Translations under genes and position numbers: made by a program | The notes under the pieces: model-generated | The model's database searches: none | What the model saw: the letters and a program-made list of their open reading frames with translations, nothing else | Told to the model about the DNA's origin: nothing | Source: a virus | DNA: 42,860 nt | Reading direction: 5' to 3' (one strand) | Virus record (IMG/VR): IMGVR_UViG_3300020442_001343 | Location: 1 to 42,860 of that record | Part shown: positions 1 through 42,860 of the stretch, piece by piece | Numbering within the stretch: the first letter of the stretch is position 1 | Layout: each line of letters starts with the position of its first letter

Positions 1-83
1 ACCTGCTTGACCTTATTGACGAGCTTCTGGTGACCGACAGTAGGTGGGTTCAACCTACCAAATGTAAATACTGTTTTTTCCAT
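1..83 (-). CDS. Nucleotidyltransferase (cytidylyltransferase-like), N-terminus only
   Basis: Partial gene cut by the left edge; only the first 27 residues are visible, starting with ATG at 83. They contain TFGRLNPPTVGHQKLV, which matches the N-terminal nucleotide-binding signature (GRFNPPxxGH) of the NadM/cytidylyltransferase-like HIGH superfamily. This family transfers a nucleotide to a phosphorylated substrate; the substrate cannot be told from this fragment. T4-like marine phages often carry such a gene next to a DUF6267 gene, as here (36-base gap). A weak AATAAATA sits about 35 bases upstream and AAGGA lies just before the start codon. Confidence 0.75.
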   Translation of the reverse strand, partial: MEKTVFTFGRLNPPTVGHQKLVNKVKQ

Positions 84-119
84 GCGAGTTTTCCTTAGAC
101 TTATCGCTTTTGTTATTAT

Positions 120-1346
120 TTATTTCTGCCAGCCTTTCAATACATCTGGTGAGAAGTTTGCGTGTGAGAACTGTAACCTGTCAACCAACTTGACAGCACC
201 TTCTACTTTATCTATGGCAACAAAGCCTTCGGGATTTGTTACTTTGAAACCATCACGTGTTTTAAGAAACACTTTCATATTAGAAGCTCTGTTCATTTTA
301 TCTATGATCATTTGCTTAGCTTGAATGATCATATTCATAAATGAAAAGATATTAGTAAGGTCAGATACGTTACCAAACACCTTTCCAAGGACAGCTTTCT
401 TTCTAGCAGTCCACTCGTCCTTAGTCTTTTGCTGTTTCTTAGTACTTATCTCTTTATCGTACCACTGCTCGATGTAGTTAAGAAGACCACGGACGTGCTT
501 TTGTGGATTGGGAAAAGGCTCACCAGCTCTGACATAGGTATTGTTATATGTCTTTATCTTACCTTTGAGCTCATCGTCTTCAGCGATCATTCTGAGCACG
601 TCGCCGGAGATAGTGTTAAGCATCTTGCCAGCCATACTAATTAAAGCAGTGCATTTAACAGTTTCACCACTAGTAAACTTAGCGTTACCAGTAACGTCTC
701 GGTAAGTAGCATCGTCCATGAATACAGAAGGTACTTGTCTCATCTTCTTTGTGATGCCTTTACCGAACGATGCCTTCATTTGTGATAAACTTCTTCCAGA
801 GTAACTCGTATGCCAGACAATTCCGATAGACGCCTTTCTAATTCTTTGTCCGAGACTAGAAGTAACAGGCACAGCATATACAATCGTATTCGGATGGAAT
901 GTATACATCTTTTCGTCAGATATGGTAGTCGTCTCCACGTCTCCTTTAGTGAATAAGAGATCGCCTTGAAAGACACCTTGCTTAATGCCCAGTCGGCGAA
1001 ATTCTCTAAGGGCGATAGTAAACTTGTCTCTGAGATCACCCGATAATGCCTTGTTGATGTCTGCTTGGGTTTTGAAGAGTTGTGGGTTGACATTAAATAT
1101 CCCCTTTTTGGCAACAAAGAATTTTCCATCACTAGGATCGATACCAGCAAAGATGGCTGGAGCACCGTCCCACTTCACGGTAGCGTTTACTTTATTATTA
1201 CTATTACCAGCTAGCATGTCTCTCAAGTTTCTCAACGAATTGATAGCCCTTCGAGCACCAGCAGCACCTTCATTGAAGACCATGTCTTCAATGTGCTCCA
1301 TGTGAGTATTTTTAGATTCTGATAATACTGATGAGAACTTTTTCAT
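120..1346 (-). CDS. DUF6267-like phage protein with ligase/nucleotidyltransferase-like motifs
   Basis: 408 residues, beginning in a TAATG overlap with the upstream gene. It resembles the conserved phage family DUF6267 of T4-like marine phages, function unproven. Seen in the sequence: KWDGAPAI at about 58-65, like motif I (KxDG) of covalent nucleotidyltransferases; FQGDLLF at about 126-132 in a motif III position; TIVYAVPV at about 154-161; and IGIVWHTSY at about 174-182 in a motif IV position. If real, Lys58 would be the AMP-accepting lysine of a nucleic-acid ligase-like fold. That is inference from spacing and order; the family name is firmer than the activity. It probably shares a transcript with the flanking 424-residue protein and nucleotidyltransferase. 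Confidence 0.75.
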   Translation of the reverse strand: MKKFSSVLSESKNTHMEHIEDMVFNEGAAGARRAINSLRNLRDMLAGNSNNKVNATVKWDGAPAIFAGIDPSDGKFFVAKKGIFNVNPQLFKTQADINKALSGDLRDKFTIALREFRRLGIKQGVFQGDLLFTKGDVETTTISDEKMYTFHPNTIVYAVPVTSSLGQRIRKASIGIVWHTSYSGRSLSQMKASFGKGITKKMRQVPSVFMDDATYRDVTGNAKFTSGETVKCTALISMAGKMLNTISGDVLRMIAEDDELKGKIKTYNNTYVRAGEPFPNPQKHVRGLLNYIEQWYDKEISTKKQQKTKDEWTARKKAVLGKVFGNVSDLTNIFSFMNMIIQAKQMIIDKMNRASNMKVFLKTRDGFKVTNPEGFVAIDKVEGAVKLVDRLQFSHANFSPDVLKGWQK

Positions 1347-2620
1347 TAATAGACCTTTACATATGGGCCTGATAACACAGACTCGGAGCCAGCATAATTA
1401 ACAAGAGCTGATGCAAACTCGTCTTTTTGTTTTGTTGAAAATGACTCTACAATGCTCATAAGCTGGGTAGTCATTATTTTTGATATGTACCACGTTTGAT
1501 CTTTTTTAGCGGACTCAGCATAAAAATCATCGTAGCTGATATCGTCATGATATGATATGGATGAGTACCAATCGTAAAACTGCTTCATATCATTATCTGT
1601 TCTACTCGACAATTGTCTCTGAGGTACAAAGTTTTTCTTGAACTGAAGTCGAATAATAGATTCAATAGGCCCACCAGAAACCTTACCCATGTTAGCATTC
1701 TTACCTTTCAACTCACCTTGCCACGTTGATCCAAATGTTCTAAACTGGGCCTTGCCTCCATCAAACATCATATATCCATCGTTAGACTGAAAGAAGCCTC
1801 TCAGGCCAGTTGTTGTAGATTCGAACTTATATGTCGGTCTATTAAAACCAACATTAAGTTCTTTGTAATTTGCTATGTTAACGACCTTCTTTAACGATAC
1901 ACCAACTATATCTTTAGACTTGAGCATCTTAACAAGTAATTCATTTAACTCCACTATGTTATTTGTAGATGTAAGATCGACTCTAGAGCCAGTAGATGAT
2001 ACCATCCATATATCAGCTGGTGACCATTTATTGAGATTAGCAAACGGCTTACCTGCTTCAGTGTTTAATATTTTCCAATGAGACTCCAGCGCATTTACCC
2101 AAGAAGATCCTCTATGGTGTACGTAGCCTTTACCTCTATCAGGAAATTGTTTTTTCAACTTCTCGGCTATAAGTTTAGATGAAACAATCCAATCATCAGG
2201 GAGCTTGTTAAGAATGTTATCTAGCTGCTCATCGGTGTCAGCTTTACCAGAATGCTTTTTAAGGTTAGCGTTAGTAAATTTGTCTCCAGCATAGTGACAT
2301 GCATTGTACACACATTGTGCTGACTCAGTAAGTTTAGTTAAACTGGATCCTGCACCAGAACCTCCACCACCTTTTATCTTTGCTAGAACAGTGTAGCCTC
2401 CAGTAAACTCCGATCGGCCAACACTTGATTCACTAGACTTGTCATTATACTTACCACCATAGCTCTTGTACTTTGTGGCCACTTGATCTAGTGTACCAGC
2501 CCTATCACCACCACGTGGTAAAAGGATAACAAGTTTACGTGACGACTTCTTTTCAAATTCAGTATAACCCAACTGAGAAATTGCAGTCTGAAGTTCTTGT
2601 AGGCTTGCAAAAGATGGCAT
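1346..2620 (-). CDS. Conserved phage protein, possible PD-(D/E)XK-type nuclease
   Basis: 424 residues; not assigned to a named family with confidence. The first gene after a late promoter built into a terminator, so probably expressed late. A glycine-rich linker (GGGGSGAG, about 84-91) separates an N-terminal segment of about 80 residues from the main domain. The main domain has a run ESAQCVYNACHYAGD at about 99-113, then PADIWMVSS at about 201-209 and, some 38 residues later, IVGVSLKK at about 238-245. A Pro-x-Asp followed by a hydrophobic strand ending in (S/E)xK is the usual layout of PD-(D/E)XK nucleases, so a nuclease is a reasonable guess and no more. Stop and next start overlap as TAATG, linking it to the DUF6267-like gene. 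Confidence 0.7.
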   Translation of the reverse strand: MPSFASLQELQTAISQLGYTEFEKKSSRKLVILLPRGGDRAGTLDQVATKYKSYGGKYNDKSSESSVGRSEFTGGYTVLAKIKGGGGSGAGSSLTKLTESAQCVYNACHYAGDKFTNANLKKHSGKADTDEQLDNILNKLPDDWIVSSKLIAEKLKKQFPDRGKGYVHHRGSSWVNALESHWKILNTEAGKPFANLNKWSPADIWMVSSTGSRVDLTSTNNIVELNELLVKMLKSKDIVGVSLKKVVNIANYKELNVGFNRPTYKFESTTTGLRGFFQSNDGYMMFDGGKAQFRTFGSTWQGELKGKNANMGKVSGGPIESIIRLQFKKNFVPQRQLSSRTDNDMKQFYDWYSSISYHDDISYDDFYAESAKKDQTWYISKIMTTQLMSIVESFSTKQKDEFASALVNYAGSESVLSGPYVKVY

Positions 2621-2629
2621 GGATGATCC

Positions 2630-2657
2630 AAAAAAAAAAAGCCGAGGGGTCCCGGCT
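2630..2657 (-). terminator. Rho-independent terminator after the 115-residue secreted protein
   Basis: On the minus strand a G+C-rich stem (AGCCG...CGGCT, with internal GG/CC pairing) is followed by an uninterrupted run of about eleven T. It ends transcription of the early-type operon above it. Its ascending arm adjoins a late promoter at 2657-2664. Confidence 0.8.
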
Positions 2658-2664
2658 ATTTATC
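2657..2664 (-). promoter_or_regulatory. T4-type late promoter (GATAAATA)
   Basis: GATAAATA on the minus strand, one base off the T4 late consensus TATAAATA and identical to the element before the 39368 gene. The start codon of the downstream gene is 36 bases away. The expected RNA start, 6-7 bases downstream, lies beyond the ascending arm of the terminator, so new transcripts would not form that hairpin. Confidence 0.6.
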
Positions 2665-2690
2665 AACTTACCTGGTTCTGTCACGTTGTG

Positions 2691-3038
2691 CTAGGCTCCT
2701 TTGTACTCAGGATTACAATTCTCAGGGAATCTTCCACATTGGTAAGCTCTGTCTTTGGCTTTGAGCCAGTCCTCATATTCTCGTTCCCACTTACCTCTTT
2801 GATAAGCACAGGTGACTGAATCACCATTACAACGGAACGGAGGAAACTCGCCTGTGGGGTTGTTGGGATAGTATTGATCATCTCTATTAGAAGGATCGAA
2901 TACCTCCATAAGCACAGTTGTGCCAAAGATACCCCACAAAATACCTTGCTCAGTATCACCGATAGCTTGGCTTTTACTTGACCAAGTGAGTAATGAAATA
3001 CCTAGAATTACTGCTGCTACAAATGAGAATTTAATCAT
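2691..3038 (-). CDS. Exported protein of unknown function
   Basis: 115 residues. An N-terminal signal peptide is clear: Lys3, a hydrophobic stretch (about 5-18) and a likely cleavage after SKSQA. The mature part is short, polar and aromatic, with Cys pairs near CNGDSVTC and CGRFPENC that could form disulfides in the periplasm. I do not recognise a family. It overlaps the end of the metallopeptidase gene by 4 bases (ATGA) and is the last gene before the terminator at 2630-2657, so it closes the early-type operon. Confidence 0.65.
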   Translation of the reverse strand: MIKFSFVAAVILGISLLTWSSKSQAIGDTEQGILWGIFGTTVLMEVFDPSNRDDQYYPNNPTGEFPPFRCNGDSVTCAYQRGKWEREYEDWLKAKDRAYQCGRFPENCNPEYKGA

Positions 3039-3670
3039 GCTGCACCTCCTGATATATGTATCTCTCTTAATCGTTGCATCCTATAGTAGTCCTCTAACCA
3101 CTTCTGCGGACTTTTTATAGTAGATGTCTGACTCATCTTTAAACCAACATTGCGAAACTCTTGCTTGAGCTTCTTAGCCATGTCACGTCCCATAAACCTA
3201 GACACTAGCTTGACAAGGATCTGTCTGAACCTAACATCGTGGTGACGAGCACCACACTGGTGAGCCATCTCGTGTAGCAGAGTGTACTGATTCATGCCGT
3301 TACGAGGACACAAAGTGATCTTTCCATTGTTATAGGCCATCCCAGTAAACCTTGAGCGGCTACCCATGTCCTTCTTAGCTACAACGTACGTGTACGTACC
3401 ATTAAGGTCTCGATACGTCTTAGACTTCTGGATACGCTCACAATACTTCTGAGCTTCTTTGATATCCTTAAACTCAATACCATAACCGTTACGAGCATTG
3501 AAGTTCCATTCTGCTCGGTAGCATTTGTTTTGTGACCCATCCTTACGATATGAGACGCGGCCGGTAGCTACCTGACGAGTACGCTTACGAACATAAGCAT
3601 TGTACTTTCTAACAAGCTCTACATCAAAGCCAGGTACAGACAATAGGATTTTGTTATCGAGTTCTATCAT
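3035..3670 (-). CDS. SprT-like zinc metallopeptidase
   Basis: 211 residues from the ATG at 3670, which has AAAGGA upstream and overlaps the preceding 23-residue gene by ATGA; an upstream in-frame TTG is less likely. The motif LLHEMAHQCGARHHDVRF holds HExxH plus a downstream His-Asp, typical of SprT-like/phage metallopeptidases in which two His and a third residue bind zinc and the Glu is the catalytic base. The N-terminal half is basic with an RNA/DNA-binding look (NAYVRKRTRQ). SprT-type enzymes cut DNA-bound proteins; that role here is inference. Confidence 0.75.
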   Translation of the reverse strand: MIELDNKILLSVPGFDVELVRKYNAYVRKRTRQVATGRVSYRKDGSQNKCYRAEWNFNARNGYGIEFKDIKEAQKYCERIQKSKTYRDLNGTYTYVVAKKDMGSRSRFTGMAYNNGKITLCPRNGMNQYTLLHEMAHQCGARHHDVRFRQILVKLVSRFMGRDMAKKLKQEFRNVGLKMSQTSTIKSPQKWLEDYYRMQRLREIHISGGAA

Positions 3671-3738
3671 TCTTCGTCCTTTATTACTAACCAAGTAACT
3701 AAAATTACAAAACCTAAAATAGTTAACAAAAAAGTCAT
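3667..3738 (-). CDS. Small membrane protein, 23 residues
   Basis: A 23-codon ORF from ATG 3738, with AGGA seven bases upstream and an ATGA overlap with the metallopeptidase gene. The product is one hydrophobic helix (about residues 3-18) followed by a charged tail KDEE. No family recognised. The good ribosome-binding site and the overlap are the reasons for calling it. It lies just downstream of tRNA-Pro in the same transcript direction. Confidence 0.5.
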   Translation of the reverse strand: MTFLLTILGFVILVTWLVIKDEE

Positions 3739-3753
3739 TAAAGTTTCCTGAAT

Positions 3754-3830
3754 TGGTCGGAGTAGTAGGATTCGAACCTACGACCCTCTGCTCCCAAAGC
3801 AGATGCGCTACCAGGCTGCGCTATACTCCG
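3754..3830 (-). tRNA. tRNA-Pro (anticodon UGG)
   Basis: 77 bases on the minus strand with a complete cloverleaf: acceptor CGGAGTA/TACTCCG, D-arm with GCGCA.CCTGGTA.GCGC, anticodon stem TCTGC/GCAGA around loop TTTGGGA (anticodon TGG), T-arm GTAGG-TTCGAAT-CCTAC, discriminator A and an encoded CCA. It reads all CCN codons by wobble. It lies between two protein genes without its own visible promoter, so it is probably processed from the operon transcript. Confidence 0.97.
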
Positions 3831-3840
3831 AAGCATAGAA

Positions 3841-4275
3841 TTACCAGCTGATCTCTATTCGTGTGCCACCACACTTGTCCCAAGACCAGTTACATCCACT
3901 CTCCTCGATCAAGGGAAGAATGTCAACCAGATTCTTGGTACCTTCTTTGTCACCGTTAAAACAAAACAGACTTCGGCCAGCTTCTTCAGGTGTCATAATT
4001 GGAATGTCTTCGCAATTGTCGACATAACCATAGCCACCACACTCAGGACAATCCTCTTCGTACTCATCGTGATTAACGTGACCCCAACATTCAGTACACA
4101 TAACCTCAGGCTCCCAGTCCTCTTCGTTCTCACAATCTTGTGTGTGATTGAAAAGGACACGAGACATATCTTCGTGACTGACCATAGACCAAGCACAGGA
4201 TTGACAGCAAGGCATGTTCCATTCAACAAACCAACCTTCAGCTCGAAGATTCTTTTGAAGCGTCTCAAAGCTCAT
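3841..4275 (-). CDS. Cys-rich, probably zinc-binding phage protein (DUF6891-like)
   Basis: 144 residues. An N-terminal CCQSCAWSMV followed by HTQDCE recalls the DUF6891 family. A second cluster (CTECWG at about 60-65 and CPECGGYGY at about 76-84) forms a CxxC...CxxC zinc ribbon of the DnaJ/rubredoxin-knuckle type. So the protein likely binds at least one zinc and may hold nucleic acid or protein; its role is unknown. It overlaps the upstream 67-residue gene by ATGA and precedes tRNA-Pro. Confidence 0.65.
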   Translation of the reverse strand: MSFETLQKNLRAEGWFVEWNMPCCQSCAWSMVSHEDMSRVLFNHTQDCENEEDWEPEVMCTECWGHVNHDEYEEDCPECGGYGYVDNCEDIPIMTPEEAGRSLFCFNGDKEGTKNLVDILPLIEESGCNWSWDKCGGTRIEISW

Positions 4276-4475
4276 CGTTCACCTCTCCTTACAGCATTCA
4301 GTAATGCTCTCAACTCGGTTTCCATCTGCTCGACTCCAAAGACCAATACAGGTGTACCGTCTTTACGAATCGTTACGTGGCGATCCACAAACAAGTATGG
4401 ATCATCGTCGATATGACCACGCTCTTCGTTCCACGGCCGATCAGGCCAAACGTCGATCCAAAGCCTTTCCATCAC
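4272..4475 (-). CDS. Hypothetical protein, 67 residues
   Basis: Not recognised. A small mixed-charge protein (starts MMERLWIDVWPDRPW) with a strand-rich middle (HVTIRKDGTPVLVFGV) and a helical, basic C-terminus. It overlaps both neighbours by 4 bases, which is the main support for it being a real early-region gene. Confidence 0.6.
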   Translation of the reverse strand: MMERLWIDVWPDRPWNEERGHIDDDPYLFVDRHVTIRKDGTPVLVFGVEQMETELRALLNAVRRGER

Positions 4476-4666
4476 GTGATGTACCGATTATGATCTAACA
4501 TCTCTGTAAGCTCATACAGAGTGCCATCAATACCTTCAATAGCTTTTATCGCTTCCGACAAAAGAGCACTGTCGTCTTCGAAGTCGATATCATCAAGATC
4601 ATTGAACCGATTAACGAATCCTTCGATCCTTTTAACAGCTTGAGCATAGATTGATGTGTCTTTCAT
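4472..4666 (-). CDS. Hypothetical acidic helical protein, 64 residues
   Basis: Not recognised. Very acidic in the centre (DLDDIDFEDDS) and predicted helical on both sides. ATG start at 4666, 8 bases after the stop of the 135-residue gene, with AGGAAAAGTT upstream as ribosome-binding site. It overlaps the next gene by ATGA. Small acidic early proteins in T4-like phages often act on host proteins, but nothing in the sequence shows that here. Confidence 0.6.
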   Translation of the reverse strand: MKDTSIYAQAVKRIEGFVNRFNDLDDIDFEDDSALLSEAIKAIEGIDGTLYELTEMLDHNRYIT

Positions 4667-4674
4667 AACTTTTC

Positions 4675-5082
4675 CTATCGCTTGCCAACAAACTTGTCAT
4701 AGTGATAACCAGCACTATGCTTTGAAACCCTAAAATTCTCAACAAGAGCTCGTATGACATCTTGCCGAGAGTACCCTCTGAGTATACCTCCATTAATAGT
4801 AGGAACCATATCATCATGGCTGTACTCAGAAGGAATGCGTCGACTTGACCTATAGACAGACTTTTGCTTTGCCCTGGTCTTTGCCTTCTTGTGCTTCTTC
4901 TTGAAAGCCTCGGGTGTAGGCTTCTTCTCAGGAATGTCACTTGCCCTGAAGTATTTAACCTTAATAGAACCATCAGCTACACCCTTAGCATATTCCAGCG
5001 TGTGGTTGTCAAAAGTAGCAGTTGGCTTGACCAACATCTTATCAAGCACCTTCTGTACAGCAGGATCTAACTTCTTAGGCAT
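4675..5082 (-). CDS. Basic HTH-like protein, 135 residues
   Basis: Strongly basic in the middle (a Lys/Arg-rich run near 60-80). Its last 40 residues (GYSRQDVIRALVENFRVSK, then HSAGYHYDKF) read like a helix-turn-helix: a position-specific helix, a turn, and a recognition helix ending in an aromatic-basic patch. The neighbouring 105-residue protein has the same layout (SAADVSKTLCITYANAHYYKRAF), so the two may be distant paralogues. Likely nucleic-acid binding; function unknown. TAATG overlap with the upstream gene. Confidence 0.6.
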   Translation of the reverse strand: MPKKLDPAVQKVLDKMLVKPTATFDNHTLEYAKGVADGSIKVKYFRASDIPEKKPTPEAFKKKHKKAKTRAKQKSVYRSSRRIPSEYSHDDMVPTINGGILRGYSRQDVIRALVENFRVSKHSAGYHYDKFVGKR

Positions 5083-5399
5083 TAACCGAACTCCTTCTTG
5101 AACGCACGCTTGTAGTAGTGAGCGTTAGCATAAGTGATGCACAACGTCTTAGAAACGTCAGCAGCAGATGCACCAGCATGGTACATGTCGAAAGCCATGG
5201 TACGCTTACTACCCTTAGCTCGAGCTTGCTTGATGATCTGATCACCAATGTTAGCCATCTGATCATCAGTCAGCTTCACAGCAGTCATACGATGCTTCTT
5301 CTTAGCAAGAAGAGCAGGACGATACTTCTTCATAAAGTGACGAGCGACAGTCTTAGGTGAGTCGTCAATCGTGTTCTTGAATTCAAACAGTCTTTCCAT
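5082..5399 (-). CDS. HTH-like protein, 105 residues
   Basis: A basic N-terminal half (VARHFMKKYRP, AKKKHRM) is followed by a C-terminal helix-turn-helix-like segment: MAFDMYHAGASAADVSKTL, then ITYANAHYYKRAFKKE. The pattern (AxDVSKxLxIxYANAHYYKR) resembles resolvase- and Xre-type recognition helices, so DNA or RNA binding is likely. It sits second in the operon started by the promoter at 5631-5659 and has TAATG overlaps on both sides. Confidence 0.6.
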   Translation of the reverse strand: MERLFEFKNTIDDSPKTVARHFMKKYRPALLAKKKHRMTAVKLTDDQMANIGDQIIKQARAKGSKRTMAFDMYHAGASAADVSKTLCITYANAHYYKRAFKKEFG

Positions 5400-5596
5400 T
5401 ACGCAGCCTCTACAAGTGAGTCAAACAAAGGGTAAAATGCTTCAAGCGAACCCATCTCTTCGATGATACGGTCAACGCCGAGTTCAATCATAACATCTGC
5501 TTCGACAAAGCCCCAATCAATCTTGCCATCAAAGATGTTATCATTGTTCTGCGAAGCGCGAACAAACAACTCTTTGATCTCATTACGAATACTCAT
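5399..5596 (-). CDS. Hypothetical protein, 65 residues
   Basis: Starts at ATG 5596, chosen because GGAGGG lies four bases before it; longer in-frame extensions would run across the promoter and have no ribosome-binding site. The product is acidic and helical (EIKELFVRASQNN..., then DVMIELGVDRIIEEMG). Not recognised. It is the first gene of the operon driven by the promoter at 5631-5659. Confidence 0.65.
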   Translation of the reverse strand: MSIRNEIKELFVRASQNNDNIFDGKIDWGFVEADVMIELGVDRIIEEMGSLEAFYPLFDSLVEAA

Positions 5597-5630
5597 ATGC
5601 CCTCCAGGCGATCTCTCATTCAATGGGGAC

Positions 5631-5659
5631 ATTATCAGGTCTACGGATGTATTTGTCAA
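5631..5659 (-). promoter_or_regulatory. Sigma70-type early promoter
   Basis: TTGACA (5659-5654) and GATAAT (5636-5631) on the minus strand are separated by exactly 17 bases, with GT after the -10. The start of transcription would be near 5624, 28 bases before the ATG at 5596. A second promoter with the same layout lies at 6133-6161. Confidence 0.75.
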
Positions 5660-5663
5660 GCAG

Positions 5664-5714
5664 TAACCCCTTGATCTAAAAGGAGTTTTATTTCCCAGTA
5701 GAATCAAGGGGTTA
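5664..5714. repeat. Perfect 12-bp inverted repeat upstream of the early promoter
   Basis: TAACCCCTTGAT at 5664-5675 is exactly repeated in inverse at 5703-5714, with 27 bases between. Inside the spacer is a smaller TAAAA-GGAG-TTTTA hairpin. On the minus strand the repeat ends 5 bases before the -35 box, so it is not in that promoter's RNA and looks more like a protein-binding site than an attenuator. It could also act as a hairpin in read-through RNA. Confidence 0.6.
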
Positions 5715-5782
5715 GAGACTGACTTTCTTAGAACCATTTTGCATATAAAAAAGCTACAAAAAGGCAGAAAAGGAATAAGGGT

Positions 5783-5805
5783 AAGGCCGCACTGATTGCG
5801 GCCTT
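5783..5805 (-). terminator. Hairpin terminator after the winged-helix gene
   Basis: A perfect 9-bp stem (AAGGCCGCA/TGCGGCCTT) with a 5-base loop lies 13 bases beyond the stop codon at 5818. The downstream minus-strand sequence (ACCCTTATTCC) is only moderately T-rich, so termination may be partial. Together with the promoter at 5631-5659 it isolates the wHTH gene as a single-gene unit. Confidence 0.55.
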
Positions 5806-5817
5806 GAGGGGTGGCTC

Positions 5818-6072
5818 TTACGCAGCAAGAGCTCGGTAGCCAGCAGCTACAACGGCGCGAGTGGGGTTACCAGCGCGGTAGAACGTAGAAGTACGTCCTT
5901 TGCTGTCGGTACGCTTGTTAGCGTAGATAGCGAAGCCTTCCTGAGTACGAAGCTCAGAGACTCGAGCAGCGATGGTGTTGGTTGTAGTACCAAACCAGCT
6001 GGCCATTTGCTTTGCAGATGCCTCACGGCCTTCAACTACCAGTACGTTAAACACTTTGTCAAAAATAGACAT
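5818..6072 (-). CDS. Winged-helix DNA-binding protein, 84 residues
   Basis: Start chosen at the second ATG (6072), which has AGGA seven bases upstream; the first ATG (6078) is too close to it. The sequence FDKVFNVLVVEGREASAKQ followed by MASWFGTTTNTIAARVSEL is a helix-turn-helix, and FAIYANKRTDSKGRTSTFYRAG forms the wing with Thr/Arg/Ser tips. This is a type common in marine T4-like phages. It is a single-gene unit with its own promoter (6133-6161) and flanking hairpins, so it may be an early regulator; its targets could be the inverted repeat at 5664-5714. Confidence 0.75.
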   Translation of the reverse strand: MSIFDKVFNVLVVEGREASAKQMASWFGTTTNTIAARVSELRTQEGFAIYANKRTDSKGRTSTFYRAGNPTRAVVAAGYRALAA

Positions 6073-6094
6073 AATCATTTCCTATGTAACTAAA

Positions 6095-6126
6095 CAAAAA
6101 AACATGAACGGGTGTGCCCATTCATG
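6095..6126 (-). terminator. Rho-independent terminator after the respiratory/iron cassette
   Basis: Stem CATGAA/TTCATG continued by GGG/CCC after one mismatch, loop of 4, then seven T on the minus strand. It follows the Bfd-like gene (stop at 6165), and ends the cassette that began at isocitrate lyase or earlier. The hairpin starts almost exactly at the expected RNA start of the promoter at 6133-6161, so RNAs from that promoter would carry it at their 5' end. Confidence 0.75.
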
Positions 6127-6132
6127 TCGTAC

Positions 6133-6161
6133 ATTATCAGGGCAGTGACGGATTTAGTCAA
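6133..6161 (-). promoter_or_regulatory. Sigma70-type early promoter for the winged-helix gene
   Basis: TTGACT (6161-6156), 17-base spacer, GATAAT (6138-6133) then GT, the same design as the promoter at 5631-5659. It lies just after the stop of the Bfd-like gene and just before the terminator hairpin. Confidence 0.7.
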
Positions 6162-6164
6162 CAA

Positions 6165-6329
6165 CTATTTGTCGTTCTTACTTTCACTGGCTATAAGTTC
6201 AAGTAGCTGGCTGCACGTTCCACATTGAGTACTTGCTCCAGTTACTTCTTTTACTTTGGACAGGTCAATGTGGTTAAGAAGTTCACGGACAGTAGAATCA
6301 GACACACCTTTACAGATACACACAATCAT
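6165..6329 (-). CDS. bfd: Bacterioferritin-associated ferredoxin (Bfd)-like [2Fe-2S] protein
   Basis: 54 residues, overlapping the end of the DUF6552-like gene by ATGA; no ribosome-binding site is evident, so translation is probably coupled. It begins MIVCICKGVSDSTVRELL and has QCGTCSQLLELI at 35-46. Cys4, Cys6, Cys36 and Cys39 match the four [2Fe-2S] ligands of Bfd (CxC ... QCGxC), with the usual GxSD after the first pair and nearly the same spacing as the E. coli protein. Bfd delivers electrons to bacterioferritin to release stored iron. Here it would raise free iron for the di-iron oxidase, haem protein and Fe-S enzyme of the same operon (inference). Last gene before a terminator. Confidence 0.85.
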   Translation of the reverse strand: MIVCICKGVSDSTVRELLNHIDLSKVKEVTGASTQCGTCSQLLELIASESKNDK

Positions 6330-6700
6330 GTCACGAACAAGTATTTGGTAAACAGAGTGTTCATAAACATAATGAGGCCAACACCATTAAGTAGTATCAG
6401 TGCTCGATCTTTCCAAAGCACCGATACAGCAAGCCATCCTGTGATACCAACGATGCTTAATATCAGATCGTAGTAGATCAGCTCCTCGATACCTCTGATA
6501 CTCATTGCAGCTAGTACTACAAGACTGCTGAACCATTTAAGATACCAGTCGATAGTGTACTTTGGTGTTACACTTTTTAGTAACCTGTTTGAATGCTTGA
6601 TCTCACCAACAGAGTACTCGTTGCCGCTATCGGTTTGAATGACGACATCATCGAGCATCTCATCATCGTTAGTAAGTACTTTGTTGGCTGTTCTACTCAC
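6326..6700 (-). CDS. DUF6552-like membrane protein
   Basis: 124 residues from GTG at 6700 with AAGGA five bases upstream, overlapping the radical-SAM gene by 8 bases. A soluble acidic N-terminus of about 45 residues precedes three hydrophobic segments: about 55-70, 77-95 and 100-120. The run WYLKWFSSLVVLAAMSIRG, then GITGWLAVSVLWKDRALIL, is the pattern I associate with DUF6552 of phages and alphaproteobacteria; the assignment is from memory. Function unknown. Its place between a radical-SAM enzyme and the Bfd-like gene makes it a member of the membrane cassette. Confidence 0.75.
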   Translation of the reverse strand: MSRTANKVLTNDDEMLDDVVIQTDSGNEYSVGEIKHSNRLLKSVTPKYTIDWYLKWFSSLVVLAAMSIRGIEELIYYDLILSIVGITGWLAVSVLWKDRALILLNGVGLIMFMNTLFTKYLFVT

Positions 6701-7739
6701 AATAATCCTTTACGTCATTGAATACAATAGTTTGACAAGCCTCAACAGTATTACAAGGATATCCAATTTCATCAAACTTTTTGTCTATTAGCATTTGAAT
6801 AAACGTCTGTCGTTTCTCAGAATTGTAGATTTCCAATATGGTATTATCGTATACGTTTCCAAGAGATATGTCTTGGTTATCATCTAAACAACATGGATAC
6901 CAATCTCCAGCTGGAGAAATAAATGCTTCGTTCATTACTCTGAGCAGTTCGGGACACGACAGTTCATTCTTTTGCATAACTGGCTTGGCAGTTCCGTCTG
7001 CAATACTTTGACGTTCAGCCCATAAACCAGGCCGAGATTTTTTAAATCTCATATACGGATTGTTATGAAGAAAATGAAGACTCTTTAACACCAGATCGAA
7101 GTTGCTGTAAGGCACTTCATCACTGTAATGCCTTTTTATAATATCTTCAGCCCTAGTGGACCTATCAATCTTCTTGCTAATCTTATCACTTCTGTGATCA
7201 ACATAATTAAGTGGCTTAGTTCTTAGTACCCATCTAACTGCTTGATCATACTCATAATAAGGCATTGCATTTACTAGCACCTCAATAGTACTGCCATGAT
7301 GAACGTGAAGTGAGTTAAAGTCTTTTAGATTTTGAATGACCGTTTCGTAATCAACACGTTTAACAGCTTCGTAGCTTTCTTTATCATGGCCATCAATATT
7401 GACTGTAAGAGCATCCACAAGTCTTTCTTTAACAATAATAGCAGACTTGTCCTTGTCCAGAGACAAGAAATTACTCATTAGGTCAATACGACTATTTGGT
7501 AACTTCTTTCTAATGTACCTAGCTATCTTAAAGAAGTCGTGATTAAGAATAGCCTCACCGTTTTCACTAAGTCTAACAGATTTTATCTCAAATGGAAACG
7601 ACTCGCTTGTTACTTCTTCGACAATCCGCTCAACAAGCTCGAAAGGCATATCATACTTTTGTTTAGTGCCTCTAGTGCTCGGGCACCAAACACACGCTGC
7701 TTGGCAACGGTTAGATAGGACGAGATTTATGGAGTCCAT
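6693..7739 (-). CDS. Radical-SAM enzyme with SPASM-type C-terminus
   Basis: 348 residues; ATG at 7739 with GAGG seven bases upstream and a 3-base TAATG-type overlap. CQAACVWC at about 12-19 is the CxxxCxxC motif that binds the [4Fe-4S] cluster and SAM; LSENGEAIL fits the GGEP-like second motif, and VNIDGHDKESYEAVKR the typical distal strand. The C-terminal part (CPELLRVM, FISPAGDWYPCCLDD, GNVYDN, and later Cys residues) matches a SPASM/Twitch domain holding extra clusters. Substrate unknown. Family members modify peptides, sugars or other metabolites. Small peptides are encoded next to it, but such enzymes are also scattered singly in marine phages. Confidence 0.85.
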   Translation of the reverse strand: MDSINLVLSNRCQAACVWCPSTRGTKQKYDMPFELVERIVEEVTSESFPFEIKSVRLSENGEAILNHDFFKIARYIRKKLPNSRIDLMSNFLSLDKDKSAIIVKERLVDALTVNIDGHDKESYEAVKRVDYETVIQNLKDFNSLHVHHGSTIEVLVNAMPYYEYDQAVRWVLRTKPLNYVDHRSDKISKKIDRSTRAEDIIKRHYSDEVPYSNFDLVLKSLHFLHNNPYMRFKKSRPGLWAERQSIADGTAKPVMQKNELSCPELLRVMNEAFISPAGDWYPCCLDDNQDISLGNVYDNTILEIYNSEKRQTFIQMLIDKKFDEIGYPCNTVEACQTIVFNDVKDYCE

Positions 7740-7852
7740 TAATCATCCTCTCTAACAGACTCCGAAGAAAGGTAAGACAGGTAGTAAGTAATACCAAGAC
7801 CAATCATTGGTAAAGTCATAATAACAATAATTCCAATCAGAGCAGCATCCAT
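7739..7852 (-). CDS. Single-span membrane protein, 37 residues
   Basis: ORF of 37 codons that exactly fills the gap between the oxidase and the radical-SAM gene, with TAATG overlaps at both ends. One hydrophobic helix (about 4-25, ALIGIIVIMTLPMIGLGI) followed by an acidic tail SESVREDD. Size and form recall accessory subunits of terminal oxidases such as CydX or CcoS/CcoQ, but I see no diagnostic motif. Confidence 0.65.
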   Translation of the reverse strand: MDAALIGIIVIMTLPMIGLGITYYLSYLSSESVREDD

Positions 7853-8418
7853 TAGAATCCAGCCATCCTATGATTCACTTTGCTGTGCTTGCGTTCATCA
7901 TCTCGTACACTCATAACCATGGTACTAAGAGTAGCAGTGCGTTTGAGACCATAGTATTCAATTGCAAGCTGTGGAGCAGGAACGTCTTCAATTTCTCCAG
8001 ATTCAATTAGCTCCAGATACTCAGTGTAGCTTTTGACTGCCTCCTCTTCAAAGTATGCTATCATTTTATGAGCTGTACTTGAAGAGATAAGATAGAGGAT
8101 TGTATAGAATAACAAAAATACAAACTGAGCTGTTACAATCAGCAGTCTTTCAAACCAATTTGGTTTAGCAATCTCAATAAAAAACATGAGATGCATACGC
8201 TCATTTTCTGCCTCGGCTAGTAGTTCTCTTATCTGTGGACCGTATCCTCTCTCGTGTCGTCTTAGACTTTTGAGGTGAATAAGCATACCACCGACCATAC
8301 CAGGAACACCAGCAATGGTCTCAAGTACCACAGCACGGTGGCCATATCGTTTAGCAAAGAACGTATCGGCAAAGAACCGAAAGAACGTCGTCATGGATTT
8401 TGCAAACACATTCTTCAT
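7852..8418 (-). CDS. aox: Alternative oxidase (ubiquinol:oxygen oxidoreductase)
   Basis: 188 residues from ATG 8418 (ATGA overlap with the preceding gene); a TTG 75 bases upstream is less likely. The family moves electrons from ubiquinol to oxygen without pumping protons, on the cytoplasmic face of the inner membrane. All ligands of the di-iron centre are visible: Glu33 (VVLETIAG), Glu73 and His76 (NERMHL), Glu124 (FEEEAV), Glu175 and His178 (DDERKH). The conserved GMVGG, TEYL and VPAPQLAIEY segments are also there; a hydrophobic stretch at about 92-112 is the membrane-contact region. Compared with bacterial homologues it is short at the N-terminus but the catalytic part looks complete. It follows a lipoprotein cytochrome c. 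Cyanophage PTOX is a relative, but here ubiquinol in a heterotroph is the likely substrate. Confidence 0.93.
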   Translation of the reverse strand: MKNVFAKSMTTFFRFFADTFFAKRYGHRAVVLETIAGVPGMVGGMLIHLKSLRRHERGYGPQIRELLAEAENERMHLMFFIEIAKPNWFERLLIVTAQFVFLLFYTILYLISSSTAHKMIAYFEEEAVKSYTEYLELIESGEIEDVPAPQLAIEYYGLKRTATLSTMVMSVRDDERKHSKVNHRMAGF

Positions 8419-8525
8419 GACGCGTAATTCGCATACATCATCAGAGGGAACATAACGAATAAAAAGATCCAAAAATACTTGTCGTGCTTCCAAACGTCTT
8501 TAATAAATTCTTTATCTATTTTCAT
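8415..8525 (-). CDS. Single-span membrane protein, 36 residues
   Basis: ORF between cytochrome c and alternative oxidase with ATGA overlaps on both sides, so its translation is tightly coupled to both. Charged N-terminus (KIDKEFIKDVWKHDK) and one hydrophobic segment (YFWIFLFVMFPLMMYA, about 17-32). It has no recognisable family. The overlaps also explain why the oxidase start is best placed at 8418. Confidence 0.65.
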   Translation of the reverse strand: MKIDKEFIKDVWKHDKYFWIFLFVMFPLMMYANYAS

Positions 8526-8959
8526 AGCGTTACAATATACTCCGCTAGTTCGTTTATGTCTTGATCAGAAAGTCCTGCTGCCTGACCCCACATAAGGTTA
8601 CTTTGGTTACCAACCTTTTCACCTGCTTTATATTGGTTTAGTCGGCCGACAATGTACTCTACGGTCTGACCTGCTAATGCAGGACCAACACCGCCTCCAC
8701 CTTGTGCGCCATGACATGCACCACAAGCAGCATACTTGGCCTCACCCGGAAGTAAATCTACAACTGCAACTTGCATCCCTCCTTCGACGTTAAGTGCCAT
8801 AATAGGAAGGAAGCAATCGTTACCATCGTATGAGCATATCCTTGCTTCAATATCAGCAAGTTGGTTTTTTGACAATCCCACTTGCTTTGCTAAGCCTGGA
8901 TCATTCTGACCACAACCAACGAGTAACAATGTTACTAAACCTAGTAAAATTTTATTCAT
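8522..8959 (-). CDS. Lipoprotein c-type cytochrome
   Basis: 145 residues from ATG 8959 (GGAG eight bases upstream; an in-frame start 24 bases earlier lacks support). The N-terminus has a lipoprotein signal with lipobox LLVGC, cysteine 16 being the lipid anchor; Gly-Gln follows. CGACH at 79-83 binds haem c (Cys79, Cys82, His83), VGPALAG follows, and Met123 in SNLMWGQ is the probable sixth ligand. Cys42 and Cys49 may form a disulfide. The class I fold with GxGPAL and Met is like the short periplasmic cytochromes that pass electrons to oxidases. With a quinol oxidase next to it, its partner is unclear: alternative oxidase takes electrons from quinol, so this protein may instead feed a host oxidase or a periplasmic step. 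Confidence 0.88.
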   Translation of the reverse strand: MNKILLGLVTLLLVGCGQNDPGLAKQVGLSKNQLADIEARICSYDGNDCFLPIMALNVEGGMQVAVVDLLPGEAKYAACGACHGAQGGGGVGPALAGQTVEYIVGRLNQYKAGEKVGNQSNLMWGQAAGLSDQDINELAEYIVTL

Positions 8960-9053
8960 CGTGTGAACTCCAATCAAGGACAAGTGCTATGAGTAATGCT
9001 TGAAACAATATAGCGGCTGGTACCAGCAACGCCCACATTACTATTTCACTCAT
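8952..9053 (-). CDS. Single-span membrane protein, 33 residues
   Basis: ORF starting in an ATGA overlap with the 48-residue gene and ending 8 bases inside cytochrome c. Nearly all hydrophobic (EIVMWALLVPAAILFQALLI...) with a short acidic end DWSSHDE. No family seen. Its position just before the haem lipoprotein suggests a membrane partner or assembly factor, which is inference. Confidence 0.6.
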   Translation of the reverse strand: MSEIVMWALLVPAAILFQALLIALVLDWSSHDE

Positions 9054-9196
9054 CCGAATTTTGCTCCTGAATTAACTCCGTTCTTTTTCTTTTGCCAAGG
9101 TGGTGTGTATTCACCGTCAAGGTAATCACCATACAGCATACCGAAGTATAATACAACTGGACTTATAATCCAATACCAAACAAAAATTTTAGTCAT
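9050..9196 (-). CDS. Single-span membrane protein, 48 residues
   Basis: Starts 8 bases inside the end of the 70-residue gene and overlaps the next by ATGA. A hydrophobic segment (about 4-22, with IFVWYWIISPVVLYFGM) is followed by a polar, basic tail (DGEYTPPWQKKKNGVN). No family recognised and no strong ribosome-binding site, so coupling is likely. Confidence 0.6.
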   Translation of the reverse strand: MTKIFVWYWIISPVVLYFGMLYGDYLDGEYTPPWQKKKNGVNSGAKFG

Positions 9197-9401
9197 AGCT
9201 TAATGAGTGAAGGATCTTGTCTACACCCTCTACCATTTCTAAGGCGTGAACGTACTTATCAACTTGGTCTTCAACAGCACCGACCAAGTCTGGGTGCTCA
9301 CCAATACCAACACTGTTCTCATATACTTCAATGTTAACAAGTGCTTCTTCCATCACTGCTTGGTGTTTGGCTTTAACTGCTTTTAGTAACTTTTCTTTCA
9401 T
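9189..9401 (-). CDS. Conserved marine-phage protein, 70 residues
   Basis: Start at ATG 9401 (GGAG eight bases upstream, ATGA overlap), not the longer frame. The all-helical product has NIEVYENSVGIGEHPDLVGAVE written around a GIGEHPD motif that I associate with small conserved proteins of T4-like cyanophages and pelagiphages. Function unknown. It is soluble, unlike its membrane neighbours. Confidence 0.6.
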   Translation of the reverse strand: MKEKLLKAVKAKHQAVMEEALVNIEVYENSVGIGEHPDLVGAVEDQVDKYVHALEMVEGVDKILHSLSYD

Positions 9402-9736
9402 CCTTCTTTCTCCAAGTCCCACACACATTTGTTCTTTTTAGGATCAGGCAAAGGCATCCGTTTGACCCAAAGATGACCATTCTTTTCAGCATCTTGAAAT
9501 GTTAATGCCGTGATAAAGAAAGCGCCAACTATAAGTAAGTGGCCACCTACACTTCCAATACCAAAATAGATTGAGTGTCCCATCCACAACGTAAACACTA
9601 CCGTCCACATTACAGATAGGTAAAACATAAGAATAAACTGTGTAAAAGCATTAGGGATAAATCTCAATGGATTCATCTTTAAGTTAAAAAAGAAGTTGTA
9701 TAGATCGTAGATCCAAAAACCAATTGACTTAAACAT
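9398..9736 (-). CDS. Membrane protein of the respiratory cassette, 112 residues
   Basis: ATG at 9736 with GGAG seven bases upstream and directly behind the 26-residue gene. Two hydrophobic helices (about 31-52 and 55-79), then a cytoplasmic or periplasmic tail with KNKCVWDLEKEG. There are three His residues, of which GHS and GGHL near the helices could be haem or metal ligands, but no known motif is complete. No family recognised. Its location between isocitrate lyase and cytochrome c is why it is linked to the cassette. Confidence 0.6.
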   Translation of the reverse strand: MFKSIGFWIYDLYNFFFNLKMNPLRFIPNAFTQFILMFYLSVMWTVVFTLWMGHSIYFGIGSVGGHLLIVGAFFITALTFQDAEKNGHLWVKRMPLPDPKKNKCVWDLEKEG

Positions 9737-9817
9737 TTACAAGCTCCATGCAGTACAGACAATAGCAATTACTAAACAAAAGAACATCACATCGCTTGAA
9801 AGTGGTGTAGGTTTCAT
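9737..9817 (-). CDS. Single-span membrane peptide, 26 residues
   Basis: Starts in a TAATG overlap with the isocitrate lyase stop, GGAG eight bases before, and its TAA abuts the next ATG. Almost entirely one hydrophobic helix (VMFFCLVIAIVCTAW) after a short polar start. Very short, but the position and ribosome-binding site support it. Confidence 0.55.
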   Translation of the reverse strand: MKPTPLSSDVMFFCLVIAIVCTAWSL

Positions 9818-11043
9818 TAGAACTGCTCCGTCTCTGTTGATCCTGCCAACCCGGCAGTAGAGGCCCCCAATGCATTAGTTATAATATCAAAGTACCCGAC
9901 ACCAACTTCACGCTGGTGCTTAGCACTTGTGTATCCATCTGACTGAGCTGCAAACTCCATCTCCTGTAACCTAGAGTAAGCAAACATCCCATCTTTCTTG
10001 TACTTGCGAGCAAAGTCAAACACAGAATAGTTTGTAGCGTGGAAGCCAGCAAGTGTAATGAATTGAAACTTGAATCCCATTTTACCAAGCTCCCATTGGA
10101 AGTCTTGAAGTTCTTGGTCACCAGGAATAGACTGTCGCCAGTTAAATGAAGGAGAGCAGTTGTATGCAAGCATAGCATCTGGCACAGCACCTTTCACTGC
10201 ATCAGCGAATCGCTTTGCTTCGTGTAGGCAGGGCTTAGAAGTTTCACACCACACGAGGTCAGCATACTCTGCATACGCTTGTCCACGCTCACATCCCATC
10301 GCAAGACCACCTTCAATCTCATAGTAGCCTTCAGGAGTGCGTAAGGTTTTTTCGTAAGCGCGCTTACCGTTCTTAATAAACTTACGATCAATCTCGTCGA
10401 TGTCGCTAGTTAGTAGTCTAGCTGACTCTGCGTCGGTTCTGGCAATGACCAGGGTGTCGGTCCCGGCCACGTCAGCAGCAAGCCTAGCAGCATTAAGATT
10501 GCGAATAGCCTGACTAGTAGGTATAAGTACTTTTCCGCCCAGATGTCCGCACTTCTTTTCAGATGCGAGTTGATCTTCGAAATGTACCGCTGCCGCTCCT
10601 GCCTCGATGAGATTCCTTGCAAGCTCATAAGAGTTAAGTGCGCCTCCAAAGCCTGCCTCTGCATCAGCCACGATAGGTGCGAACGGAAAGCCGTCACCAC
10701 CTTCCGATACAGAGATTTGATCTTGTCGACGAAAGCTATTATTGATATTACGAACGACATTAGGAACAGAGTTGACAGCATACAGACTCTGGTCAGGATA
10801 AGTTTCATCCGTGGAGTTTGCTGCTGCTGCGACTTGCCACCCACTAACGTAAATGGCTTTGAGACCGGCTTTGACATGCTGCACCGCCTGCTGCCCATTA
10901 TAGGCGCCGAAAGTGTTTATGTATGGGTTCTCAGAAAACAACTTGCGTAGCTGAAGCGAGCCTTGCTTAGCTAAAGTATGTTCAATATGGACGCTTCCTT
11001 TGAGCTGGTCAACTACCGTCTGGTCGTAACTTCTCTTCTTCAT
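9817..11043 (-). CDS. aceA: Isocitrate lyase
   Basis: 408 residues from ATG 11043, chosen because GGAG lies six bases before it; an ATG 12 bases upstream is closer to that box. Splits isocitrate into glyoxylate and succinate, the entry step of the glyoxylate shunt, in the cytoplasm. Visible signatures: SGWQVAA (about 67-73), VADAEAGFGG (about 125-134, Mg-binding region) and KKCGH at 163-167 with catalytic Cys165. The C-terminus (STAGLAGSTETEQF) is the typical family ending, so the gene appears full length. No malate synthase is in the window, so glyoxylate fate depends on the host. First gene of the tightly overlapped run leading to the oxidase. Confidence 0.95.
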   Translation of the reverse strand: MKKRSYDQTVVDQLKGSVHIEHTLAKQGSLQLRKLFSENPYINTFGAYNGQQAVQHVKAGLKAIYVSGWQVAAAANSTDETYPDQSLYAVNSVPNVVRNINNSFRRQDQISVSEGGDGFPFAPIVADAEAGFGGALNSYELARNLIEAGAAAVHFEDQLASEKKCGHLGGKVLIPTSQAIRNLNAARLAADVAGTDTLVIARTDAESARLLTSDIDEIDRKFIKNGKRAYEKTLRTPEGYYEIEGGLAMGCERGQAYAEYADLVWCETSKPCLHEAKRFADAVKGAVPDAMLAYNCSPSFNWRQSIPGDQELQDFQWELGKMGFKFQFITLAGFHATNYSVFDFARKYKKDGMFAYSRLQEMEFAAQSDGYTSAKHQREVGVGYFDIITNALGASTAGLAGSTETEQF

Positions 11044-11407
11044 AACTATCTCCATTCTGGCTATCGCCAGGCCAAACCCGATAGTTATCCTCTACACTAT
11101 CCGGGGTAGACACTTCAATAATAGTACCTTCCTCTAAACAAATAATCTGATGAGGTTCCAGTGGTTCGTTACGCCACGTGTCACCTTTATTCAATATAAT
11201 TTCATTGAGATCAGCGTTAAGAGTATTAATGTACTTGACTAAGAATTTACCTTCCAACACAAACCAAGTCTCATCCTTCTCATCATGGAAGTGCATTGAG
11301 AATCTTGATCCAGTATTGAACTTGAGCAACTTGCCACAGTACTTATCGTTTGTAGCAAATATGAACTCGTGCCCCCAACCTTTTTCAACTAAGCCTTCAA
11401 GCCGCAA
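11009..11407 (-). CDS. Cupin-fold sugar isomerase-like protein
   Basis: About 132-133 residues if translation starts at TTG 11407, which has AAAGGTG about eight bases upstream; the ATG at 11482 would need a long overlap with the upstream gene. Residues KGWGHEFIFATNDKYCGKLL and MHFHDEKDETWFVL, then HQI and a distal strand, give a cupin barrel with metal ligands HxH...E...H. This type occurs in mannose-6-phosphate isomerase and lyxose isomerase-like proteins. Sitting after heptose genes, it may act on an activated sugar. The C-terminal end overlaps isocitrate lyase by 35 bases. The exact start is uncertain. Confidence 0.7.
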   Translation of the reverse strand: MRLEGLVEKGWGHEFIFATNDKYCGKLLKFNTGSRFSMHFHDEKDETWFVLEGKFLVKYINTLNADLNEIILNKGDTWRNEPLEPHQIICLEEGTIIEVSTPDSVEDNYRVWPGDSQNGDSYEEEKLRPDGS

Positions 11408-12038
11408 AGTTAAACACCTTTCTATTATCAAAAGCTCGTTTCCATCCAAAGTACTTGGATTTGTAGTCCGCTTGATCATCACTATTCAAATGTGACCACT
11501 TCTTAGAGTCACGTAACAAACAACGAGCACCATCCCACCAATCAGTGTTTAAGATCAACTGCTCTGCTTTCTCTTTATCTACCATGGCTTCATCGTAATT
11601 CAAATAGTCCGCTTCGATATGGAACACTTCTAAACAGTGCCCAGTATACACATAGTCAAGACTAAAGTCAATGCCCCATTTTTGCACAACGCCAAGTAGT
11701 TTGTTTAAAGATGGCTTGTGGACAGCAAGCTCTTGTATTTGTTCACGAGCCGCGCCAGTATAGTTCCATCTCATGTTTTGTGTACTGTGATCAAGTACCA
11801 ATAGATTCTGACTTTCTTCTTTATCGTAGAACCACGATACATGATTAGCGGTATGAAACAAGTGGCCTTCGTCTATAATGACACCACTGTTCTTATGGAA
11901 CAATCTTTCTTGGTAGTTTAGTTCGTAACCGTCTTTGTCAAAGTAACGATGATCTGCTTGTAGCAAGAGATCACAATCGACCGGCTTGGTGATTGTAGGA
12001 TTAGGTATAAGTTGATTTTCTGATATCTTCAACTGCAT
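11397..12038 (-). CDS. Hypothetical protein linked to sugar genes, 213 residues
   Basis: Not recognised. A mixed, aromatic-rich protein (YELNYQERLFHKNSG, GHLFHTANHVSWFYDKEES, YVYTGHCLEVFHIEADYL) with many His and Tyr residues. It overlaps the epimerase by 38 bases and the cupin by about 11. Similar proteins may accompany nucleotide-sugar genes in cyanophages, but I cannot name a family. The start may lie further downstream than 12038 because the overlap is long. Confidence 0.55.
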   Translation of the reverse strand: MQLKISENQLIPNPTITKPVDCDLLLQADHRYFDKDGYELNYQERLFHKNSGVIIDEGHLFHTANHVSWFYDKEESQNLLVLDHSTQNMRWNYTGAAREQIQELAVHKPSLNKLLGVVQKWGIDFSLDYVYTGHCLEVFHIEADYLNYDEAMVDKEKAEQLILNTDWWDGARCLLRDSKKWSHLNSDDQADYKSKYFGWKRAFDNRKVFNFAA

Positions 12039-12864
12039 CTAAGTTAGTATCTATCCACTGTTTAGGAGTAGTCCACTTTATATCGATAATACTATTTAGT
12101 TTGCTAATATCTGCTTTGGTGTATTCCTGGTATTGATTCTTGAGATTATCAGGCATTGGAATATATTCAATAGGCACACCAAGTCGTTTACTACAAAGAT
12201 CAGCTACCTTTTGAAAGCTAGTAGCAGTTCCACTACCAACATTGAACACACCACGATCTTTCTTCCAAAGCATCTGCTTGTGTACTTGTACTATATCATC
12301 TACACAAACAAAGTCACGTTTGTAGTTTTCACTGTTTTCAAATAAGCTAATTTTACCTTCTTTGATAGCCTGGTTCTTGAATTTGGTGAACACAGATGCT
12401 TGATCACCTTTGTGTTCTTCATTAGTACCGTACACGTTAAAGTATCTGAAACCCTGGCATGTAATTTTGTTACAGATATCGATATTGTTTACATAACGAT
12501 CAAACATATACTTAGACCAAGCATAAGCATTAAGAGGCCTGCAATCACTATCTTCTGAAAAAGACTTTAAGTCACCATACACACTTGCACTAGATGCATA
12601 CTGCATGCTAACACCATACGCACAACATTCGTTGTATAGCTTGATGGAGAAGTCATAATTATGAGCAAATACCTTTGATACGTCTCTCTCAGTAGTACTG
12701 CTAATGGCACCAAGATGGATTACCCATTCTAGATCTCTTACGTATGGTAGACACCCATAACTTTCATCCCAATCATAACCAACTACATCATGTCCTTCTT
12801 CAACAAGAAATTTGTATACGTGACTACCAATGAAACCTTTATAACCAGTAACGAGAATCTTCAT
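12001..12864 (-). CDS. hldD: NAD(P)-dependent heptose epimerase (HldD-like)
   Basis: 287 residues of the extended SDR family. Rossmann glycine motif VTGYKGFIGSHV at 5-16, ISSTTERD in the ATTE position near 54-61, catalytic Ser-Ser-Ser and YAWSKYMFD (YxxxK) around 132-140, and FRYFNVYGTNEEHKG typical of ADP-L-glycero-D-manno-heptose 6-epimerase. Inverts C6 of ADP-heptose in lipopolysaccharide core synthesis. It follows the heptose kinase (4-base overlap), so the two act in one pathway. Other sugar epimerases of the same family cannot be excluded. Confidence 0.85.
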   Translation of the reverse strand: MKILVTGYKGFIGSHVYKFLVEEGHDVVGYDWDESYGCLPYVRDLEWVIHLGAISSTTERDVSKVFAHNYDFSIKLYNECCAYGVSMQYASSASVYGDLKSFSEDSDCRPLNAYAWSKYMFDRYVNNIDICNKITCQGFRYFNVYGTNEEHKGDQASVFTKFKNQAIKEGKISLFENSENYKRDFVCVDDIVQVHKQMLWKKDRGVFNVGSGTATSFQKVADLCSKRLGVPIEYIPMPDNLKNQYQEYTKADISKLNSIIDIKWTTPKQWIDTNLDAVEDIRKSTYT

Positions 12865-13607
12865 AATGACTCAATATCTTTTTTACGTAGAGTGTATGTG
12901 CCTCTATGCTGTACGGCAATGCCTGCACACTTGTTTGCATATTCAATACAAGGACCTATTGGTTCGCCTTGAAGTATTTTATATGTGAGACCAGCGAGGA
13001 AAGTATCACCTGCACCACACACATCAAACATTTCGACTGATGGAGATGGAAACACTTGCTCGTTGTACATTGCACCTTTGCTACCAAGAGTTACAATCAC
13101 TGAGCGGGGTAACGATTTAGCTTTGTTGTACTCATCCTCATTAATCTTAACAATGCATCCTTCAAACTGGCCAAGATCATCCTTCTTACTATCTATTAAG
13201 ATAGGACCATTGAATAATGTACGCAGTTGCTGAACTGCTTCGTAAGTAACATACCCTTTGTTGTAATCACTAATTACAATTGCATCATACTGTTCAAGAT
13301 CATGGCTTACTTTTCTTATATCAAAAGGAGTAATGTTTGGATGTGTGGTGTCTACTCTAAGCAGATGATGACCGGATTTAATATCAACGTACCTTACCTT
13401 CTTAATACCTTGGTCAGCTCTGTTACGATAATGAAGAACATCAATACCGAAGGCACGAAGGTTGTTGGCAACATTACCAGCCATACCATCCATTTTGCTA
13501 ATCCAGTTTATGTCAGCAACAGGAACAGGTGCTTCTGGACTTACCCTATTGACGTCACAGTAGACATACTCGTCGTTACACAACTCACCTACTAATAATA
13601 CTTTCAT
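12861..13607 (-). CDS. D-glycero-manno-heptose kinase-like protein (PfkB family)
   Basis: 248 residues, somewhat shorter than the kinase domain of HldE/RfaE. The N-terminal VGELCNDEYVYCDVNRVSPEAP is the sugar-binding start, DAIVISDYNKGYVT the middle motif and CGAGDTFLAGL the C-terminal PfkB signature with the catalytic Asp and the anion hole. Resembles the HldE kinase domain, which makes heptose-1,7-bisphosphate. No linked adenylyltransferase domain is present, so ADP-activation must come from the host or another phage gene. Starts right after the 55-residue gene; overlaps hldD by ATGA. Confidence 0.82.
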   Translation of the reverse strand: MKVLLVGELCNDEYVYCDVNRVSPEAPVPVADINWISKMDGMAGNVANNLRAFGIDVLHYRNRADQGIKKVRYVDIKSGHHLLRVDTTHPNITPFDIRKVSHDLEQYDAIVISDYNKGYVTYEAVQQLRTLFNGPILIDSKKDDLGQFEGCIVKINEDEYNKAKSLPRSVIVTLGSKGAMYNEQVFPSPSVEMFDVCGAGDTFLAGLTYKILQGEPIGPCIEYANKCAGIAVQHRGTYTLRKKDIESL

Positions 13608-13775
13608 TTATTTGTTTTCTCTCAACTTCCCCAGTAGCTCTATATCTCTAGAATGACCATATTGATAAAACCAACTCTTCATTTCTTTCATACTTGCTAA
13701 ACCGGTTCTTCCATGATAATGATTCAATGCCTTTCGTAACTCGTCGTTGCATGTAAATAAAACTCGGACGTGCAT
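13608..13775 (-). CDS. Hypothetical protein, 55 residues
   Basis: ORF from ATG 13775 with AGGA eight bases upstream; its TAA is directly followed by the kinase ATG. Basic, with aromatic residues (LNHYHGRTGLASMKEMKSW). No family recognised. It fills most of the 186-base gap between gene 41 and the kinase and leads the sugar and respiratory block. Confidence 0.6.
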   Translation of the reverse strand: MHVRVLFTCNDELRKALNHYHGRTGLASMKEMKSWFYQYGHSRDIELLGKLRENK

Positions 13776-13793
13776 CTAGTTTCCTTATTGTTG

Positions 13794-15194
13794 TTATGCA
13801 AATAAATCACTAAAGTCCTTTTTAGGTTTACCAAAACTTGCATTCAGACTTTTACCAACCTCTGTGTTGTCCATTACTGGACGGTCATCAACAATATCGT
13901 CTTGTGCGGTTTGCTCAACATCATACAGTCTCATCTTAGCACGATCGACACCAATAACAAATCTTTTAAACAAGGTTGGATCATTATATCTGTTCTTTAA
14001 CTGCTTGACCATTAGCTGACCAAGCTGCTCTAACTCGTCGCTATTAATAATAGCGAACATAAAATCTGCTGTAGCTGGTAGTCCAAAAGACTCTGACGTA
14101 TCTTCTAATCCTAAATCACTACTACTGAATCCAGAACGAGTTGTCTGAGTGGCTGAGACGATTGGTACGTTCTTTTCGACAGCAAGTCCACGCAGCTCCT
14201 CTGCTATTGCTTTTATGAATGTATAGGAGTTTATAGTGCCTCCTATAGCCTTTGTTCTGCTACTGCTACATATGTTCAGATAATCTATATAGATGATATC
14301 AGGACTAAAGTTTCTCTTTATCTTTAATTCGTTGATTAGATGTCTGAAGTGTCCAGAGTGAGCTGATGCAGTAGGATACTCTTTGATAATTAAACGACCA
14401 GGAGTCCTCTGCCGAAGATCATCTATCTTCTTATCGTACATATCCTTTGGAAGGTTAATGAGCTCATCGACCTTGACGTTAAGTAAGTTTGCATCGATAC
14501 GTTCTGCAATCTTCTCTTCTGCCATCTCCATTGTTATGTACAATACATTCTTACCTTCCATCATGTTACTAGCAGCAAAATGACACATAGCGAGAGACTT
14601 GCCAACACCAGTACCAGCCAGGATGATGTTTAGAGATTTACGAGGAAGACCACCTTTAGTGATTCTATTCATATAGTCAAGATCAAAAGGTATTCGTTCT
14701 TCTTTATGATGGTAAAAGTCAAATCGTTGTTGATAATCTTCTATGAAGTCGTGTCCGATGTGATTATCAAAAGACACAGCAAGTGCTTCCGATAGTACTT
14801 GTGGAATAGCTTGCTTGGTCTTGCTCTTACTCTTACCATCGATAATATGAATCGATTCCATGATGGCATTGTACACAGCCTTCTCTTGACAGAACTCTTC
14901 AGTCTTATCAATAAGCCATTGTTCATTTACGTCGTCGTCTTGCTTTAGCTGCTCGACTTGTGATACGGTGTTGCTATAGTCAGCCTCACTTAGTGAATCA
15001 GTATTCTCTAACTCAATGTACAATGCATCCTTAGATGGAGGTACATTATACTTTTCCATATAATCTTTGATCTTAGTTACAAGTAACCGATCAGTAATAG
15101 TTTGGAAGTATTCTTCTTTTAAGAACGGAAGTACTTTACGAGCGTACTGCTCACTGTGAATTAGCTGACTAAGAATGTTCGTCTCTATCGTCAT
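13794..15194 (-). CDS. 41: Replicative DNA helicase (T4 gp41-like, DnaB family)
   Basis: 466 residues from ATG 15194; a TTG six codons earlier is less likely. Hexameric helicase that unwinds the fork 5' to 3' and works with primase gp61, not in this window. N-terminal domain of about 140 residues, then a RecA-like core with Walker A AGTGVGKSLAM near 190, IIYIDYLN (Walker B) and the glutamine/arginine motifs QTTRSG and GVDRAKMRLYD. The C-terminus ends in KPKKDFSDLFA, like T4-type helicases. It overlaps the upstream 85-residue gene by about 26 bases. Confidence 0.93.
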   Translation of the reverse strand: MTIETNILSQLIHSEQYARKVLPFLKEEYFQTITDRLLVTKIKDYMEKYNVPPSKDALYIELENTDSLSEADYSNTVSQVEQLKQDDDVNEQWLIDKTEEFCQEKAVYNAIMESIHIIDGKSKSKTKQAIPQVLSEALAVSFDNHIGHDFIEDYQQRFDFYHHKEERIPFDLDYMNRITKGGLPRKSLNIILAGTGVGKSLAMCHFAASNMMEGKNVLYITMEMAEEKIAERIDANLLNVKVDELINLPKDMYDKKIDDLRQRTPGRLIIKEYPTASAHSGHFRHLINELKIKRNFSPDIIYIDYLNICSSSRTKAIGGTINSYTFIKAIAEELRGLAVEKNVPIVSATQTTRSGFSSSDLGLEDTSESFGLPATADFMFAIINSDELEQLGQLMVKQLKNRYNDPTLFKRFVIGVDRAKMRLYDVEQTAQDDIVDDRPVMDNTEVGKSLNASFGKPKKDFSDLFA

Positions 15195-15426
15195 CAAAAA
15201 CTTTATCCTCAATCATCTGCACTAGAATGTCACCTAGTGTATTTTCGAAATGTTTACCGCTTGCCTCACCCCTAAGAATGTTGTATGTGTAAGAAAGAAC
15301 ACCGTCATCAGATATCTTTACTACATCGTAGGTGTATACTACATTCTCGTATTCACCTTCAACTATCATTATAGGACAAACGCTGTCATCATCCTTTGCT
15401 TCAAGGATGGCGTACTTGGGTGTCAT
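15169..15426 (-). CDS. Conserved hypothetical protein between uvsX and 41
   Basis: 85 residues, beta-rich with acidic stretches (AKDDDSVC, KISDDG, EDKVFDDDRDE). It overlaps uvsX by ATGA and reaches into gene 41. A small gene is found at this place in many marine T4-like phages. Function unknown; its position suggests a link to recombination-dependent replication. Confidence 0.65.
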   Translation of the reverse strand: MTPKYAILEAKDDDSVCPIMIVEGEYENVVYTYDVVKISDDGVLSYTYNILRGEASGKHFENTLGDILVQMIEDKVFDDDRDEHS

Positions 15427-16475
15427 ACTGCAAGTTCGTCTTCTTCAATCTCATAGTCGTCGTTGGAGCCGTATGTAAACTCCATCTGAGCAGCTTCGTC
15501 GATACGAGCAAGCAGGTCTTCTGTAAAGTACTTTGTCGGGTCTTTCAAGATCGCCTTAGCGTATACCTTTGTGCCATCAGGCATCTCAAATCGGTTAGCT
15601 ACCTTCTTTACAATCTCATACTTCTCAGCAAGCTCAAGAAGACCATAGTACCTATCAAGACCCTTGTCGTATGTAAGCAATACCTCTACCAACTTGTTCT
15701 CTTTTGTAAGACGAGACTTGGCCATCCTAACCTTAATGATGTTGCCGATTACATCTTTACCATCCTTTTCCTTCTTCTTTGACAGAAAGCAGATCTGAGA
15801 TGCAGTGTACTTGAGACCACTACCACCAGCCATCTCTTTAGTTGGGATATATGATCCTACAACTTCGTATACGTGGTTAGTAACCAGCATCGGTACATTA
15901 GCTTTGGCTAGCTTCAGGTTAAGTACTCGGAACGTAGCTTTGAGAGTAGCGGCCTTAGTCATGTCACGAGTCTCACTACCTGATGCAGTGTCCTCTACTT
16001 CCTTAGTAGTTGAAAGCTGACCAAGTGAGTCAAGCACCATAAGCATCGGAGGCTTTTCACCAGACGTACTATTGTAGTTATCTAGGATCTGTAATGCTGT
16101 GTGACGGAACCGTTGAATAGTATCTGGCTCACTAATGATTACTCGATTAGTGTCAATGCCCCTCTGCTTCATCATCTCTTTAGTTACAGCTGCTTCTGTG
16201 TCAAAGTAGAACACGGCTCCAGTCTCATGGTCGTCAAGAAACTTCTTAACTACACCCATGACAAAGAAGGTCTTACCAGTTGCAGACTCACCAGCAAATG
16301 CTGTGATCTTATTGTTAGGTACGCCACCGTAGATACTACCGCTAAGTGCAGCGTTTAAAATATAACTACCAGTATCGATGTTACCACTGTACTCAGCACT
16401 GGCTAATCCATCTTCGGCGATGGTGGTGTTTTCATCATTAAGTTGTTTTACAATGTCACGAAAGAAGTCACTCAT
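15423..16475 (-). CDS. uvsX: UvsX RecA-like recombinase
   Basis: 350 residues from ATG 16475, which has GAGG six bases before it; an ATG 12 bases upstream is possible. Filament-forming recombinase that pairs single-stranded DNA with duplex in repair and recombination-dependent replication. Walker A GESATGKT near 62-69, LMVLDSLGQLS as Walker B with the following loop, and the DNA-binding loops EMAGGSGLKYTASQI. Acidic tail (NDDYEIEEDEL) at the C-terminus, as in T4. Works with UvsY, found at 38388-38828. Confidence 0.95.
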   Translation of the reverse strand: MSDFFRDIVKQLNDENTTIAEDGLASAEYSGNIDTGSYILNAALSGSIYGGVPNNKITAFAGESATGKTFFVMGVVKKFLDDHETGAVFYFDTEAAVTKEMMKQRGIDTNRVIISEPDTIQRFRHTALQILDNYNSTSGEKPPMLMVLDSLGQLSTTKEVEDTASGSETRDMTKAATLKATFRVLNLKLAKANVPMLVTNHVYEVVGSYIPTKEMAGGSGLKYTASQICFLSKKKEKDGKDVIGNIIKVRMAKSRLTKENKLVEVLLTYDKGLDRYYGLLELAEKYEIVKKVANRFEMPDGTKVYAKAILKDPTKYFTEDLLARIDEAAQMEFTYGSNDDYEIEEDELAV

Positions 16476-17517
16476 TGGATTCCTCATTATTCAGTTTGTC
16501 AATAATCTTTTTCTTTAAGCGTTGCAGTGAACGCTTCTCTTGTTTGTTTTCTAAAGTGTTCCGGTGAGTATACAGGTCTACCAGCTTTTGATCAACACTC
16601 TTTAATAAACTTTTTAGCTCCTCTTTTGAAGTGGTGGTATTAACAACTTGCCACTCGGTAACCTCGTAATCGTCAGTGGGCTCATCTTCTTCAACTGCAA
16701 CTCTTTCTGTTAGCCAGTCATCGTCTATCTCATTGACAACTACAGCGTCTATTTCTTTCAGTGGCTTTGGAGACTTAGGTTTAGTTAAAGTCATATTAGC
16801 TGCTATGAGCAAAAGTACAGCAAGTGGATCAAATACAAACACAATAAGCATGATAACCCAACGTACGGCTTCGTCAAAAAAGTCACGAGCTTGATCACCA
16901 TAGATTAACTCAGCGATGTACTTTAAAGGACCAACCTCGACCTCTATAGCCAGTTTTTCCTGTTGCAGCGGCGTGAGATCTTTTTGGAGTCCATCGATTC
17001 GAATATACGCAGCATCGATCGTCTCGTTGAGAAGACCCCTCTCTTCCGATTGACTTTCGCGGACCGCAATCGAACCTGTAGGGCCACGAATTCTGTCATA
17101 CTCAATGAGTACAGCGACTTGTTGATCCAATTGCGAGAGTACCGTTTCTGCATCTGTAATGATAGCCTGCTGTCTCTCGATCTGTCGCTCCAAGTTAGAG
17201 ATTTGTAATTCATTTGTGCCACCTACTGATATAGAATGTTCCAAGTGTGCCTTTGACAGAAAGCCAAAGATACCCATAGAGGTGATTAACATTAATACAA
17301 CTACGGCCGTAGTGAGATAGGACTTTAGTAAGAACGGTACTTCTTTCCAGTTATTATACAACCAAGAAGCAGTAACCAACTTACCGGCCTCTAACACACC
17401 ACCCATTATAATAATTGCGGTAGCTGCTCCGGAGAATATAGCAACCAGCCCAGCAATGCTGTACCACGCTGCTACACCAGATATAGCAAGCGCCATAACA
17501 AGAGTTAGGAGACCCAT
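16468..17517 (-). CDS. Membrane protein with a coiled-coil domain
   Basis: 349 residues. Two or three N-terminal hydrophobic helices (about 2-43 and 67-87), a coiled coil rich in Gln/Glu/Leu (about 103-200, e.g. ISNLERQIERQQAIITD), another hydrophobic helix (about 218-242) and a charged, partly coiled C-terminal tail. No family recognised with certainty; a similar protein lies between the polymerase and uvsX in some marine T4-like phages. It could anchor replication to the membrane, but this is a guess. TAATG overlap with the 91-residue gene. Confidence 0.75.
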   Translation of the reverse strand: MGLLTLVMALAISGVAAWYSIAGLVAIFSGAATAIIIMGGVLEAGKLVTASWLYNNWKEVPFLLKSYLTTAVVVLMLITSMGIFGFLSKAHLEHSISVGGTNELQISNLERQIERQQAIITDAETVLSQLDQQVAVLIEYDRIRGPTGSIAVRESQSEERGLLNETIDAAYIRIDGLQKDLTPLQQEKLAIEVEVGPLKYIAELIYGDQARDFFDEAVRWVIMLIVFVFDPLAVLLLIAANMTLTKPKSPKPLKEIDAVVVNEIDDDWLTERVAVEEDEPTDDYEVTEWQVVNTTTSKEELKSLLKSVDQKLVDLYTHRNTLENKQEKRSLQRLKKKIIDKLNNEESNE

Positions 17518-17792
17518 TACTGGCCTTTGTAGATTCCGTCGAGCATATCTTGGAATGCCTCGATCTTCTCATACCGATCGGGCCAGTATACGTATTCCTT
17601 GTTGCTACTCTTTTTTAGGTTGTTAAGCAATGGTTGAAACGCGTCATATAGACGAGTGAGTCTAGCTTCTAGTTCTGCAGCTGTGGCAGAAGTAGATTGA
17701 ACTTGTTGATGCGCACTCTGGACTGCTTCCAGTTCTTCTTCATCTACAAGACTGAATCCAAAGTCGAACGCGTTGTGGATATTGTCGCTCAT
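17517..17792 (-). CDS. Conserved small marine-phage protein, 91 residues
   Basis: A helical, acidic protein ending in KEYVYWPDRYEKIEAFQDMLDGI, a signature I associate with small proteins near the polymerase gene of marine T4-like phages. Starts in a TAATG overlap with gene 43 and ends in another with the membrane protein. Function unknown. Confidence 0.7.
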   Translation of the reverse strand: MSDNIHNAFDFGFSLVDEEELEAVQSAHQQVQSTSATAAELEARLTRLYDAFQPLLNNLKKSSNKEYVYWPDRYEKIEAFQDMLDGIYKGQ

Positions 17793-20344
17793 TAGAAAAA
17801 CGCCTCCAAGGTTGCTCTAGGTTCTACATCCCAACCCACAGCATCCAGAATACTCTTGACGGGTTCAATAAAAGCCTTCTCAAACTGGGTGTCGTAATCC
17901 ACGTGCTCGCGAACACCAAACTCTTCAGGCAAGATTTGAGGAAAGGCAATAACATTGCTTTGAACCCTATTCGGTTGTTTCAGGTAACAGAACTTTATCT
18001 TTTCACCTGAATATATTTTCTCATATTTATTGTTGAGTTGATGTTGATCCACGTAAAAATTGTATGTCAAAGCTGCGCGCACTTGTATAGGTGTACCCTT
18101 CTTAAACAGCGTTACACTGTCTTTATAGAACGGTAGCCGGTTAACAGAGCGTGGAAACGCAATATCCTCTATAGGCATTCTTGCAAACTTTTCACGTAAA
18201 TCTCGAATATATTTTTGTACTTGAGGTTCCTTTTCTTCCAGAATAACTTTGAGTGTATCTTTGAACATTTGACGACACACAGCTGGAGTAGATGATCTTA
18301 CTGCTTCAATACCCATCATCTTGAGCTTGGGTTCTTTATACTGGACACCTTCACTGTTGTGGACGTTTAACACATAATGCTTCTTACCAGTCCACACACC
18401 CTTAGATGCAATCACCTCTCGCTTCATTACCATCATCTGATCGTAGCCGTTGAGATAGTCCTTCAACTGTTGGTAAGCAAGATCAAGCATTGGCTCAATC
18501 TTTTCCTCTGCTACGCGATCAAGGAACTTAACAGGATCTTTTGGTTTAGCCTTTTCGACAAGACCACCCATGTTGATATACAATGAGTCAGTATCAATGG
18601 CAATCACATAATCTTGATTGTCTGTACCGAGCACTTGGTTCATATACTTGTTAAGGTGCTTCTCTGCCCAACGAATTGTTAGCTGACCACTGATAGTGAT
18701 GCCTTCTGCAATGCGAATGTCATAGTATCTGAAGTACTCATTAGACATCGCACCATAAAGGCTGTTCATTAGAATCTTAATAGCCATCTGCTTGTTGTCG
18801 AGAGTAGTCACCTCTCTCTCAAGCTCGTACGATGACCCCTCGTCCTGTATCCGTTGCTCAACACCAAGCATCTGCTTTTTGTATTCTTTTCGCTCGTTGT
18901 ATAGCTTATCTACTAACTGTGGAAAAAGCCCACGCTCTACGCGATTAAAGAACTGTCCTGTACCAGCCATGCTGAGTTCTGGTCGTACATCGATCTTATT
19001 TTCATCAAGCAGATACTCTAATGATGACTGATAGCTACCATTAGTGTTATCTCGCTTCATTAAGTCAAACGACTGTACTTCGTTTACAATAGTCTCGGGT
19101 GACATATTGTATTGCATAATGATATGTGGGTACAGTGAATTCAAGTCAAACGAGACAACCCAGTCGTGCATTCCAACTTGAGGATCCTTAACATAGGCTC
19201 CTTCAATCTTACGCTCTTTAGTATTGTCACGTTTCGGAGGACAAATGATCCCGCGGTTACGTAGTTCGTTAAAGATCAGAGCATCCCATACACCAACAGA
19301 ACCAAACGCATCAGCGTAGTTCACTTTGCCTTTGTATGCAATAGTCATGCACAGTGTTGCAAGACCCATCTTATCTTCAAGGCGGTCTACAATCTCAACG
19401 TCCTTAATGTTATAGTCGATAAACTTTTGAAAGTCATTAAGGTACAGAGCATTGAGTGATCCATACTCACTGTAATCGATCTTACTATCACCAAGCACTA
19501 CATGAGCAATATGATCTAGCTTGTAGGATTCCTGAGTACCATAGCTGTATGCAAACTTCTTAAACAGATCGAGATAGTCAAGCTGCTCGAGACCGTTTAT
19601 CTCAAACACCTCAACTTCATTCTGTCCAAGCTGCAGGGTGCGTTGTCTGATTGGGTTACGCATATCGTGAACCCACGGAGACAATCTATCTGCATGACCC
19701 TCACCAAGTACTTTGTTGATACGGTTAACAAGATATACCGTATCGAACATTCTACTGTTCCACCCAGTAACTACATCGGGATAGTTGGCAGCCCACTGAT
19801 CCATGAACTTGTGAAGAAGCTCTGCTTCGTTAGCACACTTTGTATATTTAACGTCTAAGTGGTTAACAATCGAACTACCATGATCCCAATCACCGAGACC
19901 CCAAACATAGTATACGTTATCGATGTTGTTCTTTATGGTGATAGCTGTAACAGGATGGTTAGCTTCTTCTGGTCTAGGAAACCCTTGATCAGATTGAACC
20001 TCGATATCGATTGATGTTACGTTAATGGCATCTCTATCGAATTCAATTACGTTACGAAACGCATCGCTAATAAACTGTTGGATGAAGTTCGTGTTGCCAT
20101 GAATCTCAAAGTTATCAACATCTCGATGCCGTTTGAGAAAGTCGCTGGCATCATGGATAGACTCAAAGTCCACCTCACCAAGATAAGAACCTCTCAGTGA
20201 TTTGAACTCAGTAGGATCAGGACTTGCAATGTAAAGAGTTGGTTTATACTTTACTTTCTTTTGAATGCGCTTGCTATTGCTATATCCACGAAAGTAAATG
20301 TAGTTACCAGATCTCGTTACGCTGGTATAGAAGGGTTTACTCAT
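17792..20344 (-). CDS. 43: DNA polymerase, family B (T4 gp43-like)
   Basis: 850 residues, close to the 898 of T4 gp43. The 3'-5' proofreading exonuclease is intact: SIDIEVQ (Exo I, about 111-117), GWNSRMFDT (Exo II, about 198-206) and YNIKDVEIV (Exo III). The polymerase motifs are [11 protein letters not shown] (motif A), [13 protein letters not shown] (motif B) and [11 protein letters not shown] (motif C, DTDS). The C-terminus is hydrophobic-aromatic (ATLEAFF), like the clamp-binding tail of T4 polymerase. Starts 8 bases inside the upstream Sm-like gene. Works with gp44/62, gp45 and gp41 in this window. Confidence 0.97.
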
Positions 20345-20627
20345 TACTGGTAAGACTTAGATTCCCTTCGAGCAGGTCAACATACTGATCAACCAGGTGT
20401 GAAGAAGGTAAGCTGATATATGTGATGCTTGTTTTACGAACGCTGACAACTCCAGTGGCAGATGCAAAAGGAGCAAAGACAGTATACATTAACCTGTTTT
20501 GTTCTTTGTCAAGGTCAACAATAAATCCTAATTTTATTGTAATGCATTCATCATCGGGCTGATCATCCATTAACTCACAGATGATCTGCTCACCAGAATT
20601 CAATCTCAATATTCTTGCATTCTTCAT
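20337..20627 (-). CDS. Small Sm-like conserved protein, 96 residues
   Basis: Begins [18 protein letters not shown], a beta-strand pattern like Sm/Lsm proteins, and ends with [14 protein letters not shown]. The upstream 92-residue protein (VKIVRMLSGEDVLCDC) shares the same start, so the two are paralogues. Such pairs are common near the polymerase of marine T4-like phages. A role in RNA binding is inference from the fold. ATGA overlap with its partner and 8-base overlap with gene 43. Confidence 0.65.
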
Positions 20628-20902
20628 GCCAACATCCCACTATCAGGTGTAATGATTCCTCCAAACATCTTCTTGTGTTGATTGAGAAGACTGTTGTCTG
20701 GCTCAGTAACGAACACAACCATGTTCTTATTGATCTTCAATGGATCTTTGTTACCAAACGGACTGTATGGTACAAATTGTACACTACTTTGCTGGGTGGG
20801 GACAACGACTACTGCGTCTTGAAATTGAAAATGATCTTCGCTCTCTTCACAATCACAAAGTACATCTTCACCTGATAACATTCTAACAATTTTAACTGCC
20901 AT
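20624..20902 (-). CDS. Small Sm-like conserved protein, 92 residues
   Basis: Paralogue of its downstream neighbour: VKIVRMLSGEDVLCDC at the start, then DAVVVVPT, PYSPFG and NMVVFVTEPDNSLLNQH. AAGGA six bases before the ATG. It starts after a UUCG-loop hairpin at 20918-20935, which may set its expression. Sm/Lsm fold and RNA binding are inference; the family is of unknown function. Confidence 0.65.
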   Translation of the reverse strand: MAVKIVRMLSGEDVLCDCEESEDHFQFQDAVVVVPTQQSSVQFVPYSPFGNKDPLKINKNMVVFVTEPDNSLLNQHKKMFGGIITPDSGMLA

Positions 20903-20917
20903 AATAAATCCTTGATT

Positions 20918-20935
20918 GAGGCCCCGAAGGGCCTC
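20918..20935 (-). promoter_or_regulatory. Strong UUCG-loop RNA hairpin in the leader of the Sm-like genes
   Basis: GAGGCCC-TTCG-GGGCCTC on the minus strand: a perfect 7-bp stem with the very stable UUCG loop. It has no run of T behind it (AATCAAGGATTT follows), so it is more likely an RNA-stability or processing element or a partial terminator than a full one. It starts 3 bases after the 33-residue gene stop, and 16 bases before the next start codon. Confidence 0.7.
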
Positions 20936-20938
20936 GGG

Positions 20939-21040
20939 TTAGATAAGCAGGTTAACTGAATACAAATATGTAAATCCAATCACTGCTGAGAGCAAATAGA
21001 TTCCATATGTATTGAACCTGCGAAAGACTCGCGGTTTCAT
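20939..21040 (-). CDS. Small membrane protein, 33 residues
   Basis: ORF after Hsp20, with ATGA overlap and GGAGGAGA directly upstream, a very strong ribosome-binding site. Basic N-terminus (KPRVFRRF) and one hydrophobic helix (about 12-29). No family recognised. Late expression with Hsp20 is expected from the promoter at 21543-21550. Confidence 0.65.
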   Translation of the reverse strand: MKPRVFRRFNTYGIYLLSAVIGFTYLYSVNLLI

Positions 21041-21477
21041 TTCTCCTCCGTTAGTAACTCTGTTCCGATTGGAATTAAACGGGGACGCTTTTCTTCTGGG
21101 ACTTCTACTCTTAGATCAATAACGAGTAGGCCGTCAATGAAGTCAGCTCCATCAACGACAACGTGCTCAGATAGTCTAAAGGTGCGGGTGAACTTCTTTG
21201 CAGAAATTCCGCGATGGAGATACTCACGTTCACTGTCTCCTTCCTTCCCTCCAGATACTACCAGTATCCCGTCTTTTACTTCTACGGTCAACTGTTCTTT
21301 GTTGTATCCAGCAAGAGCAAGCTCAATGGAAAAGTTTGTCTCATCTTTCTTGACAACGTTGTGAGGAGGATACAGCTTGTTTTCTGTCATGTTAGACAGA
21401 CGCTCTATCTCTGACCATACGTGATCAAAACCGATGAAATGTGAACGTGGAAAAGAAAATGCTTTAGTTGCTACCAT
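21037..21477 (-). CDS. Small heat-shock protein (Hsp20, alpha-crystallin type)
   Basis: 146 residues; AAGGAGG before the ATG. Residues 45-140 form the alpha-crystallin domain: NFSIELALAGYNKEQLTVEV, DGILVVSGGKEG, EYLHRGISAKKFTRTFRLSEH and DGLLVIDLRVEVPE, with the IP-like end RPRLIPIGTE. An ATP-independent holdase in the cytoplasm. Hsp20 genes are a mark of T4-like marine phages, where they are thought to help particle assembly. A perfect late promoter 66 bases upstream suggests late expression. Confidence 0.92.
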   Translation of the reverse strand: MVATKAFSFPRSHFIGFDHVWSEIERLSNMTENKLYPPHNVVKKDETNFSIELALAGYNKEQLTVEVKDGILVVSGGKEGDSEREYLHRGISAKKFTRTFRLSEHVVVDGADFIDGLLVIDLRVEVPEEKRPRLIPIGTELLTEEK

Positions 21478-21542
21478 TTGGTGCCTCCTTAATTAAAAGC
21501 AAGGTTGTTGTCTACTGACCGGACTATCCGCATCAGCACCTG

Positions 21543-21550
21543 TATTTATA
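21543..21550 (-). promoter_or_regulatory. T4-type late promoter (TATAAATA) for hsp20
   Basis: An exact TATAAATA on the minus strand, inside a short palindrome (CCTGTATTTATACAGG). It lies 45 bases after the stop of the outer-membrane protein and 66 before the hsp20 ATG. It is read by gp55-directed polymerase in T4. The following leader holds AAGGAGG. Confidence 0.8.
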
Positions 21551-21594
21551 CAGGAAATCGCCGTCCTTGGCAACATTTTTTAAACAAATTTACA

Positions 21595-22140
21595 TTAAGG
21601 CAACTTTATTTCGAAGTGTGTACCAATCACTGTCATTTGCTTATCATAACCTTCCATTGCTTTGCGCTCTATGAAAGGAGTTATCTTCCAGTTGTCCTGT
21701 TTGTATGTAATACCAAACTGGTCTCTAGCGTCAAACTTTGTACCTCCATCTTTGAATGCCCACCGTGGTTGTAGCTTGGCATAAAGATAAAAAGGACCAT
21801 AGATGTGAGGAGTGTACTCAAGGATAAATCGATAACGCCAATGATCTTCTTTCTTATCAAAAGAACGATACTCCATTCGATGTTCAAGAGTAAGGTCTTC
21901 ATATGAGAACAACTCATGTGTGAACTTAATACGGTTTTCACGAGTGTTTCTCAAGTCGGCATACCGATACATTACTTCGACAGGACCAACCTTGTTACCC
22001 ACTTCAAAGTGCCAAGCACCTTCGCGATGTCGATAAGTATACTCCCAGTCGTTTTGCTTTGCCTTATAGTTGTGTTCAGATGTTTCTGAAAACGCTGGCA
22101 GGGATACTGCCAGCATGAGTACTGCTATTAGATACTTCAC
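21595..22140 (-). CDS. Outer-membrane beta-barrel protein
   Basis: 181 residues from GTG at 22140, chosen because GGAGG lies five bases before and a signal peptide follows directly: KYLIAVLMLAVSLPAFS, cleavage before ETSE. The mature part alternates polar and hydrophobic residues with aromatic belts (DWEYTYRHREGAWHFEVG, VEVMYRYADL, HWRYRFILEYTPH), as in small porin-like barrels of about 8 strands, ending in a strand with a terminal IKLP. Function unknown; lying directly behind a phosphate permease (start one base before that gene's stop), a phosphate or other solute channel is a natural guess. Confidence 0.8.
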   Translation of the reverse strand: MKYLIAVLMLAVSLPAFSETSEHNYKAKQNDWEYTYRHREGAWHFEVGNKVGPVEVMYRYADLRNTRENRIKFTHELFSYEDLTLEHRMEYRSFDKKEDHWRYRFILEYTPHIYGPFYLYAKLQPRWAFKDGGTKFDARDQFGITYKQDNWKITPFIERKAMEGYDKQMTVIGTHFEIKLP

Positions 22141-22141
22141 G

Positions 22142-23089
22142 TTATCCTCCGAGTTGGTGTACCGCAACAACGACACCAACCGAGGCAAGTAATCCAACCA
22201 TCATCTTAATAAAGTCTTTTGTCACAAGTGGAAATACTTGTTTCATATTCCTCTTGTCGGTGAACGATGCGATAGCAAGTTCGCGACCGGCAAGCAATCC
22301 AACAAACACCCATGTCGTTGACATTGGGATGCTGTTAAGTTCCTTGAAGATGTAGAGGATAATCCAATAACAAAAGTCGATAATAGTAGCAGTGCGTATG
22401 TACTTTGTGTTGTGCTTTTCAATAACAATAGTTTGTATCTTCCCACCTTTTCGATAGAACATGAAACCTAACCCAGCGACGAAGACTACGCTGATTAGTA
22501 CCATCAAGTCTATAGTAAGCACCCTTGGTAAAAATACTGCTATGTTTGCCATATCATGTGATAACCAAGTCCACCAAAGGAACCCAGTTGTCGTCCATTG
22601 TGCCACGCGCCAGAACTTCTTGTGTTCTGGTGCTACAGGTTTGGATTCATCCATTAGTTTGGATATTCCCCACCATATAGCATAAGCTGCAATGGCAGCG
22701 ACAGCATAACCCATGACACTCTTCATCAACATCTTTTCTAACACGAACGTACTGGCGAACGCAGATAGCACAAGGAAACTTGTACTAACAGGAACACCTA
22801 TGAACGTAAGAGATAAGAGTATTGCAGGAGCGAGGGCATGATACCACTGTGGTTCTATGTACGGTATTTTTTCAAGACGACCATAAGAGATGTCTCCACC
22901 ATACATTCCCCACCCATACCAAATAGCAAACAGCAGCACGGCACTTGCTGCTCCCCACATCTGCTGCCAAGTGAATCGCTCGTTATTACTCGCCATCCAC
23001 GTTCCCAGCGTTTGTACAGAGTCATTAGCAATAACGCTGTACGATGCGAAGAAGAACCCAACAAGTGCCCAGAGAGTTAATGCTTCCAT
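22142..23089 (-). CDS. PiT (Pho4) family inorganic phosphate permease
   Basis: 315 residues with about eight hydrophobic helices. Conserved PiT signatures are present in both halves: ANDSVQTLG near 21-29 (GANDVANA position), FIGVPVSTSF, then SHDMANIAVFLPR and NSIPMSTTWVFVGLLAGRE. Takes up phosphate by cation symport across the inner membrane. A middle part (about 225-245) holds the typical basic cytoplasmic segment. Phosphate supply would help DNA synthesis in phosphate-poor seawater; that use is inference. Preceded by GGAG and a possible sigma70 promoter; overlaps the barrel gene's ribosome-binding site. Confidence 0.88.
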   Translation of the reverse strand: MEALTLWALVGFFFASYSVIANDSVQTLGTWMASNNERFTWQQMWGAASAVLLFAIWYGWGMYGGDISYGRLEKIPYIEPQWYHALAPAILLSLTFIGVPVSTSFLVLSAFASTFVLEKMLMKSVMGYAVAAIAAYAIWWGISKLMDESKPVAPEHKKFWRVAQWTTTGFLWWTWLSHDMANIAVFLPRVLTIDLMVLISVVFVAGLGFMFYRKGGKIQTIVIEKHNTKYIRTATIIDFCYWIILYIFKELNSIPMSTTWVFVGLLAGRELAIASFTDKRNMKQVFPLVTKDFIKMMVGLLASVGVVVAVHQLGG

Positions 23090-23131
23090 TGTTTTACTCC
23101 GAGCTGCGAGACGACATTGCCTCGCTAGTAT

Positions 23132-23160
23132 ATTATAAAATACTTTCGGAGAATTGAAGT
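23132..23160 (-). promoter_or_regulatory. Possible sigma70 promoter before the phosphate permease
   Basis: TATAAT (23137-23132) on the minus strand lies 43 bases before the ATG at 23089, with a weak -35 region (ACTTCA) 17 bases upstream. Only the -10 box is convincing. The 145-base gap after RegA and the short ORF leaves room for a promoter here. Confidence 0.4.
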
Positions 23161-23190
23161 AGTTTCGAAGAAGTTTATATTAAGTTTTTA

Positions 23191-23295
23191 TTAAGATTGC
23201 CATTGTTGTTGCAACTGGCTGGCTTCTTCGATTGTAGAGCAAAGTTGAGAACGACTGACGTTACCATCAATCTTTTCCACAACCACATATTTCAT
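23191..23295 (-). CDS. Possible small protein after regA, 34 residues
   Basis: ORF from ATG 23295; the frame is open further upstream into regA, but that part has no ribosome-binding site and no start I can defend. The product (MKYVVVEKIDGNVSRSQ then LCSTIEEASQLQQQWQ) looks foldable: a strand followed by a helix with heptad-like spacing. No ribosome-binding site is visible at 23295 either, so it remains uncertain. Confidence 0.35.
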   Translation of the reverse strand: MKYVVVEKIDGNVSRSQLCSTIEEASQLQQQWQS

Positions 23296-23333
23296 AACAG
23301 TATCGGTCGTTTCACTTAACCATTCGTTAATAA

Positions 23334-23711
23334 TTACTTCTTTCGACCGATTGTGTACTTCGCTTCCAGTGTCCATTCGTCTTTGTCCTTGTGAGGGATA
23401 ATCTTAATCTGTGACATTGGGGCTACTGGGTTGGCTGATTTGTTTTCATCAACTAACTTTATTAGTCCCCAGTCATTCAACAAGTTTGCAATTGTGTTTC
23501 GTCTTGCAAGATCACCTTGATCAAAGTTAGCTGGTTTACCATCAAGTGCAAACAGTTCTTTGAAATGTACAATGTAATACCTGCCCTGCTTGTGCAGAAC
23601 ATGACATGATTGGTATAAGGTTTTGTCTTTGCGAGATGCAATACCGATACGTGTCAGAGTTTCACGTACCTTTAGGAAATCGTCTTGTTCATTAAGTGTT
23701 ACTTCAACCAT
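23334..23711 (-). CDS. regA: RegA translational repressor
   Basis: 125 residues from the ATG at 23711, which lines up with the T4 RegA start; another ATG 21 bases upstream has a GGTGG box and may be used. MVEVTLNEQDDFLKVRETLTRIGIA, given here in two parts: the start VEVTLNEQDDFLKV and the following RETLTRIGIASRKDKTL, then YQSCHVLHKQGRYYIVHFKE, all match RegA closely. It binds the start-codon region of early phage mRNAs and blocks translation, including its own. It overlaps the clamp-loader gene 62. Confidence 0.93.
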   Translation of the reverse strand: MVEVTLNEQDDFLKVRETLTRIGIASRKDKTLYQSCHVLHKQGRYYIVHFKELFALDGKPANFDQGDLARRNTIANLLNDWGLIKLVDENKSANPVAPMSQIKIIPHKDKDEWTLEAKYTIGRKK

Positions 23712-24117
23712 CTGATCTACTGATACCGTCATTCAATCCACCCTTACGCTGACGCTCTATTATTTGAGTTATTTGGTCTTTGGTAAGTAGGCCTACAACC
23801 TGACGTGCTTTGTCCTGGCTGTATCCATAATAATCCATGACAGCTTCGACTTCTTCATCAGGTTGCGCTTTAAACCACTTGCTAAAACGCTTTTTCTTTC
23901 TTACGATATTTATAAGAAAGTCAAATTGCATCTTATTTTCTAAGTGGTGGTGACGGTTCATCTCGTTAGCAAGATAGACAGTGTCGATAAAGAACGACAG
24001 TCCTCTGTTAACGAGATAAGGTGGATATAACTTTTCAGCTAGTTCAGGGTTGTCGCTATCTTCGATTACGTTCTGCTTTGTATCATTGATAGCGTTTAGG
24101 TAGTCAAAAGGATTCAT
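23704..24117 (-). CDS. 62: Clamp-loader small subunit (T4 gp62-like)
   Basis: 137 residues; ATGA overlap with gene 44. NPFDYLNAINDTKQN at the start, YLVNRGLSFFIDTVYLANEMNRHH in the centre and DEEVEAVMDYYGYSQDKA towards the end are typical of gp62. One copy joins four gp44 subunits to load the gp45 clamp. In T4 the gene order is 45-44-62-regA-43; here 45-44-62-regA is kept, with phosphate and heat-shock genes inserted before 43. Confidence 0.9.
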   Translation of the reverse strand: MNPFDYLNAINDTKQNVIEDSDNPELAEKLYPPYLVNRGLSFFIDTVYLANEMNRHHHLENKMQFDFLINIVRKKKRFSKWFKAQPDEEVEAVMDYYGYSQDKARQVVGLLTKDQITQIIERQRKGGLNDGISRSDG

Positions 24118-25049
24118 ACCCAGTCGACTTCCATCATAAGCTCGGTCATACAGGCCACGTTGTTGATCTCGTGATCAGCAACAAACGCAGCTTTGTATTG
24201 GTAGTCTGCAAGTGTAACTACTAACTGTGGAATGCTTTGTGGTTTTACATACTGAGAAGCACTGTCATACAATTGACGATACAGCTGAGCACTATCCATA
24301 TCTTTGTGATCTGCGATCCATTTACGCATATCGACAAACTTCTTGTTCTTGAGAATACCAACCAAGTCTTGAATGTTACTACTGTGGTTAGCAAGTATGC
24401 CACTGTCGATACTACCAGTAGCACTGTACCGTTGCAGTTCGTTGATTACACGCCTGAAATCCGGGAAGTATAAGGTGATAAGCTCAGCTAGAGTCTTTTG
24501 ATCATAAGAGACGTTTTCATCGCTTAGAATCGCTTTGACACGCTTAAACAGCTGGCTAGCCATAGAGGCTTTGTCTTTACCGTTTATCTTGAACTCGACC
24601 ACGCTGCAGCGAGAGTGCAGTGGATCAATGATACGGTTCTTAAAGTTACAAGTGAGAATGAACCCACAGTTCTTACTATACTCTTCCATAAAGTTACGTA
24701 GAGCAGGTTGAGTAGACTGTGGGTTCAGATAGTCAGCCTCATCGAGGATGACATATTTACGATTACCAGTAAATGAGATAGTTGATGCAAAGTCTTTGAT
24801 CTCTGTGCGAAGAGTATCAATATTACCATTCATCGATCCGTTAATCACGATGTAATCAACATCAAGTTGCTCACACATAGCTCGAGCAATTGTTGTCTTA
24901 CCTACACCGGGGCCCCCAGACAACAGAAGGTTAGGAATGTTATCTTGATCTACAAACTGCTGGAAGGTTTGCTTCAGCTCGTCAGGTAGAATTGTATCCT
25001 CAATGGTCCTAGGTCGATACTTTTCGACCCACAGAAAATCTTTCGACAT
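24114..25049 (-). CDS. 44: Clamp-loader ATPase large subunit (T4 gp44-like)
   Basis: 311 residues from ATG 25049 (a GTG lies directly before it). AAA+ ATPase: FLWVEKYRPRTIEDTILP at the start, Walker A GGPGVGKTTIAR near 46-57, Walker B VILDEADYLN, SRC arginine-finger motif in DPLHSRCSVV. With gp62 it opens and loads the sliding clamp. The gene follows two very small genes after gene 45. Confidence 0.96.
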   Translation of the reverse strand: MSKDFLWVEKYRPRTIEDTILPDELKQTFQQFVDQDNIPNLLLSGGPGVGKTTIARAMCEQLDVDYIVINGSMNGNIDTLRTEIKDFASTISFTGNRKYVILDEADYLNPQSTQPALRNFMEEYSKNCGFILTCNFKNRIIDPLHSRCSVVEFKINGKDKASMASQLFKRVKAILSDENVSYDQKTLAELITLYFPDFRRVINELQRYSATGSIDSGILANHSSNIQDLVGILKNKKFVDMRKWIADHKDMDSAQLYRQLYDSASQYVKPQSIPQLVVTLADYQYKAAFVADHEINNVACMTELMMEVDWV

Positions 25050-25076
25050 CACATACGCTCATAATAAAATAAAGAA

Positions 25077-25157
25077 TCAATTGTTTTTTAGTGAGTACAG
25101 TGAAGCACCTAGTAAACCAAGTGTCAGTACTAAAAACCAAATTACTAACGGTCCCAT
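25077..25157 (-). CDS. Small membrane peptide, 26 residues
   Basis: ORF with a very strong ribosome-binding site (GGAGGAG, three bases before ATG 25157). One hydrophobic helix (LVIWFLVLTLGLLGASL) and a short basic end (SLKNN). No family seen. It lies between the clamp and clamp loader, with the 37-residue basic gene directly upstream. Confidence 0.6.
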   Translation of the reverse strand: MGPLVIWFLVLTLGLLGASLYSLKNN

Positions 25158-25166
25158 CTTCTCCTC

Positions 25167-25280
25167 CTATCCTTGTCCACGGTACTTTTTGTACCCACGT
25201 TTAGCAGATTTGTTCATAGAACTCATCTTTACTTTGCCTCGCCCGATACTGGTACGCTTATAGTTACCATCACGGCTCAT
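25167..25280 (-). CDS. Small basic conserved protein, 37 residues
   Basis: From ATG 25280 with GGGAG upstream. Very basic (SRDGNYKRTSIGRGKVK, then KRGYKKYRGQG) and lacking acidic runs, so nucleic-acid binding is likely. I associate this sequence type with T4-like marine phages, between genes 45 and 44. Function unknown. Confidence 0.65.
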   Translation of the reverse strand: MSRDGNYKRTSIGRGKVKMSSMNKSAKRGYKKYRGQG

Positions 25281-25321
25281 ACCTACTCCCAGGATGTTAG
25301 TCCCGACCCTCTTAGCCAACG

Positions 25322-25993
25322 CTACTGCCCTCCAAAGTACGATGAGCCTTCCATAGCAATCCAGTATGTCAAAGATCCATCTGTTAATGTAAACTGTGCT
25401 AGCCTCTGCGTAGAGATAGTCACATCGTATGCACCAGCAATCAATTTCAGATTCTCTACCTTGAATACAATCTTAAACTGCTCGCTGGTCTTACCTACTT
25501 CGTAAGAAAACTGATGTGCTGTAGTATTCTTAGTATTGGTAGCAAGTACTTTGATTGTATCCCCATCACCTTGGATGATAAGCTCAGGCAGCCCCATTAC
25601 GGACGCTGCTTGTAGTAAGTGCTTTAATACTTTGTCACCAAGTACGAACTTAATTGGTTCGTCAGGCAATGTTACTGCTTTGTCAGGTGGTATTGTAACC
25701 ATCGACTTATCAGCGTAGAAGTATTGGCTACTTGCTTTGTTATCATCACTAATAGAAACATAATATGTATCGAAGTCAAAGTCAGGTTCGTCAAACAGAC
25801 TGACTACACCTAAGAACTCACTCAAGTCGTATATAGCAAACTCTCGTGGAAACTCTTCTTGTACAGCGGCTTGAGCAAGCACCGTCTTGTTCTGCGAAAC
25901 AGTACGAATTATGTTACCCTTTGATACACAAAGGGTTGGGTTGATAGTAGAGAAGTTCTTCAGTACTTGAAAAGTACGTTGGGTTAGTTTCAT
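25322..25993 (-). CDS. 45: Sliding clamp (T4 gp45-like)
   Basis: 223 residues, as in T4 (228). KLTQRTFQVLKNFSTINP at the start, YDLSEFLGVVSLFDEPD, LPDEPIKFVLGDKVLKHLL and the C-terminal strands match gp45. The trimer tethers polymerase gp43 to DNA and also activates late transcription together with gp55 and gp33. Gene 55 is in this window; gene 33 is not seen. Confidence 0.95.
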   Translation of the reverse strand: MKLTQRTFQVLKNFSTINPTLCVSKGNIIRTVSQNKTVLAQAAVQEEFPREFAIYDLSEFLGVVSLFDEPDFDFDTYYVSISDDNKASSQYFYADKSMVTIPPDKAVTLPDEPIKFVLGDKVLKHLLQAASVMGLPELIIQGDGDTIKVLATNTKNTTAHQFSYEVGKTSEQFKIVFKVENLKLIAGAYDVTISTQRLAQFTLTDGSLTYWIAMEGSSYFGGQ

Positions 25994-26838
25994 CGCTTAA
26001 CCTTCTTCACCTTGTTTGCATCTACCGTCGGAGATGCACCTACGCTTGCAAGGGCCGCAAGAGAACCTCCGAAGAAGTAGGAGCCCATGTGAGTAGTTCT
26101 CATCCAAGGACACAGCCACACCTTGATGCCAGCCTTACGAGCCCACTGACAGAACATATAATCTTCAGAGAGGTAACGCTTGCTCTCGGGATCAATCACA
26201 CAATCAAAGTACGCCATGATTTCTCGAGACCCATCAAAGTCCTTGGTACGTACGTGATCAGGTAAGTATGACTGGCCAGGATACGCTTCAGTAAACTTCT
26301 CGAACGCTCGCTTTTGGATCATCATAAATCCAGTACCACCCTCTAGTACTTCTACGGGCTCGTTAATCTTAAATGACCCAGAACCTGATGCTGGGTTAAA
26401 CACGAAGTCTCCAACGAAGTTATCAAGCTCGTTTGGATTCTCGTCTGCAACACCTCGATCGACTGCGTCCTTGATCTTCTCCCAAGCAATAGTCTTCTTA
26501 GGATAAGGGGCACACATGATATCGTAATCACTTTCTTCACTCATCAAAGCAAGCATAGCCAGTACGTCGTTATGATCAAATCCAATATCACTATCGAGAA
26601 AGATCATGTGTGTGCAATCGGAACGCATAAACGTATCTACACAGTAGTTGCGAGCACGTGTGATTAACGATTCGTTAAACAGGTAAAAGAACTTGAGCTC
26701 AATACCATATTGTGTAGCCGCCATTGCAAGATCTGATGTGGACTTTGTATAAGTCCCTGCACACATACCACCATACATGGGTGTGCAAATCATCAGCTTG
26801 CGTTTTTGCATCTCTTCAATGCTTACTTCAACTTCCAT
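25990..26838 (-). CDS. GT-A type glycosyltransferase
   Basis: 282 residues. LMICTPMYGGMCAGTYTKS starts the Rossmann-like donor-binding part; LITRARNYCVDTFMR and MIFLDSDIGF (DxD metal site, LDSD near 82-85) are typical of GT2-like GT-A enzymes, as is YLSEDYMFCQWARKAG later. Similar genes are common in marine T4-like phages next to nucleotide enzymes. The acceptor may be DNA, LPS or a virion protein; nothing here decides. TAATG overlap with the dCTP-deaminase-like gene; 4-base overlap with gene 45. Confidence 0.78.
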   Translation of the reverse strand: MEVEVSIEEMQKRKLMICTPMYGGMCAGTYTKSTSDLAMAATQYGIELKFFYLFNESLITRARNYCVDTFMRSDCTHMIFLDSDIGFDHNDVLAMLALMSEESDYDIMCAPYPKKTIAWEKIKDAVDRGVADENPNELDNFVGDFVFNPASGSGSFKINEPVEVLEGGTGFMMIQKRAFEKFTEAYPGQSYLPDHVRTKDFDGSREIMAYFDCVIDPESKRYLSEDYMFCQWARKAGIKVWLCPWMRTTHMGSYFFGGSLAALASVGASPTVDANKVKKVKR

Positions 26839-27335
26839 TAACTTTCTCCATACTTTTGATCATGCTGCTTGCCAACACCGTAATCACCATCATATTGGTT
26901 AAGTGCTTCAGCTTTGAATAATAGGAATTGTCCTACACGAGTACCGCGTTTGATTCTCAAAGGACCATTGTTGATATGTAAGACACCAGCCATCACACCC
27001 TCATAACCAGAGTCATACAGTCCGGATGTAATGAAACATCCGTTACGATTAAGACTTGATCTGGTGATTACCCATCCGGCTTCGTCGTCTGCAATAGATA
27101 CGATACCTTCCATAATAATCTCATAGCTACCTTCATCGAGTCTCCACCATCCATCAGTAGGATGTATCTCACGAGACTCTCGATGTGTCTTTTCGTCCTC
27201 ACTAATTACAAATACTTGACCATACGTCTGGAATATCTTATCCACACGTAGGTCAATAGCATTGGGTTGTACTTGATCGTCGTCGAACTTACTTAGGGAC
27301 GACTTCGAGTCTGGTGACGCAAGATGAATCATCAT
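26838..27335 (-). CDS. dCTP deaminase / dUTPase family protein
   Basis: 165 residues from ATG 27335 with AGGA eight bases upstream; a TTG-like longer frame is not supported. Family motifs: VQPNAIDLRVDKIF, ITRSSLNRNG (RSSL helix), GLYDSGYEGVMAGVLHI and GTRVGQFLLF. Deaminates dCTP to dUTP or hydrolyses dUTP. With the phage dCMP deaminase at 35941-36408, it would steer pyrimidines toward dTTP. Which of the two activities applies cannot be read from the sequence. Confidence 0.83.
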   Translation of the reverse strand: MMIHLASPDSKSSLSKFDDDQVQPNAIDLRVDKIFQTYGQVFVISEDEKTHRESREIHPTDGWWRLDEGSYEIIMEGIVSIADDEAGWVITRSSLNRNGCFITSGLYDSGYEGVMAGVLHINNGPLRIKRGTRVGQFLLFKAEALNQYDGDYGVGKQHDQKYGES

Positions 27336-27624
27336 CTTTAGTTTCCTGTGTAAAATACCATAACAAAACAATATAGTGGATTGCTTTCAGCAAGTCCTTC
27401 TTATTGTGCCCTTCCTTCTTACCATATCGCATCAAGTACTTGATAGCAGTATCCCGACACGTAGTGTCAACAGATCCTAAGGTCTGCCACACATCGATTG
27501 TTTGGATATTGTTCTGCTCTCTACCTGCTAGCTCACCAACATAGTGACCAGCGTAAGTAGACTCAAGATATGTTAATGCTTCGGATAGAATCTTATCTTC
27601 ATCAAATCTAAATTTATCACTCAT
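27289..27624 (-). CDS. DUF3310 family protein (nucleotide kinase-like annotation)
   Basis: 111 residues from ATG 27624, within an overlap with the transglycosylase gene. The segment TIDVWQTLGSVDTTCRDTAIKY then LMRYGKKEGHNKKDLLKAIHY matches DUF3310, a family found in many phages and labelled as nucleotide kinase without firm proof. It overlaps the dCTP-deaminase-like gene by about 47 bases. Confidence 0.75.
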   Translation of the reverse strand: MSDKFRFDEDKILSEALTYLESTYAGHYVGELAGREQNNIQTIDVWQTLGSVDTTCRDTAIKYLMRYGKKEGHNKKDLLKAIHYIVLLWYFTQETKDDDSSCVTRLEVVPK

Positions 27625-28450
27625 TAGCACAAAGCCTATCAATGTATGACATATTATCAAGTGCTGTATTCACCAGGCTAGTATCATCTGTATGGAAGTT
27701 AAAGTCAACTTCTTTTTCAAACTTTCCATCAATTAAACCAGTAGGTGATCCATCAAACCTTATACCGTTAAGACCAGCCCACACACCAGCGCTGCTGTCC
27801 CAGGTATCAATTGGATACTGTTTTACTAAATCAATCTCATTAGGACCATCAACCATACCAAGCATGTGAATCTTCTTCTTGTTGTTGTAGACATTTCCAA
27901 AGAATCCCATGCGATTCAACTTGTTCAATACTTTCCATCGACTAACAAACCGTTGCAGTTTATTGTCCTTCTCTACTCCATAAGCGTTGGGTACACCTAG
28001 GATAGAAATACCAATGTAGTCAACGTGGCTGATTCTTGATGCCCACAAACAGGTCTCGAGATAATCTCGAATGTTACCAATCTCAGACTGTGGTACAAAG
28101 AAAGTACCAAACCCAGCTTCTCGTAACTGAGGTGCCATGAAGCAAGCTGCACTAATTGTACGCTGACCTGACTCACCAGGATAGTCAGACATTACAATGT
28201 AGTCCGCATCAATCTTTTCACCCATCTCAATAAGTTTGTTAGATGGGTACATCTGACGACCTTGCTTGTACATCTCGAATGCACTGTTATCCAGAATGTA
28301 AGTCAATCCACGATTGTTCTTCTTGAGATCAACGTAGAACTTAACATAGTCTGGATCATCTTCGACAAGATGAGCAAGTAGTAAATGGGTCTTACGATCT
28401 TTGACTAGATCGAGATGTGGCGTTGGTGCAATATGACAAAATTCAATCAT
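27617..28450 (-). CDS. dpdA: DpdA-like tRNA-guanine transglycosylase paralogue (7-deazaguanine insertion into DNA)
   Basis: 277 residues from ATG 28450; a GTG 33 bases earlier has no better support. The fold of queuine transglycosylases is visible by order of motifs: TYILDNSAFEM at about 50-60 (general-acid region), DYIVMSDYPGESGQRT at about 83-98, DYIGISILGV at about 144-153, and KIHMLGMVDGPNEIDLVKQ then YPIDTWDSSAG, in which Asp218 corresponds to the TGT nucleophile. There is no C-terminal zinc site of tRNA enzymes. It lies in an operon with FolE, QueD and QueE, so it most likely exchanges guanine in phage DNA for a 7-deazaguanine, as known for phage DpdA. Activity and product are inference. 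Confidence 0.8.
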   Translation of the reverse strand: MIEFCHIAPTPHLDLVKDRKTHLLLAHLVEDDPDYVKFYVDLKKNNRGLTYILDNSAFEMYKQGRQMYPSNKLIEMGEKIDADYIVMSDYPGESGQRTISAACFMAPQLREAGFGTFFVPQSEIGNIRDYLETCLWASRISHVDYIGISILGVPNAYGVEKDNKLQRFVSRWKVLNKLNRMGFFGNVYNNKKKIHMLGMVDGPNEIDLVKQYPIDTWDSSAGVWAGLNGIRFDGSPTGLIDGKFEKEVDFNFHTDDTSLVNTALDNMSYIDRLCANE

Positions 28451-28787
28451 AATAACAAGTCGCTCCGTTCTCTCCGTCTTCACTCACAGTAATGATGAGC
28501 TTCCGACAAGGATACGTTTTCAAAATGTATTCTGAAAGATCATCACATAGCATCTCACACGACTTATAGTTTAACTCAAGTAAGCCATCATAAAGAGATT
28601 CTAGTTCTCTTTTGAACAAGATAAACTCTATGTCACGATCATCATGGAACACCTCTATCTCCACTCTAAAGTGGAACATATGACGATGAGGGTATTGAAG
28701 AAACTCAACGCCCTCAGGTGCTAGAGGATAGCAATGGATACCTTCCTTCTGGAAGGTAACCCATATAGTCTTGTTAGGTCTGATCAT
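28443..28787 (-). CDS. T-fold (QueD-like) paralogue
   Basis: 114 residues, not clearly named. YPHRHMFHFRVEIEVFHDDRD resembles the HGHNYRVEV start of QueD; IEFILFKRELESLY fits its DF..LK helix; YKSCEMLCDDLSEYI aligns with the Cys-Glu segment of the phage QueD at 30501-30995 (GCEGLADQLYSYV); and LIITVSEDGENGA stands where QueD has its ET end. So a T-fold protein of the GTP-derived pathway is likely; which step it carries out is unknown. Gene neighbours are the DpdA-like and FolE genes. Confidence 0.65.
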   Translation of the reverse strand: MIRPNKTIWVTFQKEGIHCYPLAPEGVEFLQYPHRHMFHFRVEIEVFHDDRDIEFILFKRELESLYDGLLELNYKSCEMLCDDLSEYILKTYPCRKLIITVSEDGENGATCYYD

Positions 28788-28789
28788 AA

Positions 28790-29011
28790 CTATCGCTTAG
28801 CTTTGTACTTACGGCCGCTTTTCAAAGCACCTTCAGCCAAACGATCAATCAGTTCAACAGAGTAGATGTTCTCACAGATATTACGCTTATACTCTTCTGC
28901 TTTGGCAGAGAAGTCCCAAAAAGTGTCTACCCAAAAACAATAGGCTTTACGAGCCTTTTCTAGGGTCATGTTTTTAAAATCTGGTTTATGAAATGCTGCT
29001 TGGTCGTTCAT
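28790..29011 (-). CDS. Hypothetical protein, 73 residues
   Basis: Start placed at ATG 29011 (GAGGAA about nine bases upstream); ATG 29029 in a TAATG overlap is the alternative. Helical and basic at the end (KSGRKYKAKR), with aromatic residues (YCFWVDTFWDFSAKAEEYK). No family recognised. Part of the deazaguanine operon by position only. Confidence 0.6.
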   Translation of the reverse strand: MNDQAAFHKPDFKNMTLEKARKAYCFWVDTFWDFSAKAEEYKRNICENIYSVELIDRLAEGALKSGRKYKAKR

Positions 29012-29028
29012 TATAAAAGTTCCTCTCA

Positions 29029-29289
29029 TTAAAGGTCCGGAAAAGTTCCGAACGGTGACATGGATATTACATCAGGTAAGGTAGAAGGTCCACCTTTTTC
29101 TATCCAACTACTGGACATAATATAAATTAAGTACTTGTCGATGTAAACCATACGCCATCCTAGACCTTGTTTTGAAACATGGTCATAAACACCGTCTGGT
29201 ACATCGACAAGCAATCTTGTATTAACATGACGATTTTTAAATATCTTGGCTATTGTTTCCTCGCCAAGAATCTCACGTATATTATCCAC
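29029..29289 (-). CDS. Hypothetical protein, 86 residues
   Basis: Not recognised. Starts with an N-terminal helix (DNIREILGEETIAKIFKNR) and continues with beta-rich sequence (LGWRMVYIDKYLIYIMSS). Overlaps folE by about 8 bases and the next gene by TAATG; its place in the 7-deazaguanine operon is the only clue to role. Confidence 0.6.
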   Translation of the reverse strand: MDNIREILGEETIAKIFKNRHVNTRLLVDVPDGVYDHVSKQGLGWRMVYIDKYLIYIMSSSWIEKGGPSTLPDVISMSPFGTFPDL

Positions 29290-29953
29290 GATTAATGTTG
29301 TTCATTACCTCTTTACGAAGTTCACTACTCTTAGCGCCAAACTTACCAAGACAACAAGCAGTCACAGTAGTACTATTCGTGTCCTTGATACCACGTTGTG
29401 ATACACAAGTATGTCCAGCATCGACAACTACCATCACATCTTCACTTTCTGTGATGTGAGCGATTGCGTGAGCAATCTGTTGAGTCAGTCGTTCCTGTAC
29501 TTGTGGACGCTGAGCAAAGTATTGCGTAATACGATTTAGTTTAGATAGACCAAGAACTTTCTCACCTGGAATATAAGCAATGTGTGCTTTGCCAATGATT
29601 GGACGAAGGTGGTGCTCACAATCAGAATACATTGTTATATTCTTTTCTAAGACAAACTCTTCACCATGACAAAACTTGTTTTCAACTGTAGTGCACTTTG
29701 GAAAGGTATCGTAACGAAGACCTGAAAAGATTTCGTCAACATACATCTTAGCAACACGCATAGGTGTTTCTTCCAATGAGTCATCAGTTAAATCAAGACC
29801 AAGGACCTCTAACATTTCTTTTGTGAGTTCAGCTACTTTGAGTAACTTTACTTCGCGGTCTTCCTTCACAAGAGGTGTTATGGGTGTATTGATACCTAGA
29901 GTATCAAGATACTTGTTTACCTTGCGGCCTAGTTCTGGATTGCTTTTCGACAT
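29282..29953 (-). CDS. folE: GTP cyclohydrolase I (FolE)
   Basis: 223 residues; GAGG eight bases before ATG 29953. Makes dihydroneopterin triphosphate from GTP, the first step of both folate and 7-deazaguanine synthesis. Zinc-site and family motifs: ENKFCHGEEF, YSDCEHHLRPIIGKAHIAYIP (CEHH), GLSKLNRI, QERLTQQIA and HTCVSQRGIKD (distal Cys). The N-terminal 40 residues are longer than the core. In context with QueD, QueE and DpdA-like genes it feeds the deazaguanine pathway. A structured leader of about 120 bases precedes it. Confidence 0.95.
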   Translation of the reverse strand: MSKSNPELGRKVNKYLDTLGINTPITPLVKEDREVKLLKVAELTKEMLEVLGLDLTDDSLEETPMRVAKMYVDEIFSGLRYDTFPKCTTVENKFCHGEEFVLEKNITMYSDCEHHLRPIIGKAHIAYIPGEKVLGLSKLNRITQYFAQRPQVQERLTQQIAHAIAHITESEDVMVVVDAGHTCVSQRGIKDTNSTTVTACCLGKFGAKSSELRKEVMNNINRG

Positions 29954-29982
29954 TTAGATATCCTCTTTGAGTTGAGCTTAAC

Positions 29983-30048
29983 GACCGTAAGAGGCGAGGA
30001 CGGTCAGGCCTGGGCCGAGGAAAAGCTCATTGCAAGCGCAACCCTCGG
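29983..30048 (-). ncRNA. Structured, G+C-rich leader of folE (candidate cis-regulatory RNA)
   Basis: Between the PRTase stop (30076) and the folE start (29953) is a 122-base gap, the longest in this operon. In minus-strand order it has CCGAGG...CCTCGG (30048-30043 with 30020-30015) holding an inner TTGC-GCTT-GCAA stem, then GACCGT...ACGGTC (30005-30000 with 29988-29983) with an 11-base loop, then the ribosome-binding site. Neither hairpin has a T-run, so they are not terminators. I found no match to preQ1 or other riboswitch consensus I know. Confidence 0.5.
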
Positions 30049-30066
30049 AAAACCTTGTTGCTTGGT

Positions 30067-30074
30067 TATTTATG
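30067..30074 (-). promoter_or_regulatory. Possible late promoter variant (CATAAATA) before folE leader
   Basis: CATAAATA on the minus strand, one mismatch from TATAAATA, 18 bases before the first leader hairpin. Position at the start of an otherwise empty leader is suggestive; the 5' base differs from both variants seen elsewhere in the window. Confidence 0.35.
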
Positions 30075-30075
30075 A

Positions 30076-30504
30076 TCATCGTTCCCATGGGAACGAAATC
30101 CAATTGCTATTATCACTGGTCATTCCAATATAATCAACATTAGTGAACGAACTCCATGTCTTATTAACTAACACAGCAGTCCATAGACTACCGTTCCATG
30201 TGTTATAGTCTATAACTTGTCTAAGTGTTTTACCGGAATCGTTGATATCGTCCACAATTAACGTATTCAAATCAGTAGTAATCTTTTCTTGAACTTCACC
30301 GTCGCGGGTCTGCCACATTAACGGTATCAGAGGAACATCCAGTAGATTTGAAAGATGAGCTCCTGGTACAAACCCGCCGCGGCCGAGCGCGACTATTTGT
30401 TGCACTTGTAAATTTTCTCTGACTTGCTTAGCTATCTTATGAACCATCATATGATATTCGGTCCACCACACTTCTTCAATGTCTGGCCCAACTTTTAAAC
30501 TCAT
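30076..30504 (-). CDS. Phosphoribosyltransferase (type I PRTase)
   Basis: 142 residues. The PRPP loop is clear: NTLIVDDINDSGKTL near 80-94 with the two acidic residues and the following turn. IVALGRGGFVPGAHLSNLL and VPLIPLMWQTRDG match xanthine/hypoxanthine PRTases. It would join PRPP with a purine-like base. Set between QueD and FolE genes, it may act on a 7-deazapurine or salvage guanine; that is inference. Overlaps queD by ATGA. Confidence 0.85.
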   Translation of the reverse strand: MSLKVGPDIEEVWWTEYHMMVHKIAKQVRENLQVQQIVALGRGGFVPGAHLSNLLDVPLIPLMWQTRDGEVQEKITTDLNTLIVDDINDSGKTLRQVIDYNTWNGSLWTAVLVNKTWSSFTNVDYIGMTSDNSNWISFPWER

Positions 30505-30995
30505 ATAAGGTCTTCACCCCACTCACGATGACCTTCACGGAAAGCCATATTAGATTGTGTCTCGCGTACCTCTACTCGGAAGCACCACAGTCGCTCTGCT
30601 TCTGCAGGACCCCAGTAGTCTGGAATGTAGACACCATTTACATAACTGTAAAGTTGATCTGCTAGACCTTCACACCCAAGTTTAGGAAGCACAGTAAGCC
30701 TAGCGAGCTTCTTCTCTTCTAACAACTTGAATGTTTCAAACTCAGGATCATCTTCTGCTACAAGCAGAGTGTGATCAAATTGATCTTTCAACAAAGCCTT
30801 GAGTTCCTTTAGGCCACCGTAGTCAGCTACCCAGTTACGAACATCAAGGTCGTTTGTTCCAAAGTAAAACTTCATTGAGAAAGAGTAACCATGGATCAAG
30901 TTACAGTGGCTATCGGCTCGCCACTGCCTGTATGCACATGGAAACTCATCGTGGTACTCCTTAGTGGAGACATACTTGTATGTGATTGGTTCCAT
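30501..30995 (-). CDS. queD: 6-carboxytetrahydropterin synthase (QueD-like, T-fold)
   Basis: 164 residues; AGGA before ATG 30995. Residues SHCNLIHGYSFSMKFYFG carry the catalytic Cys and the HG motif of QueD, followed by WVADYGGLKELKALLKDQFDHTLL (DF...DH region), LGCEGLADQLYSYV and a C-terminal VEVRETQSNMA (VxET end). Converts dihydroneopterin triphosphate to 6-carboxytetrahydropterin. One of the two usual zinc His positions (H in HGH) is Tyr here. Operon with QueE upstream, PRTase and FolE downstream. Confidence 0.87.
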   Translation of the reverse strand: MEPITYKYVSTKEYHDEFPCAYRQWRADSHCNLIHGYSFSMKFYFGTNDLDVRNWVADYGGLKELKALLKDQFDHTLLVAEDDPEFETFKLLEEKKLARLTVLPKLGCEGLADQLYSYVNGVYIPDYWGPAEAERLWCFRVEVRETQSNMAFREGHREWGEDLI

Positions 30996-30996
30996 A

Positions 30997-31902
30997 TTAT
31001 GTTCCTATAACATTACCAAATACATGGCAATGTGCTCTTGTTGAATAATTATAACCCCGCTGCAAAGCTTCAACCGCAATCTTGGCCTCGTGCGTTACCC
31101 CATCTTCTACTTCCAATACCAGCTCTTCTTTACGAGCACCAGAGCTCATAATCCAAACTGGGAACGTAGCTCCGGCTTCGCGATAACTTAAAGTATTGAT
31201 CTTTACCTCTTGCCAAGATTCTTCGCATCCGTTCACTACATACTTCAACTGACCCTTGTTAGAGTGGGCACAGTAATCTCTTACTACATCTGGTTTGATA
31301 GCCTTCTTAGGTTTTTCGCCAGCTGTTGACCATAGCTTTGGAGAGATAGACCAAAACCATTCACCTCCGTGATAATCATAGTCCTGTACAAACTTTTTCA
31401 TATCAGATGTGAGAGGTGTTGTACCGTTAGTTTCTACAGTAACAAAGTTAGGACGATTTTCTCTCCTATCAAACTCTTCCATGATATCAATAATAGCTTT
31501 CTGGCTAGGCTTAAGCATTGGCTCACCACCAGTAAAGGCCATGTGTACTTCTTGACCGGTCTCTGGGTTCTTAAACTTGCCATGAGGTAACAATGCTTCT
31601 AGTTCATCACAAATGTCTGATGCGCTCTTGTTATGCATTAGGTGTCGATACTTTTTAGCCCACGTATATGAGCTATCGCATCCTTTATCAAACACAGGCA
31701 AATCTTCTACGCGTGTAATGTCAGCTAGGTCTAACTTTTCATACGGGAGCTCCCAGCTGTCTGGGTCTGTAGGATTGTCTTGACCAAACCCATTACATTG
31801 CAGATTACAAAGAAAGAATCTAATCCACAATGTCGAGTGACCCGTATAGTTTCCTTCTCCTTGCGGTGAGAAGAATGTCTCACTATACTTGTATGTTTGC
31901 AT
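30997..31902 (-). CDS. queE: 7-carboxy-7-deazaguanine synthase (QueE-like radical SAM) with split cysteine motif
   Basis: 301 residues from ATG 31902 (GAGGA upstream; TGATG overlap). FSPQGEGNYTGHSTLWIRF is the typical QueE start. The cluster motif is unusual: Cys33 and Cys37 (LCNLQCNGF) are as expected, but position 40 is Phe and the third Cys appears at 76 in KGCDSSYTW, the usual C-D-T-x-Y-[ST]-W end. So about 35 residues are inserted between cysteines 2 and 3. MAFTGGEPMLKPSQ is the SAM-binding GGEP motif. Makes 7-carboxy-7-deazaguanine (CDG) from carboxytetrahydropterin. I recall similar inserts in other phage homologues, so the enzyme is probably active. Confidence 0.87.
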   Translation of the reverse strand: MQTYKYSETFFSPQGEGNYTGHSTLWIRFFLCNLQCNGFGQDNPTDPDSWELPYEKLDLADITRVEDLPVFDKGCDSSYTWAKKYRHLMHNKSASDICDELEALLPHGKFKNPETGQEVHMAFTGGEPMLKPSQKAIIDIMEEFDRRENRPNFVTVETNGTTPLTSDMKKFVQDYDYHGGEWFWSISPKLWSTAGEKPKKAIKPDVVRDYCAHSNKGQLKYVVNGCEESWQEVKINTLSYREAGATFPVWIMSSGARKEELVLEVEDGVTHEAKIAVEALQRGYNYSTRAHCHVFGNVIGT

Positions 31903-32066
31903 CACAGTTCCTCGTAGATACCAAGTAGCTCAGCAATTAAGAATAAGAAAGCGAATATAGTAATACTTTGAAACGCAATACCAAGAAAGCACCCTAGCAA
32001 TCGCACAGTGCTCTTTATGATACTAATAACAAAATGAGAATCTCTAGGATCCTTACCTTGAGCCAT
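31902..32066 (-). CDS. Single-span membrane protein, 54 residues
   Basis: ORF that fills the gap between the methyltransferase and QueE, with TAATG and TGATG overlaps. Polar start (AQGKDPRDSH), then two hydrophobic stretches: residues 22-33 and 36-50, which may be one bent or two short helices. No family recognised. The overlap pattern supports it. Confidence 0.6.
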   Translation of the reverse strand: MAQGKDPRDSHFVISIIKSTVRLLGCFLGIAFQSITIFAFLFLIAELLGIYEEL

Positions 32067-32638
32067 TAATCTCTCCTTATGAACACAAGTCCATTTTCAC
32101 GCATAAACTTCTTAGTCATCGTGCTAGCTTCCCTTAATTCGTTAGTCAGATCAACATCAAAGTCAAAGCCATAGTGATCAAACTTATCGACCCAGTATTC
32201 ATAGTATTGTTCGTTGACGTGATGACGACCACCATCACCGGGTTCTGCGTGTGTACAGATTACGTACTTACACCTGCTAACATCAACCATCCAGTTATCC
32301 ATATATTTTTCATCTACGTGTTCAAGGAACTCTACCGTCCAGCACAGATCAAATTCTCTATCTCCTAGAGGTGCAGGACCATCTACGTAGTCGTGTAGCA
32401 TAAACGGTACGGCCGGCCGTTCAAAATTATATTCACCATGTAGTGTACCTGGATCACCATCAATACCTAAAGCGGCCAAGTTATGAATCTCAATCGCGTC
32501 TTTAACTACACACGCACGGCCACATCCAATATCCAACATGGACTTAATTCCCCAGTTACGGATCGCAAATCTCAAAGCTCCTCTATCATTATGGCATCGA
32601 CGTTCACCACCACCTAAATGTTCTGGTAGTTTATCCAT
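32066..32638 (-). CDS. SAM-dependent methyltransferase (class I)
   Basis: 190 residues. SMLDIGCGRACVV near 34-46 is the SAM-binding motif I, ALGIDGDPG the motif II acidic strand, and FDLCWTVEFLEHVDEKY the motif IV region of class I methyltransferases. Substrate unknown: DNA, a sugar or the deazaguanine product are all possible. The His/Tyr-rich tail HHVNEQYYEYW is shared with several phage sugar O-methyltransferase-like proteins. Overlaps the deformylase by 8 bases. Confidence 0.82.
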   Translation of the reverse strand: MDKLPEHLGGGERRCHNDRGALRFAIRNWGIKSMLDIGCGRACVVKDAIEIHNLAALGIDGDPGTLHGEYNFERPAVPFMLHDYVDGPAPLGDREFDLCWTVEFLEHVDEKYMDNWMVDVSRCKYVICTHAEPGDGGRHHVNEQYYEYWVDKFDHYGFDFDVDLTNELREASTMTKKFMRENGLVFIRRD

Positions 32639-33164
32639 TTTGTTGTAACCTCTCTAGGTTCTTTTGTCTTAATCTATCTAACTTCTTCTTGTGAGTTTTG
32701 GCTCTTTCTAATTTTAGCTTACTTACTAAAGTAGTAAAGTTAGTGCCCATCATATGATCCATTTCATGTTGAATTACACGAGCTGGTAATCCATCGTACA
32801 TATAAGTATCAACCCTGCCAGTATGATCAGCATACCTCATACGAATTATAGAGGGACGTTCGACTATCAGGAAGATGCCTGGATATGACAAACACCCTTC
32901 CTCTACAGGAATTATTTGATCGCTCTGAAAAACTATCCGTGGATTAAACGCTGTAACAATGTTGTCTGGATCGTTTGGATCACCTGCAACAAACACTTGG
33001 TAGGGTATCCCAACTTGGTTAGCAGACAAACCAACACCTCTAAACTTTAGCATTGCCTCTTTTAGATCATCGGCTAGCTGTTTAGGGTCCATGGGTGGGT
33101 TATTGAAATCAAACCGAGCTGGTGCGGTATGCAATATTGGATCACTGGACTTAACTAATTTCAC
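32631..33164 (-). CDS. def: Peptide deformylase
   Basis: 177 residues. Removes formyl from the N-terminus of new proteins. The three motifs are present: GVGLSANQVGI (GxGLAAxQ with Ser for Ala), EGCLSYPG (with the Cys metal ligand) and QHEMDHMMG (HExxH). A basic C-terminal tail (KLKLERAKTHKKKLDRL) is added. Peptide deformylase is common in marine T4-like phages, where it is thought to help in high synthesis rates. ATGA overlap with gene 46. Confidence 0.95.
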   Translation of the reverse strand: MKLVKSSDPILHTAPARFDFNNPPMDPKQLADDLKEAMLKFRGVGLSANQVGIPYQVFVAGDPNDPDNIVTAFNPRIVFQSDQIIPVEEGCLSYPGIFLIVERPSIIRMRYADHTGRVDTYMYDGLPARVIQHEMDHMMGTNFTTLVSKLKLERAKTHKKKLDRLRQKNLERLQQNG

Positions 33165-34885
33165 GCCACCATCCTACTAAAGTTCTTCACTTTCTCAAAC
33201 TTAATAACGCTATGGAACTTGTCGTAAAGCTGATCACCTTTATGTGATATAATAAAAATGTTTGCATCATCTACAAGAGTGTTGAGTATCTTTAAGAACT
33301 CATCAGTACCGGTAGAGTCTAGTGAACTGTCGAATACCTCATCCATGATAAGAAGATTGGTACTGACGCTATTGCGTAACTTTGCAATAGCTCTCCAAGT
33401 GAATAGAAGCGCGAGATCAATTCGCATTTTTTCTCCTTCAGAGAAGGAAGCGTAACTAAATTCATCTCTAAACCTCGACTTGATTGTTTCGTTAAAGTTC
33501 TCGTCTAATTCAAACTGTACGAAGAAATCCATCGCAGCAAGATATTTATTTATCAGCTTATTCATCACCGGTACATACTGCTTGATTATCTTCGTTTTAA
33601 TACCGCTATCCTTTAAGATAAGTTGAGCTATATCAAGTACACTCTTTTGTGTAGAAAGCTCTTCTCTGCGTGTTTGACACGCTTCAAGCTGCTGAACAAG
33701 GTCAGTCAGTTTTGTATTCAAATCACTAGTATCTTGATCTTCTAATTGCAATTGTTCAATGTCTTTTTGGATGCTACCTATCATTTGATTGATGGCGTTG
33801 ATATGAGAGTTGTTGCTGTTGATCTCTGTAAGAAGATTGTTTACTTGTTCTTGTACCCCGTTGATTTCTTCCAGACGTTCAGTAACATTATAGTACTCTC
33901 TTTGTAACTGTTCGAAGCCAACAGTCGTATCCTCTAGCGTAGTGTTCTTAGCTTCAATAGTAGAACACTTAAACTCGTGGTCGATATCTTGCTTACAGGT
34001 TGGACAATTGTCATGGTTGTCGAAGAACTCAATCTCCTTGACAAGAGATGACATCTTACTCTTTATCTTTACCTCTAGCTGTTCTATCTTCTTCTTCTTT
34101 TTAGACACACTATCCTTATCAACAATGCTGTTGTTTAACTCTGCTACTTGTTCGTTTAGTTGTTCAATCTGCTGTTGATAATCTTGTATCTCATTACGCG
34201 ACTTGTCTATCTTATCCTGATGTTGTTGGATACGTTTATCGTTATCGTCTTTAACGGTCTGCAGATACTGATTCTGTAGATCGATCTTCTCGTTTAAAAT
34301 GTCCTCATCGTATATTACTTTCTGGAGATCATCTTTGTTTGTTGATACCTTTTCTTTAAGCAAAGTATTCATTGTAGAAAAGATTTCTATATCAAGTAAG
34401 TCTTCAATCACTTCTCTACGATGCATAGCAGACAGTTGCATGAATGGCATGAAAGTAGCACTACCAAGTACTACAATCTGACAAAATGATCGATGATTCA
34501 TTTTTAGTATGTGACGTTCGAGATACTCTTGGTAGTCTCGCGAGTTAGCTGATTGATCAACCAGCTTTCCGTTCTTGTAGATTTCAAACATAGACGAACC
34601 GTACTTCTTGATAGTACGATCAATCTTAAAGTTATCTTTACCTATAGTAAACTCTACTTGTACCTCTGCACCCTTACCGTTTATAGAGTTTATCATCTGG
34701 ACTTTATTGACCTTACGGAAAGCCTTGCCGTAAAGAGACCACGACAATGCATCTAGGATAGTTGACTTCCCAGATCCATTTTCCCCGACGATCAGTGTGG
34801 ACTTAGTCTTGTTTAGTTTTATCTCTGTCCAGTTGTTACCAGTAGACAGAATATTCTTCCAACGAATATATTTGAATAGAATCAT
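33161..34885 (-). CDS. 46: Recombination nuclease ATPase subunit (T4 gp46, SbcC/Rad50-like)
   Basis: 574 residues, close to T4 gp46 (560). Walker A GENGSGKSTILDAL near 34-47; a long coiled coil from about 170 to 420 with a zinc hook CPTCKQD near 300; signature and Walker B near the end: YASFSEGEKMRIDLALL and NLLIMDEVFDSSLD. Forms with gp47 the nuclease that resects ends and degrades host DNA. Separated by 7 bases from gene 47. Confidence 0.95.
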   Translation of the reverse strand: MILFKYIRWKNILSTGNNWTEIKLNKTKSTLIVGENGSGKSTILDALSWSLYGKAFRKVNKVQMINSINGKGAEVQVEFTIGKDNFKIDRTIKKYGSSMFEIYKNGKLVDQSANSRDYQEYLERHILKMNHRSFCQIVVLGSATFMPFMQLSAMHRREVIEDLLDIEIFSTMNTLLKEKVSTNKDDLQKVIYDEDILNEKIDLQNQYLQTVKDDNDKRIQQHQDKIDKSRNEIQDYQQQIEQLNEQVAELNNSIVDKDSVSKKKKKIEQLEVKIKSKMSSLVKEIEFFDNHDNCPTCKQDIDHEFKCSTIEAKNTTLEDTTVGFEQLQREYYNVTERLEEINGVQEQVNNLLTEINSNNSHINAINQMIGSIQKDIEQLQLEDQDTSDLNTKLTDLVQQLEACQTRREELSTQKSVLDIAQLILKDSGIKTKIIKQYVPVMNKLINKYLAAMDFFVQFELDENFNETIKSRFRDEFSYASFSEGEKMRIDLALLFTWRAIAKLRNSVSTNLLIMDEVFDSSLDSTGTDEFLKILNTLVDDANIFIISHKGDQLYDKFHSVIKFEKVKNFSRMVA

Positions 34886-34892
34886 ATGAAAG

Positions 34893-35963
34893 TTACGCTA
34901 CAGTAAGCGCTTCATTATACAGGTCTTTTATTGTCTGTTCAACGAGTTGTTTGTCTGTACTAATGTCTAAGGCATCAATGTACTTTGTAAGGATGGTCAT
35001 CGTGTCTTCGGCTTCATTGACAATCTCATCGTCAGATTCAAGATCGAGATGTAGATGGTCCTCCACTACTTGTACATTGTGAGGACCAGCCTTCTCTAAC
35101 TTGTCAATGAAGATATCGAACCAATATGGATTTGTTTTCTCACGAATGATTACTTTGACATACTTATCTTTGTACTGATTAAAGTCCTGATTAACTACCA
35201 GCTCCATTGTCGTGTTACTGTCATCATAATGAATCTTAGCAAACATCTCTAATGGATTAGGGATAAACTCCAGGGTACGAGTATCTGTATCAAAAATATG
35301 CCAACCACGAGGGTCATCATAATCAGACCAAGTAATTTGATAAGGGGCTCCAAGGTAGTTGATATTACCCACAGTAGACTTGTGGTGAAAATGGCCACTA
35401 CACACGATATCAAAATTACTAAAGACAGTGCTATCAAATCCATGATTGTTAATCGCTCCTTTGTACATCTCGAACCCTTTGAGTTCTAAATGTCCAAACA
35501 ATATTTGTGCTGAGGTGTTGGTAATTACTTCCATGGATCTATCATAGTTGCCACTACATATCCATGGAGTGAGAAGAATCTCACATCCGTCAAAGTCTAC
35601 TGCCTTTGGTTCGTTTGCATAGATGTGGATGTTAGGATAGCTGTTGTTAGAATACAGCTCGTTAAGTGAATTAATTTCGTTAGTGTTCTTGAAGTAGGTA
35701 TCGTGATTACCAATCAAGAAGTGTGCTTCTATGTTACGTTTGTGTAGTGGTTTTATTAACGCTTCCCGTAAAAGTCTTGCAGATGTATAGTTTATGTACT
35801 TACGTCTATCTACAATGTCTCCTAGATGTACAACGGTCTTAATGTCGTGCTCGTCCAGGTACGGAAAAAACACATTACTATAAAACTCATAAAAGTGTTT
35901 AGCAAAAGCCTGGCTGTCGTTGCGAGCCCCAAAGTGTGTATCAGTGATAAGTGCTATCTTCAT
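34893..35963 (-). CDS. 47: Recombination nuclease subunit (T4 gp47, Mre11/SbcD-like)
   Basis: 356 residues. Calcineurin-type phosphoesterase with all metal motifs: ITDTHFGARND (about 6-16), VVHLGDIVDRR, LIGNHDTYF, FGHLELKGF and CSGHFHHKS. Partner of gp46. Overlaps the dCMP deaminase gene by about 23 bases at its start. Confidence 0.96.
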   Translation of the reverse strand: MKIALITDTHFGARNDSQAFAKHFYEFYSNVFFPYLDEHDIKTVVHLGDIVDRRKYINYTSARLLREALIKPLHKRNIEAHFLIGNHDTYFKNTNEINSLNELYSNNSYPNIHIYANEPKAVDFDGCEILLTPWICSGNYDRSMEVITNTSAQILFGHLELKGFEMYKGAINNHGFDSTVFSNFDIVCSGHFHHKSTVGNINYLGAPYQITWSDYDDPRGWHIFDTDTRTLEFIPNPLEMFAKIHYDDSNTTMELVVNQDFNQYKDKYVKVIIREKTNPYWFDIFIDKLEKAGPHNVQVVEDHLHLDLESDDEIVNEAEDTMTILTKYIDALDISTDKQLVEQTIKDLYNEALTVA

Positions 35964-36408
35964 TTACTTGCTCGACGTATATACCAGATTGTTTGAGGAA
36001 CTCAAGACCACTACCGTAGTTTAACGATACGTAGGATGTGTTGTAGTATACTGAGGTGATACCACTTTGAAGAATCAGCTTTGCACATTCTAGGCACGGC
36101 TGATGTGTACAAAACAAAGCAGCATTATCGCAGCTTTCATTGCTTTTGGCAACCTTAGCAATAGCATTACTTTCTGCATGGAGGACTTCAGGCTTGGACC
36201 TGAAATACTTTTCTGGCTCGTAGGTGCCTTCCACAATCTCGGCATCCTCACATACATTGTCCCAACCAGATGGCATACCGTTGTAGCCAATACTTATGAT
36301 ACGGTTGTCCTTAACAATAATACATCCAACTTTTAGCTTTTGAGAATGACTAAGCTCTGAGAATCTTTGAGCTACATCCATGTACGCTAATTTAAACTTT
36401 TTCTTCAT
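35941..36408 (-). CDS. dCMP deaminase
   Basis: 155 residues from ATG 36408 (AAGG upstream), within gene 55's end; the longer frame only covers the gene 55 end. Zinc-site motifs HAESNAIAK (His and Glu) and CTHQPCLECAKLI (PCxxC). Converts dCMP to dUMP for dTMP synthesis. Family members are often allosterically controlled by dCTP/dTTP, with KVGCIIVKDNRI as the nearby strand. It complements the dCTP-deaminase-like protein of 26838-27335. Confidence 0.92.
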   Translation of the reverse strand: MKKKFKLAYMDVAQRFSELSHSQKLKVGCIIVKDNRIISIGYNGMPSGWDNVCEDAEIVEGTYEPEKYFRSKPEVLHAESNAIAKVAKSNESCDNAALFCTHQPCLECAKLILQSGITSVYYNTSYVSLNYGSGLEFLKQSGIYVEQVNEDSTYH

Positions 36409-36934
36409 TCTTAGCCTTTTTGTTCTTGCTCTTACGACTTTCTTCAAATGACTTTATAAAGTTGTCGATATACTCCTGACTGTCTGCATCATTCTTGATT
36501 GCATCGTTAAAGTCAGCATCAGTATCGTGATCTTGGCGGTCGCTAGTTGCCTCATCGATGTTCAATCGCTCTGACATCTTGAACTTAATGTACAACTGTT
36601 TCTTTTCTTTGTCGATGCGACGCAGGAAGGCAAAGTAAATGATCTGAGTAAAGTATGCAAAGGGGTTCTTAGACTTTTCTGGATTAAAGTTATCGATATA
36701 CTGCATACAGTTTTCAATACCATCACATATCATTTCATCTCTAAACGAATAGTTGATAAAGTTTGGTTTGTGTGACAACCTAGTTGCAATTTTCATAAAG
36801 CACTCTCCAATGTACGGAGGTACTTGAGGTTTGGGCTTCCCAGAATCCTTTGCCTCAGCAACCTTAGTGCGATAATCAATCATCGCCTGAAGGAAGTCGG
36901 GGTTGTTAATGTAGTTAGTTCTTTTTTTAGCCAT
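36392..36934 (-). CDS. 55: Late sigma factor (T4 gp55-like)
   Basis: 180 residues. FINYSFRDEMICDGIENCMQ followed by YIDNFNPEKSKNPFAYFTQI and IYFAFLRRIDKEKKQ is the conserved core of gp55, similar to sigma region 2. It redirects host RNA polymerase to TATAAATA promoters; several lie in this window (21543, 40868, 42052 and one-base variants). Acidic then basic C-terminus (DADSQEYIDNFIKSFEESR, KKAKNEE). Confidence 0.95.
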   Translation of the reverse strand: MAKKRTNYINNPDFLQAMIDYRTKVAEAKDSGKPKPQVPPYIGECFMKIATRLSHKPNFINYSFRDEMICDGIENCMQYIDNFNPEKSKNPFAYFTQIIYFAFLRRIDKEKKQLYIKFKMSERLNIDEATSDRQDHDTDADFNDAIKNDADSQEYIDNFIKSFEESRKSKNKKAKNEEKV

Positions 36935-36937
36935 GAG

Positions 36938-38431
36938 TTAGTTCTCTAGTTTAATTTTGTACATCTTGTAATCAAACTGCTCTTCGTTGTAAATCTTAAC
37001 ACGTTCGTACAAATGTCTTAGTGTATGATTTACACTCTTTTTGTATTGAAGATCGTCTGCAATATCATACAACGTGCAAACAGTTTTACTATCACTCTTT
37101 CTCAACCCGCGGCCAATAGACTGTAGATTGCGAATCCGAGACTTACTAGGGCTAGCAAACACGATGTTATGTAGACTGCGTATGTTAATCCCAGTACTGA
37201 ATGTTCCGTAAGAAGCGATGATGATTGCGTTTGATTCCTTCTCCGTGATGGCACGGATACTCTCTCTGGTATCGGCATCTGTTCCTCCAAATACAAAAAA
37301 TACTTGACGTCCTTTAGCAACTTTATTCCTGACCATATCATACAGTACTTTGCCATGTTTTTCAACAAAGCTAAACAATACTAATGTGTTTCCTTCTAGT
37401 GACAGTGTCAGGTTTGATATAAAGTTGTTTCGTTTATCATTTTGTGTAAGGAAGTCCATCTCGTCATGGAACTTATCCTCTTTGTGAGCCTTCTTTGTAA
37501 GCTCGTTGTACTTCAATACAAGTATCTTAATCTTGAGGTCTGCTAATGTGTTACCGTCAATAAGCTGCTTGGTCTTTACAAATGACTTGACCGTGCCAAA
37601 CAAACCTTCCAATACTAACTTATGTGTCTCTGTACCATCTAGTGTACCAGTAAATCCAAACCGATACTTACAACCACTTAACCTTGTCATAATGGTAGTA
37701 AGAGACTTTGCTTTGAATAGATGAGCTTCGTCACCTATGACTACATTAAACTGGTCAAACCATTTCTTTGGCATCTTATATATTGATTGCCAAGTAGTGA
37801 TTGTAACGTCTTCATCGATAATCTCTTTGTCGACTCCAGCACTGATCAGTTTACATTCTTCTTTGTATCCATAGTCCTTAAAGTCGCTGTACATCTGACG
37901 AACTAGAGATACTGTTGGTACCACTATCAACGTTTTTTCATTATAGAATCTTGATAGCAGATATATGATCAACGATTTACCAGATCCAGTTGGAGATAAG
38001 ATCATCGACCTATTATTACGTACACAGTGAGTAAATGCTTCTAGCTGATACTTACGTGGTTCAAACGGTAAGTTTATCTCACTTGCAAACTCCGCTGCTT
38101 CTTGAAACGAAAACTCTTCTTGTAGTTCTAGATCAGAGTTAAACTCTAAGTCATAATCTCTCTCGTCACAAAATGTCTTCAGATATTGAAGTAGTCCAAC
38201 ATACAGCCCGTTGTTACGGCTGTTGAACAGACGTATACGCCCATCCCACTGCCTACGTTTAAACGCAGGCATAAACTTATACCCAGGCGCAAAGAATGAA
38301 AAGAACTCATTCAGCTCCTGAGCAATACCCTGGTTACAGTTGACCTTCAAGAAGGTCTCATTCACTTTCTCAATTACTAACAATTCTCTATACGCCGAAC
38401 TGGGTGAGTTTCCTCCAGTTGATAGCTGCAT
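36938..38431 (-). CDS. uvsW: UvsW RNA-DNA and DNA-DNA helicase
   Basis: 497 residues (T4 503). Superfamily 2 helicase: N-terminal DNA-binding part with FFAPGYKFMPAFKRRQWDGRI, Walker A SPTGSGKSLIIYLL, DEAHLF box in VVIGDEAHLFKAK, SAT-like GFTGTLDGTETH, and motif VI SIGRGLRKSD. Unwinds R-loops and branched DNA at the switch to recombination-dependent replication. The start ATG overlaps uvsY by 44 bases; a later start in the same frame is possible. Confidence 0.95.
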   Translation of the reverse strand: MQLSTGGNSPSSAYRELLVIEKVNETFLKVNCNQGIAQELNEFFSFFAPGYKFMPAFKRRQWDGRIRLFNSRNNGLYVGLLQYLKTFCDERDYDLEFNSDLELQEEFSFQEAAEFASEINLPFEPRKYQLEAFTHCVRNNRSMILSPTGSGKSLIIYLLSRFYNEKTLIVVPTVSLVRQMYSDFKDYGYKEECKLISAGVDKEIIDEDVTITTWQSIYKMPKKWFDQFNVVIGDEAHLFKAKSLTTIMTRLSGCKYRFGFTGTLDGTETHKLVLEGLFGTVKSFVKTKQLIDGNTLADLKIKILVLKYNELTKKAHKEDKFHDEMDFLTQNDKRNNFISNLTLSLEGNTLVLFSFVEKHGKVLYDMVRNKVAKGRQVFFVFGGTDADTRESIRAITEKESNAIIIASYGTFSTGINIRSLHNIVFASPSKSRIRNLQSIGRGLRKSDSKTVCTLYDIADDLQYKKSVNHTLRHLYERVKIYNEEQFDYKMYKIKLEN

Positions 38432-38828
38432 TAATATGGAAGCCTCTATTGTTTATACTTTTCATAATATCTTCCAATAACGAAACAACTTGCTCTTGAT
38501 ACACCATACGAGTAACAAGATCAACCATCTCCTGATCGCCTTCAATGTATTGAGACACGTCTGCCTTGAGAACATGCTTTTCCCATGGCTCACGTCCAAT
38601 TCGTTGTAGGTCTTCAGGATTATTCAATTCACCACGATAATACTCACTCAATACTTTGTTGAGTGACTTATATTGAATTTTGTACTTTTTAAGTCTGAGC
38701 TTTTGCTCGTAGAAGAGTTTTAGATACTTACCGTGTAGTACGGGCACATTTAGTGACTCTGTATCCAAATCAACATTATCTATCTTGGCATCTTGTTGCC
38801 ACATCTCAATCACTTGTTCTATCTTCAT
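38388..38828 (-). CDS. uvsY: UvsY recombination mediator
   Basis: 146 residues. Helical, basic protein whose length, layout and placement match T4 UvsY (137): KYLKLFYEQKLRLKKYKIQY, YYRGELNNPEDL, KADVSQYIEGDQ and the C-terminal IMKSINNRGFHINAAINW, which is like the T4 SRGFAIKHIQDM end. Loads UvsX onto gp32-covered single-stranded DNA. Preceded by the structural gene at 38832-39368 with only 3 bases between. Confidence 0.88.
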   Translation of the reverse strand: MKIEQVIEMWQQDAKIDNVDLDTESLNVPVLHGKYLKLFYEQKLRLKKYKIQYKSLNKVLSEYYRGELNNPEDLQRIGREPWEKHVLKADVSQYIEGDQEMVDLVTRMVYQEQVVSLLEDIMKSINNRGFHINAAINWRKLTQFGV

Positions 38829-38831
38829 AAA

Positions 38832-39368
38832 TTAAATTTTTTCAATTGTGTATAATCTGTACCTGAACGTAACAGTAGCTTTTAGGTATTCAACATCGGA
38901 TAGTGTACTATCAAATGACAAGTCAGACAACGAGATAGGGAACATATCTTCAAAAACAATTTTAAGGTTCTGATTCTGATGACTAGACAATACCGATAAT
39001 GTTCCATCACTAAACACTTTAGTAGCATCTGATTGTGATGAGACTGTAGGAGAGGATCTTATAAGCGAAGAATACTGTTCAAAGGACTCTGGGAAACCAA
39101 GACCTCTCAACCAGTCATGTATTTCTAGATAGTTAGACATATCTTCATCTACCATGAAGGTAATGTCAAGAGGGTCGTAGGATAATTTAGTGCCAGGAGT
39201 TGGTAATTTTACAAACGGATCCTCTAAGTCAAACTGACCAAGAGATAGGGTAGGTAATCGTACATTCTGAACAAAGTAGTTTGTATTAGGAGTACGATTA
39301 AGAACAAACCTAAAACCTAGTGGTGATAGGTAGCTCTTATTTTCTGGTTGATTATCAATAGCCGGCAT
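38832..39368 (-). CDS. Phage structural protein, tail-tube-like
   Basis: 178 residues from ATG 39368 with AGGAGG five bases upstream. PLGFRFVLNRTPNTNYFVQNV and DPLDITFMVDEDMSNYLEI then HDWLRGLGFPESFEQY are typical of a phage tail-tube/baseplate family seen between gene 23 and uvsY in marine T4-like phages. I cannot say which T4 protein it replaces. Has its own late promoter (GATAAATA at 39384-39391), so expression is late although the next genes are recombination genes. Confidence 0.7.
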   Translation of the reverse strand: MPAIDNQPENKSYLSPLGFRFVLNRTPNTNYFVQNVRLPTLSLGQFDLEDPFVKLPTPGTKLSYDPLDITFMVDEDMSNYLEIHDWLRGLGFPESFEQYSSLIRSSPTVSSQSDATKVFSDGTLSVLSSHQNQNLKIVFEDMFPISLSDLSFDSTLSDVEYLKATVTFRYRLYTIEKI

Positions 39369-39383
39369 AATATCCTCCTGATC

Positions 39384-39391
39384 TATTTATC
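39384..39391 (-). promoter_or_regulatory. T4-type late promoter (GATAAATA) after the capsid terminator
   Basis: GATAAATA on the minus strand, 15 bases before the ATG at 39368, so the transcript would have a very short leader that still contains AGGAGG. It follows the capsid-gene terminator directly, a layout repeated at 2657-2664. Confidence 0.65.
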
Positions 39392-39396
39392 CAGAC

Positions 39397-39424
39397 AAAA
39401 AAAAGGGCCTCACAAGGAGGCCCT
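39397..39424 (-). terminator. Strong rho-independent terminator after the capsid gene
   Basis: On the minus strand a perfect 8-bp stem AGGGCCTC/GAGGCCCT with a 5-base loop is followed by eight T. It lies 28 bases after the stop codon of gene 23 and ends the capsid transcript. Confidence 0.92.
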
Positions 39425-39451
39425 CTAAAATCGCCCTTACAGGTCTTTTTA

Positions 39452-40840
39452 TTACATCAGGTTCGATACTGCAACAAGTCGGTAGTATACGTTCTTGTTG
39501 TTGAAGCTGATTGTTCCGTTGCCGGCAGTAGCGCCTTCTGCAAACGGGTTAGCAACCATGCCATATCGAGTCTTGAAGCCGATCTTGGGCTGGAAGGTGT
39601 CCTCACCAACCGCACGTACCATCTGCAGAGGTACATATGGGCAGTAGAAGATACCAGCATCAAAGGCGCTAGAGCCCTTGTAGCCAAGCGTGTAGTACTG
39701 GTTACCAGCTGAAGAGCTGAAGTACGGATCGATGTAAACACGAATCCTACCATTCAGTACACCAGCAAAGGTGTTACCAGTGTCATCTACGTTCAAGTTA
39801 GATGACAGAGCAGGGGTGTAATCAAGAACACCTGCCATCTGAAGAGCAGAAGCTACGTCAGAAGAGCAGATCATAATGTTACCCTTACCGCGACGAGTTG
39901 CTTTGGCAATCGCGTTAGCGTCACGCTCGATCTGGAAGATCAGACCCTTGAATCGCTCAACAGACCATCGGCCGTTAGAGTCGACATCCAAGTTAAACGT
40001 ACCAGCACTTGCTACGTTCTCTTGTGCACCGGCTGCAGCAGTGTAGTTGATCGTACGAACAACTTCACGGTTGATTTCAGCTAGGATCTCAGCTGACAGG
40101 ATGTTAGAAAGCTCAGTCTCAGCGTCGAGGCCGTGGATTGCTTTCAGGTCCTGAGCGAGTTCCATTGTGTACTCGGCTTTCAGAGCACGTGAAACAGCTG
40201 TTACAGCAACTTTCTCGATAGAGAACGCCATCTCCTGGAACTGATTAGGCTTAGCACCACCCAATGCTTCAGCATCAGTGGTAGACATACCAGTTTCAAC
40301 GGAGTAGGTGTTACCTACAGCACGAGTAGTCGGGTCAGTACCAGCTTGGCCTGTTCCCAGGTTGCCTTCACCATCGATAACAGCTTTAGTGCTTGTGTTA
40401 CCAGAAGCAGAAGCAGAGAACGAAGTATCAGCTTCGTTGTACAGAGCTTCGGTGCCAGATTGGTTAGTGAAGCGGGCGCGCATAGCGAAGATCAGTCCAG
40501 TAGGACCAGTCATCGGCTGTACACCACACACATCATATGCAATCAGGTTAGGCATTGATCGTCGTACCAGTGAAATCAGTACTGGATCAAAAAGGTCTAC
40601 GTTGCCAGCAGGTGAGGTAGCGGGAGCAGAAGAACCACCCATCGCGTTAGTAGGAGAAGCCTCTCCCAACAACGATGGCATTTGGTATCCGCCAGAACCC
40701 AGGGCTTGCTCACGAGCAGAGCGTTCTTGGTTTTCCAGAAGTTGAGCAGTTACAGCACGACGATGTGAATCCTTGATTTCGCCAAGGTCACCGTGATCGA
40801 GTACTGGCTGCCACTTCTCGATAAGTTGTTCAGATAACAT
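39452..40840 (-). CDS. 23: Major capsid protein (T4 gp23-like)
   Basis: 462 residues. HK97-fold capsid protein: an N-terminal scaffold-like segment (SEQLIEKWQPVLDHGDLGEI..., with multiple AVTAQLLENQER), then PTGLIFAMRARFTNQSGTEAL, GMSTTDAEALGGAKPNQFQEM and KVAVTAVSRALKAEYTMELAQDL split here, and the C-terminal FQPKIGFKTRYGMVANPF. In T4 the N-terminal about 65 residues are removed by gp21; the segment here is of similar length. Late promoter at 40868-40875 and strong terminator behind. Confidence 0.97.
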   Translation of the reverse strand: MLSEQLIEKWQPVLDHGDLGEIKDSHRRAVTAQLLENQERSAREQALGSGGYQMPSLLGEASPTNAMGGSSAPATSPAGNVDLFDPVLISLVRRSMPNLIAYDVCGVQPMTGPTGLIFAMRARFTNQSGTEALYNEADTSFSASASGNTSTKAVIDGEGNLGTGQAGTDPTTRAVGNTYSVETGMSTTDAEALGGAKPNQFQEMAFSIEKVAVTAVSRALKAEYTMELAQDLKAIHGLDAETELSNILSAEILAEINREVVRTINYTAAAGAQENVASAGTFNLDVDSNGRWSVERFKGLIFQIERDANAIAKATRRGKGNIMICSSDVASALQMAGVLDYTPALSSNLNVDDTGNTFAGVLNGRIRVYIDPYFSSSAGNQYYTLGYKGSSAFDAGIFYCPYVPLQMVRAVGEDTFQPKIGFKTRYGMVANPFAEGATAGNGTISFNNKNVYYRLVAVSNLM

Positions 40841-40867
40841 GATAGTCTCCTCTTATCTATCTTTAGT

Positions 40868-40875
40868 TATTTATA
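40868..40875 (-). promoter_or_regulatory. T4-type late promoter (TATAAATA) for gene 23
   Basis: Exact TATAAATA on the minus strand, 27 bases before the capsid ATG at 40840 and overlapping the end region of gene 22 (stop at 40880). Confidence 0.9.
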
Positions 40876-40879
40876 ATAA

Positions 40880-42022
40880 TTATTTCTTCATGGACCTAGA
40901 AATGGCATTTACGTATCCGGCCATCTCGGGATTCACGTTCTTTTCAGACGTTTCCTCCAAGAGAGGCTCATCGTCGTCCAACTCATATGATGTAGTTGTT
41001 TCGTCATTACTGCCAAAATAACTTTCCTTAATAACATCAAGTTTCTTAACGAAAGTTTCTTCATCGCTAAAATCGATACCTTCAGCTAAGGTTTCAAATT
41101 TAGCCTTCTGAGTATCTGTAAGGCCATTGCTTACAGACTCAATAAGTTCGTCCCTGTCGTGTTGCTCTACAACACCTCGAAGCTCAACGTTCTTTTCGAT
41201 TTGCTCGTTCAGCTTGGCTTCCAATTCATCAGCCCTAGCTGCAAGCTCTTCTACAACGTCTACCTTCTCATCAGGAATCTCTACATAGTGATCTTCAAAC
41301 AGACCCTTGAGACCTTTCAAGAAGTCTTCTACCATCTCAGCCTTGAGACCTTGCTCTACAGCAAGACGATTCTCTTCCATCCATTGCTCGACAACATAAT
41401 CGAGGTACTGATCAAGATTCTCGGTCATTTCTTTTTGAAGATTCTCTACTTCTTCAGCAAGCTCGGCTTCGAAGTTTGTAGAAATTTTCTCAAGCTGCTC
41501 ATTTACTTTAGCAACCACGGCTGCTTCGAAAATGGTAGTAGCTTTCTCTTTGAAACCCTCGTTGATGTCTTCTGCGCCTTCGAACATAGCTGTTACGTCT
41601 TCAGCAACTGAAACATCTTCTGCAGTGATCTTTGGAAGGTCGCGGACACTATGAACTTCTTCGATAGTCTCTTCTTCTGATTCGACTTCTTCCATTTTGA
41701 GGCCGGCCATCATTTTACCGTAAGATGCTTTGAGCTGCTTTGTGGGCATCTCATTCATCTTTGACATCATGGCATTGATCATTCCAGCCTTCGTACCAGG
41801 GACCTTAACAGCAGTAGGAGAATCTTGGGGATCGTCCTCTACCTTCTTATCGCCCTTACGTGGCTTAGCCTTAGTAGATGTAGGCTCAGGCACTTCTGAA
41901 GGATCGCCCATTGACGCTTTAAACTCGTCAAGTTGCTCTTCTTCTTCTACTGTCTCAACAGATTCTTCAACCTGCTGCTCAGTCTCCTGAAGCTCCACTT
42001 CTTGAATATCTTGTTCAGACAT
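40880..42022 (-). CDS. 22: Prohead core scaffolding protein (T4 gp22-like)
   Basis: 380 residues, highly acidic and helical, with many Glu-rich repeats in the first third and a heptad-like middle (ELAEEVENLQKEMTENLDQYL). This is typical of gp22, which forms the prohead core and is later cut to small peptides by gp21. Longer than T4 gp22 (269) because of the acidic N-terminus. The C-terminal VNAISRSMKK resembles the conserved end YVNAISR found in phage homologues. Order 21-22-23 as in T4. Confidence 0.92.
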   Translation of the reverse strand: MSEQDIQEVELQETEQQVEESVETVEEEEQLDEFKASMGDPSEVPEPTSTKAKPRKGDKKVEDDPQDSPTAVKVPGTKAGMINAMMSKMNEMPTKQLKASYGKMMAGLKMEEVESEEETIEEVHSVRDLPKITAEDVSVAEDVTAMFEGAEDINEGFKEKATTIFEAAVVAKVNEQLEKISTNFEAELAEEVENLQKEMTENLDQYLDYVVEQWMEENRLAVEQGLKAEMVEDFLKGLKGLFEDHYVEIPDEKVDVVEELAARADELEAKLNEQIEKNVELRGVVEQHDRDELIESVSNGLTDTQKAKFETLAEGIDFSDEETFVKKLDVIKESYFGSNDETTTSYELDDDEPLLEETSEKNVNPEMAGYVNAISRSMKK

Positions 42023-42051
42023 TTTTATAACTCCTTTGAGTGGTCTAATGT

Positions 42052-42059
42052 TATTTATA
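42052..42059 (-). promoter_or_regulatory. T4-type late promoter (TATAAATA) for gene 22
   Basis: Exact TATAAATA on the minus strand, 29 bases before the ATG at 42022; the downstream leader has AAAGGAG. Confidence 0.9.
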
Positions 42060-42063
42060 AAAA

Positions 42064-42714
42064 TTATAGCTTAGACAGAAAGTCAGACCAAACTTTAAGT
42101 TTGGCTTCTGTCAAATCTTTGGAAGGAGCTTCCTCGATTGCTTCTTTATAATCGTTAATGGTCGCTTCTCTGATAACACCGTTATCCCATACCCATTCTT
42201 TACCTTCCATGATACCTTCTACGAAAGCATCTGGTGCAGACGGATCGGCAACAATGTCAGCTGCAGTTGCAAGATAGAAATCATTCTGTACTTCTGCTGC
42301 TCCATTCTTGTTTTTAAGCGATCCCATACCACGAGACGAAACACCCAAGCTAGCTCCTTCATCCATCAAGTTTTTCACAATTTGACCCATAGGAGTCTCT
42401 GTCATTATCTTGGCCTTACCGATAAAGTTATCACCGTCTCTAGTAAGTTCTTTGATCATATGGCTAACTCGATCAAGATTGATCGTTGGACTAGTAGGAT
42501 GTCCAAGTTCTCCATACGCTCTATTCTTATCTACGTTTTCTGTAACGTACCTGTTTACTTCTTTATCTAGAACCTCTGCTGGATAGACTCTTCCATTACG
42601 GTTCTTGATATTAGCTTGCATAAAAGGACCCTTAATAAAATAGTCCTTTCCACCACTTTCTTTAGCTTCCGAAATGTATTCAACTGTTTCTGTTATTTCT
42701 GTTATCAGTTTCAT
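42064..42714 (-). CDS. 21: Prohead core protease (T4 gp21-like)
   Basis: 216 residues (T4 212). The serine protease of the herpes-assemblin type: AYGELGHPTSPTINLDRVSH with the catalytic His, and LGVSSRGMGSLK with the catalytic Ser. The NVDKNRAYGELGHP start and MGQIVKNLMDEGA also match gp21. Cuts scaffold and capsid N-termini during prohead maturation. The ATG lies one base after the stop of the upstream gene. Confidence 0.95.
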   Translation of the reverse strand: MKLITEITETVEYISEAKESGGKDYFIKGPFMQANIKNRNGRVYPAEVLDKEVNRYVTENVDKNRAYGELGHPTSPTINLDRVSHMIKELTRDGDNFIGKAKIMTETPMGQIVKNLMDEGASLGVSSRGMGSLKNKNGAAEVQNDFYLATAADIVADPSAPDAFVEGIMEGKEWVWDNGVIREATINDYKEAIEEAPSKDLTEAKLKVWSDFLSKL

Positions 42715-42715
42715 T

Positions 42716-42859
42716 TTACGCTCTCGCTACCGGGCTTGCTTTTACAGCTGCTACGGACACTACGGTGTCTGTTGACTTTTTAGCTAGGAATGCTTCTTTT
42801 TGGCCTTCTAGTACAAACGTACCAGCATCTCCACCACCGCTTAACTTTGAAACAGTGTT
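42716..42859 (-). CDS. C-terminus of a gene upstream of the prohead protease (partial)
   Basis: The last 47 residues of an ORF cut by the right edge and open throughout: ends VVSVAAVKASPVARA. In T4 a prohead core gene (67/68) or portal gene 20 stands here. The fragment is Ala/Val/Lys-rich with a GGG hinge, like a core protein, but too short to identify. Confidence 0.5.
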   Translation of the reverse strand, partial: NTVSKLSGGGDAGTFVLEGQKEAFLAKKSTDTVVSVAAVKASPVARA

Positions 42860-42860
42860 G

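What the first reader, a model, noticed from the sequence alone, without database searches (positions are those of the whole stretch)
27617..31902. 7-deazaguanine DNA-modification operon lacking QueC: CDG may be the final base
Seen: DpdA-like transglycosylase, FolE, QueD-like, PRTase and QueE-like genes in one operon, together with a second T-fold protein. Known: FolE-QueD-QueE yield 7-carboxy-7-deazaguanine (CDG); QueC makes preQ0 from it; phage DpdA puts 7-deazaguanines into DNA, and CDG-type bases have been reported. No QueC is seen in these 42 kb. Inference: this phage may insert CDG itself, or use host QueC, to evade restriction.
Basis: partly seen in the sequence, partly recalled or inferred. 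Interest (0 to 1): 0.8.

Follow-up and report, generated by a model that had tools for sequence, protein, structure and literature searches.

The report
Phage operon for 7-deazaguanine DNA
This virus fragment carries a gene set that probably swaps guanines in its DNA for plain 7-deazaguanine, with a small zinc-site enzyme (DpdL type) standing where the usual enzyme QueC would be, which probably helps its DNA escape bacterial restriction enzymes.

Summary
QueE, QueD, a PRTase, FolE, a 114-aa T-fold protein and a short DpdA lie in one minus-strand operon, and no QueC was found in the 42,860-bp record, an IMG/VR fragment. The inference of CDG as final base is probably one step short. The 114-aa protein is a degenerate QueD (model pLDDT 92.6, nearest solved fold E. 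coli QueD). It keeps the three zinc histidines but has lost the catalytic Cys and Asp-His. It takes QueC's place: 0 of 154 viral loci around it carry QueC, 0 of 28 QueC loci carry it, and 25 of 25 relatives of this DpdA with enough upstream sequence have it. In two Amycolatopsis genomes the set DpdA-(this protein)-QueD-QueE-FolE sits in hosts without QueC. From memory of an unheld paper (Cui 2023), phages can carry dCDG and dDG, and a CDG decarboxylase 'DpdL' was predicted. Best reading: this DpdL-like protein decarboxylates CDG and DpdA inserts 7-deazaguanine (dDG). This is a new member of a known kind. The PRTase is also pathway-linked (12 of 12 phage records). A sister DpdL lineage has another DpdA and a glycosyltransferase, hinting at sugar-decorated 7-deazaguanine.

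The parts
30997..31905 (-). queE-like radical SAM, 7-carboxy-7-deazaguanine synthase (ATG at 31902)
   Evidence: phrog_2076 1e-47; CX3C-then-distant-C arrangement shared with Vibrio phages nt-1 and KVP40
30501..30995 (-). queD-like 6-carboxytetrahydropterin synthase; catalytic Cys31, Asp74-His75 and Glu109 kept, zinc motif HGH reads HGY
   Evidence: PF01242 2e-15, phrog_2389; alignment A2
30076..30504 (-). purine-type phosphoribosyltransferase, PRPP loop VDDINDSGKT present; pathway-linked
   Evidence: PF00156 2e-8; relatives in only 12 of 50,697 phage records, all 7-deazaguanine phages
29282..29953 (-). folE GTP cyclohydrolase I
   Evidence: PF01227 5e-60; NCBIfam FolE equivalog above cut-off
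29029..29289 (-). small ORF, 86 aa, found only in some relatives
   Evidence: no family; present in 15 of 80 related loci
28790..29029 (-). small ORF, 79 aa, poorly conserved
   Evidence: no family; 3 of 80 loci
28443..28787 (-). DpdL-like T-fold protein, 114 aa: zinc His triad H18/H34/H36 kept, QueD catalytic Cys and Asp-His lost; proposed CDG decarboxylase
   Evidence: phrog_17812 1e-30; AF2 pLDDT 92.6, Foldseek best E. coli QueD; alignments A1, A4 and with QueD
27617..28450 (-). short DpdA-type DNA guanine transglycosylase, 277 aa (ATG at 28450)
   Evidence: AF2 pLDDT 96, Foldseek best TGT E 8e-9; 27% identity to annotated DpdA of Flavobacterium phage immuto
27289..27660 (-). DUF3310 protein, fused to DpdA in Rhizobium phage RHph_I1_18
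   Evidence: PF11753 2e-6
26838..27371 (-). dCTP deaminase/dUTPase-like gene next in the operon
   Evidence: PF22769 7e-16

Best explanation
The operon makes and inserts plain 7-deazaguanine (dDG) into phage DNA. Steps: FolE turns GTP into dihydroneopterin triphosphate, QueD makes CPH4, QueE makes CDG, the 114-aa DpdL-like protein removes the 7-carboxyl of CDG, and DpdA exchanges guanine in DNA for 7-deazaguanine. The PRTase probably returns the released guanine to the nucleotide pool. Shown here: gene identities, folds, loss and retention of QueD active-site residues, and replacement of QueC by the DpdL-like protein. Inferred: the decarboxylation itself, its place before insertion (the fold is that of a small-molecule pterin enzyme), the role of the zinc site, the guanine salvage, and protection from restriction.
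For: Model of the 114-aa protein: pLDDT 92.6, nearest solved structures E. coli QueD; profile match to phage QueD 90.5%. In 53 relatives the three zinc histidines are invariant; the catalytic Cys aligns with an invariant Leu and the Asp-His motif is missing. Mutual exclusion with QueC: 0 of 154 DpdL-like viral loci have QueC and 0 of 28 QueC loci have the protein; 11 of 12 isolates with it have no PF06508 match over the cut-off in the whole record and the twelfth has only a 33-bit partial one; 13 phages with a PF06508 match (12 strong, Moby weak) lack it. All 25 relatives of this DpdA with at least 3 kb upstream have it. Amycolatopsis loci hold DpdA-DpdL-QueD-QueE-FolE in order, in hosts with only partial QueC matches of about 25 bits. 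Cellulophaga phage phiST carries QueD-QueE-FolE-MazG-DpdL-like without QueC. PRTase linked 12 of 12.
Against: No activity or base was measured. The name DpdL, its predicted decarboxylase role and the existence of dDG and dCDG in phages come from memory of Cui et al. 2023 (NAR 51:9214; not held), so membership against their reference sequence could not be tested. The nearest studied analogue of this chemistry, tubercidin biosynthesis, is proposed to use a UbiD-type decarboxylase instead (PMC6112128). Replacement of QueC suggests a different end product, not which one. The full window phage genome is not held.
Confidence: 0.66

Rival explanations
1. CDG itself is the final base; the T-fold protein acts elsewhere, for example as a CDG carrier or DpdA helper.
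For: FolE-QueD-QueE-DpdA alone would suffice for dCDG. Mycobacterium phage Bipper lacks QueC and lacks this protein by profile, and Hutinet 2019 raised CDG for it.
Against: The window and 25 of 25 testable relatives of its DpdA carry an extra QueD-like protein with an intact zinc site in QueC's place; a pure CDG pathway would not need it.
Confidence: 0.13
2. Host QueC, or a phage QueC outside the fragment, turns CDG into preQ0 and DpdA inserts preQ0.
For: The record is a fragment; many hosts have QueC, including Magnetospirillum, Bradyrhizobium and Methanoperedens genomes that hold DpdL-like loci.
Against: No clear QueC in 12 whole isolate records or 32 viral records with the protein; the same gene set occurs in Amycolatopsis genomes that lack QueC.
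Confidence: 0.08
3. The T-fold protein is a partner of the phage QueD: it supplies the zinc site that the HGY-type QueD lacks, so both together make CPH4.
For: Complementary residues: QueD-like keeps Cys/Asp-His but has HGY; the T-fold protein keeps the His triad but not Cys/Asp-His.
Against: HGY-type QueD is general in phages, including QueC phages without this protein (Iggy, RHEph04, R5C), and a canonical HGH QueD stands beside the protein in the Amycolatopsis prophage.
Confidence: 0.07
4. 7-Deazaguanine or CDG is only an intermediate and a further group is added, for example a sugar.
For: In 23 related loci of a sister lineage a GT4-type glycosyltransferase lies near or next to the DpdL-like gene, without the short DpdA.
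Against: That glycosyltransferase is absent from the window and from all 65 loci with window-type DpdA; the GT21-like gene at 25990-26838 also has relatives in phages such as Cr30, phiM12 and DLP_6 that gave no match to the DpdA or DpdL-like query.
Confidence: 0.06

Closest known systems
Phage 7-deazaguanine DNA modification (FolE-QueD-QueE-QueC-DpdA; CAjan, 9g, nt-1; Hutinet 2019, PMC6884629)
   Same: FolE, QueD, QueE and a DpdA-type transglycosylase in a phage
   Different: QueC, found in CAjan and nt-1, is replaced by a DpdL-like T-fold protein
dDG/dCDG phages with DpdL (Cui 2023, NAR 51:9214; from memory, text not held)
   Same: CDG pathway without QueC plus a small protein predicted to decarboxylate CDG
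   Different: Reference DpdL sequence could not be compared; window adds a PRTase and a short DpdA
Cellulophaga phage phiST cluster (NC_020842)
   Same: QueD-QueE-FolE, DpdL-like gene, PRTase elsewhere in the genome, no QueC
   Different: Only 36% identity in the DpdL-like protein; MazG gene in between; PRTase about 18 kb away
Rhizobium phage RHph_I1_18 (MN988519)
   Same: Similar T4-like gene order: gp47-gp46-PDF-QueD...FolE-DpdL-like...DpdA-DUF3310-dUTPase
   Different: DpdA and DUF3310 fused; no PRTase found in the stretch
Tubercidin cluster tubA-I (PMC6112128)
   Same: CDG made by the same three steps, a PRTase acts on CDG, and the 7-carboxyl is removed
   Different: Decarboxylation is proposed for a UbiD enzyme on the nucleotide, not a T-fold protein on the base; no DNA insertion

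Membership tests
Phage 7-deazaguanine DNA-modification pathway | FolE, QueD and QueE encoded together | tested here: met
Phage 7-deazaguanine DNA-modification pathway | DpdA with TGT fold | tested here: met
   Foldseek TGT E 8e-9; invariant Asp54 and Asp218 in A3, assumed to match the TGT catalytic Asp pair
Phage 7-deazaguanine DNA-modification pathway | Modified base in virion DNA | not testable with these tools
   metagenomic contig; needs LC-MS
preQ0 branch (QueC) | QueC (PF06508) in the genome | tested here: inconclusive
   absent from the 42.9-kb record, which is a fragment; absent in relatives
DpdL, CDG decarboxylase (Cui 2023) | Sequence homology to the published DpdL | not tested
   paper and reference sequence not held
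DpdL, CDG decarboxylase (Cui 2023) | Genomic context: CDG pathway plus DpdA, no QueC | tested here: met
DpdL, CDG decarboxylase (Cui 2023) | Decarboxylation of CDG | not testable with these tools
   needs enzyme assay
QueD/PTPS as the enzyme CPH4 synthase (114-aa protein) | T-fold with three zinc histidines | tested here: met
   histidines assigned by sequence alignment
QueD/PTPS as the enzyme CPH4 synthase (114-aa protein) | Catalytic Cys and Asp-His | tested here: not met
   Cys aligns with invariant Leu30, Asp-His segment missing

The most novel reading that the evidence does not exclude
DpdL-like proteins mark a large QueC-independent branch of phage DNA modification with two mutually exclusive arms: short DpdA giving bare 7-deazaguanine (this window), and another DpdA plus a GT4 glycosyltransferase giving a sugar-bearing 7-deazaguanine; a dedicated PRTase recycles the guanine that DpdA releases.
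Probability: 0.3. Interest if true: 0.75.

Novelty: new member of a known kind. Interest (0 to 1): 0.5.

Why it matters
It replaces 'QueC is missing' with a candidate enzyme and a testable end product. DpdL-like genes are common in viral contigs (at least 593 stretches), so bare 7-deazaguanine may be a frequent phage DNA base. A base without any group at C7 would remove the N7 contact used by many restriction enzymes (general knowledge). The PRTase link and the glycosyltransferase lineage suggest pathway parts that I have not seen described.

Tried and rejected
Split zinc site between QueD-like and T-fold protein: rejected, since HGY QueD is also found in QueC phages and HGH QueD occurs beside the T-fold protein. 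GT21-like gene at 25990-26838 as part of the pathway: not supported. Methyltransferase 32066-32638 as a base-modifying step: found in only 10 of 46 comparable loci. PDB sequence search with the T-fold and DpdA profiles gave only chance matches; fold search was needed. Text searches for DpdL found no relevant paper. D479 'QueC' match is a 33-bit partial hit to a divergent paralogue with about 20% identity to phage QueC. The Fisher tests ignore shared ancestry and are not used as probabilities.

Full report
Observation. The minus-strand genes at 27617-31905 are as described: QueE-like, QueD-like, PRTase, FolE, two small ORFs, a 114-aa protein and a short DpdA, closely spaced or overlapping. FolE, QueD, QueE and PRTase are supported by Pfam, PHROGs or NCBIfam. 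The DpdA matches no named family, but its model (pLDDT 96) finds tRNA-guanine transglycosylases first (E 8e-9), and it has 27% identity to an annotated phage DpdA. The record is an IMG/VR virus sequence of 42,860 bases with T4-like replication genes, a major head protein and SbcCD-like nuclease genes. QueC is absent from it. A relative with similar gene order is 171 kb, so the fragment alone cannot show absence.

The key protein. The 'second T-fold protein' is phrog_17812, unknown function. Its model (pLDDT 92.6) has E. coli QueD as nearest solved structure (TM about 0.7-0.8), and profile comparison with phage QueD agrees. Across 53 relatives H18, H34, H36, S76, C77, E78 and E103 are invariant. 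Aligned with E. coli QueD, the histidines fall on the zinc ligands, the catalytic Cys becomes an invariant Leu, and the Asp-His segment is missing. It is a QueD-derived protein with a kept metal site and lost QueD chemistry.

It stands in for QueC. Twelve phage isolates with the protein were searched whole: eleven have no QueC match over the family's cut-off (Xanthomonas X1 has one 16-bit partial match below it) and Vibrio phage D479 has a 33-bit partial one to a divergent paralogue. Thirteen phages with a PF06508 match, twelve of them strong, have no such protein. Among viral contigs, 0 of 154 loci around the protein have QueC and 0 of 28 loci around QueC have the protein; some of these loci overlap or are close kin, so the counts are not independent. 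All 25 relatives of the window DpdA with at least 3 kb upstream carry it. It occurs with several different DpdA types: the short one, two long ones and the phrog_887 type in Amycolatopsis and Bradyrhizobium prophage-like loci. In the Amycolatopsis locus L204 the order is DpdA, this protein, QueD, QueE, FolE, followed by terminase-, portal- and capsid-like ORFs (read from the translations), and the hosts show no real QueC. So the set persists where QueC cannot make preQ0.

Mechanism. Established chemistry gives CDG from FolE, QueD and QueE. From memory, Cui et al. 2023 (title confirmed in reference lists; text not held) reported dCDG and dDG in phages and predicted a CDG decarboxylase, DpdL. 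The 114-aa protein fits that role by fold, context and co-occurrence. I infer that it decarboxylates free CDG, because its fold is that of a small-molecule pterin enzyme, and that DpdA then inserts 7-deazaguanine. Decarboxylation of a CDG-derived compound is proposed in tubercidin biosynthesis, but there for a UbiD enzyme after a CDG-specific PRTase.

PRTase. Relatives of the window PRTase occur in only 12 of 50,697 phage records, and all belong to phages with 7-deazaguanine genes: the Cellulophaga phiST group, Flavobacterium immuto, Brevundimonas MaInes and StAshley, Synechococcus BUCT-ZZ01 (clusters; StAshley by its QueD match). It is found both with and without QueC. Since each DpdA exchange frees one guanine, salvage of guanine is the simplest role; a CDG-type PRTase as in tubercidin is an alternative.

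Sister lineage. Of 92 loci with the protein, 65 have the short DpdA and no GT4 glycosyltransferase, 23 have the glycosyltransferase and no short DpdA, and 4 have neither. The second group mostly has long DpdA-like proteins and includes PA5oct, ACP17, X1, Phosso and BUCT-ZZ01. This suggests a glycosylated 7-deazaguanine there. It is outside the window and untested.

Verdict. Observation confirmed; interpretation partly supported; final base more likely 7-deazaguanine than CDG; new member of a known kind.

Noticed in passing
L147-L150, L152 and viral loci such as L051, L062: GT4-type glycosyltransferase near or next to the DpdL-like gene, mostly together with long DpdA-like proteins, never with the short DpdA; sugar-nucleotide genes (epimerase, cytidylyltransferase-like) nearby in some loci.
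   Followed up: partly
window 30076-30504: PRTase whose phage relatives all lie in 7-deazaguanine phages (12 of 12 records).
   Followed up: partly
window 30997-31905: QueE has about 40 residues between the second and third cluster cysteines, as in Vibrio phages nt-1 and KVP40.
   Followed up: partly
L162:2047-2472 (Mycobacterium phage Bipper gp4): Unassigned 141-aa protein between DpdA and QueD in a phage without QueC and without a detectable DpdL-like protein; could be another final-step enzyme.
   Followed up: no
L205/L206 (Streptomyces sp. NEAU-Y11): DpdL-like gene beside QueD, FolE and a protein with deaminase-like HAE/PCxxC motif (by eye), not obviously phage; possible 7-deazapurine metabolite cluster.
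   Followed up: no
L181 (Vibrio phage D479): Divergent QueC-like protein with SGIDSL in place of SGGxDS and a CxxC-type motif.
   Followed up: partly
window 25990-26838: GT21-like glycosyltransferase (phrog_1574) beside the sliding clamp gene; relatives in Cr30, phiM12 and DLP_6 type phages.
   Followed up: yes
window 32066-32638: Small SAM methyltransferase-like gene upstream of queE, in 10 of 46 comparable loci.
   Followed up: partly
window 3754-3830: tRNA-Pro (TGG) gene.
   Followed up: no
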